In this document: in pieces, positions 1-64,000 of the stretch | Layout: every line of letters begins with the position of its first letter | Position numbering within the stretch: the first letter of the stretch is position 1 | Source of the DNA: Actinomycetota bacterium | GTDB lineage: Bacteria > Actinomycetota > Acidimicrobiia > Acidimicrobiales > Ilumatobacteraceae | DNA: 64,000 bases | NCBI GenBank assembly: GCA_009702045.1 | Contig: WLIV01000006.1 | Span: forward strand, 1 to 64,000 | Direction: 5' to 3' | Notes under the pieces: model-generated | The model's database searches: none | What the model saw: only the letters and a program-made list of their open reading frames with translations | Told to the model about the DNA's origin: nothing | Position numbers and translations under genes: made by a program

Positions 1-51
1 CCGCCGTCGGTGGTGTTGGATCCGCCGTCGGTGGTGTTGGATCCGCCGTCG
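1..51. repeat. 21-bp in-frame tandem repeat in the exported protein
   Basis: The 21-bp unit starting ccgccgtcggtggtgttgg occurs at 1-21 and 22-42, followed by a partial unit at 43-51. It encodes the repeated heptad DGGSNTT on the minus strand. The array continues past the window edge, so copy number is unknown. Such arrays expand and contract by slippage. Confidence 0.85.
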
Positions 52-224
52 CCGGCGTTCGCTCCGGCATCGAGCGGGCTGCGCTTGGGGGTGCTGGTGC
101 CACCGATGGCGAATGAGGCAATCACTGGAGTGGCGAACACCGAACCGGCGAGCAGGCGCACGAGAAACTGTCGGCGGCTCGAGCCAGCGTGCGATGCCAC
201 ATATTCAATGATGTCTTCGGACAT
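1..224 (-). CDS. Tat-exported protein of unknown function, N-terminal fragment (cut by window edge)
   Basis: This is the first 74 codons of a minus-strand gene that runs off the left edge. An ATG at 222-224 follows a GGGGAGA ribosome binding site. The protein starts with a short polar stretch, then SRRQFLVRLL with Arg17-Arg18 and a hydrophobic stretch ending near residue 42. This fits a twin-arginine signal peptide and therefore export in folded form. After it come copies of the heptad DGGSNTT, a Gly/Ser/Thr linker. Nothing in the visible part gives a function. A tatA gene lies about 10 kb away but is not linked to it. Confidence 0.6.
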   Translation of the reverse strand, partial: MSEDIIEYVASHAGSSRRQFLVRLLAGSVFATPVIASFAIGGTSTPKRSPLDAGANAGDGGSNTTDGGSNTTDG

Positions 225-272
225 TGTCTGTCTCCCCTATTTCGTCGGGAGGTTACCAGATCTGTGTGCCGC

Positions 273-2429
273 TCACGGGTTCGCACGCACCACCTGGGTC
301 GTGTAGCGGTTGGTGGCCGCGGCGTCGGGATGCTCCAGCGTCAGGTCGAGCCACACCTCGCCGGCCATGTCGGGAACCACGAACTGCAACGTGCCGACGC
401 GTACACACGAGTCGGGCGGCACGTCACCGCTCCACTCCCAACGATGGCCGCCACCTGTCCAGCGCAGTGTGGCGGTGCACGACACCGACTGCAGCGCCGT
501 CCGCAGGTCGCTGACGACGTGTACGTCCATCGCCAATGCTGCGCCCGGGCCCACCGTGGGCGGTAGATGATCGGCGACCACGATCACCGGTCGGCAGGCC
601 TCGACTACGGCGGCATATGCCGGCTTCGGGTGGCGTTCGTGGTCGAGCACTCCCCACGACACCGACGGGGCGGGGTCGTTGAGTGAGAGGAAGCAGAAGC
701 CGCCGGTGGGCTGGTACTTCAAACGGCGCAGCGTCTCTATCTGGTGCCGCAGCACGTTCGCCTGATGTTGTTGTGTGGCTACCTTCCACGATTCGAACGT
801 GGCGTGGTCGGTGGGGGGTACGTGACGTTCGATCGGCTCGGACTGCAGACCATGCTGCACTGCGAGACCGTGCCAGTCGAGGGCGGGCCAGCGCTCAGGG
901 TGCATGAACTCGTTGCTGTCGGGCACCGACTGTGCACCGAACTCGCTGACGAACCGCACCATGCGCGGCATCGCTGCAGCGAACCCGTCGAGGTCGCGCG
1001 ACTCGCCGTGGTACCAACCGAAGAACAGGTGGCTGTCGGTGCCATCGAACTGTGGCGGGTGTGGGGCGACGCCGCTGTGGGCGATCACCGAGCGGGTCTC
1101 GTCGGCCGCTTCGAACGCACGCTTCACCCACCGGTCGAGGATCGACTTGTTCCATGACGGGATCTGCTGCTGCAGCACGTTGCGCACGATCGTCGGCGCA
1201 GCACCGTGGGATCGTGAGTTGGTGGTGCTCGCAGGTTCGTTGTGAGCACACCACACCACGATGCTGGGGTGGTGCCCCAACAGATCGACCGCCTCGCGCG
1301 CCTGACGTACGGCTTCCTTGCGAATGGTGCGCGCGTAACTCCACTGCAGCGGGAAGTCCTGCCACACGAGCATGCCCAACTCGTCGGCTGCCTCGTACAG
1401 CTCGGGCCGGGCGATGTGCCCGTTCACGCGCACCAGGTCGAGCCCCGCATCACGTGCCAGTTCGACATCGCGCCGCACTTGCTGGGGTGTGGCCTCCGCC
1501 AGCGCAGCGCACGTGGGGGCAAGGTTGGCGCCCTTGGTGAACAGGCGCTCGCCGTTGACGGAGAAGACCCAGTCCTGCATGGCAACTTCCCGAAGCCCGG
1601 TACGCAGAGCTCGGCGATCGCTCTGCTCTCCGTCGACGACCACTTCCACCACCACATCGGTGAGGTGCTGCTCGCCGAGGCTCCATGGCCACCAGAGTGC
1701 TGGGTGGCGCACATCGAGCGTCCAGTCAACCTCGTTCATACCGCGGGCAATGGAGCGGGTTTCCTCCCACAGCACCTTGCCGTCGACTGATGTGCGGAGC
1801 AGGACCGAGCGTGAGTGGTCGGCGTCGAGTCGGGCGTGTAGCCGGAGGTGAGCACGAGCATCGTTCGCATCGCGGCACAGTACGCGCAGGCGGTCGATGC
1901 GCACCGGGCCTGTGTCATCGACCCGCACGGGGCGCCACAGGCCGCCGGGATTCCATGCCGGGTCGAGCACATCGGAGTGTTGCAACGTGCCGGTGATGTT
2001 CCGCTTCGACGTGCCCTGTTTCTGCGGTGAGCACGACACCTCGATCGCCACCACATGTTCGACCCCAAGTCGAGAAAGGTCGGTGATGTCGAACGAGTGC
2101 GGGAAGAAGTAGCCCTCTGGGTCGCCGAGATAGGCGCCATCGAGCCACACATCGGCTTGGTAGAACACGCCTTCCAGCGTGATGAACCGTCGGCGGCCGT
2201 CGGCGGGTAACGGCACGTCAAACCGGTGGCGGTAGACCAGCGGCTCATCGTTGGTGACGAACGCAGGTGTGCGCTGCCAGTGGCCGGGCACGGGCACGAT
2301 CGGCCATGTCGAGTCGTCGAAGTCGAGGCCGACTCCCTCTCGCCGTACATCGTCGTCGGCAGTGTTCGCATGCCACGGTCCCGACAACTCCACAGTGGGA
2401 TCGTAGAGCGCCGGTCGGGTATCGTCCAC
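273..2429 (-). CDS. Glycoside hydrolase family 2 protein (beta-mannosidase/beta-galactosidase-like)
   Basis: The product has about 718 residues and the family 2 layout: jelly-roll sugar-binding domain (about 25-185), Ig-like domain (about 190-300), then the TIM barrel. The acid/base motif HNEP is near residue 397 and the nucleophile motif SEFGAQS near 494, so both catalytic glutamates are present. The WQDFPLQW stretch before the acid/base resembles exo-beta-mannosidases. There is no signal peptide, so it probably acts in the cytoplasm on imported oligosaccharides. I chose the GTG at 2429 because the longer reading frame would run into the divergent MoxR gene. A GTG at 2393 is also possible. 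The substrate is not certain. Confidence 0.82.
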   Translation of the reverse strand: MDDTRPALYDPTVELSGPWHANTADDDVRREGVGLDFDDSTWPIVPVPGHWQRTPAFVTNDEPLVYRHRFDVPLPADGRRRFITLEGVFYQADVWLDGAYLGDPEGYFFPHSFDITDLSRLGVEHVVAIEVSCSPQKQGTSKRNITGTLQHSDVLDPAWNPGGLWRPVRVDDTGPVRIDRLRVLCRDANDARAHLRLHARLDADHSRSVLLRTSVDGKVLWEETRSIARGMNEVDWTLDVRHPALWWPWSLGEQHLTDVVVEVVVDGEQSDRRALRTGLREVAMQDWVFSVNGERLFTKGANLAPTCAALAEATPQQVRRDVELARDAGLDLVRVNGHIARPELYEAADELGMLVWQDFPLQWSYARTIRKEAVRQAREAVDLLGHHPSIVVWCAHNEPASTTNSRSHGAAPTIVRNVLQQQIPSWNKSILDRWVKRAFEAADETRSVIAHSGVAPHPPQFDGTDSHLFFGWYHGESRDLDGFAAAMPRMVRFVSEFGAQSVPDSNEFMHPERWPALDWHGLAVQHGLQSEPIERHVPPTDHATFESWKVATQQHQANVLRHQIETLRRLKYQPTGGFCFLSLNDPAPSVSWGVLDHERHPKPAYAAVVEACRPVIVVADHLPPTVGPGAALAMDVHVVSDLRTALQSVSCTATLRWTGGGHRWEWSGDVPPDSCVRVGTLQFVVPDMAGEVWLDLTLEHPDAAATNRYTTQVVRANP

Positions 2430-2431
2430 GC

Positions 2432-3859
2432 ATGGTTGACAGCGCGACACGCCCCACCCCGACGACACTTCGAGCGCTGAAGGAGTCTGGTTGGGAGTCG
2501 CTGCCGGTGAAGGAGGAGATCCGTCGCAACGCGGTCGTCCGAATCGCCGCAGGTCAGCCACTGTTCGCCGGAGTGCTGGGGTACGAGCACACCGTCATGC
2601 CGCAACTGGAGAACGCATTGCTCGCAGGGCACGACGTGATCTTCCTCGGCGAGCGTGGCCAGGCCAAGACGCGCATGATCCGATCGCTGACCGGTCTGCT
2701 CGATGAATGGCTGCCCATCGTCGCCGGCAGCGAGATCAACGACGATCCGTACCACCCGGCCAGCAAGCACGCACGCGACCTGGTGGCCGAGATGGGCGAC
2801 GAGACCCCGATCGACTGGGTGCACCGCGACACTCGTTACGGCGAGAAGCTGGCCACCCCGGACACGTCGATCGCCGACCTCATCGGCGAGGTCGACCCGA
2901 TCAAGGTGGCCGAGGGTCGTTATCTCTCGGACGAGCTCACACTGCACTACGGCCTCGTGCCGCGCACGAACCGTGGCATCTTCGCGATCAACGAGATCCC
3001 CGACCTCGCCGAGCGCATCCAGGTCGGTCTGCTCAACGTGCTCGAAGAGCGCGACGTGCAGATTCGTGGTTACAAGATCCGTCTGCCACTCGACGTGTTG
3101 CTGGTCGCCAGCGCAAACCCTGAGGACTACACCAACCGTGGCCGCATCATCACCCCGTTGAAGGATCGCTTCGGCAGTCAGATCCGCACGCACTACCCGC
3201 TGGAGACCGAGACCGAAGTGGCGATCATGCGCCAGGAGGCTCGTCCGGCGTCGGTCGGTTCGGTCACGGTGAACATGCCGCATTACATGGAGCAAGTGGT
3301 CGCTACGTTCAGCCATCTCGCACGCGGTAGCAACCAGGTCAACCAGCGCAGCGGCGTCAGCGTGCGTCTGTCGGTCAGCAATCTCGAGGTGCTCGGTGCC
3401 AACGCGTTGCGGCGTGGTCTTCGTGCTGGCGAGCAGGTCGTCGTGCCGCGCGTGTGCGACCTCGGCTCGCTCGCCGCCAGTAGCAGCGGCAAGATCGAGA
3501 TCGAATCGATGGAGGACGGTCGCGAAGGTCTCATTCTCGAGAACTTGGTGAAGGCCGCAGTGCTCACCGTGTTCAAGGAAGAGCTGTCGTTCGAGCAGGT
3601 GCGCGATGTGCTCGCCGCGTTCGAGGAGGGTGCCATCGTGCACACCGGCGACGATGTGCCGTCGGCCGACCTGGCCCGCCTTGTGGCGGAAGTGCCCGCG
3701 TTGCAGGCACCCGTCGCCCGGTTGTGCGGCGGCGACGAATCACCTGCCGCGCTCGCTGCCGCGGTCGAGTTTGTCCTTGAAGGTCTGCACCTCTCCAAGC
3801 GCCTGAACAAGGACATCACGTCCGGCTCTGGTGCCGCCACCTACCGCGGCCGCAGCTAG
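2432..3859 (+). CDS. MoxR/ChlI-type AAA+ ATPase
   Basis: A 475-residue AAA+ ATPase of the MoxR / magnesium-chelatase ChlI class. It has a Walker A loop GERGQAKTR (about 73-81), a Walker B-like FAINEIPDL (about 186-194), and the sensor region SANPEDYTNRGRI followed by PLKDRFGSQ. Such ATPases work as chaperones or insertion motors with a VWA-domain partner. The likely partner starts at 5643. The ATG at 2432 is chosen because the conserved protein starts there. It lies only 2 bp from the divergent family 2 hydrolase start. I recall a similar pair in mycobacteria (Rv0958/Rv0959), described there as magnesium-chelatase-like, but no tetrapyrrole genes are nearby, so the chelatase label is not supported here. 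Confidence 0.85.
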   Translation: MVDSATRPTPTTLRALKESGWESLPVKEEIRRNAVVRIAAGQPLFAGVLGYEHTVMPQLENALLAGHDVIFLGERGQAKTRMIRSLTGLLDEWLPIVAGSEINDDPYHPASKHARDLVAEMGDETPIDWVHRDTRYGEKLATPDTSIADLIGEVDPIKVAEGRYLSDELTLHYGLVPRTNRGIFAINEIPDLAERIQVGLLNVLEERDVQIRGYKIRLPLDVLLVASANPEDYTNRGRIITPLKDRFGSQIRTHYPLETETEVAIMRQEARPASVGSVTVNMPHYMEQVVATFSHLARGSNQVNQRSGVSVRLSVSNLEVLGANALRRGLRAGEQVVVPRVCDLGSLAASSSGKIEIESMEDGREGLILENLVKAAVLTVFKEELSFEQVRDVLAAFEEGAIVHTGDDVPSADLARLVAEVPALQAPVARLCGGDESPAALAAAVEFVLEGLHLSKRLNKDITSGSGAATYRGRS

Positions 3860-3872
3860 TCGGCCCGGCATC

Positions 3873-3940
3873 CCCACCCAGCGTTCGTGTCACACACTGG
3901 CCACGGAGCCCCGTGGTGTGAAAGCGACCGGGGTGGGAGG
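3873..3940. repeat. Family B palindromic repeat, copy 1
   Basis: This copy lies between the convergent stop codons of the MoxR gene (3859) and the family 1 glycosidase-like gene (3942). The left arm holds gttcgtgtcacac and gccacgg, and the right arm ccgtggtgtga and gcgaccggggtggg. It shares the order ttcgtgtc / ccacgga / ccgtgg / gaccggggtggg with copy 2 at 31971. A hairpin here could end both transcripts. Confidence 0.6.
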
Positions 3941-3941
3941 T

Positions 3942-5009
3942 TCAGCCGGCAAGGAAGGCTTCACCGGCGTCCTTGAGGCGACGTTCGGCGGTGGCGATGC
4001 CGAGGCGGCCTGGGCCATCGAGCAGGGGAGTGATCGTCACGGACGTGATGTCGTAGCTGCGTGCGGCAGTACGTACGTCGCTCCACATGGTGGCGATGGA
4101 ATCTGCGCGGGCCGTGTCGGTGTCGCCGCTGGGACGGAACATGATCGCCAATGGACGCTCGGGGCCTTGGTCGGCTGCGCGGTCGAGCATGTTGGCCACG
4201 TCGCCACGTACGGCGAGGCCGAGGATGTCGCAGGAACCGGCGAGGTCGGGCACCTCGCGGTCGTAGCGCCCGGGGATACGTACGTTGCCGTGTGACAGGC
4301 CGTCGAGCCACAGTCCCCAGCGCAGTTGATCGCGTCGACGGGACTCGTCGAGGTCGCGCTGCGACGGTCCGGTCGGTCGCTCGGTCAAGACGTCCAGCGA
4401 GGTGGCCACTGGTGGGCCGCCACGCAGGATGCGCCAGGCGTCGCGCCACGCGATCACCAGGTTGTGCATGACGTCGCCGTGTTTGCGTGGGTCGTCGGGT
4501 TTGATGCGCTTGGCCATCGCGAACGGCGCCTCGAACGGCACCCAACCGGCGGCCACTTCGCCGAGGTGATCGGCAACTGCCTCCACCCAACGTGGCCACC
4601 ACAGCCCGGCAGTGCGGTCGTCGGCGAAGCCACCTTCGTCGTCGAACCAGTGGGGCACATCGGCTTGCATCAGACGGAACCACGGCTGGAGGCCAGCGGC
4701 GCGGGCTGCGAGCGCCGCTGCGTGCAGCGACTCCATCACACCTCCGTCGATCCGACCTTCCTTCGGTTGCGCCGCAGCCCACGGCACATCCAAGCGCACG
4801 TGTGTGAGGCCCAGTTCCGCAGCGAAGGCGAGGTCGTCGTGCAGACGTTCGCCGTCTCGCGCGCCATCGGAGGAAACAACGACACCACGTGCAATCGACG
4901 GCGTCGGGGTGTCCTCGGCTGGCGTGGGTTCGGGTTCGGCTGCCCGCTCAGTGATGAACAGGCCGTTGAGGGACGGAACGGTCAGGACAGAAACGGGCTG
5001 CGGGTCCAC
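3942..5009 (-). CDS. Family 1 glycosidase-like TIM-barrel protein, probably without glycosidase activity
   Basis: The 355-residue product resembles the family 1 glycosidase fold: THVRLDVPWAAAQPKEGRID and QPWFRLMQADVPHWFDDEGGF match the start of beta-glucosidases. The family has the acid/base motif T-x-N-E-P after a conserved Trp. Here the same place (about residues 155-161) reads WVPFEAP, so the Asn-Glu pair appears to be Glu-Ala. The nucleophile motif TENG is also not visible, and the protein is about 100 residues short. I infer a non-hydrolytic binding protein or a very diverged enzyme. The start overlaps the end of the cyclase gene by 28 bp, which implies co-transcription. The N-terminal 40 residues are Pro/Glu-rich and look disordered. 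Confidence 0.6.
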   Translation of the reverse strand: MDPQPVSVLTVPSLNGLFITERAAEPEPTPAEDTPTPSIARGVVVSSDGARDGERLHDDLAFAAELGLTHVRLDVPWAAAQPKEGRIDGGVMESLHAAALAARAAGLQPWFRLMQADVPHWFDDEGGFADDRTAGLWWPRWVEAVADHLGEVAAGWVPFEAPFAMAKRIKPDDPRKHGDVMHNLVIAWRDAWRILRGGPPVATSLDVLTERPTGPSQRDLDESRRRDQLRWGLWLDGLSHGNVRIPGRYDREVPDLAGSCDILGLAVRGDVANMLDRAADQGPERPLAIMFRPSGDTDTARADSIATMWSDVRTAARSYDITSVTITPLLDGPGRLGIATAERRLKDAGEAFLAG

Positions 5010-5533
5010 AACTCACCCGTGTCGGTACCGCTGGAGAGGACCGGGCGGCCACTGAGTTCGACGACCGAGATCGGGCCGGGGAAGCCACGCAGTTCGAGGT
5101 CGCCGTGAGAGTGGGCAGTGATGCCCTCCGGCAGCCGCTCAATCTGCATCGTGGGCAGCAGCACCTCGAACGGGCCCGCGGCATCGCACAGACGGGCGGC
5201 CATATTGACCGCTGAGCCGATGTAGTCGTCGCCTTCGAAGAGCAATGCGTGGCCGGTGGCGATACCGATCCGCAGCGATAGGGGAGCGCACACCTCGGAG
5301 GCGCGGGCCTCGAGTTCCAGCGCGAAGGCAATGCAGGCCATCTGATCCACTGACACGATCATGCAACCGTCACCCAGCCACTTCGCGATGCGCACGCCGC
5401 GCTCGCTCGCGATCTCCCGGGTCAGGGTGCGAAACGCGCTGAGGATCCGCCCTGCGGCATCGTCGCCGAATGCTGCCGTGTAGTTCGTGAACCCGGTGAG
5501 GTCAGTGAACGCAAAGGTTCGGGGGACGCGCAT
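4982..5533 (-). CDS. Stand-alone class III adenylate/guanylate cyclase domain
   Basis: The 183-residue protein is little more than a class III cyclase catalytic domain. FTDLTGFT near residue 9 gives the first metal Asp, KWLGDG near 50 gives the adenine-specifying Lys and the second metal Asp, and DDYIGSAVNMAARL gives the base-specifying Asp plus the transition-state Asn and Arg. All catalytic positions are therefore present, and an adenylate cyclase is more likely than a guanylate cyclase. There is no membrane segment, HAMP or other sensor domain, so control must come from a partner. The gene overlaps the downstream family 1-like gene, an obvious candidate partner. Confidence 0.8.
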   Translation of the reverse strand: MRVPRTFAFTDLTGFTNYTAAFGDDAAGRILSAFRTLTREIASERGVRIAKWLGDGCMIVSVDQMACIAFALELEARASEVCAPLSLRIGIATGHALLFEGDDYIGSAVNMAARLCDAAGPFEVLLPTMQIERLPEGITAHSHGDLELRGFPGPISVVELSGRPVLSSGTDTGELWTRSPFLS

Positions 5534-5642
5534 CGGTGCGGATTCTAGCAGTGGCGGTGCTTTCTCGTGATCCCATTCACAAAGGTGTCATCGGGTGTTC
5601 ACCGTCGGACCGACGGCCCGTGGTGCGGTGTAGCTTGCACGA

Positions 5643-7664
5643 ATGGTCAGTCGCTTCACCTATTCGCGCTGGGATGGCTCGCAGAAGGGATTCGATCTCG
5701 ATGCGGACACCCTGTTCGACTCGTTGACAGACGATCTGCTGTACCACGGCGATGTGAACGCTGCCCTGCGCAAGATGATGCAGCAGGGTATGAACGATCG
5801 CAACGGCGAACGCGTGCAGGGTCTGCGCGAGATGCTCGACAAATTGCGCAAGGAACGTCAGGAGCGCCTCGACAAGCACGACCTCGGCGGTGTCTACAAG
5901 GAGATCGCCGACGCGCTCGACGACATTGTCGATGAAGAGCGCCACGCAGTCGAGCAAGCAACTGCGGACGCCGAGCGGAGCGGCGACGAACGGCGCGCCC
6001 AGTCGGCCCGCGATGCCTCGGCCGAGCGCAACTTCCGCCTCGACATGCTGCCGAACGATCTGGCTGGCAAGGTGCGCGAACTGCAGTCCTACGACTTCGA
6101 GAGTGGCGAGGCGCAGCAGCGCTTCGAGGAGTTGATGGACAAACTGCGCCAGCAACTGATGCAGCAGGCCGTCGACCAGATGTCGTCCGCTATGCAGAAC
6201 ATGTCGCCCGAGGACATGCAGCGCACGAAGGACATGATGGCCGCGCTGAACGAGATGCTGGAGAAGCAGCAACGCGGCGAGGAGCCAGGCTTCGACGAGT
6301 TCATGCAGCAGTACGGCGACTTCTTCCCGGAGAACCCGCAGACGCTGGAAGAGTTGCTGGAGAACATGGCCCAGCGCATGGCGGCCATGCAGCAGATGAT
6401 GAACTCGATGTCGCCCGAGCAGCGCTCACAGCTGCAGCAACTCAGCGATCAGCTGATGGACGACATGGACCTGCGCTGGCAGATGGACCAACTGGGCCGC
6501 AACCTGCAGGGCATGTTCCCGCAGATGGGCTGGGGCGAGTCGCGCGAGTTCCGTGGAGAACAGGGCATGGGCATGGGCGAGGCGATGCAGCAGATGCAAG
6601 ACCTCAGCGATCTCGATCAGCTCGAGCAGTTGTTGCGCAACGCGAACAGCCCAGCGCAGTTGGCCGAGGCCGACATGGACCGTGTGCGCGACCTGATGGG
6701 CGACGACGCGGCCAAGTCGCTGGAACGTCTCGCCGAGCTCACCAAGATGCTCGAGGATGCGGGGCTGATCCAGAATAAGGACGGCAAGCTGGAACTCACG
6801 CCGAAGGGTCTACGCAAGATCGGGAACAACGCGCTGCGCGACCTGTTCGCCAAGCTGGCCAAGGACAAGTCGGGGCAGCACGCCTCGAACCGCATCGGGC
6901 AGGGTCACGAGCGCAACTACGACACCAAGCCGTACGAGTACGGCGACCCGTTCAACCTTGATCTCGAGCGCACCATCCGCAACGCGATCTCGCGCAACGG
7001 CACCGGCACCCCGGTGAAGTTGTCACCCGAAGACTTCGAGATCGAGCGCACCGAGCACCTCACCCGCTCGTCCACGGTGCTGATGCTCGACCTGTCGATG
7101 AGCATGCCGATGCGCGACAACTTCCTGCCGGCGAAGAAGGTCGCGATGGCGCTGCACTCGCTGATCACGTCGCAGTTCCCGCGCGACTTCATGGGCATCG
7201 TCGGTTTCAGCGAGACGGCCTACGTGCTGACCGCGCAGCAACTGCCCGAGGTCAGCTGGGACTTCGCCTACGGCACCAACATGCACCACGGGTTCACGCT
7301 GGCCCGTCAGATGCTGTCGCGCCAGACCGGCACGAAGCAGATCATCATGATCACCGACGGCGAACCGACGGCGCACATCACACCCGACGGGTATCCGTTC
7401 TTCAACTACCCGCCGGTGCAAGAGACGGTGGAGGCCACGCTGCGCGAAGTCGTACGCTGCACGCGCGACGGCATCCGGATCAACACGTTCATGCTCGACG
7501 CCGATCGTGGGCTGCAGCACTTCGTCGAACAGCTCACGTCCATCAACCGCGGCCGAGCCTTCTTCACGAACCACGAGAACCTCGGCGACTACGTGCTCGT
7601 CGACTTCATCGAGCACAAGAAGAGCCTGGCCAGAGGTAGCGGCCGCGGCCGCCGCGCCGGCTGA
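5643..7664 (+). CDS. VWA-domain protein, probable partner of the MoxR ATPase
   Basis: A 673-residue protein with a long helical, Met/Gln/Glu-rich middle part (about 90-400, coiled-coil-like, many MQQM runs) and a C-terminal von Willebrand A domain. The MIDAS residues are present: DLSMSM near 482, the Thr in GTNMHHG near 545 and TDGEP near 570. Proteins of this layout act with MoxR-type ATPases, where the VWA metal site contacts the client or ATPase ring. The MoxR gene ends 1.8 kb upstream on the same strand, with the cyclase unit in between on the other strand. The ATG at 5643 is the first start and fits the conserved N-terminus FTYSRWDG. Confidence 0.8.
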   Translation: MVSRFTYSRWDGSQKGFDLDADTLFDSLTDDLLYHGDVNAALRKMMQQGMNDRNGERVQGLREMLDKLRKERQERLDKHDLGGVYKEIADALDDIVDEERHAVEQATADAERSGDERRAQSARDASAERNFRLDMLPNDLAGKVRELQSYDFESGEAQQRFEELMDKLRQQLMQQAVDQMSSAMQNMSPEDMQRTKDMMAALNEMLEKQQRGEEPGFDEFMQQYGDFFPENPQTLEELLENMAQRMAAMQQMMNSMSPEQRSQLQQLSDQLMDDMDLRWQMDQLGRNLQGMFPQMGWGESREFRGEQGMGMGEAMQQMQDLSDLDQLEQLLRNANSPAQLAEADMDRVRDLMGDDAAKSLERLAELTKMLEDAGLIQNKDGKLELTPKGLRKIGNNALRDLFAKLAKDKSGQHASNRIGQGHERNYDTKPYEYGDPFNLDLERTIRNAISRNGTGTPVKLSPEDFEIERTEHLTRSSTVLMLDLSMSMPMRDNFLPAKKVAMALHSLITSQFPRDFMGIVGFSETAYVLTAQQLPEVSWDFAYGTNMHHGFTLARQMLSRQTGTKQIIMITDGEPTAHITPDGYPFFNYPPVQETVEATLREVVRCTRDGIRINTFMLDADRGLQHFVEQLTSINRGRAFFTNHENLGDYVLVDFIEHKKSLARGSGRGRRAG

Positions 7665-7670
7665 CCGCCA

Positions 7671-7772
7671 GGTGCGAGTGCGTCGTCCCCGGTGCGAGTG
7701 CCAGCCCGCCACCCCGAGTTGCACGTGTGCACCCGAGTGCATGGCGGCACCCGGGGTGCAACGTGGCACTCG
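7671..7772. repeat. Family A palindromic repeat, copy 1
   Basis: The copy begins 7 bp after the VWA gene stop. It holds ggtgcgagtgccag on the left, the centre gcggcacccggggtgcaac, and tggcactcg on the right, the same building blocks as the other four family A copies. It is the most diverged copy. A position directly after a stop codon fits a 3' hairpin. Confidence 0.7.
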
Positions 7773-7903
7773 AAAGACTTGGGAACCGAATGGGGGAGTG
7801 AGGGCTCTTTAGGGGTATGAGCGCCCACATCGACCCCCTGATCGCGGCACCCCCCGCCGCGGCCCGGCCGGTCGCCCCGCGCTCCGCCCGTCCCACCTCG
7901 CGC

Positions 7904-8020
7904 CACACCGCGTTTGAAGCCGAAACCGGGGCGGGTGCGGCCAAGCCTTCAAACGCTGCGCCCCGCCACACCGCGTTTGAAGCCGAAACCGCACAGGGTG
8001 CGGGCCAGCCTTCAAACGCG
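7904..8020. repeat. Tandem pair of 63-bp palindromic units before the sigma factor gene
   Basis: Two near-identical units begin with gcgtttgaagcc (7910 and 7973) and end with gccttcaaacgc (7945-7956 and 8008-8019). In each unit the two ends are inverted copies, so each could fold into a hairpin or form a protein site. The second unit ends 1 bp before the sigma factor ATG at 8021. The reading frame stays open through the array back to 7817, but the peptide it would give (RHTAFEAET twice) is not sigma-like, so I treat the array as non-coding. The remaining 7773-7903 shows nothing I recognise. Confidence 0.75.
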
Positions 8021-8491
8021 ATGGAAGTGGTGGGTGCGTCGGTCGTGTTCGTGGTGGAGGACGTGGAGGCCGTGTACCGGCGGATGTACCCCGGGCTGGT
8101 GCGGATGGCGTACCTGTTGGTCGACACGCAGGAGGCGGCCGAGGAGGCCGTGCAGGACGCGTTCGCCAAGGCGTACTCGAAGTGGTCGCGCGTGCAGACA
8201 CCCGAGGCGTACATGCGCACGTGTGTGATCAACGCCTGCCGCCGTGTGCAGCGCCGCCGGCGAATGGTGCGGCGCCAGCCAGACCCGTCAATCGAGCACG
8301 GCGAGATGTACGCCGACCACATCGCCGATGTCGTGCGCACCCTGCGTTCGCCGATGAAGGAAGCAGTCGTGCTGCGGTACTACCTGCAGCTGTCCGACCA
8401 AGAGATCGCGGAGGCCCTCGGCATCGCCGTCGGCACCGTCAAGTCCACGTTGCACCGTGCGCGTGCCCTGTTGAAGAAGGAGTTGTCATGA
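8021..8491 (+). CDS. ECF-type RNA polymerase sigma factor
   Basis: From the ATG at 8021 the product has 156 residues with both ECF sigma regions. Region 2 covers YRRMYPGLVRMAYLLVDTQEAAEEAVQDAF and region 4 covers LRSPMKEAVVLRYYLQLSDQEIAEALGIAVGTVKSTLHRA. It directs RNA polymerase to a small regulon and is normally held by the neighbouring anti-sigma factor. An in-frame ATG at 7817 exists but would add 68 residues made of the palindromic array, unlike any ECF factor. The downstream gene starts at the overlapping ATGA, so the two are translationally coupled. Confidence 0.88.
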   Translation: MEVVGASVVFVVEDVEAVYRRMYPGLVRMAYLLVDTQEAAEEAVQDAFAKAYSKWSRVQTPEAYMRTCVINACRRVQRRRRMVRRQPDPSIEHGEMYADHIADVVRTLRSPMKEAVVLRYYLQLSDQEIAEALGIAVGTVKSTLHRARALLKKELS

Positions 8492-9579
8492 GTGACGAAC
8501 TGGAGTCCATCCTCACCGAGAGCTTGCAGCAGCGGGCGCAACAGGTCGGCGTGCGCACGCACGGCTTCGGCGATGTGCGCCGCCGTGTGCGTCGCCACCG
8601 GCAGCGCCAGATGGCCGCCGGCCTGCTGCCCGCCGTCGCCGGCTTCGGCTTCATCGTCACCCGCCAGGTCGCTCACGACCCGCTGAGTCCCGGTGGTGCA
8701 GCCGGATGTGACACCCCGCAAACGACGACGAGCTGGCTGGACGGCACCCCAGGGTCGAGCACCGTGGCCCCACCCCCGTGGACCGGTGAACCTACGACGC
8801 TGCCGATGGATGCCCCTTACGTCACCGACGCCAAGGGCAGGGTGTACTACCTCGATGCCAACGGCAACGTGGTGCTCGACGCCGACGGTAACCCCGTGCC
8901 CGTGTCAGAGCCCGTCGGCACGACGACGACGTACTTCCGCCAGGAGGCGACCACCACAGAGGTCGACGGCTTCGGCAACCCGGTGCCGACGACCTACACG
9001 ACCGACGCCAATGGCTACCCCGCCACCACGATCGCGTACGACCCGCAGCGTGACGGCACCACGACCACCGTCGACCCTCGCGTCGAGTCCACCACCGGCA
9101 ACGTGATGGAGACCTCGACCACGATCGCGTGTGAGGTCCCGACCACTGATCCACTCGCCACGGGTCCGGCCGACACGACGCCCGCCGCAGTGGGTGACAG
9201 CACGACCTCCAGCCCGACGCTCACCGAGAACCAGGACTATTCGTTCGTCGTGTTCGTCAACGCCAGCACGGTCAATGATGCGGGGGCGCTGTACGCCGCA
9301 GGTTTGGCAGGTTCGAAGTACACGCCATTGCATGCACCAGTTTCGATGACGGTGCAGACCAGCTACGTGATGGCGGCCGTCGGCTCTGAGTCCGCAGCGC
9401 AATCGATCGCCCGCACGCTGGGTATCGCCGACGTGCGAACCGGCATCGACACGTCGGTGGTTTCCGGTAAGGACCTGTCCGGCATCACGGTCGTTGTCGT
9501 GATCGGCGAGAACCACGCGAGCGCTCTGACGTCTCCCACCACGACGGCACCCCAGTCGATTACCAGCAGCGCCGGCTGA
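8488..9579 (+). CDS. Membrane protein, probable anti-sigma factor with LytR_C-like extracellular domain
   Basis: The 363-residue product starts in the ATGA overlap with the sigma gene. Residues 1-40 are cytoplasmic and Arg-rich. A membrane segment lies at about 42-60 (MAAGLLPAVAGFGFIVTRQ). The outside part is Thr/Pro-rich with DANGN/DADGN/DANGY repeats. The C-terminus (about 250-345, from SFVVFVNASTVNDAGALYAAG to VVVVIGE) resembles the LytR C-terminal domain found on cell-envelope proteins. Position and topology argue for an anti-sigma factor, but I see no zinc (HxxxCxxC) anti-sigma motif, so that role is inferred from context only. Confidence 0.6.
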   Translation: MSDELESILTESLQQRAQQVGVRTHGFGDVRRRVRRHRQRQMAAGLLPAVAGFGFIVTRQVAHDPLSPGGAAGCDTPQTTTSWLDGTPGSSTVAPPPWTGEPTTLPMDAPYVTDAKGRVYYLDANGNVVLDADGNPVPVSEPVGTTTTYFRQEATTTEVDGFGNPVPTTYTTDANGYPATTIAYDPQRDGTTTTVDPRVESTTGNVMETSTTIACEVPTTDPLATGPADTTPAAVGDSTTSSPTLTENQDYSFVVFVNASTVNDAGALYAAGLAGSKYTPLHAPVSMTVQTSYVMAAVGSESAAQSIARTLGIADVRTGIDTSVVSGKDLSGITVVVVIGENHASALTSPTTTAPQSITSSAG

Positions 9580-9593
9580 CCCGCGGTCGCACT

Positions 9594-9700
9594 TTCGAGT
9601 GGCACATCGCGCCCATGGCGCGACGTGCCACTCGGGCGCGCCCGTGGCACTCGGGCCGGCGTCCACCCACTCGCACTGGTGGGCAGGCACTCGCACTTCG
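9594..9700. repeat. Family A palindromic repeat, copy 2
   Basis: The copy begins 15 bp after the anti-sigma gene stop. It contains ttcgagtggcac, the inverted centre cgcgcccatggcgcg, gtgccactcgggcg, gtggcactcgggccgg and ggcactcgcactt. It has the same CGAGTGCCA/TGGCACTCG words as the other copies but a different centre. Confidence 0.7.
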
Positions 9701-9927
9701 GAAGCGAGGGAAATCGCGGAGAATGGTCACGCTGAGCGCGACGGCCGCCACCCAAAATCGGAGGGTGGCGTCGATGCGCGCGGCTTCACGCGAAACACCC
9801 GCTCAGAACTATTCCGAAATCCCCCCTTGCGCGAAGGGGTTGTGGTAGGCGAGAATAACAACCATGTAATTACAGGGGTGTCGAGTGACACCCCAGCAAG
9901 GCCTGACGAGCAGGGGGGCCACATCGC
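9701..9927. promoter_or_regulatory. Leader of the first whiB gene with two hairpins
   Basis: This 227-bp stretch has no gene. Two hairpins are visible: cccctt/aagggg around 9824-9840 and ggggtgtc-gagt-gacacccc at 9875-9894. A GAGCAGGGGGG run about 10 bp before the whiB ATG may be the ribosome binding site. The hairpins lie close to the start and could affect translation or be operator sites. No known riboswitch is recognisable. Confidence 0.4.
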
Positions 9928-10194
9928 ATGCACATCGAACTCACATCCGAAATCAAAGGCAACTGGCAGGATCAGGCAAACTGCCTCGGCGTTGACCCCG
10001 ACCTCTTCTTCCCCGAACGCGGTGCATCCACCCGCGAGGCGAAGGAAGTGTGTCGTGGCTGCGTCGTGCGCAACGACTGTCTGGAATACGCACTCGTCAA
10101 CGGCGAGAAGTTTGGTATCTGGGGAGGGCTGTCCGAGCGCGAGCGTCGCCGCTTGCGCCGTCAGCGTGCCCAGGCCAACCGCAAGGTCGGCTGA
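9928..10194 (+). CDS. WhiB-family iron-sulfur transcription regulator
   Basis: An 88-residue WhiB protein. The four cluster-binding cysteines are Cys19, Cys42, Cys45 and Cys51 (CxxC within CRGC), followed by the turn GIWGG and a basic tail ERRRLRRQRAQ for DNA contact. WhiB proteins bind a 4Fe-4S cluster, contact the primary sigma factor and control division, redox or antibiotic genes in actinobacteria. The exact subfamily cannot be fixed by eye. A second WhiB lies convergently about 400 bp away on the other strand, with tatA between them. Confidence 0.9.
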   Translation: MHIELTSEIKGNWQDQANCLGVDPDLFFPERGASTREAKEVCRGCVVRNDCLEYALVNGEKFGIWGGLSERERRRLRRQRAQANRKVG

Positions 10195-10250
10195 AGCTGG
10201 ACTGAACGTCCGACTGCCGCACGCCAGCCCGACCTGATAGCGTCCCTGCA

Positions 10251-10478
10251 ATGCTGCTGATGCTCGATCCGCCTGAAATCGTCCTCATCCTCGTCGTTGT
10301 CCTCGTGCTGTTCGGTGGCTCGCAGCTGCCGAAGCTAGCGAAGAACCTGGGCAAGGCGCAGAAGGAATTCAAGGAAGGTCTGGCCGACGGTCAGAAGGAA
10401 GCGACGAAGGCCGCCGAGGCCAAGAAGGCCGAGAAGGCCGAGAAGGCCGAGAAGGCCGAGACCTCCGACGAGGCCTGA
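10251..10478 (+). CDS. tatA: Sec-independent protein translocase subunit TatA
   Basis: A 75-residue TatA: one N-terminal membrane helix (PPEIVLILVVVLVLFG), the hinge GGSQLPKLAKNLGKAQKEFKE that forms the amphipathic helix, then a charged tail. The tail carries repeated KAE triplets from a 9-bp DNA repeat (gagaaggcc, four in a row). TatA oligomers form the pore for folded, twin-arginine substrates. No tatB or tatC is in the window. Just upstream, at 10191-10207, TTCAG words spaced 11 bp apart (minus strand) overlap the whiB stop. They may be chance. Confidence 0.9.
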   Translation: MLLMLDPPEIVLILVVVLVLFGGSQLPKLAKNLGKAQKEFKEGLADGQKEATKAAEAKKAEKAEKAEKAETSDEA

Positions 10479-10487
10479 TTGAGCGGG

Positions 10488-10511
10488 TTTGATCAGCACG
10501 CGCTGATCAAA
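10488..10511 (+). terminator. Hairpin after tatA
   Basis: A perfect 10-bp inverted repeat, tttgatcagc and gctgatcaaa, with a 4-nt loop begins 9 bp after the tatA stop. It lacks a long T run, as is common in high-GC genomes, but position and stem fit a terminator. Confidence 0.6.
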
Positions 10512-10527
10512 ACAGTTCCGAACGCGA

Positions 10528-10562
10528 CACGACGCCGGCGCCCTTGGGCCACCGGCGTCGTG
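10528..10562. terminator. Bidirectional hairpin between tatA and the second whiB
   Basis: An 11-bp stem, cacgacgccgg and ccggcgtcgtg, with a 13-nt loop lies 20 bp past the stop of the minus-strand whiB gene. It could end that transcript and back up the tatA hairpin. Confidence 0.55.
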
Positions 10563-10582
10563 CACGTTTTCGATGCAGGTGT

Positions 10583-10855
10583 CTAGCGGGCAGAAACCTC
10601 GACGCGGCGACGCTTCAGAATGCGACGGCGCTCACGTTCGCTGCACCCACCCCACACACCGTGCTCGATGCGTTGGTCGAGGGCGTACTCCAGACATGTG
10701 TCGAGCACCGGGCATCCGCTGCAGATCTTCCGAGCCCGGTCGACGCCGACCCCATCACTGGGGAAGAACGTTGCCGGCGGATAGTTACGGCAGTTGCCGA
10801 GGTTCATCCACGCTGAGGTGGAGTCGCTGTCAGCCGAGGGGGAAATGGATTGCAT
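10583..10855 (-). CDS. WhiB-family iron-sulfur transcription regulator (second copy)
   Basis: A 90-residue WhiB protein with cysteines at about 22, 45, 48 and 54, the turn GVWGG and the basic tail ERRRILKRRR. I use the ATG at 10855 because it follows AAGGAGAGG at good spacing. An upstream in-frame start at 10891 would add 12 residues that are not WhiB-like. The leader contains a small hairpin (gtgaaacccccc/ggggggtttcac type) around the upstream start. It points toward the first whiB and tatA, so the three genes form a convergent cluster but not an operon. Confidence 0.88.
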   Translation of the reverse strand: MQSISPSADSDSTSAWMNLGNCRNYPPATFFPSDGVGVDRARKICSGCPVLDTCLEYALDQRIEHGVWGGCSERERRRILKRRRVEVSAR

Positions 10856-11188
10856 GCGCCTCTCCTTCTTGGCCGTGAAGGGGGGTTTCACGGCTTATTG
10901 GTGCGCCCGCACATAGCCCTGCGACTCGTGTGACACACCGCGTTCACTGGGTTTGACGTTCCAGCGGGCGATGTGGTTCCTGAATCAATAGTGGGTCTAG
11001 CACGGGCGGCAGGCCCGATGAACCCATTGTGACCCATGCCCCACGGCACTGGCTGAAGCTCAGCTGAAGCGGCGAGCTGCCCGCTGAAGCCCCGCTGAAG
11101 GCCCGATGTGCCCGTCACGGTGCGCAGATGCGCCGCTAGACTCCTTGAGCCGTCGCCCGACAGGGCTCCACACCGGCAGGAGAGCGTC
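10856..11188. promoter_or_regulatory. Intergenic region with 11-bp-spaced GCTGAAG repeats (Pho-box-like) upstream of the ppk genes
   Basis: No gene is seen here. GCTGAAG occurs at 11052, 11063, 11083 and 11094, two pairs each spaced 11 bp. Read on the minus strand this is CTTCAGC-N4-CTTCAGC twice. PhoP/RegX3-type regulators bind 7-bp words spaced 4 bp apart (GTTCACC-type), and such a box is seen at pstS in this window. The word differs at two positions from GTTCACC, so regulation of the following ppk unit by phosphate is a proposal only. Confidence 0.45.
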
Positions 11189-11449
11189 ATGACCGACATC
11201 GCCATCGAGTCGCCGCGGGCTCACGCCCGCATCGTGTACCTCGGGCCCGTGTCGCCCCACTGGGAGATCTACTTCGACCACGGCGACCGCACCGTGATCG
11301 AAGAGTTCCGCGCCCGTGCGCTGGCCCGTCTGGTGCTGCTGCCGCGTGACGACCCGCAGTTCCGTCGCAACCGCGAACGCATCGTGCGCGATGCCGAGCG
11401 CGAGCGCATCAGTTTGGAATGGGACCTCGGCCTGGCCGAGGCCGGCTGA
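11189..11449 (+). CDS. Small conserved-looking protein of unknown function upstream of ppk
   Basis: An 86-residue soluble protein, acidic and basic in alternation, with VSPHWEIYFDHGDRTVIEEFRARALARLVLLPRDDPQFRRNRERIV. I do not recognise the family. The ATG at 11189 follows a GGCAGGAGAG ribosome binding site. It ends 9 bp before ppk, so the two genes very likely share a transcript. A role in polyphosphate metabolism is only suggested by position. Confidence 0.65.
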   Translation: MTDIAIESPRAHARIVYLGPVSPHWEIYFDHGDRTVIEEFRARALARLVLLPRDDPQFRRNRERIVRDAERERISLEWDLGLAEAG

Positions 11450-11458
11450 CACAGCCAC

Positions 11459-13501
11459 ATGTCACGGCGGCTCGTCAACCGTGAGCTGAGTTGGCTGGCG
11501 TTCAATCGACGAGTTTTGTCGCTGGCCGAGGAGCGCGGCATCCCCGTGCTCGAGCGGTTGAAGTTCACCGCGATCTGCTCGGCCAACCTCGACGAATTCT
11601 TTCAGGTGCGCGTTGCCGCGCTCAAAGATCAGGTGGCCGCTGGCTTCACCCACCCGGCGCCCGATGGTCTCAGCCCGCAGGTGCAACTGCATGAGATTGC
11701 CGAGGCCGCGGATCGATTCGTCGTCGATCAGGAGTCCGTGCTCGACCGACTGCTGGTGGAACTCAACGGCCATGGTGTGCGGTTGGTCGACTGGAAGTCG
11801 CTCAGCCTGACCGACCATTCATATCTGGTGCGCCTGTTCGACGAACGTATCTTCCCGGTGCTCACCCCACTGGCGGTCGATCCTGCGCACCCGTTCCCCT
11901 ACATCTCCAACCTGGCACTCAACCTGGCGGCAATGGTCAGCGACCCCGACACGGGCGAGCGCCGCTTTGCCCGCGTGAAGGTACCCAATCTGCTGCCGCG
12001 CCTGATCGCGTTGCCCGACGGTGAGCGGTTCGTGCCCGTCGAGCAGATCATCGCCGCGCAGTTGCACACGTTGTTCAACGGAATGGTCGTGGAAGAACAC
12101 GCCGTCTTCCGTGTCACGCGCAACGCCGACCTCACGCTGGAAGAGGAAGAGGCCGACGATCTGCTGGCGGCAGTGGAGATGGAGCTGCGTCGGCGCCGCT
12201 TCGGTCGCGCCGTGCGCCTGGAAGTGCAGCAGGGCATCAGCCCGGAGATGCTGGATCTGCTGGTGCGTGAGCTCGACCTGGCCCACGCCGACGTGACGGT
12301 GCACCGCAATGCACTCGACCTGACGTGCTTGTTCCAGCTCCACGCGCTCGACCTGCCGGAGTTGAAGGACGAAGCCTGGCCACCGATGACGGCAGGCCGC
12401 ATCTTGCGCGCCGAGGGTCAGGATCGCAGCATCTTCTCCGTCATCCGCGAGCGGGCGCTGATGGTGCACCATCCGTACGAGAGCTTCGCCAGCAGCGTCG
12501 AGAACTTCATCGCGCAGGCGGCCGACGACCCGAAGGTGCAGAGCATCAAGATGACGCTCTACCGCGCTGGCGGCGACAGCCCCATCGCTCGCAGCCTGAT
12601 GCGGGCCGCCGAACGCGGTGTGCAGGTGGCCGTCCTGGTGGAGTTGAAGGCTCGTTTCGACGAGGCCACCAATGTTGGCTGGGCCAAGGCACTGGAACGC
12701 TCCGGCGTCCACGTGGTGTACGGCCTGGTGGGCCTCAAGACGCACGCCAAGTGTGTACTCGTGGTGCGCAACGACGACGATGGCCTGCGCCGCTACTGCC
12801 ACATCGGCACGGGCAACTACAACTCGAAGACGGCCCGCACCTACGAGGACGTGGGCTTTCTGACGTGCGACCAGTCGGTCGGCGCTGACGTCACCAGCTT
12901 GTTCAACCACCTCACCGGTTACAGCCGTGCGGTCGAGTTCCAGTCGCTGCTGGTGGCGCCGAACGATCTGCGCACCCAGTTGCTCGACCTGATCGAGAAC
13001 GAGACCCAGTTCGGCGCCGAAGGACGCATCGTCGCCAAGCTGAACTCGATTGCCGACGAGGAGATGATCGACGCGCTCTACCGAGCCAGCAGTGCTGGGG
13101 TGAAGGTCGAACTGCTGATCCGTGGGTTGTGCTGTCTGAAGCCAGGTGTGCCGGGCCTCAGCGAGAACATCACCGTGCGCAGCATCCTTGGCCGCTACCT
13201 GGAGCATTCGCGTATTGTTCGCTTCGAGCATGGAGAGGGCGACGTACCGCTGTTCCTCATCGGCAGCGCCGACTGGATGGGCCGTAACCTCGATCGTCGT
13301 ATCGAGGTGCTCGTGCCCGTGGTGCACCCCAAACACCGTGCGTGGCTCGATCAGGTGATCGAGTTCGATCTCGCCGACGACATCGTGCGCCACGAGTTGG
13401 ACGCAGATGGCGTGTGGCATCGGGTGGGACCGGAGTCGTTCGACGATGGCGACGCGCAGTCTCGGTTGTACCAGTGGGTGAACGAGCGCCAACGGGCGTA
13501 G
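11459..13501 (+). CDS. ppk: Polyphosphate kinase 1
   Basis: A 680-residue PPK1, normal in length. It begins with the family N-terminus NRELSWLAFNRRVL and SANLDEFFQVRV. The catalytic half shows LVELKARFDEATN, the phosphohistidine motif in LKTHAKCVLV (His near residue 428), and GTGNYNSKTARTYEDVG. It reversibly transfers the gamma phosphate of ATP to polyphosphate. Its place between Pho-like repeats and the pst operon ties it to phosphate storage and starvation response. Confidence 0.95.
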   Translation: MSRRLVNRELSWLAFNRRVLSLAEERGIPVLERLKFTAICSANLDEFFQVRVAALKDQVAAGFTHPAPDGLSPQVQLHEIAEAADRFVVDQESVLDRLLVELNGHGVRLVDWKSLSLTDHSYLVRLFDERIFPVLTPLAVDPAHPFPYISNLALNLAAMVSDPDTGERRFARVKVPNLLPRLIALPDGERFVPVEQIIAAQLHTLFNGMVVEEHAVFRVTRNADLTLEEEEADDLLAAVEMELRRRRFGRAVRLEVQQGISPEMLDLLVRELDLAHADVTVHRNALDLTCLFQLHALDLPELKDEAWPPMTAGRILRAEGQDRSIFSVIRERALMVHHPYESFASSVENFIAQAADDPKVQSIKMTLYRAGGDSPIARSLMRAAERGVQVAVLVELKARFDEATNVGWAKALERSGVHVVYGLVGLKTHAKCVLVVRNDDDGLRRYCHIGTGNYNSKTARTYEDVGFLTCDQSVGADVTSLFNHLTGYSRAVEFQSLLVAPNDLRTQLLDLIENETQFGAEGRIVAKLNSIADEEMIDALYRASSAGVKVELLIRGLCCLKPGVPGLSENITVRSILGRYLEHSRIVRFEHGEGDVPLFLIGSADWMGRNLDRRIEVLVPVVHPKHRAWLDQVIEFDLADDIVRHELDADGVWHRVGPESFDDGDAQSRLYQWVNERQRA

Positions 13502-13530
13502 ACCCATGATGAGTAGGGGCGGCGTCGCGA

Positions 13531-13563
13531 GTTCTGTCGCTGTTCACTTGTCGTTCACCTGAT
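13531..13563 (+). promoter_or_regulatory. Pho box upstream of pstS (three 11-bp direct-repeat units)
   Basis: Three consecutive 11-bp units, gttctgtcgct, gttcacttgtc and gttcacctgat, match the GTTCAC-type direct repeats bound by PhoP/RegX3-class regulators in actinobacteria. The last two units match best. The box ends 71 bp before the pstS start, a normal place for activation. The cognate regulator is probably the one encoded at 19441. Confidence 0.75.
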
Positions 13564-13634
13564 CACGGGAAGCGCGTCACGTTGGTTGTTTACCGTCTGT
13601 ACACGTTGACACCCCAACAACAGGAGAACAACAC

Positions 13635-14753
13635 GTGAACACCAACAAGCGGCGATTCGTACTCGCCAGTCTCGTTTCCCTCTCGATCGTTGCAGTGGCC
13701 TGCAGCGACGACAAGACGGCAGAGACGACCACCACACCCGCAGCCTCGTCGACCGACGCTCCCGTCGTCACCGAGGCCCCGATGAAGCTCGAGGCCACCC
13801 TCGATGCCTCCGGCGCCACCTTCCCCAAGACGTACTACGAAGAGGCCATCGCCGCCTTCACCGACGCCAACAGCGGCGTCACGATCAACTACGCCGGCGG
13901 CGGCTCCGGTAAGGGACGTCAGGACCTGGCCGACGGCATCGTCGCCTTCGCCGGTACCGACGGCACCATCAAGGACGCCGACATCGCCGGTTACAAGGGC
14001 GGCGAAGTGCTGTACTTCCCGACCGTCGTTGCCCCCATCACGGTGAGCTACAACCTCAGCGGCGTTGACGGTCTGCAGCTCAGCCCGACCACGATCGCCA
14101 AGATCTTCCAGCGTCAGATCACCAAGTGGAACGACGCGGCCATCGCCGCCGAGAACTCCGGCGTGACCCTGCCCGACACGGCGATCACCGTCGTGCACCG
14201 CAGCGACTCGAGCGGCACCACCGGCAACTTCACCAAGTTCCTGGAGAAGTCGGTCGGCAAGGACAAGGGCGCCATCTGGACGCTCGGCACCGACTCCACC
14301 GTGCAGTGGGCTGCTGACACCCAGGCCGGTGAGGGCAACGCTGGCGTGGCCCAGATCGTGAAGAGCACCGACGGCGCCATCGGCTACGTCGACTTCTCGG
14401 ATGCCACCGACGGTGGCCTGCAGATGGCCGCCATCGAGAACGCCGCTGGCAAGTTCGTCGCCCCGTCGCTCGAGGGTGCCTCGGCTGCTGCCGCAGGAGC
14501 CAAGATCGCCGACAACCTGACCTACAGCGCCATCTGGGCCGACGGCGACGCCGCGTACCCGATCACTGCTCAGACGTGGATCATTGCCTACAAGGTGCAG
14601 ACCGATGCCGCCAAGGGCGAAGCCCTCAAGGCGTTCCTGAAGTTCATCCTCACCGATGGCCAGACCCTCGCCCCGACGGTGAACTATGCACCGTTGTCGG
14701 CCGACCTGGCCGCCAAGGCCCTTGCTCAGCTCGACATGCTGCAGATCGGCTGA
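13635..14753 (+). CDS. pstS: Phosphate-binding lipoprotein PstS
   Basis: A 372-residue periplasmic-type binding protein. The signal peptide ends in SIVAVAC, so Cys23 is the likely lipid-anchored residue, followed by a Thr/Ala linker. The mature part starts LEATLDASGATFPKTYYEEAI, and shows NYAGGGSGKGRQDL, FAGTDG and RSDSSGTTGNF, which are the phosphate-contacting segments of PstS. The GTG start at 13635 follows CAGGAGAAC. It captures phosphate outside the membrane for PstCAB. A strong hairpin after the stop suggests that pstS transcript levels exceed those of the rest of the operon. Confidence 0.95.
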   Translation: MNTNKRRFVLASLVSLSIVAVACSDDKTAETTTTPAASSTDAPVVTEAPMKLEATLDASGATFPKTYYEEAIAAFTDANSGVTINYAGGGSGKGRQDLADGIVAFAGTDGTIKDADIAGYKGGEVLYFPTVVAPITVSYNLSGVDGLQLSPTTIAKIFQRQITKWNDAAIAAENSGVTLPDTAITVVHRSDSSGTTGNFTKFLEKSVGKDKGAIWTLGTDSTVQWAADTQAGEGNAGVAQIVKSTDGAIGYVDFSDATDGGLQMAAIENAAGKFVAPSLEGASAAAAGAKIADNLTYSAIWADGDAAYPITAQTWIIAYKVQTDAAKGEALKAFLKFILTDGQTLAPTVNYAPLSADLAAKALAQLDMLQIG

Positions 14754-14778
14754 ACGAAGACATCCTGACAGCGTGGGG

Positions 14779-14809
14779 CGGGTGGCCGGGCGTAACGCCT
14801 GGCCACCCG
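14779..14809 (+). terminator. Hairpin between pstS and pstC
   Basis: A stem of cgggtggcc-gggcg and cgcct-ggccacccg around a taa loop follows the pstS stop by 25 bp. It may act as a partial terminator or a 3' stabiliser that keeps pstS mRNA more abundant than the downstream genes. Confidence 0.6.
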
Positions 14810-14843
14810 TCCTGTACTGTGCTCACGAGGGCTCCACGAACCC

Positions 14844-15857
14844 ATGACAGCGATCAACACTTCCCCGCCTTCTCCGGCCATGTCGTCGGCGAACAGCACC
14901 GACATCGCCACCCTCGAGCGCGGCTTGCACGCCTCGGGTGGAAGCGCCGACCGGGCGTTCAGGTCCACTGCGTACCTCGCCGGTGGGCTCGTGTTGCTGG
15001 TGCTCGGCCTCGTCACCTACACGATGGTGAATCGCAGCACCGATGCATGGTCGCACATGGGGCTCGACTTCTTCACCAGCCGCACCTGGAATCCGCCCGA
15101 GCAGTTCTACGGCATCCTGTCGTACGTCTTCGGCACGGTCTACACGGCATGTATTGCGCTGGCGATCTCCGTGCCGCTCAGCCTGGGCATTGCGCTGTTC
15201 ATCACTCAGGTAGCGCCTCGCTGGCTGCAGCGCACCATGACCTATGTGATCGACCTACTGGCCGTCGTGCCGTCGGTCGTGTTCGGGTTGTGGGGTGTGC
15301 TGGTGCTCTCGGTGCACATCAAAGGTTTCTACAAGTGGATGTCGTCCACGTTCGACGGTGTCCCGGTCCTTGGCTCGGTGTTCGGTCCGAACCCGCAAGG
15401 TCGCTCGTTCTTCACTGCCGGAATCATCCTTGCAGTGATGATCACGCCGATCATCGTGTCGCTCTCGCGTGAGGTCATTCAGACCACTCCGCAGAACGAG
15501 AAGGAAGCTGCCCTGGCCCTCGGAGCCACCCGCTGGGAGATGATCCGTGGGGCGGTGCTGCCGCACTCCAAGGGCGGACTCGTCGGTGCGGTCATGCTCG
15601 GTCTCGGACGGGCGATGGGCGAGACGATTGCCGTCGCCCTCGTCATCGGTAGCGCAACCGGCCGCATCGGGCTGAACGTGTTTGCCGGTGGCAACTCGAT
15701 GCCGGCGGTTATCACCGCCGAATGGGGTGAGGCCGACGCACTCAAGAAGTCGGCGCTGATCGCAATGGCTGTCACGCTGTTCGTGATGACGATCCTGGTG
15801 AACGTCATCGCCACCACAGTCGTCAATCGCTCGATGAAGAAGACGAGGGGCGTATGA
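14844..15857 (+). CDS. pstC: Phosphate ABC transporter permease PstC
   Basis: A 337-residue inner-membrane permease with about six helices. The first helix (about 47-66) follows a polar N-terminal part. The cytoplasmic EAA loop that docks the ATPase reads EKEAALALGATRWEMIRGAVLPHSKGG at about 215-240. It pairs with PstA to form the phosphate channel. Its stop overlaps the pstA start (ATGA), so the two are translationally coupled. Confidence 0.94.
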   Translation: MTAINTSPPSPAMSSANSTDIATLERGLHASGGSADRAFRSTAYLAGGLVLLVLGLVTYTMVNRSTDAWSHMGLDFFTSRTWNPPEQFYGILSYVFGTVYTACIALAISVPLSLGIALFITQVAPRWLQRTMTYVIDLLAVVPSVVFGLWGVLVLSVHIKGFYKWMSSTFDGVPVLGSVFGPNPQGRSFFTAGIILAVMITPIIVSLSREVIQTTPQNEKEAALALGATRWEMIRGAVLPHSKGGLVGAVMLGLGRAMGETIAVALVIGSATGRIGLNVFAGGNSMPAVITAEWGEADALKKSALIAMAVTLFVMTILVNVIATTVVNRSMKKTRGV

Positions 15858-16765
15858 GCGTCGCTGTCGACCAGTTCGACACCGAGCACCTGGCGATCGA
15901 CCTGCGCACCAAGCGTTCATGGCGGTCGATCAAGAGCCACGTCATGGTGTCGCTGATGTTCCTCGCGTTCATCGTCATTCTGATCCCGCTGATCGCCGTC
16001 ATCGGAACGGTGGTGTCCAAGGGTGCCGGCATTGTGTTCCGCGACTTCCCGGCGTGGTTCACCAAAGGCATTCCCGGACGCACACGCGTGGTGGGCCCGG
16101 GTATGGGCCCGGCCATCATCGGCACGTTGGTGATCACCGGTGCAGCGTCGCTGCTGGCGATTCCACTGGGCATCCTCGGTGCGGTCTACTTGCACGAGTA
16201 CGGACGCCAGAGCAAGCCAGCGAAGGTAGTGCGTTTCCTCGCCAACGTGATGACGGGTGTGCCCAGCATCGTGATGGGTCTGTTCGTCTACGTGGTCTTC
16301 ACGCTGAGGTTCGGACTGTCTGGCGTAGGTGGCTCGCTGGCGCTCGCGTGTTTGATGCTGCCAGTGGTCATTCGCTCCACGGAAGAGATGCTGCGGCTCG
16401 TTCCCGATGACTTGCGCGAAGCCAGCTATGCGCTCGGGACACGCAAGGGGCGCACGGTGCTCACCATCGTGCTGCCCTCGGCGTTGCCCGGCGTCGTCAG
16501 CGGATGCCTGCTTGCAGTAGCACGCGCCGCCGGCGAGACAGCACCGCTGCTGTTCACGATCGGCCTGATCACGAAGAAGGCCAACCTGAACATCTTCAGC
16601 GGGGCCAACACCACCCTCTCGGCACAGATCTTCCGCAATGCAGGGGAAGTACTGCCCGGCCCTCAAGAGCGCGGGTGGGGCGCCGCCTTCACGCTCGTCG
16701 CCATCGCATTCCTCTTCACGATCATCGCCCGACTGGTCACCAGCGCCTACCAGAAGCGGCGCTGA
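15854..16765 (+). CDS. pstA: Phosphate ABC transporter permease PstA
   Basis: A 303-residue permease with a first helix at about 30-50 and the EAA loop [30 protein letters not shown]. It is the second channel subunit of the Pst importer. The start lies in the ATGA overlap with pstC. The gene is followed closely by pstB. Confidence 0.94.
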
Positions 16766-16808
16766 GATGGCTACGTCAAACAACATCGCATCCACCCAGG
16801 AGGCCCAG

Positions 16809-17642
16809 ATGGCGGTCGAACCCGACCCCGCATCTCACGCCGGCAGACCGGTTTCACCGGGAGTCGTCTTCGAGCTCAACGATCTCGACGTGCACTACGG
16901 CGCGTTCCGCGCCGTGCGCAACGTCACGATGGAGATCCGCAAGAACGAGATCACGTCCTTCATCGGACCGTCTGGTTGCGGGAAGACAACGGTGCTGCGC
17001 TGCCTGAACCGGATGAACGACGAGATCGCATCGGCCAAGGTGGGCGGCGAGGTGCTGTATCACGGTGTCAATCTGTATGGCGCCGATGTGTCGGCCACCG
17101 AGGTGCGACGCCGCATCGGCATGGTATTCCAGCGCCCGAACCCGTTCCCGAAGAGCATCTACGACAACGTTGCGTTCGGCCCGCGAGTGAACGGCATCAA
17201 GAGCAAGAGCGAGCTCGATGACATCGTCGAAGAATCGCTGCGCGGCGCGGCGCTGTGGGATGAAGTACACAATCGGCTGAAGTCGTCGGCGCTCGGCATG
17301 TCGGGTGGCCAGCAGCAGCGCCTGTGTATCGCCCGCGCCATCGCGGTCAAGCCGGAAGTGATTCTGATGGACGAACCGTGCTCGGCACTCGACCCCATCG
17401 CCACGGCTCGCATCGAAGATCTGATGCGCGACATCAAGGATCGATTCACGATCATCATCGTCACGCACAACATGCAGCAGGCGGGTCGCGTCAGCGATCG
17501 CACCGCCTTCTTCACCACCGAGGTCAACTCACAGAGCGATCGCCGTACCGGTGTGCTCGTCGAGTACGACCAGACGGCCACCATCTTCTCGATGCCCAAG
17601 GATGAGCGCACCGAGGCCTACGTATCAGGGAGGTTCGGCTGA
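16809..17642 (+). CDS. pstB: Phosphate ABC transporter ATP-binding protein PstB
   Basis: A 277-residue ABC ATPase. Walker A is GPSGCGKTT, the signature [13 protein letters not shown], Walker [12 protein letters not shown], and the H-loop [11 protein letters not shown] chose the ATG at 16809 because AGGAGG lies 5 bp before it. An in-frame ATG at 16767 is also possible. The N-terminal 20 residues precede the usual family start. It powers phosphate uptake and passes the uptake signal to PhoU and the kinase. Its stop overlaps the phoU start. Confidence 0.95.
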
Positions 17643-18385
17643 TGGACGAGCTACGCAAGGGTTTTCACAACGATCTCGAGGCGGCTCGCGCCGAACTTGC
17701 ACGGCTCGCAGCGCTGGTGGCCGAGTTGGTGCCGCGCGCGACTGCAGTGCTGCTCGACGGTGATCTGGAGGGCGCCGAGTTGTTGATCCGCGGCGATGCC
17801 GAGATCGACCAGCGCTGCGTTGATCTAGAAGAGCACTGCATCCGCATCCTTGCGCTCCAGGCTCCGGTTGCCACCGAACTTCGCCAGGTGGTCGCGTTAC
17901 TGAAGATGATCGCCGAAGTCGAGCGCAGCGCCGATCTTGCCGGCAGCATCTGCAAGGTTGCTCGCCGTATCTACGGTCACGCGCTCGACCCCAAGTTGCG
18001 CGGTCTGATCAGCCGGATGGGCGAGCAGGCGCAGCAGCTGTGGACGTCGGCGATCGAGGCGTTCGTCGAGAACGATGAGGCCAAAGCCGCAGCCGTGGTC
18101 GACATGGATGCCTTTCTCGACGCGCTGCAGAAGCAGTTCATCCAGGCGATCTTCGAGACCCAGTCGCAGACGTCCGGCTCGGCCGATCTGCAGCTGGCGA
18201 TGCAGCTGGCCTATGTGGCTCGCTTCTACGAGCGCATCGGCGATCATGCCGTGAACATCGCCGAGCGGGTGCGCTTCGTCGTCACCGGCTGGGTGCCCGA
18301 CCATCGCAAGCCGGAACGGGTCGGCGTCGACGAGACCGGCAGTTTGTTCGTGCCCGCCCCCCGTGATGTGTCTGAGGATTCGTGA
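17642..18385 (+). CDS. phoU: Phosphate signalling protein PhoU
   Basis: A 247-residue all-helical protein with the two PhoU repeats (about 10-95 and 115-210). It carries AVALLKMIAEVERSADLAGSI-type and YVARFYERIGDHAVNIAERV metal-site segments (E/DxxxD). PhoU links PstB to the sensor kinase and represses the Pho response when phosphate is plentiful. It overlaps pstB at its start and the kinase gene at its end, so the order channel-PhoU-kinase is tightly coupled. Confidence 0.93.
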   Translation: MDELRKGFHNDLEAARAELARLAALVAELVPRATAVLLDGDLEGAELLIRGDAEIDQRCVDLEEHCIRILALQAPVATELRQVVALLKMIAEVERSADLAGSICKVARRIYGHALDPKLRGLISRMGEQAQQLWTSAIEAFVENDEAKAAAVVDMDAFLDALQKQFIQAIFETQSQTSGSADLQLAMQLAYVARFYERIGDHAVNIAERVRFVVTGWVPDHRKPERVGVDETGSLFVPAPRDVSEDS

Positions 18386-19440
18386 GCCGCTTCCGCGGTG
18401 GAGAAACCGATCGCGCTCAGCGCGAGCTGGAGAAGGAACAGTCCCGGCGGGAAGCGGCGGAGCGTGAAGTCGAGCGCCTTACCGCAAGCCTCAACGCAGT
18501 GCCGACCGGCATCGTGTTGGCCGATGCGCAGGGTGCAACCATCCTTCGCAATCGTTCCGCAGCAGTCGGCGGTCACAGTGATGTGCTCGTCGACGAAGCG
18601 GTCCAGCGACTCTTGGCTGCAGCCATCGCCGGGAAACCTGGAGAGCAGCGGCTGGAGTTGTTCGGCCCGCCACCGCGGGTGCTCCTCATTCGTGCGATCC
18701 CGCTGAATGGCGCTGGAGCGATGGCCATTGTCGATGACCTCAGCGAGCGGGCCCGGCTGGATGCAGTGCGCACTGACTTCGTGGCCAATATCAGCCACGA
18801 GTTGAAGACGCCGGTGGGTGCGCTGGCTGTGTTGGCGGAGGCGTTGGCTGACAGCGACGACGCCGAGGTCAACCGTCATTTGGCGGAGAAGTTGGTCGAG
18901 GAAGCGCATCGAGCGTCGCGGACTATCGACGATCTGCTGGAGCTGTCGCGTATTGAACTCGGCGGTCGTGGTGAGCCCGAGACGGTCAGCCTTGCCGCAG
19001 TGTTGGGCGAGGTCGCTGCTCGTCATCGCCTCACCGCCGAGACCGCCGACGTGCGCCTCGACGTGGCGCCGACGAATGGTCAGACAGTCACCGGCGATCG
19101 GTTGCAGGTGGTCTCGGCAATCAGCAACTTGGTCGACAACGCCATCAAGTACACCAACCCGGGCGGCACGGTGAAGGTGTCATCGAACATCTCAGCCGGC
19201 TGGGTGGAGATCGAAGTCAGCGATGACGGCGTGGGCATTCCTGCCCGCGATCTCGACCGTGTCTTCGAGCGCTTCTACCGCGTCGACCGGGCTCGCAGCC
19301 GCGAGACCGGCGGCACCGGTTTGGGCCTCGCAATCGTCCGCCATGTGGCCAACAACCACGGTGGCGAGGTTTCAGTCCGCAGCCGCGAGGGCGAAGGCTC
19401 GACGTTCACGCTCAAGATCCCTGCACACGAGGAGACATAA
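18382..19440 (+). CDS. Sensor histidine kinase of the phosphate response (PhoR/SenX3-like), no membrane segment
   Basis: A 352-residue kinase starting at GTG 18382, overlapping phoU. Residues 1-35 are a charged coiled coil, about 35-115 a PAS-like domain (LNAVPTGIVLADAQGATILRN), then the H-box NISHELKTP with His139, N-box NLVDNAIKYT, and G-boxes DDGVGIP and GGTGLGLAI. SenX3 and PhoR proteins usually have membrane helices at the N-terminus. I see none here, so this kinase should be soluble or bound to PhoU/PstB. It phosphorylates the next gene's product. Confidence 0.9.
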   Translation: MSRFRGGETDRAQRELEKEQSRREAAEREVERLTASLNAVPTGIVLADAQGATILRNRSAAVGGHSDVLVDEAVQRLLAAAIAGKPGEQRLELFGPPPRVLLIRAIPLNGAGAMAIVDDLSERARLDAVRTDFVANISHELKTPVGALAVLAEALADSDDAEVNRHLAEKLVEEAHRASRTIDDLLELSRIELGGRGEPETVSLAAVLGEVAARHRLTAETADVRLDVAPTNGQTVTGDRLQVVSAISNLVDNAIKYTNPGGTVKVSSNISAGWVEIEVSDDGVGIPARDLDRVFERFYRVDRARSRETGGTGLGLAIVRHVANNHGGEVSVRSREGEGSTFTLKIPAHEET

Positions 19441-20157
19441 ATGTCGACGACCAATCGCCCAACGGTGTTGGTGGTGGAGGACGAAGCCAGTTATGTCGAA
19501 GCACTGACGATCGGCCTCACCCGCGAAGGTTTCCGCGTGGAAGTGGCGGTCGACGGTGTCGAAGCTCTGCAGCGCTTCGACACCGTGAACCCCGACGTCG
19601 TGCTGTTGGACGTGATGCTGCCCAAGATCAGTGGCATCGACGTGTGCCGGCAACTGCGCAAGTACAGCCAGGTGCCGATCATCATGGTGACGGCCAAGGG
19701 TGCGGAAATCGACACTGTGGTGGGCCTCGAAGTCGGCGCCGACGACTACGTGACCAAGCCGTACCGCATACGCGAGCTCGTTGCCCGCATGCGCGCGGTG
19801 ATGCGTCGCCAGGGTGCGGGAACGGACTTTCCGGCACCGGCGTCCGAGGGCGCGATCGTGGTGGGCGAGGTCAGTCTCGACCCCGAGGAGCATCGCGTCG
19901 CCATCAGCGGAGTCGAAGTGCAGATGCCGCTGAAGGAGTTCGAACTGTTGCACCTGCTGTTGATCAACGCCGGCCGCGTGCTCTCGCGCGACATGCTGAT
20001 CGACCGCATCTGGGGTGGCGACTATGTGGGCGACACGAAGACTCTCGACGTGCACGTGAAGCGCTTGCGGGCCAAGGTCGAGCCCGACCCGGCGAACCCC
20101 ACCCGCATCACCACGATTCGCGGCCTGGGTTACAAGTTCGAGCGCCAGAAGGCGTGA
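19441..20157 (+). CDS. OmpR-family response regulator of the phosphate response (PhoP/RegX3-like)
   Basis: A 238-residue regulator. The receiver domain (1-125) has the acidic pair in VVEDEA, the phospho-acceptor Asp near 57 in VLLDVMLPKISG, and the conserved Lys in DYVTKPY. The winged-helix DNA-binding domain (about 140-235) includes LSRDMLIDRIWGG and TLDVHVKRLRAKVE. It starts 1 bp after the kinase stop. It is the likely binder of the Pho box at 13531 and of the repeats near ppk. Confidence 0.93.
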   Translation: MSTTNRPTVLVVEDEASYVEALTIGLTREGFRVEVAVDGVEALQRFDTVNPDVVLLDVMLPKISGIDVCRQLRKYSQVPIIMVTAKGAEIDTVVGLEVGADDYVTKPYRIRELVARMRAVMRRQGAGTDFPAPASEGAIVVGEVSLDPEEHRVAISGVEVQMPLKEFELLHLLLINAGRVLSRDMLIDRIWGGDYVGDTKTLDVHVKRLRAKVEPDPANPTRITTIRGLGYKFERQKA

Positions 20158-20201
20158 CAGCACACCCGCATCGGAAGCTGACGAGCCTCTACGATGCGAA
20201 C

Positions 20202-21587
20202 GTGACTTCCGAGCGTGCGCGGCATTCCTCAGCCCCACGCGCTCCGGCGCGGCAACCACGGCGACCGGTGAACCGCCAGTCACCGTTCCGCAAACTGGCG
20301 CGCACGCACGCGCTGATGGCGATGGGCGATGTGGCGATGTACGGCGCGCTCGCTGGCTCGGTGTTGTTCAGCCTCCCGGCCGACGCGCAACGCGACAAGG
20401 TCTTGCTGTATCTACTGGTGTCGGTCGCGCCATTCGCCGTGGTGGCGCCGGCCATCGGACCGACGGTCGACCGCATTCCCGGTGGCCGCCGGATGGTGAT
20501 GCAGATCACGTCGATGACCCGCGCGCTGCTCTACGTGGTGATGGCGTTCCACACCGGCGACCTGTTGCTCTACCCGCTGATCTTCGGCGCAATGGTGATG
20601 CAAAAGACGTACACCGTGTCGAAATCTGCGCTGGTTCCGAGTGTGGTGCGCAGCGACGCGGAACTGGTGGAGGCGAACTCCAAGCTCGGCTTGATCTCCG
20701 CCATCGTGGGGGCCGTCGCGATCGGGCCATTGGCCGGTATCGGCAAGTTCAGCCCGGCATTCGCGCTGTTCGCCGGTGCCGGTCTGTTCGGTGCCGCAAC
20801 CATCGCTGCCCGCAAGTTGCCTCCCGACGTGGTGGCCGCCAAGCCAGTGGAGCAGGAAGAACGGAACGAACTCCGTTCGGCGGGTGTGGTACTGGCCACC
20901 GCAGCGATGGCGCTCATCCGTTCCACCGTCGGCTTTCTCACGTTTCACCTGTTCTTCTGGCTGAACCAGGATTACGGCCTGGTGCAGTTCGGCCTTGCGG
21001 CAGGTGCCAGCACGCTCGGTTCGATGGCCGGCAACGTCAGCGCCCCGCTCCTGCGACGGTCGATCCGTGAGGAGATGATGCTCACCATCGCGCTCTTCGT
21101 GATCGCTGGTATGGGCATTGGCGCCGCCACCACCGGTGGCCTGGGCACTGCCATCGTGCTGGCGTTCGTGGTGAACTTCAGCTGTGCGATCGGACGATTG
21201 GCGTTCGACTCAATCGTGCAGCGCGATGCACCCGACGCGAACCAGGGACGAGCGTTCGCCCGCTTTGAAACGCGGTTCCAGCTGGCGTGGGTGCTGGCCG
21301 GGTTGCCGCCGGTGTTCTTCACGTTGCCCGGCGAGGTTGGGTTCCTGGTGGTGGGCCTGATCGGGGCCTTCGCCGGTGCCAGCTACTTGTTGGGTTCCCG
21401 AGCGGTGCGGGCCGGCAAGCCCTTGCCAATGTCGCTGACCGAGCGGGCCAGGCGGGGGTTCAAGGCGAACGTCGCCAAGCGACGTGGCGACACCGCTGAG
21501 CAGGGGCTACAGCGCCCGCGGCCGAACAACACTCCGCCGCCGCGGCCCCCGAGCCGTCCACCCGCAACGCGTCGACCGACGCGCTGA
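20202..21587 (+). CDS. MFS-type transporter
   Basis: The product has about 461 residues from the GTG at 20202, with around twelve membrane helices, for example MAMGDVAMYGALAGSVLF, LLYLLVSVAPFAVVAPAIGP, and VGFLVVGLIGAFAGASYLLG. The loop DRIPGGRRMVM after helix 2 resembles the MFS motif. The N-terminal 30 residues and the C-terminal 70 are basic and Pro-rich. The substrate is unknown. It follows the regulator by 44 bp and could belong to the Pho transcript, but that is not shown. Confidence 0.75.
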   Translation: MTSERARHSSAPRAPARQPRRPVNRQSPFRKLARTHALMAMGDVAMYGALAGSVLFSLPADAQRDKVLLYLLVSVAPFAVVAPAIGPTVDRIPGGRRMVMQITSMTRALLYVVMAFHTGDLLLYPLIFGAMVMQKTYTVSKSALVPSVVRSDAELVEANSKLGLISAIVGAVAIGPLAGIGKFSPAFALFAGAGLFGAATIAARKLPPDVVAAKPVEQEERNELRSAGVVLATAAMALIRSTVGFLTFHLFFWLNQDYGLVQFGLAAGASTLGSMAGNVSAPLLRRSIREEMMLTIALFVIAGMGIGAATTGGLGTAIVLAFVVNFSCAIGRLAFDSIVQRDAPDANQGRAFARFETRFQLAWVLAGLPPVFFTLPGEVGFLVVGLIGAFAGASYLLGSRAVRAGKPLPMSLTERARRGFKANVAKRRGDTAEQGLQRPRPNNTPPPRPPSRPPATRRPTR

Positions 21588-21594
21588 ATCTGGG

Positions 21595-22503
21595 TTAGCG
21601 GTTGAGTGCTGCCGCCAGCGAAGTGCCGGCCAGAGCGATCGCTGCCCGACCATCATCGAGGAAATCGGCAAATGACAAGAACCCGTGGATCATGCCGTGG
21701 AAGTGCACGTGACTCGTGACCACACCGTTCGCACTCAGTCGGTTGGCGTAGTCGACGCCTTCATCGCGGAGTGGGTCGTACTCGGCGGTGATCACCAACG
21801 CCGGGGGAGTGGCTGCGAGCACATGATCTGCCGCGAACAACGGCGAGACCCGTGGGTCGTGCAGTTCCGTGCGACCGCCGAGGTAATGGTCGATGAACCA
21901 GCCCATACCGTCCTTGGTGAGGAAGTAGCCCTCGGAGTTCTCGTCGTAGCTCGCACGTGAGCGGGTGCAGTCGGTGACCGGGTAGATCAGCAATTGATAC
22001 ACGAGCGGCACGGGTGCCAACTGCGCCACAACTGCTGCGAGGTTCCCACCTGCGGAATCGCCACCGACGGCGATGCGGTCGGCCCGACAGCCCAGCGAGG
22101 TGGCGTGTTCGTATGCCCAGCGCGTGGCGGTCAGCGAATCCTCCAGACCGGCGGGGAACGGATGCTCAGGTGCCAGGCGGTATTCGATACTGAGCACAGC
22201 GTGTCCGCTGCTGTTCGCCAGTCGACGGCACAGGTCGTCGTGGCCGTCGACATCGCTCAGCACCCACCCGCCGCCGTGGAAGTACACGACGAGGCCGAGG
22301 CCGTCGCGATCGTTGGGTCGGTAGAGCCGGGCCGGCACGCCGCCGGCATCGAGGTCGCGCACCTCGTACACCTCTGCCGATGACGGTCGCATCCGTGACT
22401 TGCGCAGTGCTTGTGCTGCCGCCGGGGTGGTGTCGACGAGGGGCGGGTCACCGAACGACTCCATCAGCGCGAGCAGACTGGCGACCTGGGTGTGCAATGG
22501 CAT
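21595..22503 (-). CDS. Alpha/beta hydrolase of the hormone-sensitive-lipase family (carboxylesterase)
   Basis: A 302-residue esterase. HGGGW (about 75-79) forms the oxyanion hole, GDSAGG carries the nucleophilic Ser near 150, the acid is Asp in TAEYDPLRDEG, and His sits in MIHGF. This is the full HSL/family IV triad. It would hydrolyse short or medium acyl esters in the cytoplasm. It lies 15 bp downstream of the FrhB-like gene on the same strand, so the two may be co-transcribed. Confidence 0.9.
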   Translation of the reverse strand: MPLHTQVASLLALMESFGDPPLVDTTPAAAQALRKSRMRPSSAEVYEVRDLDAGGVPARLYRPNDRDGLGLVVYFHGGGWVLSDVDGHDDLCRRLANSSGHAVLSIEYRLAPEHPFPAGLEDSLTATRWAYEHATSLGCRADRIAVGGDSAGGNLAAVVAQLAPVPLVYQLLIYPVTDCTRSRASYDENSEGYFLTKDGMGWFIDHYLGGRTELHDPRVSPLFAADHVLAATPPALVITAEYDPLRDEGVDYANRLSANGVVTSHVHFHGMIHGFLSFADFLDDGRAAIALAGTSLAAALNR

Positions 22504-22518
22504 GTGGGATCTCTCGGG

Positions 22519-23724
22519 TCAGTGGGCGGCCGGCGCAGCGCCGTCGCCGGTGGGGGCGGCCTTCTTCTTCGGTGCGGGCACCCCGACTGCGGGTGCCTTG
22601 TCAGCCCACTCCGGCCAGCGGCGGCGGCTGACGATGCTGAGCGTACGCAACAGCTTCATCGCCACTTCGTCCTCCTGGGCGGGCCGAGCGATGATCACCT
22701 TGTCGTTGATCATGCGGTTGATCACTTCCTCACCGAGTTCGGTGCGCACGATCGTGAGGGTCCAGTCGTTGTCTTTGCCGATCCCGCCGGTGGAGATGTC
22801 GGCGTGCTCGGCTGCGAAGTCGGGGCAGTTCTTACAACCCTCACGCGTCCACTGGTGGCATTCCTTGAGGTCGATCTCGTGGAACGAGCCGTCCTTCATC
22901 CAGATCTGGAACGCGCCCTTGATGTTCATCTTCACCATGTCCTGCTTCTTCAGGCCGTACTTGGCCTCGAAGAGCTCGGGGAAGATCGCGTCGTCGAACG
23001 TCTTGCTGCACAGCAGGCCGATGTTGAACAGGAATGGCTTGGACACCTTGCCGGCCTTGCGGTCCCACATCGTGGCGGGGGAACTGGTCTGGCAGCCCAT
23101 ACCGACCAGGGCGAGGCGGGTGATGCCTTCCTCCTTGGCCTGGCGCAGCGCCAGCGGGTTCGCGCAGTAGGTGTAGCGGCTGCCGGCGGTGGCCAGCACC
23201 TCTTCCTTATCGTGTGCCAGGACGGGCTTGGCCTTCCACGCATCGTCCTCCTCAACGCCGCTGACCATCGCAGCATCGATGTAGTCGTTGTCCATCAGCC
23301 AGCTGAGCATCGCCGTGACGAAACCGCCGTCCTGACCCTTCTGGTGCTGCGTGTCGTCGGCGGCTCGGGTGAGCAGCAACTGACGCCAGATGCCGCCCAT
23401 CTCGTCGGGTTCGCGCACGCGGCCGAACAGGTGCATGTCGGCGCTCGGCTCCCAGGCGCGAAAGCGCGGGCACGCGCGGGTGCATGTGGTGCAGCCCTTC
23501 TCGCCGTGCACGCAGTTGTCGAGGCCTAGTTCCTCTTCGATGTGGAACGGCGTGTACTTCCCCTCTTCGTGCTCGTAGCCGATCACGTCGTGGGGGCAGG
23601 TGACCACACAGCCAGCGCAGCCGGTGCATAGACCCGTGGTGATGACCTCGGCGTACAGCTCTTTCCACTGGGCCGTCCAGCGGCCTGCCTGTGCGGGGGT
23701 CTGGAGGGTGCCGGTGTCACTCAT
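22519..23724 (-). CDS. FrhB-type F420-dependent iron-sulfur oxidoreductase subunit
   Basis: A 401-residue protein with a ferredoxin-like N-terminus (CTGCAGCVVTCP at about 33-44, plus CVHGEKGCTTCTRACP at about 72-87) and the coenzyme F420 hydrogenase/dehydrogenase beta-subunit domain behind it (GQDGGFVTAML, GMGCQTSSPA, CKNCPDF). Members bind F420 and FAD and move electrons to iron-sulfur clusters. The F420 core synthase fbiC is in this window, so F420 should be available. The physiological partner is unknown. The C-terminal 40 residues are Ala/Pro/Lys-rich and probably disordered. Confidence 0.85.
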   Translation of the reverse strand: MSDTGTLQTPAQAGRWTAQWKELYAEVITTGLCTGCAGCVVTCPHDVIGYEHEEGKYTPFHIEEELGLDNCVHGEKGCTTCTRACPRFRAWEPSADMHLFGRVREPDEMGGIWRQLLLTRAADDTQHQKGQDGGFVTAMLSWLMDNDYIDAAMVSGVEEDDAWKAKPVLAHDKEEVLATAGSRYTYCANPLALRQAKEEGITRLALVGMGCQTSSPATMWDRKAGKVSKPFLFNIGLLCSKTFDDAIFPELFEAKYGLKKQDMVKMNIKGAFQIWMKDGSFHEIDLKECHQWTREGCKNCPDFAAEHADISTGGIGKDNDWTLTIVRTELGEEVINRMINDKVIIARPAQEDEVAMKLLRTLSIVSRRRWPEWADKAPAVGVPAPKKKAAPTGDGAAPAAH

Positions 23725-23774
23725 GCTGTGAGGTTAGGTGACCCGAACGGTTCCGTCCCACCCCGGGCCTTCCC

Positions 23775-23900
23775 GGTGCGAGTGGGTGGACGCCGGCCCG
23801 AGTGCCAGGCGCCACCCGAGTGGGTGGTGGCACCCCGGGGTGCCACCACCCACTCGGGTGCGCACGTGGCACTCGCACCGGGGGTGTGGCACTCGCACCG
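23775..23900. repeat. Family A palindromic repeat, copy 3 (most complete, 48-bp perfect palindrome)
   Basis: Positions 23813-23860 form a perfect 48-bp palindrome with centre caccccggggtg and outer ends cacccgag and ctcgggtg. It is flanked by ggtgcgag and cgagtgcca on the left and tggcactcgcacc twice on the right. The copy ends 1 bp before the glnK stop codon at 23902, so it lies directly after glnK. The stem would be one of the strongest in the window. Confidence 0.85.
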
Positions 23901-23901
23901 G

Positions 23902-25513
<1,612 letters not shown>

Positions 25514-25804
25514 CTGAAGGATCCCTTCGGGTGAGGGCTGGGGAGCGTGGGCAACCTACGAGTGATGCGTTACCCCAGTGTTTCCGATGTGTGAACCCTC
25601 AGTGCGATGCCCTGGTCGGGGCACATGCAGCCGACAGCACTGCATTTCAGGTCTGTGCGAGTGGCCGTCGGGAGCGCGGTCGACGAGGGCGACACAGCGC
25701 TCACACTCGCAATCGTCCGTTCACAGAGGGGGAACGGCTCGGAAATCGACGCCTCCTATCTTGCTTCCAGGCCCCGACCCCGGGGGTTCGAATGGAGGAC
25801 ATGC
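25514..25804. promoter_or_regulatory. Divergent control region between the two ammonium transporter operons
   Basis: This region must hold promoters in both directions. The gttac at 25569 and gtttc at 25580 are 6 bp apart and recall half of a GlnR-type site (gTnAC-N6-GnAAC), but the match is imperfect. I see no gene here. A GGAGG 6 bp before the GTG at 25805 sets the start of the plus-strand transporter. Confidence 0.35.
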
Positions 25805-27289
25805 GTGAACACGGTCACCCTTGAAAGAGGGACTCTGAAGGCGAGGTTGGCTGACAAAGAGCGTCAGCGCTTCTTCGTCGCCTTCCTCACCGGAAAACTG
25901 ATCGGCGTGATGGTGGCGATGTACGCCATGATCTCGCTGGGTCCGTGGATCGTCGGCACATTGGCGCACGCAGCGTCGCTCCCCAAGGCCGACGAGATGC
26001 AGGACCAACTGACGAACACCGTCAACGGCCTGAACACCGCCTGGACCCTCATCGCAGCCTTCCTCGTGTTCTTCATGCAGGCCGGCTTCATGATGCTCGA
26101 GGCGGGTTTCGCCCGTACTCGTGAGGTCGTGAACATCCTGCAGGAGTGCATCGTCGACACATGCCTGTGTGCCCTGTTGTTCTGGGCATTCGGGTTCGCG
26201 TTCATGTTCGGCGTGGGCAACAAGTGGATAGGTCACGAGTACTTCTTCCTGAACGGTGCTCCCGCCGCCTACGGCTCGACCGGCGTCGCGTTCATGGCCT
26301 TCTTCCTGTTCCAGTTCGCCTTCGCCGATACGTGCTCGACCATCACCTCCGGTGCGATGGTCGGTCGTACCGGTTTCGTCGGCGACCTGCTGTACAGCTT
26401 CGTGGTGAGCGGGTTCATCTACCCGATCATCGGTCACTGGATCTGGGGCCCGGGCGGCTGGCTCGCCACGCTGAACGACGGCGCTCGTATCTTCCGCGAC
26501 TTCGCCGGTTCCACCGTCGTGCACACTGTCGGCGGCATGGTCGCCCTCGCTGGTGCCATCGTCCTCGGACCGCGCCTCGGTCGCAAGTTCAAGCGTGACG
26601 GCGGCGGCCTACCCCCGGGCCACGACCTCACCATCGCCGCCATCGGTGGCGTCATCCTGTGGTTCGGCTGGTACGGCTTCAACCCCGGCAGCACGCTGTC
26701 GGCGATGGATGCCACCGGAATCGGCCGTGTCGCCACGAACACCACGTTGGCTGCTGCCGCCGGCGGCCTCGCGGCGATGGCACTCATCTACCCCCGTATC
26801 AAGAAGTGGGACATGGGCATCACGATCAACGGCTTCCTCGGTGGCCTCGTAGCCATTACGGCACCGTGCTACTGGGTGAACGCATTTGGTGCGATCTGCA
26901 TCGGCCTCATCGGCGGCATCGTCGTGGTGTACGGAATCGACCTGATCGAGCACTTCCGCATCGATGACCCCATCGGCGCCGTCGCAGTGCACGGCATGGC
27001 TGGTATCTGGGGCACCTGGAGCGTCGGACTCTTCGCCACCGGTCAGTACGGCGTCACCGGCCTGTTCTGGGGCAAGGAAGAAGGCCTCAAGCAGCTCTGG
27101 ATCCAGGTGTGGGGCAACGGTGTGGTCGCGATCGTTGCCTTCGTCTCGGGCTTCGTCCTGTTCAAGGCGGTCGGCCTCACCAAGACGCTCCGTGTGTCCG
27201 AAGAAGGCGAACGCGAAGGTATCGACATCCACGAGCACGGCTCGCCGGCCTACCACCCGGAAGCCGCTTACATGGGAAAGGGCCTCTGA
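25805..27289 (+). CDS. amt: Ammonium transporter 2 with extra N-terminal membrane segment
   Basis: A 494-residue Amt channel. The first 85 residues add a membrane helix (about 26-45, LIGVMVAMYAMISLGPWIVG) and a short outside loop, before the usual start LNTAWTLIAAFLVFFMQAGFMMLEAG. The twin histidines lie in IGHWIWGPGGW and AVHGMAGIWGT. The N-terminal helix may be a cleaved signal. It belongs to a different subfamily from amt 1 (MLEAG versus FYGG start). Its PII gene begins 1 bp after the stop. Confidence 0.92.
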   Translation: MNTVTLERGTLKARLADKERQRFFVAFLTGKLIGVMVAMYAMISLGPWIVGTLAHAASLPKADEMQDQLTNTVNGLNTAWTLIAAFLVFFMQAGFMMLEAGFARTREVVNILQECIVDTCLCALLFWAFGFAFMFGVGNKWIGHEYFFLNGAPAAYGSTGVAFMAFFLFQFAFADTCSTITSGAMVGRTGFVGDLLYSFVVSGFIYPIIGHWIWGPGGWLATLNDGARIFRDFAGSTVVHTVGGMVALAGAIVLGPRLGRKFKRDGGGLPPGHDLTIAAIGGVILWFGWYGFNPGSTLSAMDATGIGRVATNTTLAAAAGGLAAMALIYPRIKKWDMGITINGFLGGLVAITAPCYWVNAFGAICIGLIGGIVVVYGIDLIEHFRIDDPIGAVAVHGMAGIWGTWSVGLFATGQYGVTGLFWGKEEGLKQLWIQVWGNGVVAIVAFVSGFVLFKAVGLTKTLRVSEEGEREGIDIHEHGSPAYHPEAAYMGKGL

Positions 27290-27290
27290 A

Positions 27291-27632
27291 ATGCTCGAAC
27301 TGATCACCGCCATCATCAAGCCGCACAAGGTTGATGACGTGAAAGATGCCCTCCTCGCCAACGGCGTGGAAGGTGTCACCCTCACCGAGGTTCGCGGCTT
27401 CGGCCGCCAGCGCGGCAAGACGGAGAACTTCCGTGGCTCCGAATATCACATCGACTTCATCCCCAAGGTGAAGCTGGAAGTGATCGTCCCTGCCGAGAAC
27501 GCTGAGCGGATCGTGGCCGTCATCGCTGATGCGGCGAGGACGGACAAGATCGGCGACGGGAAGATCTGGACCGTCAGCATCGACAAACTGCTCCGTGTCC
27601 GCACGGGCGAGCAAGGCCTCGACGCGGTCTGA
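27291..27632 (+). CDS. glnB: PII nitrogen-signalling protein (paired with amt 2)
   Basis: A 113-residue PII protein. The T-loop GRQRGKTENFRGSEYHIDF keeps Tyr51 (in SEY) but has Phe where the other PII has Tyr46. The B-loop [11 protein letters not shown] is intact. The gene starts 1 bp after amt 2 and is followed by a strong terminator, then glnD. The two PII proteins differ enough to have separate targets or affinities. Which one is the main GlnD substrate cannot be told from sequence. Confidence 0.92.
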   Translation: MLELITAIIKPHKVDDVKDALLANGVEGVTLTEVRGFGRQRGKTENFRGSEYHIDFIPKVKLEVIVPAENAERIVAVIADAARTDKIGDGKIWTVSIDKLLRVRTGEQGLDAV

Positions 27633-27668
27633 CGATCGCAACGAAGCTGAGAACAGCGGCATTGCCGT

Positions 27669-27700
27669 GAAGGGTCCCCGGTTCCGGCCGGGGACCCTTC
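27669..27700 (+). terminator. Terminator after the amt 2-PII operon
   Basis: A perfect inverted repeat, gaagggtccccgg and ccggggacccttc, with a 6-nt loop lies 36 bp after the PII stop. It separates the amt-PII transcript from glnD. Confidence 0.8.
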
Positions 27701-27748
27701 GGTATGCAACGCCGCCGCGTGATACGGGCTGAATGATTGACTGGGGGA

Positions 27749-30109
27749 ATGGTGGCTACACAGATCGATGCCGCGACGATTCGCCGCGTACGCGCACAAC
27801 TGATCGGTGATGTCGACCTCGCCGGACGTGCGCTCGCACGACGGCTGTCGCAGATTGCCGACTCGTGGCTGGAAAGTCTTGCAGCGGGACTCCCCGCGGG
27901 CTGGGCGCTCGTCGCTACCGGTGGGTATGCGGGTGCGCTGTTGTGCCCCGGCAGCGACATCGATGTCGTGCTGCTGCACCCGCCGAAGGAGAAGGAGGCC
28001 GCTGTTCGCGACGTGGCCGAGAAGCTGTGGTATCCGATGTGGGACGCGGGCATCAAGCTCAGCCCGTCGGCGCACACTGTGAAGAGCATGCTGCAGCTCG
28101 CGGCCGACGATCTCGATACCGCCACCACGATCCTGCGCTTACGCACATTGGCCGGCGACCCCACGTTGGCGCACCAACTGCAGACCGGCGGGCTGGAGCA
28201 GTGGCGACGAAAACCGTTCGTGTGGTTGCAGCGCATGCATGAAGCCGGTCAGGTCCGCTGGACGAAGTGTGGCGATGTGGCGTCGCGTCTCGAACCTGAT
28301 CTGAAGGATGGGCGCGGCGGTCTGCGCGACTACGACACCATCCGCTGGGCACTTGCGCTCGATCGCCCGGAAATCACGGAGGCGTTGGAGCTGCCGTTCG
28401 AGGATCTGGCCGGCCCAGCCGATGTGCTGCTCGCCGCACGTTGTGAGCTGCATCGCGTCACGGGCCGGTTCGCGAACACCTTGTTGCTGCAAGATCAGGA
28501 CCTCGTGGCCGAGAACATGGGTTTTGCCGACGCCGATGCGTTGATGCTGAACCTCGCCGGTGCGGCGCACTCAGTGGAATGGGCCACCGATCGGTTCTGG
28601 CGGCGTATCGACCGGCTGCAGCGAAGAGTAAGCAAGGGCGGTGGCCAATCGCATCACCTTCCCGACGAGGTGCCCGGTGTCATCGTGGTCGATGGAGAGG
28701 TGCAACTGACTGCCGATGCAGACGTGGATGAGCAGTCGTTCGTGTTCCGCGCCGCTGCGGCAGCAGCGCATGCTGGCTACCCGATCGGCCCCCGAAGCTT
28801 GCGATTGTTGGCCAGCCGCGGTCCGCAGGCTGGCGAGCCCTGGACCGAGCGCACCCGACGTGCGTTCGTCAGCCTGCTGGGGTCCGGGCCGACGCTCGTG
28901 TCGGCAGTGGAAGCGCTCGAGCGCTACGACCTCTTCAGTCGGTACCTTCCAGAGTGGCGGCACGTGCGTAGTCTCCCGCAGCGCAATGCGTTCCACACCT
29001 ACACGGTCGATCGCCACCTGTTGCAGACCGTCGCCAACTGCGCCGAGTTCCTCCGTGTGGTTGCCCGACCCGACCTTCTGCTCGTTGGCGCCATGCTGCA
29101 CGACATCGGTAAGGGCCACCCTGGTGACCACACCGAAGTCGGTATTCAGTTGGTCGACACGATCGCGCCGCGGATGGGCTTCGAGAGCGACGACGTGCGC
29201 GTCATCCGTTCATTGGTGGAGCACCACCTGTTGCTCGCCGAGACGGCGACGCGTCGCGACCTGTCCGACCCGCGCACCGCCGCGATTGTCGCCGAGGCGG
29301 TGCTCGACACGTCCACGCTCGAACTGCTGGTCGCGCTCACCGAGGCGGATAGCCGTGCCACTGGCCCGTCGGCGTGGTCGAACTGGAAGGCCGACCTGAT
29401 CATCGAACTCGCGAACGCAGTTGCCGAAGATCTGCGCGGCGAACTGCGGCTCAGCGAACCGCGTGTCGCGACCGACCGATTCCACGCCTTGATGTCCCAG
29501 GTGAACGCCGACGACGCGCTGCATATCGAGCACGAACCATCCGGCGACTTCGACGTACTCCGCATCGTCAGCCGCGACCGCCGTGGCCTGTTTGCGGTGA
29601 TTGCGGGAACGCTCGCGCTGCACAGTCTCGACGTCGTCGGTGCCAGTGCGCTCACCGACCCAGCGGGGCTGGCCGTCGACGAGTTCCGTATCCTGCGGTC
29701 CAGTGGACGCGAGACGAACTGGGCGAAGGTCGAGCATGATTTGCGGAGTGCGCTCGCCGGCGACCTCGACATCGATGCTCGCCTCGAGCAGCGGATCAAG
29801 GCGTACGGGCGCACCCACAAGCGGGCGATGGCTGCAGCCGAAGCCCGTCTTGAGGTGCTCGTCTCCAACGACGCCTCCGACGTGACGACGGTGATCGAGG
29901 TACGTGCGCCCGACGGCCTGGCGGTGCTGTATCGCTTGTCGCACGCGTTGTCCTTGGCCGGCGTCGACATCCGCTCGGCGAAGGTCGCCACGTTGGGTCA
30001 CGAAGTGGTCGACGTGTTCTACGTCAGCTCACCTGCCGACGGTGGCAAGATCCCGGCCGCCGGGCACGAAGCCATGCGCGATCAACTGCGGGTTGCGTTG
30101 GCCGACTGA
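27749..30109 (+). CDS. glnD: PII nucleotidyltransferase / nucleotidyl-removing enzyme GlnD
   Basis: A 786-residue GlnD with four parts: nucleotidyltransferase (GGYAGALLCPGSDIDVVLL at about 57-75), helical linker with DLKDGRGGLRDYD, HD phosphohydrolase (LHDIGKGHPGDH near 450), and two ACT domains (about 610-690 and 715-785). It modifies PII Tyr51, by uridylylation in proteobacteria and adenylylation in studied actinobacteria. ATG 27749 follows GGGGGA. Placement directly after amt-glnB completes a nitrogen-sensing block. Confidence 0.93.
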   Translation: MVATQIDAATIRRVRAQLIGDVDLAGRALARRLSQIADSWLESLAAGLPAGWALVATGGYAGALLCPGSDIDVVLLHPPKEKEAAVRDVAEKLWYPMWDAGIKLSPSAHTVKSMLQLAADDLDTATTILRLRTLAGDPTLAHQLQTGGLEQWRRKPFVWLQRMHEAGQVRWTKCGDVASRLEPDLKDGRGGLRDYDTIRWALALDRPEITEALELPFEDLAGPADVLLAARCELHRVTGRFANTLLLQDQDLVAENMGFADADALMLNLAGAAHSVEWATDRFWRRIDRLQRRVSKGGGQSHHLPDEVPGVIVVDGEVQLTADADVDEQSFVFRAAAAAAHAGYPIGPRSLRLLASRGPQAGEPWTERTRRAFVSLLGSGPTLVSAVEALERYDLFSRYLPEWRHVRSLPQRNAFHTYTVDRHLLQTVANCAEFLRVVARPDLLLVGAMLHDIGKGHPGDHTEVGIQLVDTIAPRMGFESDDVRVIRSLVEHHLLLAETATRRDLSDPRTAAIVAEAVLDTSTLELLVALTEADSRATGPSAWSNWKADLIIELANAVAEDLRGELRLSEPRVATDRFHALMSQVNADDALHIEHEPSGDFDVLRIVSRDRRGLFAVIAGTLALHSLDVVGASALTDPAGLAVDEFRILRSSGRETNWAKVEHDLRSALAGDLDIDARLEQRIKAYGRTHKRAMAAAEARLEVLVSNDASDVTTVIEVRAPDGLAVLYRLSHALSLAGVDIRSAKVATLGHEVVDVFYVSSPADGGKIPAAGHEAMRDQLRVALAD

Positions 30110-30170
30110 CCGTTGTGGTCGTAGGTTGCCCCTGGGCCACCGGAGGAACGATGACCCAGGGACGTTGCCC

Positions 30171-30575
30171 CTACCGAGTTCCGGTGTTGCCGGAACCCTT
30201 GCGCGTGGACGGTGCTGACCCGACATGCGAGGGGCCCTCCGTCCAGCCTGGTTGCTCCTCGCCGCTCAACGACCCGCCGTCGGGGGTTGCGGTGAGTATC
30301 GCTTCGGCGGTGGTGGTGGCATCCTCGGCGAGCATCCATCCACGGCTGCGGACGGTGACGATCGAGTCGGGCCCGAGCAGGCGGCGTACGCCCACGAGCA
30401 CGCTGTCGCAGCGGCGGTGATTCAACTCACTGAGGCCGGCCGCGCGCGCCAGTTCTCGGCGCCCAACGACCCGTCGTCGGTTCGCGTAGAGCACAGCCAG
30501 CACCGCCCGTTCCTGGCGGCCTTGATGCACCAGGGGGTGCGCATCGAGTCGCTGAGCAGGAGCGGGGCTGGCCAT
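30171..30575 (-). CDS. Small winged-helix transcription regulator
   Basis: The product has 134 residues from the ATG at 30575. Residues about 20-90 look like an OmpR-type winged helix: AVLAVLYANRRRVVGRRELARAAGL, then DSVLVGVRRLLGPDSIVTVRSRGWML. There is no receiver domain. The last 40 residues are Gly/Ser/Glu-rich and probably disordered. A longer start at 30683 would add basic sequence overlapping the control region of the next gene, so I reject it. Its target is unknown. Two Pho-box-like words 45-60 bp upstream hint at phosphate control. Confidence 0.6.
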   Translation of the reverse strand: MASPAPAQRLDAHPLVHQGRQERAVLAVLYANRRRVVGRRELARAAGLSELNHRRCDSVLVGVRRLLGPDSIVTVRSRGWMLAEDATTTAEAILTATPDGGSLSGEEQPGWTEGPSHVGSAPSTRKGSGNTGTR

Positions 30576-30618
30576 GACAGTACGGTACGTCCGCTCGGTT
30601 TCGCGTCTGTTTGGCGCA

Positions 30619-30636
30619 TGTGAACGGCGTGTAAAC
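30619..30636 (-). promoter_or_regulatory. Pho-box-like direct repeat upstream of the winged-helix gene
   Basis: Read on the minus strand, gtttaca (30636-30630) and gttcaca (30625-30619) are spaced 11 bp start to start, the same layout as the pstS box. The pair ends 43 bp before the regulator start codon. One mismatch in the first word makes this a moderate candidate. Confidence 0.45.
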
Positions 30637-30674
30637 CGGGCTCCCGGGCTCACGAGCATCCGACTTCGCAGAAC

Positions 30675-30690
30675 TTGACCCATGGGTCAA
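30675..30690. promoter_or_regulatory. Perfect 16-bp palindrome upstream of the acyl-CoA dehydrogenase
   Basis: TTGACCCATGGGTCAA is perfectly palindromic and ends 10 bp before the ATG at 30701. This fits an operator for a dimeric repressor such as a TetR-family protein, which often controls acyl-CoA dehydrogenases. No such regulator gene is adjacent. Confidence 0.55.
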
Positions 30691-30700
30691 TACTGGCGGA

Positions 30701-31954
30701 ATGGACCTGACCTACACCCCCGAGGCCGAAGCGTTCCGAGTCGAGATCCGCGCCTGGTTGCGTCACAACCTGCCAGCGGGCTGGTGTGAGGCACACGAGG
30801 CGGGCGGCACGTTCGACATGCCGCCCCTGGAGCGCACGGCGTTCAACGAGGGGTGGCCGGCCAAGTTGTACGGCGGCGGCTGGATCTGCGCCACCTGGCC
30901 CAAGGAGTACGGCGGCAAGGGCCTCTCCACCATGGAGGGCGTCGTGCTGGCCGAGGAGTTCGCCCGCGTCAAGGCTCCGCTGCGTGCCGACTTCTTCGGC
31001 GACACATTGGTCGGCCCGACGATCTTGCAGTGGGGTACCGAGGAGCAGAAGCAGGACTTCCTGCCGCGCATCCTCAATGGTTCGATGCGCTGGTGTCAGG
31101 GCTTCAGTGAGCCGAACAGCGGCTCCGATCTCGCATCGTTGAAGACGTCAGCGGTACTGGATGGCGATGAGTGGATCATCAACGGCCAGAAGGTGTGGAC
31201 GACCGGCGGTCACCACGCCGACTACTGCTTCCTGCTCACTCGCACCGACCCAGACTCGCCCAAGCACAAGGGCATCAGCTATCTGTTGGTGCCAATGCAC
31301 CAGCCCGGTGTGGAGGTGCGCGGCATCACCCAGCCCGACGGTACGGCCGAATTCTGCGAGGTGTTCTTCACCGATGCCCGTTGCCCGAAGGACAACGTCG
31401 TCGGCGGTGTGAACAATGGCTGGAAGGTCGCGAACAGCACGCTCGCGTTCGAGCGCGGTATGAGCGCCACCACCGGCTACCGGCGTTTCGAGGAGGAGTA
31501 CAAGCTGATGCTCGCCGCAGCGCAGGAGAACGGCGCGATCCATGAACCCACCATCCGCCAGCGGCTGATGGAGTTCTACACGAAGATCACGATCCTGCGG
31601 GTCAACGGCTTGCGCTCACTCTCCACTGCACTTGCCGGCCAGAAGGATCCTGGCATCGCCGCGCTCGGGGTCAGTAACAAGATGTTCTGGAGCGAGATGC
31701 ACAAGGCGGCGATGGAACTCGCCCTCGATATCCACGGTGCTGCCTCGATGTTGGTCGACACTGGTTCCGCTGCTGGATCGTGGCCGGGTACCGCCCGCGA
31801 ACGGCGCCGTCCGGGCTACCCGGTCAGCGCCATGATGAGCGCGTTCTTCTTCAGCCGCAGCGAGACGATCTGGGGTGGCACCAGCCAGATCCAGCGCAAC
31901 ATTGTCGGCGAGCGCGTGTTAGGCCTCCCGAAGGAACCGCAGATCCTGTCGTAG
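30701..31954 (+). CDS. Acyl-CoA dehydrogenase
   Basis: A 417-residue flavoenzyme of the acyl-CoA dehydrogenase family. The FAD-binding segment GFSEPNSGSDLASLKTSA is near 131-148, with INGQKVWTTGGHHADYCFLLTRT behind it, and the C-terminal ETIWGGTSQIQRNIVGERVLGLP is the family's ending. It oxidises an acyl-CoA at the alpha-beta bond and passes electrons to ETF. The substrate (fatty acid, sterol side chain or branched acyl) is not visible. It stands alone, behind a palindromic operator. Confidence 0.9.
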   Translation: MDLTYTPEAEAFRVEIRAWLRHNLPAGWCEAHEAGGTFDMPPLERTAFNEGWPAKLYGGGWICATWPKEYGGKGLSTMEGVVLAEEFARVKAPLRADFFGDTLVGPTILQWGTEEQKQDFLPRILNGSMRWCQGFSEPNSGSDLASLKTSAVLDGDEWIINGQKVWTTGGHHADYCFLLTRTDPDSPKHKGISYLLVPMHQPGVEVRGITQPDGTAEFCEVFFTDARCPKDNVVGGVNNGWKVANSTLAFERGMSATTGYRRFEEEYKLMLAAAQENGAIHEPTIRQRLMEFYTKITILRVNGLRSLSTALAGQKDPGIAALGVSNKMFWSEMHKAAMELALDIHGAASMLVDTGSAAGSWPGTARERRRPGYPVSAMMSAFFFSRSETIWGGTSQIQRNIVGERVLGLPKEPQILS

Positions 31955-31965
31955 GCGACCCACCA

Positions 31966-32025
31966 ACTCCCGTTCGTGTCGCGCTCCGACCACGGATATC
32001 CGTGGAAGATGTGTGACCGGGGTGG
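31966..32025. repeat. Family B palindromic repeat, copy 2
   Basis: The copy starts about 12 bp after the acyl-CoA dehydrogenase stop. It has cgttcgtgtcgcg, the inner hairpin ccacgga-tat-ccgtgg at about 31991-32005, and tgtgaccggggtgggg. It shares its outer words with copy 1 at 3873. Confidence 0.6.
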
Positions 32026-32131
32026 GGTGGAACGCACTCAGGCGAATCTGTGCGTTGCGCATGGGGGAGCAGATGGCCACCACCTTGGGCGACCAGCATC
32101 GGCCTCGGTACGCTCACCACGAGGGGTGGGA

Positions 32132-33691
32132 ATGCCGCAGCACATGACGCCGATGAGCGACGCTCGCCGATGGCTTGCGGTCGCCGTTGCTGTTGGATCG
32201 GTGATGGTCGCAGTCATCGACGGCACGATCCTCAACCTCGCCCTGCCCTCGCTGGTCCGCGACCTCGGCGCGTCGAACTCGGATCTGCAATGGATCGTGG
32301 ACGCGTACGTGCTGGTGTTCGCCGGGTTCATGCTCACCGGGGGCAGCCTTGCCGACCGTTTCGGCCGCGTGCGGATGATGCGGATCGGGATGACGCTGTT
32401 CGGCGTCGGCTCGCTGGTCGCGTCGTTCACCGACACTGTCGGAGGGCTGACCGCAGCACGTGCGGTGATGGGTATCGGCGCGGCGATCATCTCGCCGGCG
32501 ACGCTGTCGATCGTCACCAGTCTGTTCGACGATCAGGCGGGAAAGGCGAAGGCGATCGGGATCTGGGCAGGCGGGTCCATGGCGGGGATCGTCATCGGGC
32601 CGATCGCTGGCGGCCTGTTGCTCAGTCATTTCTGGTGGGGTTCGGTGTTCCTGGTGAACCTCCCGATCGTCGCGATCTCCGTCCCGTTGCTGGGGGCACT
32701 CGTTCCCGAGTCGAAGAACCCGGCCGCGGCGCGGCTCGACGTCGTGGGCATGGTGCTGTCCACCGCAGCGCTCGCCACGGTGTTGTGGGCGACGATCAGC
32801 GCCCCTGAACATGGGTGGACGAGCGTCACGACGCTGGGAACCTATGCGGCCGGCGCGGTGCTGTTGGTCGTGTTCGTTGCCTTCGAACTGCGCAACCCGC
32901 TGCCCTTGCTGGATGTGCGGTTCTTCGCCGAGCGGTCGTTCGTCGTGCCCACGATCGTCTGCACCGCAGTGATCTTCATGACCTCCGGCTTCAGCTTCGT
33001 GCTGACCCAGCTGCTGCAGTTCGTGCATGGCTACACGCCAATCCAAGCGGGTGTGCGCATGTTGCCGATGGCATTCGTGCTGATCTCCGGCAGTGTTCTG
33101 GCCCCGAGGCTGGCGGATCGCTTCGGCGTGCGCAGGATCATCGTGCTGGGCCTGCTGTTGCAAGGTGGCGGAGGTGTGCTGCTGACGCGACCAGGTCCGC
33201 ACGGGGCATACCTGCTGTTGATGATCGGCATGGTGGTGCACGGCGCCGGTCAGGCGATCGGGTTCTCGCCGGCGACCGCCTTGGCAATGGCGTCGGTACA
33301 GAAGGAGCGATCGGGTGTCGCCGCGGGTACGAACGCGACGGCTCGTATGTCTGGTTCCGCGCTGGGGGTGGCCGTGGTCGGCAGCATCCTGGTGTCCGCC
33401 TACGGCAGCGATCTGCGCAGCCACATCGCTGGGCTGGGTCTCCCATCTGCTGTCGCTGCACGCGCCCAGGAGTCGATCGGGACAGCGCTCGGCGAGAGCG
33501 CGAAGCTGTCAGCCGCGGCGGGGCGCGGTCTGGCCAGCGCCGCTCGCGAGTCGTTCGTGGTGGGGGCCAGTCAGGCGTTGATGGTGAACGCCGGGTTGTG
33601 CATCGTTGCCGCCACGATTTTCGCGTTCCTCGCGCGGATTCCCGCTGCGACGAAGTTGCCGTCGGACAGGCACGCGATCGTCGGCGAGTGA
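32132..33691 (+). CDS. MFS drug-efflux-type transporter (DHA2/EmrB-like, 14 helices)
   Basis: The product has 519 residues from the ATG at 32132, which has GGGGTGGG just upstream. It has the DHA2 features: motif near helix 1 VAVIDGTILNLALPSLVRDLG, QWIVDAYVLVFAG, GSLADRFGRVRMM, and the helix 5 motif GIWAGGSMAGIVIGPIAGGLL. About fourteen helices fit proton-driven multidrug exporters. The frame stays open upstream to 31976, but that stretch is the family B repeat. The substrate is unknown. Confidence 0.87.
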   Translation: MPQHMTPMSDARRWLAVAVAVGSVMVAVIDGTILNLALPSLVRDLGASNSDLQWIVDAYVLVFAGFMLTGGSLADRFGRVRMMRIGMTLFGVGSLVASFTDTVGGLTAARAVMGIGAAIISPATLSIVTSLFDDQAGKAKAIGIWAGGSMAGIVIGPIAGGLLLSHFWWGSVFLVNLPIVAISVPLLGALVPESKNPAAARLDVVGMVLSTAALATVLWATISAPEHGWTSVTTLGTYAAGAVLLVVFVAFELRNPLPLLDVRFFAERSFVVPTIVCTAVIFMTSGFSFVLTQLLQFVHGYTPIQAGVRMLPMAFVLISGSVLAPRLADRFGVRRIIVLGLLLQGGGGVLLTRPGPHGAYLLLMIGMVVHGAGQAIGFSPATALAMASVQKERSGVAAGTNATARMSGSALGVAVVGSILVSAYGSDLRSHIAGLGLPSAVAARAQESIGTALGESAKLSAAAGRGLASAARESFVVGASQALMVNAGLCIVAATIFAFLARIPAATKLPSDRHAIVGE

Positions 33692-33697
33692 CCCGCC

Positions 33698-35008
33698 TCA
33701 GGCGGTGATGCGGTCAAGGACAGGGGTCTGTGCGGTCGCTGGCTTGCCGGTGAGGTGGTACGCGGCACGCAACAACTGCGTGGCCTGCTGCACCTGCGCG
33801 TCGTTGCGAGCGTGCACGATGCCCAACGGGCGGTCGGGACCGACGTGGTCACCCAGCCCTGCAAGCCAGGTGAGGCCGACCGCGTGATCAACGGCATCCT
33901 GCGGGCGGCTGCGGCCGCCGCCGAGTGCCACCACCACCATGCCCACAGCGCGGGTGTCGATGCGCTGCACCGTTCCAGCCCGCTCGGGGTGGATCGCCAC
34001 CGTCAGCGGGGCGACCTCCATGTGCTGCCACGGATTGTCGACGAACTTCTTCGGCCCGCCGAGAGCAGCGACCATTTTGGCGAACTTCTCAGCGGCGGCC
34101 CCCGAGTCGAGCGCCTGTTGTAGCAGCACACGGGCGGCCTTGGTGGTGCGGGCCAACTTGCCTGCAACCAGCATCTCGGCGCACAGCGCCATCGTCACCT
34201 CGTGCATGCGCGGTTCGCGACGAACGCCGGTGAGATATTCGACCGCGTAGGCCATCTCGACCGCGTTTCCTGCTGCATCGGCGAGCGGACGGTCCATGTC
34301 GGTGATGAGCGCGACGGTGGGCAGGCCCGCACCAGTGGCCACCGAGGCGATGCTCTGCGCGAGTTCGCGTGCCTTGGGCAGCGTGGGCATGAACGCACCA
34401 TTGCCACACTTGACGTCCATCGCCAGACCATCGAGCCCGGCGGCCAGCTTCTTCGACAGGATCGATGCTGTGATCAGCCCGATGCTTTCCACCGTGGCGG
34501 TGACATCGCGGATGCCGTACAGCCGCTTGTCGGCCGGGGCGAGGTCGGCGGTCTGACCGATGACCGCGCAGCCGACCTTGCCGACAACCGAGCGGAACTT
34601 GGCCATCGTCGGTACTGCGACGTACCCGGGGATCGATTCGAACTTGTCGTACGTGCCACCGGTGTGGCCCAGGCCGCGCCCCGAGATCATCGGTACGTAC
34701 CCGCCGCACGCAGCCACCATCGGGGCGAGCATCAGGCTGACCGTGTCGCCCACGCCACCCGTGGAGTGTTTGTCGACAACGGGGCCGGGCAGGTCCCAGC
34801 GCAACGTGACGCCACTGTTCGTCATCGCCTTCGTCAGCGCGACGCGCTCGGCGATGTTCATACCTTTGAAGTACACAGCCATCGCGAAGGCAGCTGCTTG
34901 GCCCTCGGTGACGGCGCCGTTCGTGAGGCCGGCGATGAACGTCGCGATGTCGCTATCAACAAGCACCTTGCCGTCGCGCTTGGCGCGGATGATCTCCTGG
35001 GGAAGCAT
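33698..35008 (-). CDS. deoA: Thymidine phosphorylase
   Basis: A 436-residue pyrimidine nucleoside phosphorylase of normal length. It shows IAGLTNGAVTEGQAAAFAMAVYFKGM, the phosphate motif DKHSTGGVGDTVSLMLAPMVAACG, and KLAAGLDGLAMDVKCGNGAFM. It cleaves thymidine or deoxyuridine with phosphate to give deoxyribose 1-phosphate. The ATG at 35008 overlaps the deoC stop by one base (TGATG), so both are made together for deoxynucleoside salvage. Confidence 0.95.
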   Translation of the reverse strand: MLPQEIIRAKRDGKVLVDSDIATFIAGLTNGAVTEGQAAAFAMAVYFKGMNIAERVALTKAMTNSGVTLRWDLPGPVVDKHSTGGVGDTVSLMLAPMVAACGGYVPMISGRGLGHTGGTYDKFESIPGYVAVPTMAKFRSVVGKVGCAVIGQTADLAPADKRLYGIRDVTATVESIGLITASILSKKLAAGLDGLAMDVKCGNGAFMPTLPKARELAQSIASVATGAGLPTVALITDMDRPLADAAGNAVEMAYAVEYLTGVRREPRMHEVTMALCAEMLVAGKLARTTKAARVLLQQALDSGAAAEKFAKMVAALGGPKKFVDNPWQHMEVAPLTVAIHPERAGTVQRIDTRAVGMVVVALGGGRSRPQDAVDHAVGLTWLAGLGDHVGPDRPLGIVHARNDAQVQQATQLLRAAYHLTGKPATAQTPVLDRITA

Positions 35009-35781
35009 CAGTAGGTCTCCGTCGTGCTGGTGGGTTCGCTGGCACCGTCGATCGCCGCTTCGAGCGCAGTGAGTAGGCCGCTGGCGCCGAACCGGAACGT
35101 GGTGGGTGTCGCCCATCCGGCGCCCATGATGCGGTCGGCCTGGTCGAGGTATTCAGTCGCGTCGTCGAGTGTGCGAATGCCGCCGCTTGGCTTCAGGCCG
35201 ACCGGTCGACTCGCAGTGCGGATGACCTCGAGCATCACCTCGGTGGCCTCCAGCGATGCGCTGCGCGGGGTCTTGCCGGTGGACGTCTTGATGAAGTCGG
35301 CGCCCAGGCGGATCGCGGTCTCGGATGCAGCGCGGATGGTGTCGTACGACACCAGTTCGCCCGTCTCCAGGATCACTTTCAGCCGCTGCGGCGTAGGTAC
35401 CGAGTCGCGCACAGCCTGGATCATCGCTTCCGCCGCGGCGCGGTCGCCGGAGAGGAATGCTCGGTATGGCAGTACGAGGTCGATCTCGTCGGCGCCGTCG
35501 GCGAGTGCCTCCGTGGTGAGCGCGACGACATCGTCGATCGCGTCGTTGCCCGAGGGAAAGTTGACGACGGTCGCAATCCGCACACCCTTGCCGATCAGCA
35601 GTTGCACGGCCATCGAGACGTGCCGCGGCCACACGCACACTGCGGCCACCGTGCCGTGTCGGCCGACGGCTCGTGCGCACAACGCGGTGACGTCGTCGGG
35701 GGTGGCCTCGTCGCCGAGTTCGGTGAGGTCGAGCAGGGTGATCGCGCGGCGCGCGACATCGATGGGTGAGGCGGTGCTCAT
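35008..35781 (-). CDS. deoC: Deoxyribose-phosphate aldolase
   Basis: A 257-residue class I aldolase. DEIDLVLPYRAFLSGD holds the catalytic Asp region and FIKTSTGKTPRSAS carries the Schiff-base Lys near 168. It splits deoxyribose 5-phosphate into acetaldehyde and glyceraldehyde 3-phosphate. It is the first gene of a deoC-deoA pair. No phosphopentomutase gene is next to it, so that step must be encoded elsewhere. Confidence 0.95.
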   Translation of the reverse strand: MSTASPIDVARRAITLLDLTELGDEATPDDVTALCARAVGRHGTVAAVCVWPRHVSMAVQLLIGKGVRIATVVNFPSGNDAIDDVVALTTEALADGADEIDLVLPYRAFLSGDRAAAEAMIQAVRDSVPTPQRLKVILETGELVSYDTIRAASETAIRLGADFIKTSTGKTPRSASLEATEVMLEVIRTASRPVGLKPSGGIRTLDDATEYLDQADRIMGAGWATPTTFRFGASGLLTALEAAIDGASEPTSTTETY

Positions 35782-35836
35782 GCCATCACCCTAACGACGC
35801 TGGCCGATCGTCGACAGGGACGGCAGACTCTTGTGT

Positions 35837-36541
35837 GTGACCGAACTGCTCTATCTCCGCGACGCGTACGCCACCCACTTCACTGCCACCGTGACGGCAG
35901 TTCGTGAGGGTGCCATCGCGCTCGATCGCACACTCTTCTATCCGACAGGTGGCGGTCAGCCGCACGACACCGGCAACCTCGCCGGGCTGACTGTCAGCGA
36001 TGTGCGCAAAGAAGGTCTCGACGTGTGGCACACCGTCGGCGAGGGCGCACTGCCCGCGGTGGGCGACACGGTGGACGGCGTTGTCGACTGGGATCGACGC
36101 CATCAGCTGATGCGCACCCACACGGCGTTGCACGTGTTGTGCGGTGTGATCTGGAACGAGTGGCACGTGCCGGTGACTGGCGGGAACATGGAGCCCCTCG
36201 CGGCCCGGATGGACTTCGAGTTCGACCCTCTGCCCGAGGGGTTCGCGGTGCGGATCGAGGAGTTGGTGAACGGCGCGCTCGCTGCCGATCACCCGATCGA
36301 AGTCGGGTTCTTGCCCCGCGATACCGCAGTGCACGATGCGGATCTGATCCGCACGAAGGTGAGCCTGATCCCCGAGAGTGTCACCGAGATCCGCGTCGTC
36401 GACATCGTCGGGCTCGACAAGCAGGCCGACGGTGGCACACACGTCCGCAGCACTGCGGAGGTCGGTCGACTTCGTGTGCTCAAGTTGGAGAGCAAGGGCA
36501 AGGGCAACAAGCGCGTGCGCGTGGAGATCGTCGACGCCTGA
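35837..36541 (+). CDS. Alanyl-tRNA editing protein (AlaX-type)
   Basis: A 234-residue protein matching the editing part of alanyl-tRNA synthetase. FYPTGGGQPHDTG at the N-terminus and HTALHVLCGVIW hold the first zinc ligands, and the second half has GGTHVRSTAEVG, a Cys-to-Ser/Gly variation around the usual C-x-G-T-H. Free AlaX proteins remove Ser or Gly mischarged on tRNA-Ala. I start at GTG 35837; a TTG two codons earlier is possible. It is divergent from deoC, 55 bp away. Confidence 0.85.
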   Translation: MTELLYLRDAYATHFTATVTAVREGAIALDRTLFYPTGGGQPHDTGNLAGLTVSDVRKEGLDVWHTVGEGALPAVGDTVDGVVDWDRRHQLMRTHTALHVLCGVIWNEWHVPVTGGNMEPLAARMDFEFDPLPEGFAVRIEELVNGALAADHPIEVGFLPRDTAVHDADLIRTKVSLIPESVTEIRVVDIVGLDKQADGGTHVRSTAEVGRLRVLKLESKGKGNKRVRVEIVDA

Positions 36542-36568
36542 GTGCCAGGCCTGCCCCGAGAAAAGGGT

Positions 36569-36600
36569 GACCCCGGCGCGGTTACAAATCGCCCGGGGTC
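36569..36600. terminator. Hairpin after alaX (first of two)
   Basis: An 8-bp stem, gaccccgg and ccggggtc, with a 16-nt loop lies 27 bp after the AlaX stop. It is one of two stem-loops in the 177-bp gap between convergent genes. Confidence 0.5.
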
Positions 36601-36654
36601 GTGGCCGCAACCCGTGGAGGCTCCGGCGAGATCAGGGTATCGCACCGGGGCGCG

Positions 36655-36684
36655 GAAGAGCCCGGGGCGAACCCCGGGCTCTTC
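36655..36684. terminator. Strong hairpin between convergent genes
   Basis: A perfect 13-bp stem, gaagagcccgggg and ccccgggctcttc, has a CGAA tetraloop. It lies 35 bp past the amidohydrolase stop on that gene's strand and could end transcripts from both sides. Confidence 0.75.
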
Positions 36685-36718
36685 GTCTCGCTCCGCCGCG
36701 AGGGGGTGTCGGTGGGTG

Positions 36719-37990
36719 TCAGTTGCCGGCGACGAGCGCAGCGTCGTAGCGACGCTTGAACTCGGCCTTCGACGTCTCGCTGACGTCGACGCCCGCAGCC
36801 TTGGCTTTGGCGCGCAGGGCGCCGACCGTTGCATCTTGCTTCTTGATGTGCTGGAACGGGTCGTAGTCGAAGAACGTGGCGACGTTCTTCCAGCTGATCG
36901 CGTCGATGTCCTCGTCCGAGCAGCCAGCGGCGTTGAACTCCTCGAGCAGCAGTTCCGGGGAGTTCGGCCACGTGCTGTCGGAGTGCGGGTAGTCGCACTC
37001 CCAGGCCAACGTGTTCACGCCGATGCGATCGCGCAGGTGGAGCGCCGACGGATCGGTGATGAAGCACGCGAGGAAGTGCTCCTTCCAAGTCTCCGTCGGG
37101 GTTTTGCCGGCGGGCAGTTTGTCGAGGTGGGTCCACGACTGATTCGTCATGTGACGGTCCATGCGGTCGAGGAAGAACGAGACCCAGCCGATGCCACCCT
37201 CGGAGAGGGCAAACTTCAGCGTCGGGAAGCGCTGCAGCAGGCCGCCGAGGATGATGTCCGTGGTGGTGATCGCCATCACCTGCGGGGCGAGGATGATGAT
37301 GTCGTCCACGCCCGCCTCGGCCGGACGCTTGACCAGGCCAAAACCGCCACCGATGTGCATGCACGGCGTGACGCCCGCGTCGAGCATCGCCGCGAACACG
37401 GGATCCCAGTGGCCCGACGCGAAGCTGGGCAGGCCGACACCGTAGGGAGTTTCGGGCATGCTGATCGCCTTGCAGCCCTTGGCGGCCACACGGTGGACTT
37501 CCTTGACCGCCGTGTCGATATCCCACTGCTGCAGGATGGCCAGCGGGATGAAGCGACCGGGATGCGAGCCAGCAACTTCATCGATCGCCCAATCGTTGTA
37601 CGCGCTGATCGCGGCGTTCGTGAGGGCCTTGTCGGGCATCTTCGCCAGATGGGTACCGGCGAAGCCGGCGAACGTGGGGAAGTTCATGCCCGCCAACATG
37701 CCGTTCGCGTCCATGTCCTTCACGCGCTCGGCCACGTTGTAGCAACCAGGACGCATCTCGGACAGGTCGGTGGGGTCGAAACCCCACTCGCTCTTGGGCC
37801 ACGAGGCGACGGCGGCGAGTCCGGGCACGCCGATCGACTCGCCCTGGAAGATCCAGTGGTCCTTGCCGTTGATCGTCGTCAGCTTCGGCGCCTGATCCTT
37901 GAACGATGCCGGCATGTGCTGCTCGAACATGTCTGGCGGTTCGATCATGTGATCGTCGATGCTCAACAAGATCATGTCGTTGACATTCAC
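36719..37990 (-). CDS. Amidohydrolase-2 family metal hydrolase/decarboxylase
   Basis: A 423-residue TIM-barrel hydrolase of the ACMSD-like amidohydrolase family. SIDDHMIEPPD near the N-terminus holds the Asp/His metal ligands, MHIGGGFGL (near 214) a further His, and WECDYPHSDSTWP (near 329) the catalytic Asp. Relatives act on small carboxylates and aromatic ring-cleavage products, but the substrate here is open. GTG 37990 follows AGGAGG. The segment KMPDKALTNAAISAYNDWAIDEVAGSHPGRF is typical of actinobacterial members with unknown roles. Confidence 0.85.
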   Translation of the reverse strand: MNVNDMILLSIDDHMIEPPDMFEQHMPASFKDQAPKLTTINGKDHWIFQGESIGVPGLAAVASWPKSEWGFDPTDLSEMRPGCYNVAERVKDMDANGMLAGMNFPTFAGFAGTHLAKMPDKALTNAAISAYNDWAIDEVAGSHPGRFIPLAILQQWDIDTAVKEVHRVAAKGCKAISMPETPYGVGLPSFASGHWDPVFAAMLDAGVTPCMHIGGGFGLVKRPAEAGVDDIIILAPQVMAITTTDIILGGLLQRFPTLKFALSEGGIGWVSFFLDRMDRHMTNQSWTHLDKLPAGKTPTETWKEHFLACFITDPSALHLRDRIGVNTLAWECDYPHSDSTWPNSPELLLEEFNAAGCSDEDIDAISWKNVATFFDYDPFQHIKKQDATVGALRAKAKAAGVDVSETSKAEFKRRYDAALVAGN

Positions 37991-38129
37991 TGTGCCTCCT
38001 CAGGCGGGTCGTCGGGTTCCGGCCCCTCAGCTCGGATTGGCAGAGTCTGACATTCGTTCGAGGAGGGAGACAGGGACCAAAGACCATTTGTGACGTCACC
38101 GATTGGGCGTACCGACCGGCCCTGGGGTC

Positions 38130-38483
38130 TCAGGCAGTGGCGATCCGCAGCACGACCGCAGCGATCGCGAGCAGCATCGGCAGCATCGGCGTGGCGATGC
38201 CCTTCATGTCCTTCACTCGGATGTGGGCGATGATCGCGCCCAGCATGTACAGCGCTGCGCCGATACCCGCCGCTGCGCCGAGTGGTGCAACAGCGAGTCC
38301 GACCAGCAACCCAACAGCACCAGCGAATTCGAGCACGGCCAGTACGGGGATGTATCGCAGCGGGAAGCCCACGACTCCGTTGATGTTCTCGATCACCTTC
38401 GGGTCCTTCTTGAGCTTCATCGCTGCCGACGCGAGCAGCATGAGAGCAGTGGTGAGTGTGACAACGAGGCAGGCGATGAACAT
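38130..38483 (-). CDS. DoxX-like small membrane protein
   Basis: A 117-residue protein with four membrane helices (about 4-22, 42-62, 65-85 and 98-115). The pattern LASAAMKLKKDP then VVGFPLRYIPVLAVLEFAGAVGLLVGL matches DoxX-like proteins. Their role is not well defined and includes redox and envelope stress links. It lies between the amidohydrolase and the divergent repair genes. Confidence 0.75.
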   Translation of the reverse strand: MFIACLVVTLTTALMLLASAAMKLKKDPKVIENINGVVGFPLRYIPVLAVLEFAGAVGLLVGLAVAPLGAAAGIGAALYMLGAIIAHIRVKDMKGIATPMLPMLLAIAAVVLRIATA

Positions 38484-38573
38484 GCGGCTGAGGCTATGGG
38501 TCGCCGATCGTGTTGGACGTGCGCTGTCTGAAAACCGCTAGTCAGCGGTTCACCGCTCGGGCACACTGGCACC

Positions 38574-40007
38574 GTGCTCCTCGACGACGATCAGTGCTAC
38601 CGGGCGATCCAGAGCCGCGACGCTCGGTTCGACGGGTGGTTCGTGATGGCAGTACGTACGACCGGTATCTACTGTCGCCCGTCGTGCCCGGCGATCACGC
38701 CGAAGCGACACAACGTCGAGTTCTTCAAGGCGGCGGCCACTGCGCAGGCCCACGCGTACCGAGCGTGTAAACGGTGCCGCCCCGATGCATCGCCCGGCTC
38801 GCCGGAATGGAGCATGCGCGCCGACCTCGTCGGCAGGGCGATGCGGTTGATCGCCGATGGACTTGTTGATCGTGAGGGCGTCGGCGCGCTCGCATCCCGC
38901 CTCGGGTACAGCGAGCGTCAGGTGCATCGAGTGCTCGTCGCTGAGGTCGGCTCCAGCCCCCTCGCACTTGCGCGTGCCCAGCGTGCGCAGACGGCGCGCA
39001 TCCTGATCGAGACGACCAGAATGCCGATCACGGATGTCGCGTTCGCTGCTGGCTTCCAGAGCGTGCGGCAGTTCAACGACACCGTGCGCAATGTGTACGC
39101 CGCGTCGCCTTCGCAGCTGCGCTCGGCCAACGCGCCCGCAGGTGCGAGCGGTCAGTTGACCGTTCGTCTCGCATGCCGCGAGCCCTTCGACGGGGGCCAT
39201 CTGCTCGCCTTCCTGGCGGCGCGCGCTGTGCCAGGTGTGGAGTCGGTGGACGGCACCACGTATCGCCGCTCGTTGCGCCTCGCCCACGGTGCAGGGGTCG
39301 TGTCCATCGACCTCGCCGGGCCGACCGTGACGTGTGCGCTCACGCTCGACGACCTCGCCGATGTTCAGGCGGCTGTGCAGCGCACCCGGCGGCTCCTCGA
39401 CCTCGATTGCGATCCGGTGTCCGTTCGCGACCAACTTGGCAGTGATCCACTACTCGGTCCGCTGGTTGCTGCTCGGCCCGGTCTCCGTGCGCCGGGGCAT
39501 CCCGACGGCACGGAACTGCTGGTGCGCGCGATCTTGGGCCAGCAGGTCAGTGTTGCCGGTGCTCGTACTCTCGCTCGGCGCATCGTCGAGCAGCACGGTG
39601 AACCGCTCGGGGAGGTGGTGGGTGACGTGACGCACTTGTTCCCGGATGCCGCGAGCATCGCGGCACTTCCACCGGACGGGGCATGCACGCCACGCGCTCG
39701 CTGGGCGGCCTTGGTGGAGGCGTGTGCGCACGTCGCCGACGGTCGCATCGTGCTCGACGCGGGCAGCGACCGAGCGGAGGCAGTCGACGCGCTACGGCGT
39801 GTGAAGGGAATCGGACCCTGGACCGCTGGGTATGTCGCGATGCGTGCGCTCGGTGATCCCGATGTGTTCCTGCCCACCGATCTTGGCGTGCGACACGCAC
39901 TCGCTGCGTTGGGCGCCGACACGTCGGAGAAGAGTGTCACCGCATTGGCTGAGCGTTGGCGACCGTGGCGTTCGTATGCGCTGCACCATCTGTGGGCAAG
40001 CTTGTGA
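38574..40007 (+). CDS. alkA: DNA-3-methyladenine glycosylase II with Ada-type N-terminal domain
   Basis: A 477-residue fusion. Residues 1-80 are the zinc/methyl-transfer domain of Ada (GIYCRPSCPA and CKRCRPD give the four cysteines), about 85-180 an AraC-type HTH (VGALASRLGYSERQVHRVL), and about 190-475 an AlkA glycosylase with the HhH motif LRRVKGIGPWTAGYVAM and the catalytic Asp in FLPTDLGV near 435. It should sense methyl damage, bind DNA and excise alkylated bases. GTG 38574 is the only start that keeps the full Ada domain. The methyltransferase gene follows after 11 bp. Confidence 0.92.
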   Translation: MLLDDDQCYRAIQSRDARFDGWFVMAVRTTGIYCRPSCPAITPKRHNVEFFKAAATAQAHAYRACKRCRPDASPGSPEWSMRADLVGRAMRLIADGLVDREGVGALASRLGYSERQVHRVLVAEVGSSPLALARAQRAQTARILIETTRMPITDVAFAAGFQSVRQFNDTVRNVYAASPSQLRSANAPAGASGQLTVRLACREPFDGGHLLAFLAARAVPGVESVDGTTYRRSLRLAHGAGVVSIDLAGPTVTCALTLDDLADVQAAVQRTRRLLDLDCDPVSVRDQLGSDPLLGPLVAARPGLRAPGHPDGTELLVRAILGQQVSVAGARTLARRIVEQHGEPLGEVVGDVTHLFPDAASIAALPPDGACTPRARWAALVEACAHVADGRIVLDAGSDRAEAVDALRRVKGIGPWTAGYVAMRALGDPDVFLPTDLGVRHALAALGADTSEKSVTALAERWRPWRSYALHHLWASL

Positions 40008-40018
40008 AGGAGAACTCG

Positions 40019-40564
40019 ATGCACCGAACCACCAACATCCCGCCGCTGGGCGACCACTCGACGCTCGTGCGCACATCAATGTCGACGCCCGTCGGCGAGC
40101 TCACGCTCATCGCCAGCCAACGCGGTCTGCGAGCAGTGTTGTGGCACGGCGAGTTGCCGGCGGACAGCGATATCGCTGCGTCGGCGGGGAAGGGTCGTGG
40201 CGCCGCGATCCTGTCCGAGGCTGCGCTGCAGCTCGACGAGTACTTCGCGGGGAAGCGCACCGAGTTCGATCTGCCACTCGATCCGGTCGGCACCGAGTTT
40301 CAAGCGGCAGCGTGGGCTGAACTTCGCAAGATCCCGTTCGGCGAGACGATCTCCTACGGCGAGCAGGCGCGTCGCCTTGGTGATGTGAACAAGTCACGCG
40401 CCGTAGGCGCCGCGAACGGTCGCAACCCGATCAGCATCATCGTCCCGTGTCACCGGGTCATCGGCGCGAACGGCGCGCTCACCGGCTTCGCCGCCGGCGT
40501 TGATGTGAAGCAGTGGCTATTACGCCACGAACAGCACGGCGCTGGTCAACTGTCACTCATCTGA
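40019..40564 (+). CDS. ogt: Methylated-DNA--protein-cysteine methyltransferase
   Basis: A 181-residue suicide repair protein with the active-site motif IIVPCHRVIG (Cys near 143) and the HTH-like region FGETISYGEQARRLG. It removes methyl from O6-methylguanine. ATG 40019 follows AAGGAG. Together with the upstream AlkA-Ada fusion it rebuilds the functions of Ada, AlkA and Ogt in two genes. Confidence 0.93.
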   Translation: MHRTTNIPPLGDHSTLVRTSMSTPVGELTLIASQRGLRAVLWHGELPADSDIAASAGKGRGAAILSEAALQLDEYFAGKRTEFDLPLDPVGTEFQAAAWAELRKIPFGETISYGEQARRLGDVNKSRAVGAANGRNPISIIVPCHRVIGANGALTGFAAGVDVKQWLLRHEQHGAGQLSLI

Positions 40565-40566
40565 CC

Positions 40567-40649
40567 TTTCGAGTGGGTCGTGACACCCTGGGTGTCGCTC
40601 CCCACTCGGGTGCGTTCCTGGCACTCGGGCCGGCGCGCTGGCACTCGGA
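40567..40649. repeat. Family A palindromic repeat, copy 4
   Basis: The copy fills the whole gap between the convergent stops of ogt (40564) and the next gene (40650). It has the inner palindrome cgacacccagggtgtc-like centre (gtgacaccctgggtgtcgc), gagtgggtcg/ccccactcggg arms, and two tggcactcgg words on the right. A shared terminator role fits. Confidence 0.75.
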
Positions 40650-41252
40650 TCAGCGGTGGAGGGCCTTTTGCTGCTGGGAGCGGCGAGCGGCGGAATCCGC
40701 CTGCTTCTTCTCCTTCGCGGCCTTGCGCTTGGCCTTCGTCTCGTCGTCCGCGGTGCGGGCGGGCAGCACCTCGATATCGACCTTCGTGGCCGGCGGGAGG
40801 GCGAGCACTTCATCGTGCTTGAGTACATCGATGAGCATCGCCGAGGCGGTGGCCTCGCCAGCGATCGACGACGCGAGCATCATTCGCACGGTGCCGAGAC
40901 CGAACTCCTCGATGAGCGCAGGAGCGATCTCCTGGAGGTTGTCGTGCGACGGGTTGTCGCTGTTGTCGCCGAGCAACTCGATGCACTTCGCGAGGCACGG
41001 ATCGGTGGCCAATGTGGCCACTTGCTCGAGGCCGCCGTTCACGCGACCGCGTGCGGCGGTGGCGCGCATGGCCAGCGTGCGGGCGGCGACGTCGGTGAAA
41101 CCGCCTTCCTTCGCGCCGCAGACTTCGTCGATCGCCTCGCGGTGGTCGTCGGGCAGCGTTGCCACGAGGGCAGCGAGTTCGTCGTCGGTCAGTGCGTTGA
41201 ACGCACGATCCAGCAACGTGAGGGCGTGCAGGCGGTCTGTGATCTTGCTCAT
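40650..41252 (-). CDS. Helical protein of unknown function
   Basis: A 200-residue protein I do not recognise. Residues 1-150 look all-helical and acidic, with a Cys pair (EVCGAKEGG, and DPCLAKCIELLG). The last 45 residues are Lys/Ala/Gln-rich (DDETKAKRKAAKEKKQADSAARR), a charged tail that could bind nucleic acid. There are no membrane segments. It stands between repair genes (ogt upstream on the other strand, mfd downstream on the same strand). The gap of 41 bp to mfd is compatible with a separate transcript. Confidence 0.6.
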   Translation of the reverse strand: MSKITDRLHALTLLDRAFNALTDDELAALVATLPDDHREAIDEVCGAKEGGFTDVAARTLAMRATAARGRVNGGLEQVATLATDPCLAKCIELLGDNSDNPSHDNLQEIAPALIEEFGLGTVRMMLASSIAGEATASAMLIDVLKHDEVLALPPATKVDIEVLPARTADDETKAKRKAAKEKKQADSAARRSQQQKALHR

Positions 41253-41293
41253 CGGGCTGAAAGGCTACCGGAACACAGGCCGTCGAGGGCCGG

Positions 41294-44200
41294 TTAGGCC
41301 GTTTGCACCAACTCGCGTAAGAACCCGGACAGGAACAGCGCGGCGTCGACGCCACGCTTCAAGGGCACCACGAGCTGCCGCTGATCCTCCTTGTAGATCG
41401 CAGTGCGGCTGAGGCGGCGTAGGCGCATCTCCTCGCTGACCTTCAACTCCAGCGGGCCGAGGCGCGCCTGGTCGCCCACAATCTGGACGTCCTTGAGGCC
41501 CAGGCGGTGGCACTCGGCGCGCAACGCACCGACGGCGAGCAACGCGTCGGCCGGCTTGGGCACCGGGCCGTAGCGGTCTTCCCACTCGGCGCGAATATCG
41601 TCGACCTCGGCCGCGCTGGTGACGCCAGCGAGGCGGCGGTAGGCCTCCAACCGCAGCTCTTCCTTGGCCACGTAGTCGGTGGGCAGGAACGCATCGGTGG
41701 GCACGTCGAGCTTCACTTCGCTCGGGGCCTTGATCGGCTCACCCTTCATCTCGCCGACAGCCTCGGTGACCATCTGGCAGTAGAGGTCGTAGCCGACTGC
41801 GGCGATGTGTCCGCTCTGTGCTTCGCCCAACAGGTTGCCGGCACCGCGGATTTCGAGGTCGCGCATCGCGATCTTGAAGCCGCTGCCAAGTTCGGTGGCC
41901 TCGCCGATCGTGCGCAGGCGCTCGTACGCGTCCTCGCTGAGACGCGCCTCGGGCGGGTGGAACAGGTACGCATACGCACGCGAGCCGCTGCGTCCCACAC
42001 GACCGCGCAGCTGGTGCATCTGGCCAAGGCCCAGCAGGTCGGCGCGTTCGACCACGAGCGTGTTCACCGTGGGCATGTCGATACCGCTCTCGATGATCGT
42101 GGTGCACACGAGCACGTCGTAGCGGCCCTCCCAGAAGTCGACGACGACCTGCTCGAGCGAACCTTCGTCCATCTGGCCGTGAGCGATCGCGACCCGCGCT
42201 TCGGGAACGAGTTCGCGCAGACGCGAGGCGGCGGTGTCGATCGACTGCACCCGGTTGTGCACCCAGAAGACCTGGCCCTCGCGCAACAGCTCGCGACGGA
42301 TCGCCTCCACAGCAACTCGCTCGTCATAACCGCCGACGAACGTGAGGATCGGCTGGCGATCGGCCGGAGGGGTCTGCAACAGCGACAGGTCGCGAATGCC
42401 GACGAGGCTCATCTCCAGCGTGCGGGGAATAGGCGTGGCGGACAGCGTCAGCACGTCGACGTTGTGCTTCATCTGCTTCATCGCCTCCTTCGCCTGCACG
42501 CCGAAGCGCTGTTCCTCGTCGACGACGAGTAAGCCGAGGTCCTTGAACCTCACGCTCTCCTGCAGCAGTCGGTGCGTGCCGATCACGCAGTCGATCTCGC
42601 CGCTCGCGAGGCCCTCGATGACCTTCTTCGCTTCCTTCGCAGTGAGGAAGCGGCTGAGCACTTCCACGCGGATCGGGTAGCCGGCGAAACGGTCGGCGAA
42701 CGTGTTGCCATGCTGCGTCGCGAGGAGTGTCGTCGGCGCGAGCACCGCGACCTGCTTGCCGTCCTGGATGGCTTTGAATGCGGCACGGATGGCGACCTCG
42801 GTCTTGCCGAAGCCGACGTCGCCGCACACGAGGCGGTCCATCGGGTACTCGCGCTCCATATCGGCCTTGATCGACTCGATTGCGGTGCGCTGGTCGGGTG
42901 TCTCGACGAACGGGAACGCCTGCTCCATCTCGTGCTGCCACGGCGTGTCCATGCCGAACGCGTGACCCCGGGCGGTCACGCGCTTCTGATAGAGCACGAC
43001 GAGTTCCTGTGCGATCTCGCGAACTGCGCTGCGAACCTTGTTCTTCGCTTTCGCGAAATCGGCTCCGCCCATACGGTTCAGCACCGGCGTCTCGCCGCCG
43101 ACGTACTGCCGCAGCGTGTCGATCTGGTCGCTGGGTACGTACAGCTTGTCGCCGCCCTTGTAGGCCAGCAGCAGGTAGTCGCGCTCGACGCCACCGATCG
43201 TGCGCTTCACCATGCCCTGGTATTGGCCGACACCGTGCTGGCTGTGCACGACGTAGTTGCCGGCCTTGAGGTCTTCGAACAGCCCGACGCCCTGGCGCTT
43301 GCGTGGCCGCGCCTGGCGGTGTGCGCGGCGGCGACCGGTGAGGTCGGCCTCGGCGAGGACCGCCACCTTGGCGAGCGGGATGCTGCAGCCGCGGTGCAGT
43401 GGGGACGTGACGACGTAGCCGCCCGGCTTCGTGAGATCCGCGCCCTCGCTGACGATCGGGAACGACAGCCCACGATCGAGCATCAGGCTGGACATGCGTT
43501 GTGCAGAACCCTCACCGTCGGCAGCGACGACCACCCGGTAGCCGTCGGCGAGCAACGTGCGCAGGCGGTCGGCCAGGCCCTCGCCATCGCCCACGACCGG
43601 ACCCCAGCCCATCGCTCCGACGAACGGCGAGTCAGGTGTCTCGGGCACGCTGCTGATCGTCCACATCGGCTGCTCGGTGGCCAGCAGACGCTCGGTGGGT
43701 GCGTGCAGGCGCGGGAACTGCAGATCGGGGTTGCGGGCCCACGTACCGGCGAGCGCGCGAGCGAGATCGGCCTCTTCATCCAACAAGTCCTTCGCACGGT
43801 CGAGCATGCGGCGCGGTTCGATCAGCGCCACCTTCGCTCGCGCCGGAAGGATGTCGGTGAGCAGTTGCTCGCTGCCGGCATCCACGAGCCACGGCAGCCA
43901 CGACTCCATACCGTCGAACAACGTGCCTTCGGCGAGTCGCTCCCACTGCTCGCGGCCCCACGGCTCGCTGGCGACCAACGCCGCGGCGCGCTCGCGCACT
44001 TCCTCGGAGGGGATCAGTTCGCGTGCCGGGAACACCCACGCCTCGTCGAGGTCGTCGGTGCTGCGTTGGTCGTTGACCGCGAACTCGGTGAGGCGATCGA
44101 CCTCATCGCCCCAAAGGTCGATACGGATCGGGGACTCGGCAGTCGAGGGGAAGATGTCGATGATCGCGCCGCGCTGGGCGACTTCGCCTCGGTGTTCGAC

Positions 44201-44695
44201 GAGTTCCTCGCGTCGGTAGCCGTAGTGCACGAGCTGCGCCATCAACGCATCGGCGTCGAGGATCGCACCCTTCGCAAGGTGTATGGGGTCGACCGTGGTG
44301 GTTCCCGGTCCGAGACGCTGCAACAGCGCGCGCACGCCGGTGACCACGATCGCCGGGCAGCGTTCCGGATCGCGTAGGCGCCACATCACTTGCATGCGGC
44401 GGCCCATCGTCTCCACGCTCGGACTGACCCGCTCGAACGGCAGCGTTTCCCACGCTGGGAACAGCACTACTTCTCCGGCGGGCATGTACGAGCACAGGTC
44501 GTCGTAGGTCTGGCCGGCGTCGGTGCCGGTGGGGCACACGACCACGAGCGGCCGGTTGCCGCCCAACTGCGCCAGCGCTGCCAGTGCGAGCGCACGGGCC
44601 GATTCGGGCACGGCGACGAACCCGCTGGGGTCGCCCAACGCCTGTGTGAGCGCGGGCTCGTTGCGGAGCAACCGGGGGAGCGAGGCGAGCGACAT
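41294..44695 (-). CDS. mfd: Transcription-repair coupling factor
   Basis: A 1133-residue Mfd of full length. It has the UvrB-like N-terminal domains, the RNA polymerase-interacting domain (HSQHGVGQYQGMVKRTIGGVERDYLLLAYKGGDKLYVPSDQ near 480-520), the helicase core with Walker A GDVGFGKTEVAIRA near 627, DEEQRFG near 724, ATPIPRTLEMSL, and GRVGRSGSRAYAYL. The C-terminal domain ends near 1133. It pushes stalled RNA polymerase off lesions and recruits UvrA. It is the last gene of the glmU-prs-rplY-pth-mfd order common in actinobacteria. Confidence 0.96.
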   Translation of the reverse strand: MSLASLPRLLRNEPALTQALGDPSGFVAVPESARALALAALAQLGGNRPLVVVCPTGTDAGQTYDDLCSYMPAGEVVLFPAWETLPFERVSPSVETMGRRMQVMWRLRDPERCPAIVVTGVRALLQRLGPGTTTVDPIHLAKGAILDADALMAQLVHYGYRREELVEHRGEVAQRGAIIDIFPSTAESPIRIDLWGDEVDRLTEFAVNDQRSTDDLDEAWVFPARELIPSEEVRERAAALVASEPWGREQWERLAEGTLFDGMESWLPWLVDAGSEQLLTDILPARAKVALIEPRRMLDRAKDLLDEEADLARALAGTWARNPDLQFPRLHAPTERLLATEQPMWTISSVPETPDSPFVGAMGWGPVVGDGEGLADRLRTLLADGYRVVVAADGEGSAQRMSSLMLDRGLSFPIVSEGADLTKPGGYVVTSPLHRGCSIPLAKVAVLAEADLTGRRRAHRQARPRKRQGVGLFEDLKAGNYVVHSQHGVGQYQGMVKRTIGGVERDYLLLAYKGGDKLYVPSDQIDTLRQYVGGETPVLNRMGGADFAKAKNKVRSAVREIAQELVVLYQKRVTARGHAFGMDTPWQHEMEQAFPFVETPDQRTAIESIKADMEREYPMDRLVCGDVGFGKTEVAIRAAFKAIQDGKQVAVLAPTTLLATQHGNTFADRFAGYPIRVEVLSRFLTAKEAKKVIEGLASGEIDCVIGTHRLLQESVRFKDLGLLVVDEEQRFGVQAKEAMKQMKHNVDVLTLSATPIPRTLEMSLVGIRDLSLLQTPPADRQPILTFVGGYDERVAVEAIRRELLREGQVFWVHNRVQSIDTAASRLRELVPEARVAIAHGQMDEGSLEQVVVDFWEGRYDVLVCTTIIESGIDMPTVNTLVVERADLLGLGQMHQLRGRVGRSGSRAYAYLFHPPEARLSEDAYERLRTIGEATELGSGFKIAMRDLEIRGAGNLLGEAQSGHIAAVGYDLYCQMVTEAVGEMKGEPIKAPSEVKLDVPTDAFLPTDYVAKEELRLEAYRRLAGVTSAAEVDDIRAEWEDRYGPVPKPADALLAVGALRAECHRLGLKDVQIVGDQARLGPLELKVSEEMRLRRLSRTAIYKEDQRQLVVPLKRGVDAALFLSGFLRELVQTA

Positions 44696-44730
44696 GGCGG
44701 CAAGCCAGGGTATCGGCGCCCTCCCTTTCC

Positions 44731-44795
44731 CCCGTCTGTGTCGCGGCCATGACCACCAAGGATCGTGGTCATGGCCGCGACGTGGACGGGGGTGC
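44731..44795. repeat. Family B palindromic repeat, copy 3
   Basis: Perfect 17-bp arms, gtcgcggccatgaccac (44740-44756) and gtggtcatggccgcgac (44765-44781), flank the loop caaggatc. It lies 45 bp upstream of the mfd start codon, in the mfd leader or promoter area. It is the cleanest family B hairpin. Confidence 0.8.
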
Positions 44796-44820
44796 CGCGG
44801 ACCTGGCGTGTGCGAGGTTT

Positions 44821-44884
44821 GGCGTCTGTGTCGCGCCTGTGACCACCAAGGATGGTGGTCATGGCCGCGACACAGAGACGGGAA
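44821..44884. repeat. Family B palindromic repeat, copy 4
   Basis: Arms tgtgtcgcg-cctg-tgaccac and gtggtca-tggc-cgcgacaca at 44827-44874 enclose caaggatg, nearly the same loop as copy 3. The unit repeats copy 3 about 87 bp further on, so the two form a tandem pair between mfd and pth. Nothing else is seen in this gap. Confidence 0.8.
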
Positions 44885-44930
44885 GTGCTGGTGCGGGGTC
44901 GGCTCGGCGGGAACGACGGACGGGGGGCGG

Positions 44931-45503
44931 CTACAGGCCGTTGAAGCGCGCCATCGCGGCGTCGATACCTTCGGCCAGGATCATCTCCACGGCATCAGCC
45001 GCACGTTGGACCATCACGTCGAGCAGCTCGCGGTCGGCTTTGTTCACCTTCGACAGCACGTGGTCGGCGCCGTGCTCCTTCGAGCGTGGCTTACCGACAC
45101 CGATGCGCACGCGGATGTAGTCCTGTGTGTGCAGGTGCTGGGTGATGCTCTTCAGCCCGTTGTGGCCAGCGAGGCCTCCGCCCACCTTGAGTTTCATCAC
45201 ACCCGGCTCGAGATCCAGCTCGTCGTGAATGATGATCAGTTGCGCCGGCTCGACCACCCGGTGGCGGCGCATGAGTGCGCCGACGGCCTGACCGCTCTCG
45301 TTCATGTACGTCGTGGGGAACGCCAACACGACCTGCTTGCCGGCCAGGCGCGCCTCAGCCACGATCGCCTTGTCGCGCCCGGACTTCAACGTTTGACCGG
45401 CTCGTTTGGCGAGCAGCATGGCCGTTTCCTCGCCGACGTTGTGACGAGTGCGGGCGTATTCCTTGCCGGGGTTCCCGAGGCCGACGATGATCGCGTCGAT
45501 CAC
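44931..45503 (-). CDS. pth: Peptidyl-tRNA hydrolase
   Basis: A 190-residue Pth with all active-site segments: GLGNPGKEYARTRHNVG (Asn and His), FPTTYMNESGQAV, IIIHDELDLEPG (Asp) and GGGLAGHNGLKS (Asn). It recycles peptidyl-tRNA dropped from ribosomes. It follows rplY by 24 bp on the same strand. Confidence 0.95.
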   Translation of the reverse strand: MIDAIIVGLGNPGKEYARTRHNVGEETAMLLAKRAGQTLKSGRDKAIVAEARLAGKQVVLAFPTTYMNESGQAVGALMRRHRVVEPAQLIIIHDELDLEPGVMKLKVGGGLAGHNGLKSITQHLHTQDYIRVRIGVGKPRSKEHGADHVLSKVNKADRELLDVMVQRAADAVEMILAEGIDAAMARFNGL

Positions 45504-45527
45504 GGCAGCATCAGGCCCGGCGCTGGA

Positions 45528-46148
45528 TCACTCTGCGGCGGGAGCAGCCCCGGCAGCCGGGGCCTCGCCGCCGTCGGCGGCGGCGGTGGCGGCGGCCGTG
45601 ACCATCACTGTGACGATCGGCATGTCGGGGTCGCCCAGCGCAGTGACGCCCTTGGGCATCTTCAGGTCGCTGAGGCGGATGACCTCGTGCGAGTGCATGT
45701 TGCTGATGTCGACAACGAACTCGTTCGGCACGTTGCCCGGGGTGCAGCTGACCTCGATGGTGTCGACGGACGGGTCGACCAGGCCACCATCGGCGATGAC
45801 GGCCTTGGCCTCACCGGTGATGTGCAACGGCACGTGAACGGTGATTTCCTCGTTCATGTTGACCTGCAGGAAGTCGATGTGGCTCACCGTGCGCTTGATC
45901 GGGTGACGCTGCATCTCCTTGATGACGGCCGGGTACGTCGTGCCGTTGATCTCAAGGGCCAACACGGTGTTTGAGCCGGCGGCGCCGCTGAGGGCGAGGC
46001 GCAGTTCGCGGCGCTCGACCGTGAGGCTGAGCGGAGCCATGCCCTGGCCGTAGATGACGCCGGGGATGTGATCCGCGGCGCGCAGGCGACGGGCAGCGGG
46101 CGAACCCGTGATGCTGCGGGGCTGGGCGACGAGCTTGGTATTGGACAT
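45528..46148 (-). CDS. rplY: 50S ribosomal protein L25 (general stress CTC form)
   Basis: A 206-residue L25/CTC-type protein. The 5S rRNA-binding domain (about 1-95) has RRLRAADHIPGVIYGQG and INGTTYPAVIKEMQRHPIKRTVSHIDF. The TL5-type beta domain (about 96-185) follows, then an Ala/Glu-rich tail. It binds 5S rRNA in the large subunit. It lies between prs and pth as in many actinobacteria. Confidence 0.93.
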   Translation of the reverse strand: MSNTKLVAQPRSITGSPAARRLRAADHIPGVIYGQGMAPLSLTVERRELRLALSGAAGSNTVLALEINGTTYPAVIKEMQRHPIKRTVSHIDFLQVNMNEEITVHVPLHITGEAKAVIADGGLVDPSVDTIEVSCTPGNVPNEFVVDISNMHSHEVIRLSDLKMPKGVTALGDPDMPIVTVMVTAAATAAADGGEAPAAGAAPAAE

Positions 46149-46226
46149 GGCGAGGCCTCAATCAATGCGTTACAGAACGGCTCGGAATCCTACCGGGGCG
46201 CGCGCCGGATCGGCACCCGCTCTCGG

Positions 46227-47216
46227 TTAGGACTGGTTCTCTCCGCCAAAGATCTCGCTGACGCTGGTGTCGTCGAAGACAGCGTTCAGGGCGTCGGCGA
46301 TCAGCGGGGCGATGGAGAGCACCTCGACCTTGGCGAACATCTTCTCCGCCGGGATCGGCAGCGTGTTGGTGAGCACGACCTTGGTGATCACCGACTTGCT
46401 CAGCCGCTCGACCGCTGGGCCGGACAGCACCGCGTGCGTCGCCATCGCCCAGACTTCCTTGGCACCACGGGCCATGAGCACGTCGGCGGCACTGCAGATG
46501 GTGCCGCCAGAGTCGATCATGTCGTCAGTGAGGATGCACAGACGACCGGTGACATCGCCCATGACTTCCTTGGCCTCCGCCACATTGGTGGTGCCCTTCG
46601 GGCGGCGCTTGTAGATGAACGCCAGGTCGGCACCCTTGTCGCTGAGGTGCTGGGCCATGCGCTCGGCGACCTTGATGCGGCCGGCGTCGGGAGCCACGAT
46701 CACGGGGGCTTCAGCGTTCTTGCGCAGGTAGTTCTCCAGCACGGGCATCGCCGTGAGGTGATCGACGGGTCCCTCGAAGAAGCCCTGGATCTGGCCGCTG
46801 TGCAGGTCGATGCTGACCATGCGCTTGGCACCGGCGGCCTTGAACAGGTCGGCCACGAGGCGGGCGGTGATCGGCTCGCGACCCTCGGCCTTGCGGTCCT
46901 GGCGGGCGTAGCCGTAGAACGGGCAGACGGCGGTGATGCGCTTGGCCGACGCGCGGTAGGCGGCGTCGATCATGATCAGCTGTTCCATGATCGAGTCGTT
47001 GATGCTTCGCTCTTCACTACCGCAATGGGTCTGCATGATGAACACGTCGCTGCCGCGGATGCTCTCGCCGAAACGGGGGCGGATCTCGCCGTTCGCGAAC
47101 TGCACGAGGTTGGGTGAACCCAACTCAATCCCTAGGTGCTCGGCCACTTCCTGTGCCAAGGCGGGATGCGTACGCCCCGAGTAGAGCGACATCCGCTTGG
47201 TCGTGACCTTCTCCAT
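46227..47216 (-). CDS. prs: Ribose-phosphate pyrophosphokinase
   Basis: A 329-residue PRPP synthase. FANGEIRPRFGESIRGSDVFIMQ, the flexible-loop region YARQDRKAEGREPITA, SIDLHSGQIQGFF, and the PRPP-binding loop DDMIDSGGT are intact. It makes PRPP from ribose 5-phosphate and ATP for nucleotides, His and Trp. ATG 47216 follows GGAG, and longer in-frame starts upstream lie inside glmU. It begins 31 bp after the glmU stop. Confidence 0.95.
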   Translation of the reverse strand: MEKVTTKRMSLYSGRTHPALAQEVAEHLGIELGSPNLVQFANGEIRPRFGESIRGSDVFIMQTHCGSEERSINDSIMEQLIMIDAAYRASAKRITAVCPFYGYARQDRKAEGREPITARLVADLFKAAGAKRMVSIDLHSGQIQGFFEGPVDHLTAMPVLENYLRKNAEAPVIVAPDAGRIKVAERMAQHLSDKGADLAFIYKRRPKGTTNVAEAKEVMGDVTGRLCILTDDMIDSGGTICSAADVLMARGAKEVWAMATHAVLSGPAVERLSKSVITKVVLTNTLPIPAEKMFAKVEVLSIAPLIADALNAVFDDTSVSEIFGGENQS

Positions 47217-47247
47217 GGTGCTCCAGTTTCGCTGTCGATTGGTCTGC

Positions 47248-48345
47248 TCAACCGCCGGTCGCAGTGTAGAACGCGCCGGTGACGCAGCCCGCAACGACGG
47301 CGCTTCCTTCCGGCAGGAAGGCGAAGGGGCCAACCTGGGCCTCCTCGCCGACGGCACTGTCGCGGCCGACGGTGTGCTCGACGCGGGCACCGTCGCCGAC
47401 GGTGCAATCCGCCAGGCGCGTATCGGGGCCGACCTCGCAGCCGTTGCCAATCACGGTGCTGCCCTGCAGGATCGTCCCCGGGTAGAGAGTGACATCGCGA
47501 CCGAGTCGCACGGTGACGTCGACGAATGTCTGGCGCGGATCGAGCATCGTCACACCGTTGAGCAACCAGTGGCGGTTCGTGCGAGCACGAAGTTCGCGCT
47601 CGGCCAATGCGAGTTGCCAGCGGTCGTTGACGCCCTGTGTCTCGGCGGCGGGCGCTTGCACGCAGCCAACCCGATGGCCCATGGCGGCGAGCGAGCCGAC
47701 GACGTCGGTGAGGTAATACTCGCCCTGCGCGTTGTCGGGGCTGAGCCGTCGCAGCGCTGGCCCGAGTAGGTCGCGGCGGAACGCGTACATGCTGGTGCAC
47801 ACTTCGTTGATCGCCAGCTGCTCGGGGTTGGCGTCGCGCTGTTCGACGATGCGCAGCACCCTGCCGTCGCCGGTCTTGGACGGGGCGCGGACGACCCGGC
47901 CGTAGCCAGTTGGATCGTCGAGTACCGATGTGATGAGCGTGGCCGCGTACTCGTTCGCATTGTGTGCCGCCACCAGTGCCTCGAGTGTCGCCGGCTGCAG
48001 CAGCGGTGTGTCGCCGGGAAGCACGACCACAGTGGACGTGTCGTCGAGGTCGTCTCCGGGGAACGCCGATAGGCCGACCATCGCTGCATCGCCGGTGCCG
48101 CGCTGCACCGTCTGCTCGACGAACGTCACGTTCGCCCATTCGGGCGATTGCTCCTGGACCTTCTTGGTCACTCGGTCGGCGCCATGGCCGACGACGACGA
48201 CCGTGCGTTCGGGTTGCAGGTCGTGCACCGCGTAGATGACGTGCATCACCATTGGACGACCGCAGATGAGGTGCAGTGGTTTCGGACGCGCTGACCGCAT
48301 CCGCGAACCTTCACCCGCTGCCAGCACGATCACCGAAACTGTCAT
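47248..48345 (-). CDS. glmU: GlmU-type UDP-GlcNAc pyrophosphorylase, truncated acetyltransferase domain
   Basis: The product has 365 residues, while bifunctional GlmU has about 450-490. The uridyltransferase domain is complete: LAAGEGSRMRSARPKPLHLICGRPM, QRGTGDAA, LPGDTPLL, and GYGRVVR. The left-handed beta-helix starts (LGRDVTLYPGTILQGSTVIG) but the protein ends just after VGPFAFLPEGS and VTGAFYTATGG. The acetyltransferase and acetyl-CoA segments that follow this point in the family are missing. Only 31 bp separate the stop from prs, so no lost fragment lies behind it. It should make UDP-GlcNAc from GlcNAc-1-P, with acetylation supplied by another enzyme. Confidence 0.85.
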   Translation of the reverse strand: MTVSVIVLAAGEGSRMRSARPKPLHLICGRPMVMHVIYAVHDLQPERTVVVVGHGADRVTKKVQEQSPEWANVTFVEQTVQRGTGDAAMVGLSAFPGDDLDDTSTVVVLPGDTPLLQPATLEALVAAHNANEYAATLITSVLDDPTGYGRVVRAPSKTGDGRVLRIVEQRDANPEQLAINEVCTSMYAFRRDLLGPALRRLSPDNAQGEYYLTDVVGSLAAMGHRVGCVQAPAAETQGVNDRWQLALAERELRARTNRHWLLNGVTMLDPRQTFVDVTVRLGRDVTLYPGTILQGSTVIGNGCEVGPDTRLADCTVGDGARVEHTVGRDSAVGEEAQVGPFAFLPEGSAVVAGCVTGAFYTATGG

Positions 48346-48806
48346 GGCTTCGTTCTATCTGATGCGTCGGGTCCGCCGGGGTGTGGCACGGCTCGGATGG
48401 CAGCGGGCCCGAACGTCGTGGCACACGTGCGGCACCAGAAGGCTTGTTCGAACTCCACGCCGCAGGGTCCGTGGACGAGCAGCACTGGCGACTCGCTGTC
48501 GCCCATGTGGTGCTCGCCCCAGCGGATGAGGGCGACAAGTGCGGGCGACAGGTTGATGCCGGCAGGAGTGAGTCGGTACTCGTAGCGCGGCGGATGTTCC
48601 TGGTAGAGATCCTTGGCCATCACGCCGCCGTCAACGAGACGTAGCAGGCGCTTCGTCAGGATCGGTCGGGCGATGCCGAGATCGGCGGCAAAATCGTCAA
48701 AGCGTCGGATTCCACGCAGTGCGGCCCTGATGATCAGGATGCTCCACCGGTCGCCGACGAGTTGCAGCGTTCGCTCCAGCGACGTGGGGTCCGACTCGTT
48801 CACCAT
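48342..48806 (-). CDS. HxlR-family transcription regulator
   Basis: A 154-residue winged-helix protein with the HxlR pattern ERTLQLVGDRWSILIIRAALRGIRRFDDFAADLGIARPILTKRLLRLVDGGVM and YEYRLTPAG. The C-terminal third carries cysteines (PCGVEFEQAFWCRTC) that may bind metal. Its stop overlaps the glmU start (ATGA), so it could be the first gene of the glmU transcript. HxlR proteins often respond to redox or aldehydes, but its ligand is unknown. Confidence 0.85.
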   Translation of the reverse strand: MVNESDPTSLERTLQLVGDRWSILIIRAALRGIRRFDDFAADLGIARPILTKRLLRLVDGGVMAKDLYQEHPPRYEYRLTPAGINLSPALVALIRWGEHHMGDSESPVLLVHGPCGVEFEQAFWCRTCATTFGPAAIRAVPHPGGPDASDRTKP

Positions 48807-48849
48807 CTGAGGCGGAGCGTACCCCGCCCAGGCTCACGCCCATTCCCCA

Positions 48850-48915
48850 TCGTTCTCCCGTTCATGTCGCGGGGTTGACCGCAGATCTCACGGGTACGGC
48901 CGCGACGTGGAGGGG
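48850..48915. repeat. Family B palindromic repeat, copy 5
   Basis: The arms cgttcatgtcgcgg...ttgaccg and cggg...ggccgcgacgtgg surround agatctca. Pairing is weaker than in copies 3 and 4. It sits between the divergent HxlR and fbiC starts, so here it cannot be a shared terminator. Confidence 0.6.
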
Positions 48916-48963
48916 AAGCGGGGCGGGTTCTGTTTTGGTACTGACCGAGGTTAGGGTGCTGAA

Positions 48964-51330
48964 ATGGAACTCACTATCGAGGCGCGGGAACTACTCGAGC
49001 TTCCGCTGCCCGAACTGCTGTCTCGGGCTCGGGCCGTGCGCGATGCGGCGCACGGCACGCGGATCACGTATTCGCCCAAGGTGTTCATCCCGCTGACGAT
49101 GTTGTGCCGCGACAAATGCGGGTATTGCACGTTCGCCCAACCTCCGGCGCGGCTGGAGTCGCCCTACCTGACGCCTGAGCAGGTGCTGCGCATCGCCAAG
49201 GACGGTGCTCGGATGGGGTGCCACGAGGCCCTGTTCACGCTCGGCGAGGCTCCCGAGGACCGCTACGAGGTGGCCCGCGAGTGGCTCCGTTCGAACGGCT
49301 ACGACAGCACGGTTCACTACGTGCACGCCATGGGAAAGCTCGTGCTCACCGAGACCGGCTTGCTGCCGCACGCGAACGCGGGTGCACTTTCTGAGGACGA
49401 ACTGCGACTGCTGGCCGAGGTGGCGCCGAGCCAGGGGATGATGCTGGAGACGCTGCGTGGCGACCTGCCGTGCCACCGCGGTGCGCCTGACAAGACGCCC
49501 GAACGTCGCTTGGCGACGCTGGAAGCCGCTGGTCTTGCGGGTGTGCCGTTCACCACCGGGATCCTCGTTGGTATCGGCGAGACACGCGAGGACCGCCTTG
49601 TCGCGCTGGAAGCGATCGTCGCTGCCCATGCCCGCCACGGTCATGTGCAGGAGGTCATCGTCCAGAACTTCATGCCGAAACCAGGCACCGGGATGCAGCA
49701 CGAACCGCCCTGCCCGCAGGACGAGTTCCTATGGTCGATCGCCGCCGCCCGACTGCTGTTGCCCAGTGGAGTGCACCTGCAAGCGCCACCGAACCTCAGC
49801 GACGACTTCGGTGTGCTGCTGGACGCCGGCATCGACGACTGGGGTGGTGTCTCGCCGGTGACGCTGGACCATGTGAACCCCGAGCGGCCGTGGCCCGCGC
49901 TCGACCGTCTGCGCGACGTCACCGAGGACCGCGGGTTTGTGCTCGCTCCACGGCTGACGATCTACCCCGAGTACGCGCGTGATCCGCAGCGTTGGCTACA
50001 CCCGTCGCTGCGGTTCCCGGTGCTCGACCGTAGCGATGCGGAGTGCATGGGCCGCGACGACCCGGGCGCCGTGTGGCCGGAGAAGGTGACCGCCGCCGAT
50101 GTGGTGCAGGATGGCGCGGAAGTGGTGCTGGTGGGGCATCGCAGCACTGCGTGGTATTCGGGGGCGACGAACCCCCCGCCGACGCTGATGCCCGCGTCGC
50201 GTAGCGCGCAGATACGCGGCCAGGTCGCCGAGGTCCTAAAGGGTGTTGAGGCCGGCCAGGAAGTCGGTTTCGATGAGATCGTCGCACTGTTCCGCGCCCG
50301 CGGACCCGAGGTGACGGCGGTGGCCGACCTTGCCGATCGTCTGCGTCACGAAGCCGTCGGCGACCGCATCACCTGGGTGCACAACCGCAACATCAACTAC
50401 ACGAACGTGTGCACGTTCAAGTGCAGGTTCTGCGGGTTCTCCAAGGGTCCGCTGTCATTGAACCTGCGCGGAACGCCGTATCTGCTGACGCTGGACGACA
50501 TCGCCCAACGTGCCCGTGAGGCGTGGGACATGGGTGCCACCGAGGTGACGCTGCAGGGTGGTATTCACCCCAACTTCGACGGTGACTATTACATCGACGT
50601 GACGCGGGCGGTGAAGGAGGCGGTACCTGACATGCACGTGCACGGGTTCACCGCGCTGGAAGTCACCGAGGGCGCCCGCCGCCTCGGTGAGGATCTACAC
50701 ACGTACCTGCGACGCTTGCAGGACGCCGGTCTGGCATCGCTACCCGGCACTGCCGCGGAGATCCTCGACGACTCGATTCGCGCGGTGCTGTGCCCCGACA
50801 AGATCTCGACCGACGAGTGGCTGGACTGCCATGCGGCGGCCCATGAGATTGGGCTGCGTTCGAACATCACGATCATGTTCGGCTCGATTGAGCACACCGA
50901 CTCATGGGCGCGGCACATGCTGCGCACGCGTGCGCTGCAGAAGGTGACGGGCGGGTTCACCGAGTTCGTGGGGCTGCCATTCGTGCACATGGCGTCACCG
51001 ATCTATCTGCAGAAGGCGGCGCGCCGCGGACCGACATTCCGCGAGACGCTGCTCATGCACGCCGTCGCACGCATCGTGTACCGAGGAGTGATCGACAACA
51101 TCCAGTTGTCGTGGGTGAAGATCGGCGAGGCGGGCGCAGCGCAGATGTTGCGCGCCGGATGCAACGATCTCGGGGGCACGTTGATGGACGAAAACATTTC
51201 CCGCTCGGCCGGCGCCGCGCACGGACAGGGGATGACGAAGGATCGCTTCGAAGCACTCGTCGCTCCGTTGGGTCGAGGGTTGGCGCAACGCACCACCACG
51301 TACGAGTTGGTTGATTCGCTGCGAGGCTGA
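48964..51330 (+). CDS. fbiC: Bifunctional FO synthase (CofG-CofH fusion) for coenzyme F420
   Basis: A 788-residue fusion of two radical-SAM enzymes. The CofG half has its cluster motif CRDKCGYC at about 48-55, and the CofH half CTFKCRFC at about 484-491. Both use S-adenosylmethionine to join 5-amino-6-ribitylaminouracil and tyrosine into the deazaflavin FO, the core of F420. FbiC fusions are typical of actinobacteria. The length is a little under the mycobacterial form. ATG 48964 is the first start. The downstream folate gene starts 5 bp later, so the unit may be fbiC-pabBC-folP. Confidence 0.95.
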   Translation: MELTIEARELLELPLPELLSRARAVRDAAHGTRITYSPKVFIPLTMLCRDKCGYCTFAQPPARLESPYLTPEQVLRIAKDGARMGCHEALFTLGEAPEDRYEVAREWLRSNGYDSTVHYVHAMGKLVLTETGLLPHANAGALSEDELRLLAEVAPSQGMMLETLRGDLPCHRGAPDKTPERRLATLEAAGLAGVPFTTGILVGIGETREDRLVALEAIVAAHARHGHVQEVIVQNFMPKPGTGMQHEPPCPQDEFLWSIAAARLLLPSGVHLQAPPNLSDDFGVLLDAGIDDWGGVSPVTLDHVNPERPWPALDRLRDVTEDRGFVLAPRLTIYPEYARDPQRWLHPSLRFPVLDRSDAECMGRDDPGAVWPEKVTAADVVQDGAEVVLVGHRSTAWYSGATNPPPTLMPASRSAQIRGQVAEVLKGVEAGQEVGFDEIVALFRARGPEVTAVADLADRLRHEAVGDRITWVHNRNINYTNVCTFKCRFCGFSKGPLSLNLRGTPYLLTLDDIAQRAREAWDMGATEVTLQGGIHPNFDGDYYIDVTRAVKEAVPDMHVHGFTALEVTEGARRLGEDLHTYLRRLQDAGLASLPGTAAEILDDSIRAVLCPDKISTDEWLDCHAAAHEIGLRSNITIMFGSIEHTDSWARHMLRTRALQKVTGGFTEFVGLPFVHMASPIYLQKAARRGPTFRETLLMHAVARIVYRGVIDNIQLSWVKIGEAGAAQMLRAGCNDLGGTLMDENISRSAGAAHGQGMTKDRFEALVAPLGRGLAQRTTTYELVDSLRG

Positions 51331-51335
51331 TCACC

Positions 51336-53111
51336 ATGAACGCAGGCATGACGGACGCTCGGTGGGAACCGGGTCACGTTCGTCTCGACGACATCGTCCG
51401 CGGGGTCGGTTACGAGTTCTCCGGCCGGTGCACGACCGCGATCGCTGAGCGACCTGATGATGTCCCAGCGCTGCTCGCCGCGGCCGAGACCGAGGCTGGC
51501 CTCGGGCGGTGGGTGGTGTGCTTCGTCTGTTACGAGGCTGGCGAGGCGTTCGAACCGGCCGTGGCCACGGGTCGGCTCCATCCGTTGCTGCCATTGGCAT
51601 GGTTCACGTCGTACTCCGAGCGGTGCGTGGTTCCGGCGGTGGAGCCACCAGACAGCGGGCGACTCGTCGACAATGTGACTCGGGCACACGGCGGGGCCTG
51701 GTACCAGCAGGGAGTCGAGCGGGTCCGCACCGCGATCGAGGCGGGCGACGTGTACCAGGTGAATCTCACCGATCGCGTGCGTTGTGTGCTGGCTGCTCCG
51801 GTCGTCGACCTGTATCGAGCGATGGCCACCACGCAGGGCGGGTCGTACAACGCGTTGATCGAGTTCGGTCACGCGGCGATCGTTAGCGCCAGCCCGGAGC
51901 TCTTCGTCCGTCTGGAGGGGGACACGATCACGACGCGACCGATGAAGGGGACGCGTCGGCGCCATGGCCGCCCGGAAGCGGATCGGCTCGTCGCTGAGGA
52001 ACTCCTGACCTCGGAGAAGGACTGCGCGGAGAATGTGATGATCGTCGACTTGCTCCGCAACGACCTCTCGCGGCTGTCGGTACCGGGCGGTGTGTCGACG
52101 CCCGAGTTGTTCCAAGTCGAGCGTTACGAGACGGTGTGGCAGATGACATCGACGGTGAAGGCGCGGTTGCGGCCCGACATCGGGCTCGTCGATGTGTTCT
52201 CGGCGGCGTTTCCGTGCGGCTCCGTCACTGGTGCGCCGAAGATCGCCGCGATGCATGCCATCGCTGCGCTGGAACCGACACCGCGGGGCCTGTACTGCGG
52301 CACCATCGGGTTGCTCGAACCAGCGACCCCGGGCGGACGTGGCAGCTCCACTTGGAGCGTCGCGATCCGCACTGCGGTGGTGGATGCAACGACAGGAGCG
52401 GTGGAGTTCGGCGCCGGCGGGGGCATCACGTACGACTCCGACCCAGCAGCGGAGGACGACGAACTGGAGTCCAAGACGGCCGTGCTGCGCGGGGCCCGCC
52501 TGGCCTTCTCATTGTTCGAAACGCTGCGGCTCGACGCCGCTGGAGTGCACGAACTCGACCGTCACCTGAATCGGCTGACGACGTCGGCGGAGTTCTTCGG
52601 CTACCCATGCGATGCAGCAGCGATTGCGCAAAAGGTGGCGCTGCTTGCGCCGACATCGACATTGCATCGCTTGCGAATCACACTGGATCGTGCCGGCCGC
52701 GTGCTGCTGGAGGCATTCGCAGTCGACGCCGCGGCGTCACCGGTACGCCTCGCCGTGGCCGAGTCGACGATACGTTCCGATGACCCGTTCCTGTGCCACA
52801 AGACCACGAACCGGACGGTCTATGACGCCGCTCGCGCGGCTCATCCGCAGGCTGACGACGTACTGCTGGTGAACGAGCGGGGTGAGGTGGTGGAAACCAC
52901 GATTGCGAACGTGCTGTACCGCCTTGGCGGCCGCTGGTACACGCCGCCCCTCACCAGCGGCGGCCTGCCGGGTATCGGCCGCGAGGTCTTGGTCGAGCGC
53001 GGAGTGGTCACTGAGCGAGTGCTGCTGGCCCACCAACTCGACGAGTGCGACGAACTCGAGGTGGTCAGTGCGCTCCGCGGTCGTCGCCGAGCGGAGAGAC
53101 TGTTGGGATGA
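51336..53111 (+). CDS. Fused aminodeoxychorismate synthase component I and aminodeoxychorismate lyase (PabB-PabC)
   Basis: A 591-residue fusion. Residues about 1-380 are PabB (RPMKGTRRRHGRPEAD, KDCAENVMIVDLLRNDLSRL, CGSVTGAPKIAAM). About 385-591 are a class IV aminotransferase-like PabC (FSLFETLRLDAAGVHELDRHLNRL, with the PLP Lys in LCHKTTNRTVYDAA). Together they turn chorismate into p-aminobenzoate for folate. A glutaminase (PabA) must come from elsewhere. An in-frame ATG 4 codons on is also possible as start. The stop overlaps the folP start (ATGA). Confidence 0.9.
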   Translation: MNAGMTDARWEPGHVRLDDIVRGVGYEFSGRCTTAIAERPDDVPALLAAAETEAGLGRWVVCFVCYEAGEAFEPAVATGRLHPLLPLAWFTSYSERCVVPAVEPPDSGRLVDNVTRAHGGAWYQQGVERVRTAIEAGDVYQVNLTDRVRCVLAAPVVDLYRAMATTQGGSYNALIEFGHAAIVSASPELFVRLEGDTITTRPMKGTRRRHGRPEADRLVAEELLTSEKDCAENVMIVDLLRNDLSRLSVPGGVSTPELFQVERYETVWQMTSTVKARLRPDIGLVDVFSAAFPCGSVTGAPKIAAMHAIAALEPTPRGLYCGTIGLLEPATPGGRGSSTWSVAIRTAVVDATTGAVEFGAGGGITYDSDPAAEDDELESKTAVLRGARLAFSLFETLRLDAAGVHELDRHLNRLTTSAEFFGYPCDAAAIAQKVALLAPTSTLHRLRITLDRAGRVLLEAFAVDAAASPVRLAVAESTIRSDDPFLCHKTTNRTVYDAARAAHPQADDVLLVNERGEVVETTIANVLYRLGGRWYTPPLTSGGLPGIGREVLVERGVVTERVLLAHQLDECDELEVVSALRGRRRAERLLG

Positions 53112-53929
53112 ACCCCGACCAGTTCCTCACCGCACTCGCTGGCGACACCGTGCTGCTCATGGGGGTGCTCAACGTGACCCCCGACTCGTTCTCCGACGGG
53201 GGCCGCTACTACGAGCTGAGTGATGCCGTTGGTTGCGGGCTACGACTGGTCGCCGAGGGTGCCGACATCGTGGACGTCGGTGGCGAGAGCACCCGGCCCG
53301 GCGCTGACCCAGTGACTGCGGAGGAGGAACTTCGCCGTGTGTTGCCGGTCGTGCGCGATCTTGCGGCAGCAGGTGTGGCCGTCAGCGTCGACACCCGGCA
53401 CGCCGACGTTGCCGACGCCGCAGTTGCTGCCGGCGCGGTGCTCGTCAACGATGTCTCCGGCCTGCGCGACCCGTCCATGCGAGCTGTGGCGGCGCGACAC
53501 CGTGTGCCCGCGGTCGCGATGCACATGTCGGTCCCCGATCCGGCGCTGATGCAGCAGTTCACCGACTACGGCGATGTGGTGACCGAGGTGGTGGCGTTCC
53601 TGCTGGCGCAGGCCGAGCTGGCACTCGCAGAAGGTGTGCCGATGGTGATCCTCGATCCAGGGATCGGCTTCGGCAAGACCGTGCCGCAGAACGTGGAGTT
53701 GATCCGCCGTCTCGACGAACTGGCGGCGCTTGGCCATCCGGTGCTCGTCGGTGCGTCGCGCAAACGGTTCATCGGCGTGCTCACCGGAATCGAACAAGCG
53801 GACGATCGGCTAGGCGGATCGTTGGCAGCGCATCTGGCGGCCGTCGACCGTGGTGCGCGCCTTGTGCGGGCCCACGATGTGTCGGCGCACCGCCAAGCGC
53901 TGACGATGTGGCGCCACCTGGCTCGGTGA
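53108..53929 (+). CDS. folP: Dihydropteroate synthase
   Basis: A 273-residue TIM barrel with the family motifs GVLNVTPDSFSDGG, DIVDVGGESTRPGADPV, ILDPGIGFGKT and LVGASRKRFIG. It joins p-aminobenzoate to the pterin pyrophosphate. The ATG lies in the overlap with the fused pabBC gene that makes its substrate, a clear functional link. Confidence 0.94.
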   Translation: MNPDQFLTALAGDTVLLMGVLNVTPDSFSDGGRYYELSDAVGCGLRLVAEGADIVDVGGESTRPGADPVTAEEELRRVLPVVRDLAAAGVAVSVDTRHADVADAAVAAGAVLVNDVSGLRDPSMRAVAARHRVPAVAMHMSVPDPALMQQFTDYGDVVTEVVAFLLAQAELALAEGVPMVILDPGIGFGKTVPQNVELIRRLDELAALGHPVLVGASRKRFIGVLTGIEQADDRLGGSLAAHLAAVDRGARLVRAHDVSAHRQALTMWRHLAR

Positions 53930-53945
53930 CCTGACGAACCTCGAG

Positions 53946-54016
53946 TTCCGGGGAGAGGGCTCGAACCCCTATATGCGGGACCAAAACCCGCTGTCCTACC
54001 ATTGAACGACCCCGGA
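53946..54016 (-). tRNA. tRNA-Gln(TTG)
   Basis: The minus strand folds as a tRNA. The acceptor stem pairs TCCGGGG with CCCCGGA and the discriminator is A. The D arm is GTTC/GGAC. The anticodon stem GCGGG/CCCGC encloses TTTTGGT with anticodon TTG. The T arm has AGGGG, loop TTCGAGC and CCTCT with one G-T pair. The CCA end is not encoded. It reads CAA codons. Confidence 0.95.
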
Positions 54017-54103
54017 CGGATGCAGCCCAGAGGCTAGCGGTCGTGTGCCGTCGCGAGACCAGGTTTGGGGAGAGGCCTCGCGCCCGATAGCGTCTCACGA
54101 GCT

Positions 54104-54205
54104 ATGGGTTCACTGATCAAGAAGCGCCGCAAGCGCATGCGCAAGAAGAAGCACAAGAAGATGCTCCGCCGTACGCGGCACGCGCGCCAGCGCGGCAAGG
54201 GCTGA
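54104..54205 (+). CDS. Small basic ribosomal protein (bS22-like, AURKAIP1/COX24 domain)
   Basis: A 33-residue protein, nearly all Lys and Arg: it starts MGSLIKKRRKRMRKKKHKKM and ends RQRGKG. It matches the AURKAIP1/COX24 proteins that serve as the extra small-subunit protein bS22 in actinobacterial ribosomes. It is easily missed because of its size. It lies between the tRNA and the convergent ispE gene. There is no clear AGGAGG before the ATG. Confidence 0.85.
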   Translation: MGSLIKKRRKRMRKKKHKKMLRRTRHARQRGKG

Positions 54206-54238
54206 TTCCAGCTTCAACTGCAATGCAACAGAGTCTGT

Positions 54239-54997
54239 TCATCGACCGCCGGCAGCATGCTGTTGGCGGTCGGTGCGCGTCTGCACCACTATCGCCTCGG
54301 GCAGCGCCGCTGCCAGTGAGTGGCGACCCACCAGGAACCACGTCGCGCCACTCCCGGCGAGCGTGGGTGCGATGCCTGCAACCTCACGGATACGGTCGCG
54401 CCACCGGGTGAGTTGCGGTTCCACCGCCAGTGCTGCCGGTTCGAGATCGTTTGGCCCGTCGGATCGTGGCGCCCCAAGTTCGTCCCACGCTCTGTAGACC
54501 GCTGGGGTGCTGACCGTGAGCGGCGGGATCACGAGCGTGATGTCCATCGCCCGAAACTCCAGTGGTTCGACGATCTCGCCGATGCCACGCACTCGCGCCC
54601 GGCCGCCGACGAGGCAGAACGACACATCGGCGCCCAGCTGCGAGGCACCCACGACGTCGGTGTAGCCCGCCCAGCGCAGGACTGCGGCAGCATCGCTGGA
54701 GCCGCCGCCCAGACCACCGCCATGCGGAATCACCTTGTGGATGTGCACCGCAGCGGAACGGCCGGCGAGCAGCAACGCCTTCGCGACGAGGTTCGAGTCG
54801 TCGAGCGGCATCCCCATTGCGAAGGGTCCATCGGCAGACAACCCCGTGGTGGAGGCGTCGATCGACAGCGTGTCGGCAAACTCCAGTGTCACCATCTCCG
54901 AGTCGATGAGGTGGTATCCGTCGGAGCGGACACCGGTGCAGCGCAGCTCCAGCGTCAGCTTCGCGGGGGCGCTGATCCGGTGGAGTTCGTGGCTCAT
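54239..54997 (-). CDS. ispE: 4-diphosphocytidyl-2-C-methyl-D-erythritol kinase
   Basis: A 252-residue GHMP kinase of the MEP isoprenoid pathway. SAPAKLTLELR near the N-terminus carries the catalytic Lys region, and PHGGGLGGGSSDAAAVL is the ATP-binding loop with the catalytic Asp region nearby. LAGSGATWFLVG is GHMP motif 3. It is somewhat shorter than E. coli IspE. ATG 54997 sits in the ATGA overlap with the upstream rsmA gene, the classical rsmA-ispE pairing. Confidence 0.92.
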   Translation of the reverse strand: MSHELHRISAPAKLTLELRCTGVRSDGYHLIDSEMVTLEFADTLSIDASTTGLSADGPFAMGMPLDDSNLVAKALLLAGRSAAVHIHKVIPHGGGLGGGSSDAAAVLRWAGYTDVVGASQLGADVSFCLVGGRARVRGIGEIVEPLEFRAMDITLVIPPLTVSTPAVYRAWDELGAPRSDGPNDLEPAALAVEPQLTRWRDRIREVAGIAPTLAGSGATWFLVGRHSLAAALPEAIVVQTRTDRQQHAAGGR

Positions 54998-55815
54998 TGG
55001 TGGGCTCGCCATGCCTGCGCGAGCCGACCCCATTCGTGGACGTCGAGTTCCTCAGGGCGGCGCTGGTTGTCGATGCCGGCCTCGTCGAACATCTCCGGCG
55101 TCACCACCTCGGCAAGTGAGCGCCGCAGCATCTTGCGTCGCTGACCGAACGCAGTGCGGATCAGCGGGAACATGTCGTCGAACGGCGCTGCCGTTGCGGG
55201 TTCGCTGCGGCGGCGGATGTCGGCCAACGACGACTCGACGTTCGGACGGGGCACGAACACGCTCGCCGGGACATGACCGACGATGCGCGCCGTGGCCCAG
55301 TAGGAGATCTTCACCGTGACGGCGCCGTACTGCGGTGTTCGCGGCGAGGCGCAGAACCGCTCGGCGGCCTCGCGCTGCACCATGACGAGCATCCGGTCGA
55401 TCATCGGAACGCCATCGAGCAGGTCGCACACGAGCGGCGTGGCAACGTTGTACGGCAGGTTGGCGACCATCACCCAGCCAGGTTCGTCGCCCAGCAACGC
55501 GTGCCAGTCGGCTTTCATCGCATCGGCCTCGACGACGGTGACGTTCGCGAGCGGCTCGGTGAGCTCGCGGAGCAGTGGCACGACGCCGCGGTCGATCTCG
55601 ACCGCCAGCACCTCGGCGCCGGTCTCCGCCAACGCAAGCGTCAGTGAACCGAGGCCGGCACCGATCTCGACGACGCGAGAGCCAGGGCCGATCTCGGCGA
55701 GACGGGCGATACGGCGCACGGTGTTCGGGTCGACGACGAAGTTCTGTCCGAGGTCGCGGCGCGGGCTGAGGCCGTTGCTCGAGAGCAACTCGCCGATCGA
55801 CGCGCGGTTGTGCAT
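54994..55815 (-). CDS. rsmA: 16S rRNA dimethyladenosine transferase
   Basis: A 273-residue KsgA/RsmA methyltransferase. DLGQNFVVDPNTVRRIA is the N-terminal signature, VVEIGAGLGSLTLALAETGAEVLAVEID the SAM site, and NLPYNVATPLV the catalytic NLPY motif. It dimethylates two adenines of the 16S 3' end. ATG 55815 overlaps the stop of the upstream secreted protein gene by one base. Confidence 0.94.
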   Translation of the reverse strand: MHNRASIGELLSSNGLSPRRDLGQNFVVDPNTVRRIARLAEIGPGSRVVEIGAGLGSLTLALAETGAEVLAVEIDRGVVPLLRELTEPLANVTVVEADAMKADWHALLGDEPGWVMVANLPYNVATPLVCDLLDGVPMIDRMLVMVQREAAERFCASPRTPQYGAVTVKISYWATARIVGHVPASVFVPRPNVESSLADIRRRSEPATAAPFDDMFPLIRTAFGQRRKMLRRSLAEVVTPEMFDEAGIDNQRRPEELDVHEWGRLAQAWRAHQ

Positions 55816-56306
55816 CACCAGCTCACACGAACTGGAATGGGGGCATCGGTGACATTGCCGATCTCGGCGAAAATCTCGGTGTGGAGCAGTACCCCGATGC
55901 CATCTGGCAATGTCGCTAGCGTCAGCGTGTTGGTGCAGGTGGTGCTTTGGCCGTTGTCGATGTTCGTCACCGTAACGACCGCGCCGTCCGGTGCCTGCAG
56001 GACGCTGCATGGCCGCGTGAGCGTGTCGGGGTAGCGGTGGAAGCTGGCCTGGGCACGCATGCTGTTGGCTGGCAGTGTGCTGGGTACGGCGACATCGATC
56101 AACGTCGGCCGTTTGGGCGTGTCGGTGCCCCCGACGAACAGCGGTGGACCGGGCTCGTATTTCGTGCTGGGAGGCGCAGTCGCGCGAGAACCATTGCTGC
56201 CGCCGTTCTTGTTGGCACTGTCGCTGCTGAAGAACCACAGCGCGGGCAGGGCCACAGCGGTGAAGAGTGAGGCGATGACGACGCGTCGACGGTCGGTGCG
56301 GAGCAT
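55815..56306 (-). CDS. Secreted or anchored protein with RlpA-like double-psi barrel (in the rpfB position)
   Basis: A 163-residue protein. One membrane segment (about 8-28, VVIASLFTAVALPALWFFSS) is followed by a Ser/Pro/Gly linker. The C-terminus DGAVVTVTNIDNGQSTTCTN, then IFAEIG and PIPVRVSW, resembles the end of an RlpA-like double-psi beta barrel (VTN-NG...VRV-W), but the usual RGP and DLS words are missing. It lies exactly where resuscitation factor rpfB is found (tatD-rpfB-rsmA-ispE). It may be a reduced cell-wall protein of that kind, with no lysozyme-like Rpf domain visible. Confidence 0.6.
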   Translation of the reverse strand: MLRTDRRRVVIASLFTAVALPALWFFSSDSANKNGGSNGSRATAPPSTKYEPGPPLFVGGTDTPKRPTLIDVAVPSTLPANSMRAQASFHRYPDTLTRPCSVLQAPDGAVVTVTNIDNGQSTTCTNTLTLATLPDGIGVLLHTEIFAEIGNVTDAPIPVRVSW

Positions 56307-56354
56307 GGTGTGGTGTCGCTCCCGGACGGTGTCGGCCGGTCGCTGCAGAAAAGG

Positions 56355-57143
56355 CTAGGGACGCATACCCGGAAAGGCAAGGCGTGCGTTCCCGCTGGTC
56401 GCGCTGCGCACCTGCTCGATGGACTCTCCGCGCAACGTGGCGAGGGCTTCAACGACGTGGGTGACGAATGCTGGCTGGTTGGTTCGGCCCCGATGCGGCA
56501 CCGGCGCGAGGTAGGGACTGTCCGTCTCGGCGAGGATCCGATCGGTAGGGCACAGGCGGGCGGCTTCGTGCAGACCGGTGGCCGTCTTGAACGTGACGAT
56601 GCCGCTGAAGCTGAGGAACGCCCCGAGCGAGAGACACTGACGCGCTTCGTCCGGCCCGCCAGTGAAGCAATGGAAGATTGTGAGCGGCGGTGTTCCTTCG
56701 GCCGCAAGCACATCGAACGTGTCGGCCCACGCATCACGTGTATGGATGATCAGCGGAAGGTCGCGTTCGTGAGCCAATTGGATCTGCGCAGCGAATGCGT
56801 CGCGCTGCTGTTCGCGTGGTGAGTGGTCGTAGTAGTAATCCAGCCCGCACTCGCCGACCGCGATGACGCGTGGGTCGTCCAGGTACGGCACGATCGTGTC
56901 CACGCCGTGTGTGGCTTCGTGCGGGTGCAGACCGGCAGTGGCAAAGATGCCCTCGTGCCGAGTGGCAACATCGATCGCCTGGGCAGTGCTGGCCGCATCG
57001 CAGCCGACGGAGATCATCGTGGTGACGCCTGCAGCGTGCGCCGCAGTGATGATCTCGTCGACGGTGAGGCCAACCGTGCCGTCCTTGCTGCGCTGGTCGT
57101 AGAGGTGGCAGTGCGTGTCGACGTAGCCGGCGGTGCGTATCAC
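56355..57143 (-). CDS. tatD: TatD-family metal-dependent DNase
   Basis: A 262-residue TIM-barrel hydrolase. YVDTHCHLYD gives the first His pair, FATAGLHPHE a His, VGECGLDYYY the bridging Glu, LIIHTRDA and FHCFTGG two His, and ETDSPYLAP the last Asp. These are all metal ligands of TatD. It acts on DNA ends or damaged 3' termini. It starts with GTG 57143, 7 bp after the metG stop. Confidence 0.93.
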   Translation of the reverse strand: MIRTAGYVDTHCHLYDQRSKDGTVGLTVDEIITAAHAAGVTTMISVGCDAASTAQAIDVATRHEGIFATAGLHPHEATHGVDTIVPYLDDPRVIAVGECGLDYYYDHSPREQQRDAFAAQIQLAHERDLPLIIHTRDAWADTFDVLAAEGTPPLTIFHCFTGGPDEARQCLSLGAFLSFSGIVTFKTATGLHEAARLCPTDRILAETDSPYLAPVPHRGRTNQPAFVTHVVEALATLRGESIEQVRSATSGNARLAFPGMRP

Positions 57144-57150
57144 GGCGTCC

Positions 57151-58650
57151 TCAGCGACGGGGGAACAGCGGGTCGCCCTTGACCACAGCCGTGCCTCCGG
57201 GGTAGCCGCCCCACGCAGCGTTCAGGGGCACACGTTGGTCGCTGACCTGACCGCTGAGACCCAAGCGTTCCCACACGATCTGGCAGGTGTCGGGAATTGC
57301 TGGCGAGGCGAGGACGGCCACGATGCGGAGCGCTTCGAGCGCATCGCCCATCACGGCGTCGACCGTTGCGCCGGGTTCGGTCTTCCACGGCTCATTGGCT
57401 TCGAGATACGCGTTCGTGGCGCGAATCAGTTGCCACGTCGCGTCGAGGGCTTTGCTGGGCTGAAACGCAGCCCAGCCCTCGGTGGCGCCGGCGAGTGCCG
57501 CAGCGGCGGCGGAAGCGAGTGGTGAATCCTGTCGCGGCGCCGGGCCCACCCCGTCGCACTTCTTGCCGACCACGGTGGCGACACGCGACAGCAGGTTGCC
57601 GAGGTTGTTGGCAAGGTCGCTGTTGTAGCGCCCGATGAGGCCCTCGTAGGTGAAGTCGCCATCCTGGCCGTATGCCGTCTCGGCGAGCACGTAGTAGCGG
57701 AAGCCGTCGAGGCCGATGTCGTCGACCAGATCGAGTGGGTTCACGACGTTGCCGGACGTCTTGCTCATCTTCTCGCCACCGACGAGCAGCCAGCCACCCA
57801 CCGCGTAACCCGCTGCGGGTTCCAGGCCTGCGCTCATCAGCATCGCCGGCCAGTACACGCAGTGATGGCGGATGATGTCCTTGCCGATCAGGTTGACACC
57901 CGGCCACCACTTGCCGAACTCTTCGTCGTCGCTGCCGAAACCGACGGCGGTGATGTAGTTGGCCAGGGCGTCGAACCACACGTAGGCAACGTGCTTGTCG
58001 TCCCACGGAAGTGGGATACCCCATTTCAGGCTGGTGCGGCTGACACTGAAGTCGCGCAGACCACCACGGATCAGGCCGAGGGCCTCGTTGCCGCGAAATT
58101 CGGGCTGGATCGCGCCGGGGTGTGCGTCGTACCAATCCAGGAGTCGCTGCTGGAACCGGCTGAGGCGGAAGAAGTAGTTCTCTTCTTCGTAGTACTCCAC
58201 AGGACGCTTGTGGATCTTGCACATGTCGCCCGGGTCGAGTTCGTCATCGGTGTAGTACTCCTCACACGGCACGCAGTACTTGCCCTTGTAGACGTCGAGT
58301 TCGATGTCGCCGGCGTCGTAACAGCGCTGCAGCAGTTCGCTGACGCCGATCTTGTGGCGCTGTTCGGTGGTGCGGATGAAGTCGTCGTTGCTGATGTTCA
58401 GCTTTTCCCACGCCTCGGCATATAGCGGAGCGATCTCGTCGACGAACTCCTGCGGGCTCTTGCCGGCAGCATCGGCGTACTCCTGCACCTTCTGGCCGTG
58501 CTCGTCGGTGCCGGTGAGGAAGTGCACATCCTCACCGAGCAGACGGTGCCAGCGGGCGAGTGCATCGCCGACGATCGTGGTGTACGCGTGGCCCAGGTGG
58601 GGCTTCGCTGTCACGTAGTAGATCGGGGTGGTGAAGTACGTGCGGGTCAT
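57151..58650 (-). CDS. metG: Methionyl-tRNA synthetase
   Basis: A 499-residue class I synthetase. TPIYYVTAKPHLGHAYTTI holds the HIGH-like motif (HLGH) and GGEKMSKTSGNVV the KMSKS loop. The zinc region is CVPCEEYYTDDELDPGDMCKIH, with Cys-Cys, Cys and His in place. The anticodon-binding domain covers about 360-499. There is no C-terminal tRNA-binding (OB) extension, so it is the short monomeric form. It heads the metG-tatD run. Confidence 0.95.
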   Translation of the reverse strand: MTRTYFTTPIYYVTAKPHLGHAYTTIVGDALARWHRLLGEDVHFLTGTDEHGQKVQEYADAAGKSPQEFVDEIAPLYAEAWEKLNISNDDFIRTTEQRHKIGVSELLQRCYDAGDIELDVYKGKYCVPCEEYYTDDELDPGDMCKIHKRPVEYYEEENYFFRLSRFQQRLLDWYDAHPGAIQPEFRGNEALGLIRGGLRDFSVSRTSLKWGIPLPWDDKHVAYVWFDALANYITAVGFGSDDEEFGKWWPGVNLIGKDIIRHHCVYWPAMLMSAGLEPAAGYAVGGWLLVGGEKMSKTSGNVVNPLDLVDDIGLDGFRYYVLAETAYGQDGDFTYEGLIGRYNSDLANNLGNLLSRVATVVGKKCDGVGPAPRQDSPLASAAAAALAGATEGWAAFQPSKALDATWQLIRATNAYLEANEPWKTEPGATVDAVMGDALEALRIVAVLASPAIPDTCQIVWERLGLSGQVSDQRVPLNAAWGGYPGGTAVVKGDPLFPRR

Positions 58651-58724
58651 GGACGGATCCTTTCGGGGAATGGCGGGCTGACGGCTGTTACGAGCCGGGG
58701 CACATTCGACGAGGGTTCGGCGTC

Positions 58725-59573
58725 ATGACAGCCAAGGATACGCCCGCCCGTTCGCAGAAGGGCAAGCGCATTGGGTTGAATGGACGGGTGAGCGAGTTCG
58801 ACGACGCAACCCAGGTGGCCCCCGATGGTTCGGCCACGATCATCGACGGCTGGGACATCAGCGGAAACGCGAACGGTGGCTACTTGATGGCGATGGCCGG
58901 CCGGGCGATGCGCAACGCCAGCGGGCGGCCCGACCCCATCTCGGTGACGGCGCACTACCTGGCGCCCGGTAAGCCCGGGCCAGTACAGATCGACTCGACG
59001 GTCGTGAAGTCCGGTCGGCGCTTCGCCACCGTCTCGGCGCAGATGCACGCGGGTGGCAAACCGATGATGCAACTGGTCGGCGCGTTCGGCGATCTTGCCG
59101 ATGTGAAGTCCTACGAGCACAACGCGTCCGGTCCGCCCGACCTACCGCCGTTCGAGGAGTGTTGGCCGCGGCATCGTGAGCAGGGCGAGGCGGACGTCGC
59201 GCTCAGCGACCGTATCGATGTGCGTCTCGACCCAGCGCTCCTGGGCTGGTCTCGTGGCGAACGTTCGGGCGATGCGGTGATGTCTGGCTGGTTCGCGTTC
59301 CGTGACGGTCGCCCGCTCGACACGCTCGCGTTGCTGATGGTGTGCGATGTGTTCCCGCCGGCGGTGTTCAACCTCGATATGCCCCCCGGGTGGGTGCCCA
59401 CCGTCGAGTACACGGTGCACGTTCGCGCCGTGCCAGCACCGGGACCATTGATGTGCACGTTCCGCACCCATTTCGTTGGCAGTGGGTTCCTCAACGAGGA
59501 CGGCGAGGTGTGGGACAGCACCGGTCGTCTGGTGGCCCAGAGCCGCCAACTCGGCCTCACGCCCCTGCTCTAA
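58725..59573 (+). CDS. Acyl-CoA thioesterase, double hot-dog type
   Basis: A 282-residue protein with two hot-dog halves (about 25-125 and 185-280). GNANGGYLMAMAGRAM is the helix-capping segment of the first half, and VTAHYLAPGKPGPVQIDSTVVKSGRRFATVSAQMH is the beta region typical of TesB/YbgC-like thioesterases. It likely cleaves fatty acyl-CoA. The gene is divergent from metG, 74 bp apart. Confidence 0.85.
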   Translation: MTAKDTPARSQKGKRIGLNGRVSEFDDATQVAPDGSATIIDGWDISGNANGGYLMAMAGRAMRNASGRPDPISVTAHYLAPGKPGPVQIDSTVVKSGRRFATVSAQMHAGGKPMMQLVGAFGDLADVKSYEHNASGPPDLPPFEECWPRHREQGEADVALSDRIDVRLDPALLGWSRGERSGDAVMSGWFAFRDGRPLDTLALLMVCDVFPPAVFNLDMPPGWVPTVEYTVHVRAVPAPGPLMCTFRTHFVGSGFLNEDGEVWDSTGRLVAQSRQLGLTPLL

Positions 59574-59581
59574 CCCCCGCA

Positions 59582-59704
59582 GGTGCGAGTGCCACGGCCC
59601 CGGTGCGAGTGCCAGCGGCGCGCCCGAGTGGCTGGTGGCACCCAGGGTGCCACCACCCACTCGGGTGGCGCGTGGCACTCGCACCGGTGGCCTGGCACTC
59701 GCAC
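59582..59704. repeat. Family A palindromic repeat, copy 5
   Basis: The copy lies between the convergent stops of the thioesterase (59573) and the HAD gene (59715). The core gctggtggcaccc-a-gggtgccaccaccc is nearly palindromic, with cgcccgagtgg and ccactcgggtggcg around it. Outer words ggtgcgagtgcca (left, twice) and tggcactcgcac (right, twice) are inverted. It closely matches copy 3. Confidence 0.85.
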
Positions 59705-59714
59705 GATGAAGGGG

Positions 59715-60503
59715 TTAGCGCGAGCGGGCCCAGCGGACGCCGCCGGCGAAGGAACCGACGGCCAACCCGGCCGCACCCACCGCCTGCGTCGTGCGGCGGA
59801 TGACGGCCTTGGTGCGCTTGGAGAACACCACCACCGGCCACCCGCGCTCACCGGCGATTCGCTCGAGTTTGGCGTCGGGGTTGACGGCCACGGGGTGTCC
59901 GACGGCCTCCAGCATCGGCATGTCGCTGGCCGAATCGCTGTACGCCCAACACTGGTCGAGGTGGAGCCCCTCCCAGCGTGCCAGTTCCTCGATCGCTTCC
60001 ACTTTGCCCTGGCCGTAGCAGAACGGGCCGTCGAGTTCACCCGTGTAGGTGCCGTCGACGATGCGACTGCGAGTGCCGATTCCGGCCGACATGCCGAGTG
60101 CCTTGGCGAGCGGTTCGACGAGTTCGATCGGCGACGCGGAGACGATGTACGTGGCGCGGCCGGCGTGGCGATGCTGGTCGAGGAGGCGCTTGGCCTCGGG
60201 CCGGATGCGTTCCATCAGCTTGGGCACGATCTCGGCGTTGAGCGCAACGAGGTCCTCAAGGCGCACACCCTTGACCGCTCCCAGGATCCGGTCGCGTACG
60301 CCGGTGGACGTGTCGTCGCTCGCTCCGGCAACGACGAATGCCAACGCGCTGGCCGCATCGCGCACGAACTGGTGCGTCGGGACAAGTTTGTTGCGCCAGG
60401 CGGCGATGCCGAGGACGAACGCGCTCGAACCACTGATGAGCGTGCGGTCGAGATCGAAGAATGCTGCGCTCGGACCGCCGGAGTAGATCGGTGTGTCGGT
60501 CAT
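59715..60503 (-). CDS. HAD-superfamily (IB) phosphatase
   Basis: A 262-residue HAD-IB hydrolase. FFDLDRTLISGSSAF is motif I with the nucleophile Asp and its partner, SASPIELVEPLA is motif II, and YSDSASDMPMLEAVGHPVAVNPD is motif III/IV. Relatives are phosphoserine phosphatase-like or act on lipid phosphates. The last 40 residues form a hydrophobic helix plus Arg-rich end, suggesting loose membrane contact. Its start overlaps the rsmI stop (ATGA). Confidence 0.85.
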   Translation of the reverse strand: MTDTPIYSGGPSAAFFDLDRTLISGSSAFVLGIAAWRNKLVPTHQFVRDAASALAFVVAGASDDTSTGVRDRILGAVKGVRLEDLVALNAEIVPKLMERIRPEAKRLLDQHRHAGRATYIVSASPIELVEPLAKALGMSAGIGTRSRIVDGTYTGELDGPFCYGQGKVEAIEELARWEGLHLDQCWAYSDSASDMPMLEAVGHPVAVNPDAKLERIAGERGWPVVVFSKRTKAVIRRTTQAVGAAGLAVGSFAGGVRWARSR

Positions 60504-61333
60504 CGGGGGATCTGCAGTGCCAAGTCGTAGACACGACGCTTGGCTGCGCCGGTCTGCGCCATCACCGTAGCGATCGCGGCGCGCCGATCGGCACCGCTTC
60601 CCAGCGCAGTGTGCAGTGCGGCAACGATCGCGTCATCGTCGGCCTCCTCGGCTGGCGGTGCACCTTCCAGCACGACCACGTACTCGCCGCGGGGTTCGGT
60701 GGTGGCGAGGTGCACCGCGGCATCGGCCAACGTGCCCCGCCACACCTCCTCGAACTTCTTGGTCAACTCGCGGGTGAGTGCCACCCGCCGTTCGGAGCCA
60801 CACGCCGTGCCGAGATCGGTGACGGTGCGGGCGACGCGGTGCGGTGCTTCGTACAAAATCACGGTGCGGCGTTCGGTGGCGACCTCGGCCAGACGTTCGG
60901 TTCGTTCGCGGCCGCTGCGCGGTACGAACCCCTCGAACACGAACCGCGACGTGTCAAACCCGCTGATCACGAGTGCCATGACCAACGCCGCAGGCCCAGG
61001 CACTGCGCTGACCACGTAGCCGGCGGCGGCGGCGGCGCGCACCAGTCGCGCCCCGGGGTCGCTGATACCTGGCGTCCCCGCATCCGTGACGATGGCGACG
61101 TCGTGACCGCCGGCGAGCAGACCCAGCACTTCGTCCGTACGGGCAACCTCGGTGTGCTCGTTGGCGACGGCGAGGCGCACTCCACTGACCCCCGCGTACG
61201 ACAGCAGTTTCCCGCTGTGTCGAGTGTCCTCGCAGCAGATGAGTGCGCAGGCCTTCAACGTCTCGACCGCTCGCGGGGGCAGATCGCCGAGGTTGCCGAT
61301 TGGGGTGCTCACGAGCACCAGGCGGCCGGTCAT
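60500..61333 (-). CDS. rsmI: 16S rRNA (cytidine-2'-O)-methyltransferase RsmI
   Basis: A 277-residue SPOUT-unrelated, tetrapyrrole-methylase-fold enzyme. LVLVSTPIGNLGDLPPRA, CEDTRHSGKLL, IVTDAGTPGISDPGARLV and PGPAALVMALVISGF are diagnostic for RsmI. It methylates C1402 of 16S rRNA. ATG 61333 lies in the overlap with the upstream DUF192 gene, so DUF192-rsmI-HAD form one transcript. Confidence 0.93.
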   Translation of the reverse strand: MTGRLVLVSTPIGNLGDLPPRAVETLKACALICCEDTRHSGKLLSYAGVSGVRLAVANEHTEVARTDEVLGLLAGGHDVAIVTDAGTPGISDPGARLVRAAAAAGYVVSAVPGPAALVMALVISGFDTSRFVFEGFVPRSGRERTERLAEVATERRTVILYEAPHRVARTVTDLGTACGSERRVALTRELTKKFEEVWRGTLADAAVHLATTEPRGEYVVVLEGAPPAEEADDDAIVAALHTALGSGADRRAAIATVMAQTGAAKRRVYDLALQIPR

Positions 61334-61674
61334 TCGCGCAACTCCAGTTGGTCGCCCACGTGCAGCCCCCAGCGTTCGAACGCGCCTGCCTCGGCCTCCA
61401 CCACCGTGTGCGCCTGCCACACCGGCAGACCGATGCGGTTGCGGCGCAAGCGGGCCACCTTCACGACGAAACCGGCACGGTCGAGGAATGCGATGTCGAG
61501 GTCGAACTTCATCCCGATCGAGTGCACCGAGCGACAGGGCGTGATCACGAATGCGCCGTCCACGCCGCTACGTCCCAGCAATCCGTGCGCTCGGGCACGC
61601 CGGTCGACGGCCCGCTCGGCGCTCGCCAGGACGTGTCCTGCGCTCACCAGCCAACAGGGGTCGGTCGCTGTCAT
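61330..61674 (-). CDS. DUF192 family protein
   Basis: A 114-residue protein with the DUF192 pattern: RARGLLGR-like (RARAHGLLGRSGVDGAFVITPCRSVHSIGMKFDLDIAFLD) followed by VVEAEAGAFERWGLHVGDQLEL. Its biochemical role is not established. I start at ATG 61674; a GTG two codons earlier exists. Here it is the first gene of the rsmI operon. Confidence 0.8.
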   Translation of the reverse strand: MTATDPCWLVSAGHVLASAERAVDRRARAHGLLGRSGVDGAFVITPCRSVHSIGMKFDLDIAFLDRAGFVVKVARLRRNRIGLPVWQAHTVVEAEAGAFERWGLHVGDQLELRE

Positions 61675-61704
61675 GTCCACAGATTGGCATGCCGAGCAGC
61701 GTGC

Positions 61705-61730
61705 GCCACCTCACGGGCTCGTGAGGTGGC
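61705..61730. promoter_or_regulatory. Perfect hairpin between divergent DUF192 and trmB
   Basis: The palindrome gccacctcacg-ggct-cgtgaggtggc has 11-bp arms and a 4-nt loop. It lies upstream of both divergent genes, so an operator is more likely than a terminator. No matching regulator gene is nearby. Confidence 0.55.
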
Positions 61731-61754
61731 TCCCGAGGCGGTAGAGATGAGGTC

Positions 61755-62420
61755 ATCGATACGACGCCCTACCCTCCAGCACGCAGCTTTCGGCCACGAC
61801 GCCGCGCGCTGTCACCCACCCGCGCCCTGGCGTATGGACGTCAGTTGCAGGAGTGGTCGTTGGCGGTCGAGGGCGCGCCGCTGAACTGGACTGAACTGTT
61901 CGGCACCCTGCCGGTGGTGCTCGAGATCGGTTTCGGCGGCGGTGAGGCGGTGGTGGCGCTCGCTGCTGCCCGCCCGGATGAGGCGATCGTGGGGGTGGAC
62001 GTGCACACCCCGGGTGTGGCCCACGTGCTCGACGCGGTGGAGGCGAACGGTTGGCGGCACGTGCGCGTCGTGGACGGTGATGTCCTTGAGTTCCTGCCCC
62101 GGGTCCCCGCCGGTTCGCTCGAGTCGGTGCGGATGTACTTCCCCGATCCGTGGCCCAAGAACAAACAGCGGCATCGGCGACTGTTCCGCCCGGACGTCGT
62201 CAGCGCGCTGGTGGACCGTCTGCGCGTCGGTGGATCCCTGCACGTCGCCACCGACGTCGAGGACTACGCGCGTCAGGTGGTGGAGGTGGCCGAGGCTGAC
62301 GGTCGGCTGCGCGGCGGCGTGGTGGCCAGGCCTGAGTGGCGGCCGCTGACTCGGTTCGAGCAGCGCGGCCTGGATGCAGGTCGCACACCTCATGACCTGA
62401 TCTACGAAAGACTGCACTGA
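61755..62420 (+). CDS. trmB: tRNA (guanine-N7-)-methyltransferase
   Basis: A TrmB methyltransferase: VLEIGFGGGEAVVALA is the SAM site, YFPDPWPKNKQRHRRLF the family signature, and TRFEQRGLDAGR the C-terminus. It makes m7G46 in tRNA. The conserved N-terminal words RSFRPRRRALSPTRALAYGRQL are encoded from 61782, but no ATG, GTG or TTG lies in frame between the stop at 61722 and that point. The only near-start is ATC at 61755, given as the nominal start. The first normal start is TTG 61845, which would lose the conserved part. An ATG at 61747 is in another frame. Confidence 0.8.
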   Translation: MDTTPYPPARSFRPRRRALSPTRALAYGRQLQEWSLAVEGAPLNWTELFGTLPVVLEIGFGGGEAVVALAAARPDEAIVGVDVHTPGVAHVLDAVEANGWRHVRVVDGDVLEFLPRVPAGSLESVRMYFPDPWPKNKQRHRRLFRPDVVSALVDRLRVGGSLHVATDVEDYARQVVEVAEADGRLRGGVVARPEWRPLTRFEQRGLDAGRTPHDLIYERLH

Positions 62421-62421
62421 G

Positions 62422-63069
62422 ATGAACGCACCGCGCACACCCCATGTGTCAGGCCGCTTCCGTGTCAACACGTGCGGGCTGCTCGGTGTGGTCGCCGGTG
62501 CAGCAACCGCGTCGTTCCAGCCATGGCAACTGGCCGTCCTGGTGGGGTGGCTCACGCTGGCGGCATCGCTGCTCGGCTGGATCTGGTACGAGGTCGCCGA
62601 CTGCGATGCAGAACACACCCGGTTGCGGTCGACGATCGAGGACACCACGCATCTCACTGCCAACGCGGTGGTCGTCGCTGCGAGCACGATCAGCCTGGTG
62701 GGGGTGGCTTTTGGGTTGGCCAAGGCGCGCCACGTTGGCCACAACCTGCAGGTGGTGATGACGGTCTGCGCCGTGGCTGCAGTGGTGCTGTCGTGGCTGG
62801 TGGTGCATTCGATGTTCACGCTGCGCTTCGCGCACGAGTACTACCGGGACGAATCGGGAGGTCTGGTGTTCCCAGGCGGGGAAGATCCGGACTACGTCGA
62901 CTTTGCCTACTTCGCGTTCACGATCGGTATGGCGTTCGCGGTCAGCGACGTGCAGATCGCGAGCCGCGTGATGCGCCGCGTCGCGCTGCGCCAGCAATTC
63001 ATCAGTTACCTGTTCAGCGCAGTGATCGTCGGTCTGGTGATCAACGTGATGGCCAGCTTCGTCCGCTGA
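62422..63069 (+). CDS. DUF1345 family membrane protein
   Basis: A 215-residue protein with about five membrane helices, including LLGVVAGAATASF, LAVLVGWLTLAASLLGWIWYEV, a pair around residues 75-125, and a C-terminal helix. TLRFAHEYYRD and DYVDFAYFAFTIGMAFAVSDVQI are hallmarks of DUF1345. The function is unknown. It starts 1 bp after trmB and is probably co-transcribed. Confidence 0.85.
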   Translation: MNAPRTPHVSGRFRVNTCGLLGVVAGAATASFQPWQLAVLVGWLTLAASLLGWIWYEVADCDAEHTRLRSTIEDTTHLTANAVVVAASTISLVGVAFGLAKARHVGHNLQVVMTVCAVAAVVLSWLVVHSMFTLRFAHEYYRDESGGLVFPGGEDPDYVDFAYFAFTIGMAFAVSDVQIASRVMRRVALRQQFISYLFSAVIVGLVINVMASFVR

Positions 63070-63079
63070 TCCCGACGTC

Positions 63080-64000
63080 TCAGGCGGTGAAGTACGGACC
63101 CGCCACAGGGTCGGGGCGCCGACCCACGCCACCGTCGCGCATCAACATTCCTGTCAACGTCCGGTCGAGGTGTTGCTGACGCCAGACGAGCATTCGTTGT
63201 GCCAAGGGCAGCACGACCGCTGGGTCGGTGACGGTGGTCTGCCACGTCGGGTCGGCGGCGAGGTCGAAGCACAGCCAGTCGCCGTCGCCGATCTGCACGT
63301 ACGCATGCGTGTCCGTGCGCACCACGGCCAGATTGCGTTGCTCGAGGGTGCGCTGCCACGGCCAGTCCCAGTTGCCGAACGGAATGAGCGCGTCGCGCCA
63401 GTCCCATTCGTAGTGGGCCGCACTGCGCCAGTGTGCCGGCCGGTCGCCAGCGAGGAACGGTGTCAGCGGGAGACCGTCGCACTGCAGCGGCACAGGGATG
63501 CCCATCGCCTCGCACAGCGTGGGGGCGATGTCGACGTTCTCGGTGAAGTCGTCGATCACGGTGCCGTGCACAGCCGGTTTCGAGGGATCGCGGATGATGC
63601 CGATGATGTGGTAGCTGCTCTCGAAGTAGCCACACTTCTGTTGCAGGCCTTGATCGCCGAGTTGTTCGCCATGGTCGGAGGTGATGACGATCAGCGTGCG
63701 TTCCCACTCGCCACGGTCTTTCAACGCCTGCACGATGCGGCCGATGTGGTGGTCGACCTCGCTGATCATGCCGTAGTACTGCGACTGCATGTGGGCGACT
63801 GCTGCCGGATCGGTCGGCGCCGCCACCCAGTTCACCTGCAACAGCAGGTCGTGCAGTGGGTGCACCGGCTGCGGGATGGGGAGCGGCGGCGGGCAGTCGT
63901 CGGGGGAGTACATGGTGGCGTACTGCCCGGCTGCGTCGTAGGGAGGGTGCGGGCGGATGAACGACGTGTGCGCGAACCAGGGCTCGTCCTGTGCGTCGAG
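63080..64000 (-). CDS. Sulfatase-family hydrolase, C-terminal part (cut by window edge)
   Basis: The visible 306 codons run off the right edge. PWFAHTSFIRPHPPYD and LIVITSDHGEQLGDQGLQQKCGYFESSYH match sulfatases of the alkaline phosphatase fold, and the latter carries metal-binding Asp-His. The N-terminal active site, where Cys or Ser in C/S-x-P-x-R becomes formylglycine, lies outside the window. The substrate is unknown. An ATG at 63913 is inside the domain and is not the start. Confidence 0.85.
   Translation of the reverse strand, partial: LDAQDEPWFAHTSFIRPHPPYDAAGQYATMYSPDDCPPPLPIPQPVHPLHDLLLQVNWVAAPTDPAAVAHMQSQYYGMISEVDHHIGRIVQALKDRGEWERTLIVITSDHGEQLGDQGLQQKCGYFESSYHIIGIIRDPSKPAVHGTVIDDFTENVDIAPTLCEAMGIPVPLQCDGLPLTPFLAGDRPAHWRSAAHYEWDWRDALIPFGNWDWPWQRTLEQRNLAVVRTDTHAYVQIGDGDWLCFDLAADPTWQTTVTDPAVVLPLAQRMLVWRQQHLDRTLTGMLMRDGGVGRRPDPVAGPYFTA

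Follow-up and report, generated by a model that had tools for sequence, protein, structure and literature searches.

Palindromic repeat arrays at gene 3' ends are paired with HTH-nuclease genes in Actinomycetota: candidate nuclease-dependent REP-like elements

The window analysed here is a stretch of 64,000 nucleotides (64 kb) that opens contig WLIV01000006.1 of an actinobacterial genome (G000 below), and it contains five palindromic repeats, each immediately beside a stop codon. This raises the question of what kind of element such repeats are, and what has placed them so regularly behind genes.

Results

Five arrays with a common core lie next to stop codons

A preliminary description of the window, made from its letters, had listed five palindromes, all of which were present on reanalysis. 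Parsed from the first to the last conserved hexamer, their spans run from 7675–7772 to 59586–59701:

Copy 1, 7675–7772, + strand: left arm of three units (20, 20 and 19 bp); core at 7734–7772; right arm with no units, ending CACTCG followed by AAAG
Copy 2, 9596–9693, - strand: core at 9596–9634; units in the right arm only (19, 20 and 20 bp); left side reading CTTT, then CGAGTG
Copy 3, 23779–23895, no strand assigned: two units per arm; 40-bp core at 23817–23856
Copy 4, 40570–40647, - strand: core at 40570–40608; two units in the right arm; CTTT at the left
Copy 5, 59586–59701, no strand assigned: two units per arm; core at 59625–59663

Although these elements had been described as long palindromes, it is the core of about 39 bp that is palindromic, the remainder consisting of zero to six direct-repeat units per arm that are often unpaired. 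The core has the form CGAGTG-N27-CACTCG, is 39 bp long (rarely 38 or 40) and is made up of two 19-bp halves placed head-to-head. The units have the consensus CGAGTGCCASNGCCCCGGTG and run outward as direct repeats of the CGAGTGCCA... type; the core-adjacent unit is usually 18–19 bp and the outer units are 20 bp. Where an arm has no units, CACTCG at the end of the core is usually followed directly by AAAG, and unit-free ends read AAAG, GAAG, GGTG or GATG. The constant word is CGAGTG/CACTCG, after which the next four to five bases alternate between a CCAC(G) and a GGTG(G) type. The paired words CGAGTGCCA ... TGGCACTCG, first thought to be common to all copies, are found in most, but the left arm of copies 2 and 4 is the core alone (CTTT, then CGAGTG). 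The perfect 48-bp palindrome reported for copy 3 is correct and consists of the 40-bp core extended by 4 bp at either end.

CGAGTGCCA occurs 16 times in the window by comparison with 1.16 expected, a count not reached in any of 100 shuffles, and clusters with at least four CGAGTG/CACTCG hexamers are restricted to the five sites. A DNA uptake sequence was considered and rejected, as 12 of the 16 words lie inside the five arrays, leaving four single words versus 1.16 expected.

All five copies are close to a stop codon, as first described. Copy 1 starts 10 bp past the stop of a VWA-domain gene (5643–7664, +), copy 2 lies 16 bp past that of gene 8488–9579 (+) and copy 3 is 6 bp from that of a P-II gene (23902–24240, -). 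Copies 4 and 5 occupy the two convergent gaps noted earlier, between genes 39992–40564 (+) and 40650–41252 (-), and between genes 58725–59573 (+) and 59715–60503 (-), with the nearest facing stop at 2 and 12 bp respectively.

The elements form a genome-wide family at gene 3' ends

The preliminary description had postulated a genome-wide family at gene 3' ends and proposed a search of the whole genome with a model built on the copies; many copies, placed non-randomly at stops, were indeed recovered. A covariance model built from 18 cores gave about 31 loci in genome G000 (3.65 Mb), and pattern searches agree; the survey combined pattern, covariance-model and regional searches, with covariance scoring covering 150 of about 7000 candidates. 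Three contigs begin or end inside elements (G000:C11:1-161, G000:C34:1-103 and G063:C114:1); assemblies are therefore interrupted at the elements and the copy numbers are minimum values, most of the genomes compared being MAGs broken at these repeats.

Thirty loci were analysed with about 3 kb of context per side and our own gene caller. Eleven lie in convergent gaps, 17 in tandem gaps and one at a contig end; a single element lies in a divergent gap, although divergent gaps make up one third of intergenic bases. The distance to the facing stop is at most 20 bp for 27 of the 30, by comparison with 15.4% expected at random intergenic positions (binomial p 3e-19).

Such placement, 2–16 bp past stops in the window and with convergent gaps favoured, is what a function in host RNA would lead one to expect, with 3'-end hairpins that block 3' exonucleases or aid (Rho-linked) bidirectional termination, and with the nuclease locus described below merely carrying them. 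The predicted folds of the window copies, at -44 to -110 kcal/mol, and the strong covariation of the core, in which 11 pairs show two-sided changes, point the same way; arm-to-arm copying could be an alternative source of the covariation. However, about half of the cells in core columns 8–10 are unpaired as a result of mixed CCAC-type and GGTG-type half-sites, and many outer units are without a counterpart on the opposite arm, so pairing is not strictly maintained. The classical form of the terminator role proposed in the preliminary description did not hold up: in only one stop-facing transcript do the 15 nt that follow the element include at least four T, and a terminator scan of 7500–9900, around copies 1 and 2, returned nothing. 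A search of the window against Rfam 15 gave only a tRNA above the gathering score. Further, there are only about 31 copies in the whole genome, and REPs are placed likewise although they are thought to be mobile (PMC3733652). We consider it unlikely that a host RNA function explains the family; a side role in RNA stability or mRNA protection is possible.

Positions are largely fixed between close relatives

Elements of the same geometry were found in nine of 15 genus genomes. Their sequence drifts, to CGAGTGGGTACTCGCACCC in G075 and to CGAGTCGGGACTCGCACCC with 19-bp units in G087 and G109; 3'-end placement is less clean in the latter two, for which gene prediction is weak (gene starts, and in places the gene calls themselves, are approximate, above all in these genomes). 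CGAGTGCCA arrays with an 18- or 19-bp period were also seen in other genera of the family (loci L063 and L130 (WLDE01); genomes G018, G024, G037 and G053).

Nearly all copies in G063 lie at junctions orthologous to those of G000 (about 97% amino acid identity), with differing numbers of units. Copy 1 has three units in G000 versus five in G063, the orthologue of copy 4 has three, copy 5 has an orthologous copy, and copy 2 is also present, there at a contig end. Movement of the elements is rare, given this positional match. Few element junctions are common to G000 and G075, most positions being different. In G049 the copy 1 junction is an empty site, where the stop runs into the common flank and about 10 bp replace about 115; by comparison with G000 this is a discrete, insertion-type presence/absence polymorphism. 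No clean target-site duplication was seen at this single empty site, the flanks of which are ambiguous.

The adjacent region is itself variable. The interval from the VWA gene to whiB lacks the sigma-factor gene and gene 8488–9579 (window 7665–9900) in G010, G075 and G087 but has them in G049 and G131, and this two-gene indel is bracketed by two mirror-image elements in G000 and probably in G063. The stretch 7817–9579 between the mirror-image copies was examined as a candidate gene cassette and rejected; it holds an ordinary sigma factor and its neighbour, and is found in G049 without the first element.

A conserved nuclease gene is bracketed by mirror-image elements

In five species (G000, G063, G075, G087 and G109) a gene for a protein of about 310 amino acids lies between two mirror-image elements, both of which turn their unit-free side toward it. 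This gene, bracketed by CGAGTG elements, is located outside the window. The N-terminus of the protein is AbiEi-like (winged-helix/HTH; padloc AbiEi E about 1e-5) and its C-terminus has profile resemblance to a PD-(D/E)XK / MTES_1575-DUF559-type nuclease. Among 25 homologues the domain profiles were MTES_1575 in 20, AbiEi_4 in 16 and DUF559 in three, while NCBIfam gave no match for the protein; in the PDB the profile matched PvuRts1I (E=0.003) and, at a weak level, 3r3p, a mobile-intron endonuclease (E 0.2). Residues E206, D238, E249, D251, H256, D265 and R268 are invariant in the 25 proteins and are putative catalytic residues; the conserved pattern is E, D, E-x-D, H, D, R, with the EDxHD-type 3r3p reached at E 0.2 only.

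Between close species the nuclease has a dN/dS of 0.03–0.14, that is, it is under purifying selection; it is often at a conserved locus and looks vertically inherited, and there were no matches on plasmids or phages in the records searched. Decaying copies still lie beside repeats, one with a frameshift (G150:C49:2539-3466), which has elements on both sides, and one with an in-frame TGA (G000:C45:96791-97672).

Of the roles guessed at in the preliminary description, a protein-binding site comes closest, with this HTH-nuclease as the candidate protein. AbiEi antitoxins bind inverted repeats, and the AbiEi-like N-terminus could accordingly belong to an AbiEi-type regulator or nuclease, in defence or addiction, with the palindromes as its operators and the dispersed copies forming a regulon or titrating the protein. 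The elements, however, lie behind stops and hardly ever in divergent (promoter) gaps, they are found on both sides of the gene rather than at its promoter alone, and their core sequences vary between copies far beyond what is usual for operators. We regard the operator reading as distinctly unlikely.

Nuclease subfamily and flanking repeat match across genomes

A repeat common to both flanks (score of at least 15) was found at 18 of 19 testable nuclease loci in the genus, by comparison with one of 58 control genes. Outside the genus, in other genera, families and classes, 16 of 24 full-flank nuclease loci reached this score and eight had no common flank repeats; the score also counts non-palindromic similarity and is, outside the genus, a screen rather than proof.

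The sequence of the flanking repeat tracks the nuclease subfamily. Where a genome has no CGAGTG elements, the palindromes flanking its nucleases are of the GGGGGTTTC...GAAACCCCC, CGAGGGTTYC..., AAGTYGGCG... or GGGCGCGA... type, and the four nuclease homologues of G000 adjoin four palindrome types: A (CGAGTG), a C-variant (GTCGGCG), D (GGGCGCGA) and E (GTTTGAAGG). Dispersed GGGGGTTTC cores number 29 in G010, 26 in G098 and three in G164, with none in twelve other genomes. Cores of the AAGTYGGCG type, nearly all exactly 45 bp, number 39 in G033, 25 in G063, 22 in G141, eight in G000 and six in G158, by comparison with zero to two elsewhere, and all five of these rich genomes carry the matching nuclease clade. 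Reversed-pattern controls for the dispersed repeats gave no matches. In the complete genome of a member of another genus (G019) the nuclease-side repeat has 21 copies (none in the control), two of which bracket the nuclease gene; 13 of the 15 copies examined adjoin stop codons. Dispersal of the flanking repeats tested genome-wide is thus confined, or very nearly so, to genomes with the matching nuclease subfamily. The nuclease locus is syntenic between G109/G131 and G010/G098/G164 though the repeats are unrelated, and these sequences suggest that nuclease and repeat changed together; nuclease and repeats share a phylogeny, and genome counts are not independent.

This regular bracketing of nuclease genes by unrelated repeat sequences is left unexplained by a host RNA function. 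It also bears on whether the elements are an ordinary MITE or REP family moved by a known transposase (RAYT or DDE) elsewhere in the genome, which they resemble in size, palindromy, copy number and extragenic position. The repeat-bracketed gene is a nuclease homologue every time, the Y1 (PF01797) RAYT transposase, the class searched for, was found in none of the 15 genus genomes, with control genomes positive, and the empty site showed no clear target-site duplication; a known transposase is, in our view, very improbable.

Two side observations concern the other families. The family E palindrome (CCGCGTTTGAAGSC...GCCTTCAAACGC) occurs twice in the window, at 7901–7956 and 7964–8019, 63 bp (21 codons) apart and in-frame within the sigma-70 gene 7817–8491, the G049 orthologue of which is without it. 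These in-gene copies resemble in-gene Rickettsia palindromic elements, and the repeat also flanks the fourth, stop-containing nuclease homologue of G000 (L364). A family C element of G141 (L295:853–897) lies at the junction that holds family A in G000 and G063 (L166, L220); possibly one 3' end can serve as a hot spot used by different families.

Discussion

We propose that a nuclease-dependent, REP-like element underlies the family, with the bracketed nuclease gene as its autonomous locus and the palindromes as non-autonomous copies, and consider this reading probable. We infer that the nuclease binds, cuts and mobilises its palindrome. Its N-terminal part would recognise the CGAGTG units or the core, and the enzyme would then cut the element, probably once the palindrome has been extruded into a cruciform or hairpin; the element might then be copied, expanded or converted through repair or strand transfer. 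Behind stop codons new copies may be tolerated, or insertion may be guided there.

The nearest functional analogue is the REP/RAYT system. REP, REPIN and BIME elements with RAYT ('REPtrons') are likewise short intergenic palindromes adjoining gene 3' ends, in convergent as well as tandem gaps. Between convergent genes REPs are at most 20 bp from a 3' end, and between tandem genes they keep close to that of the upstream gene (PMC3733652). Two inverted REPs invariably enclose the RAYT gene (PMC2817692), and in both systems the enzyme gene lies between two inverted copies of a repeat that is enzyme-specific (PMC2817692, PMC3733652). Two tested features nevertheless set the present elements apart from this class, as the enzyme is an HTH plus PD-(D/E)XK-type nuclease and not a Y1 HUH transposase, and the palindrome ends carry no GTAG/CGTC tag. 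They also differ in having long arms of 19–20 bp direct-repeat units and tens, not hundreds, of copies. The earlier statement that they are longer than REP/BIME applies to the whole array, whereas the core itself is about REP-sized. CGTC-tagged REPs, for which no dedicated enzyme is known (PMC3733652), and Rickettsia palindromic elements (RPE) are also palindromes without Y1 transposase, sometimes in-frame in genes, but differ from the present families in sequence and tag.

Homing endonuclease genes of the EDxHD / PD-(D/E)XK kind (I-Bth0305I) offer a second comparison, with domain resemblance of borderline strength (3r3p, E 0.2) and a nuclease gene that has a copy of a long candidate recognition site on either side. 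Unlike these, the nucleases described here are free-standing among chromosomal genes, with no intron or intein seen, and non-coding copies of the site are dispersed, with no match in the phage records searched. In domain make-up the nuclease corresponds to AbiEi antitoxins (type IV TA) and to actinobacterial AbiEi-DUF559/MTES_1575 proteins. Known AbiE systems are bicistronic with AbiEii and regulate their own promoter (PMC3985639), whereas the nuclease genes here have palindromes on either side.

The pairing of enzyme and palindrome suggests a dispersed genetic element of a kind not yet described. In the open-access PMC literature we found no earlier account that associates Vsr-like, DUF559 or AbiEi nucleases with palindromes, and to our knowledge the nuclease–palindrome pairing has not been described before. 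There is about an even chance, in our judgement, that these loci constitute a separate, Actinomycetota-wide class of selfish element, in which each HTH-nuclease gene would be bracketed by, and would mobilise, its own palindromic array; enzyme specificity and repeat would co-evolve, and the class would have originated independently of REP/RAYT, with a restriction- or homing-like nuclease in place of the transposase.

RAYT transposase is the only dedicated enzyme class that we found described for palindromic extragenic repeats, and some REP families have none (PMC3733652). The present analysis links several palindrome families, unrelated to one another, with a widespread actinobacterial protein family of the AbiEi-DUF559/MTES_1575 type that has so far been without a function. 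Nuclease-driven spread or maintenance of chromosomal palindromes becomes testable with these matched enzyme–site pairs of differing specificity; and for many uncharacterised nucleases a recognition site can be predicted, namely the palindrome adjoining the gene.
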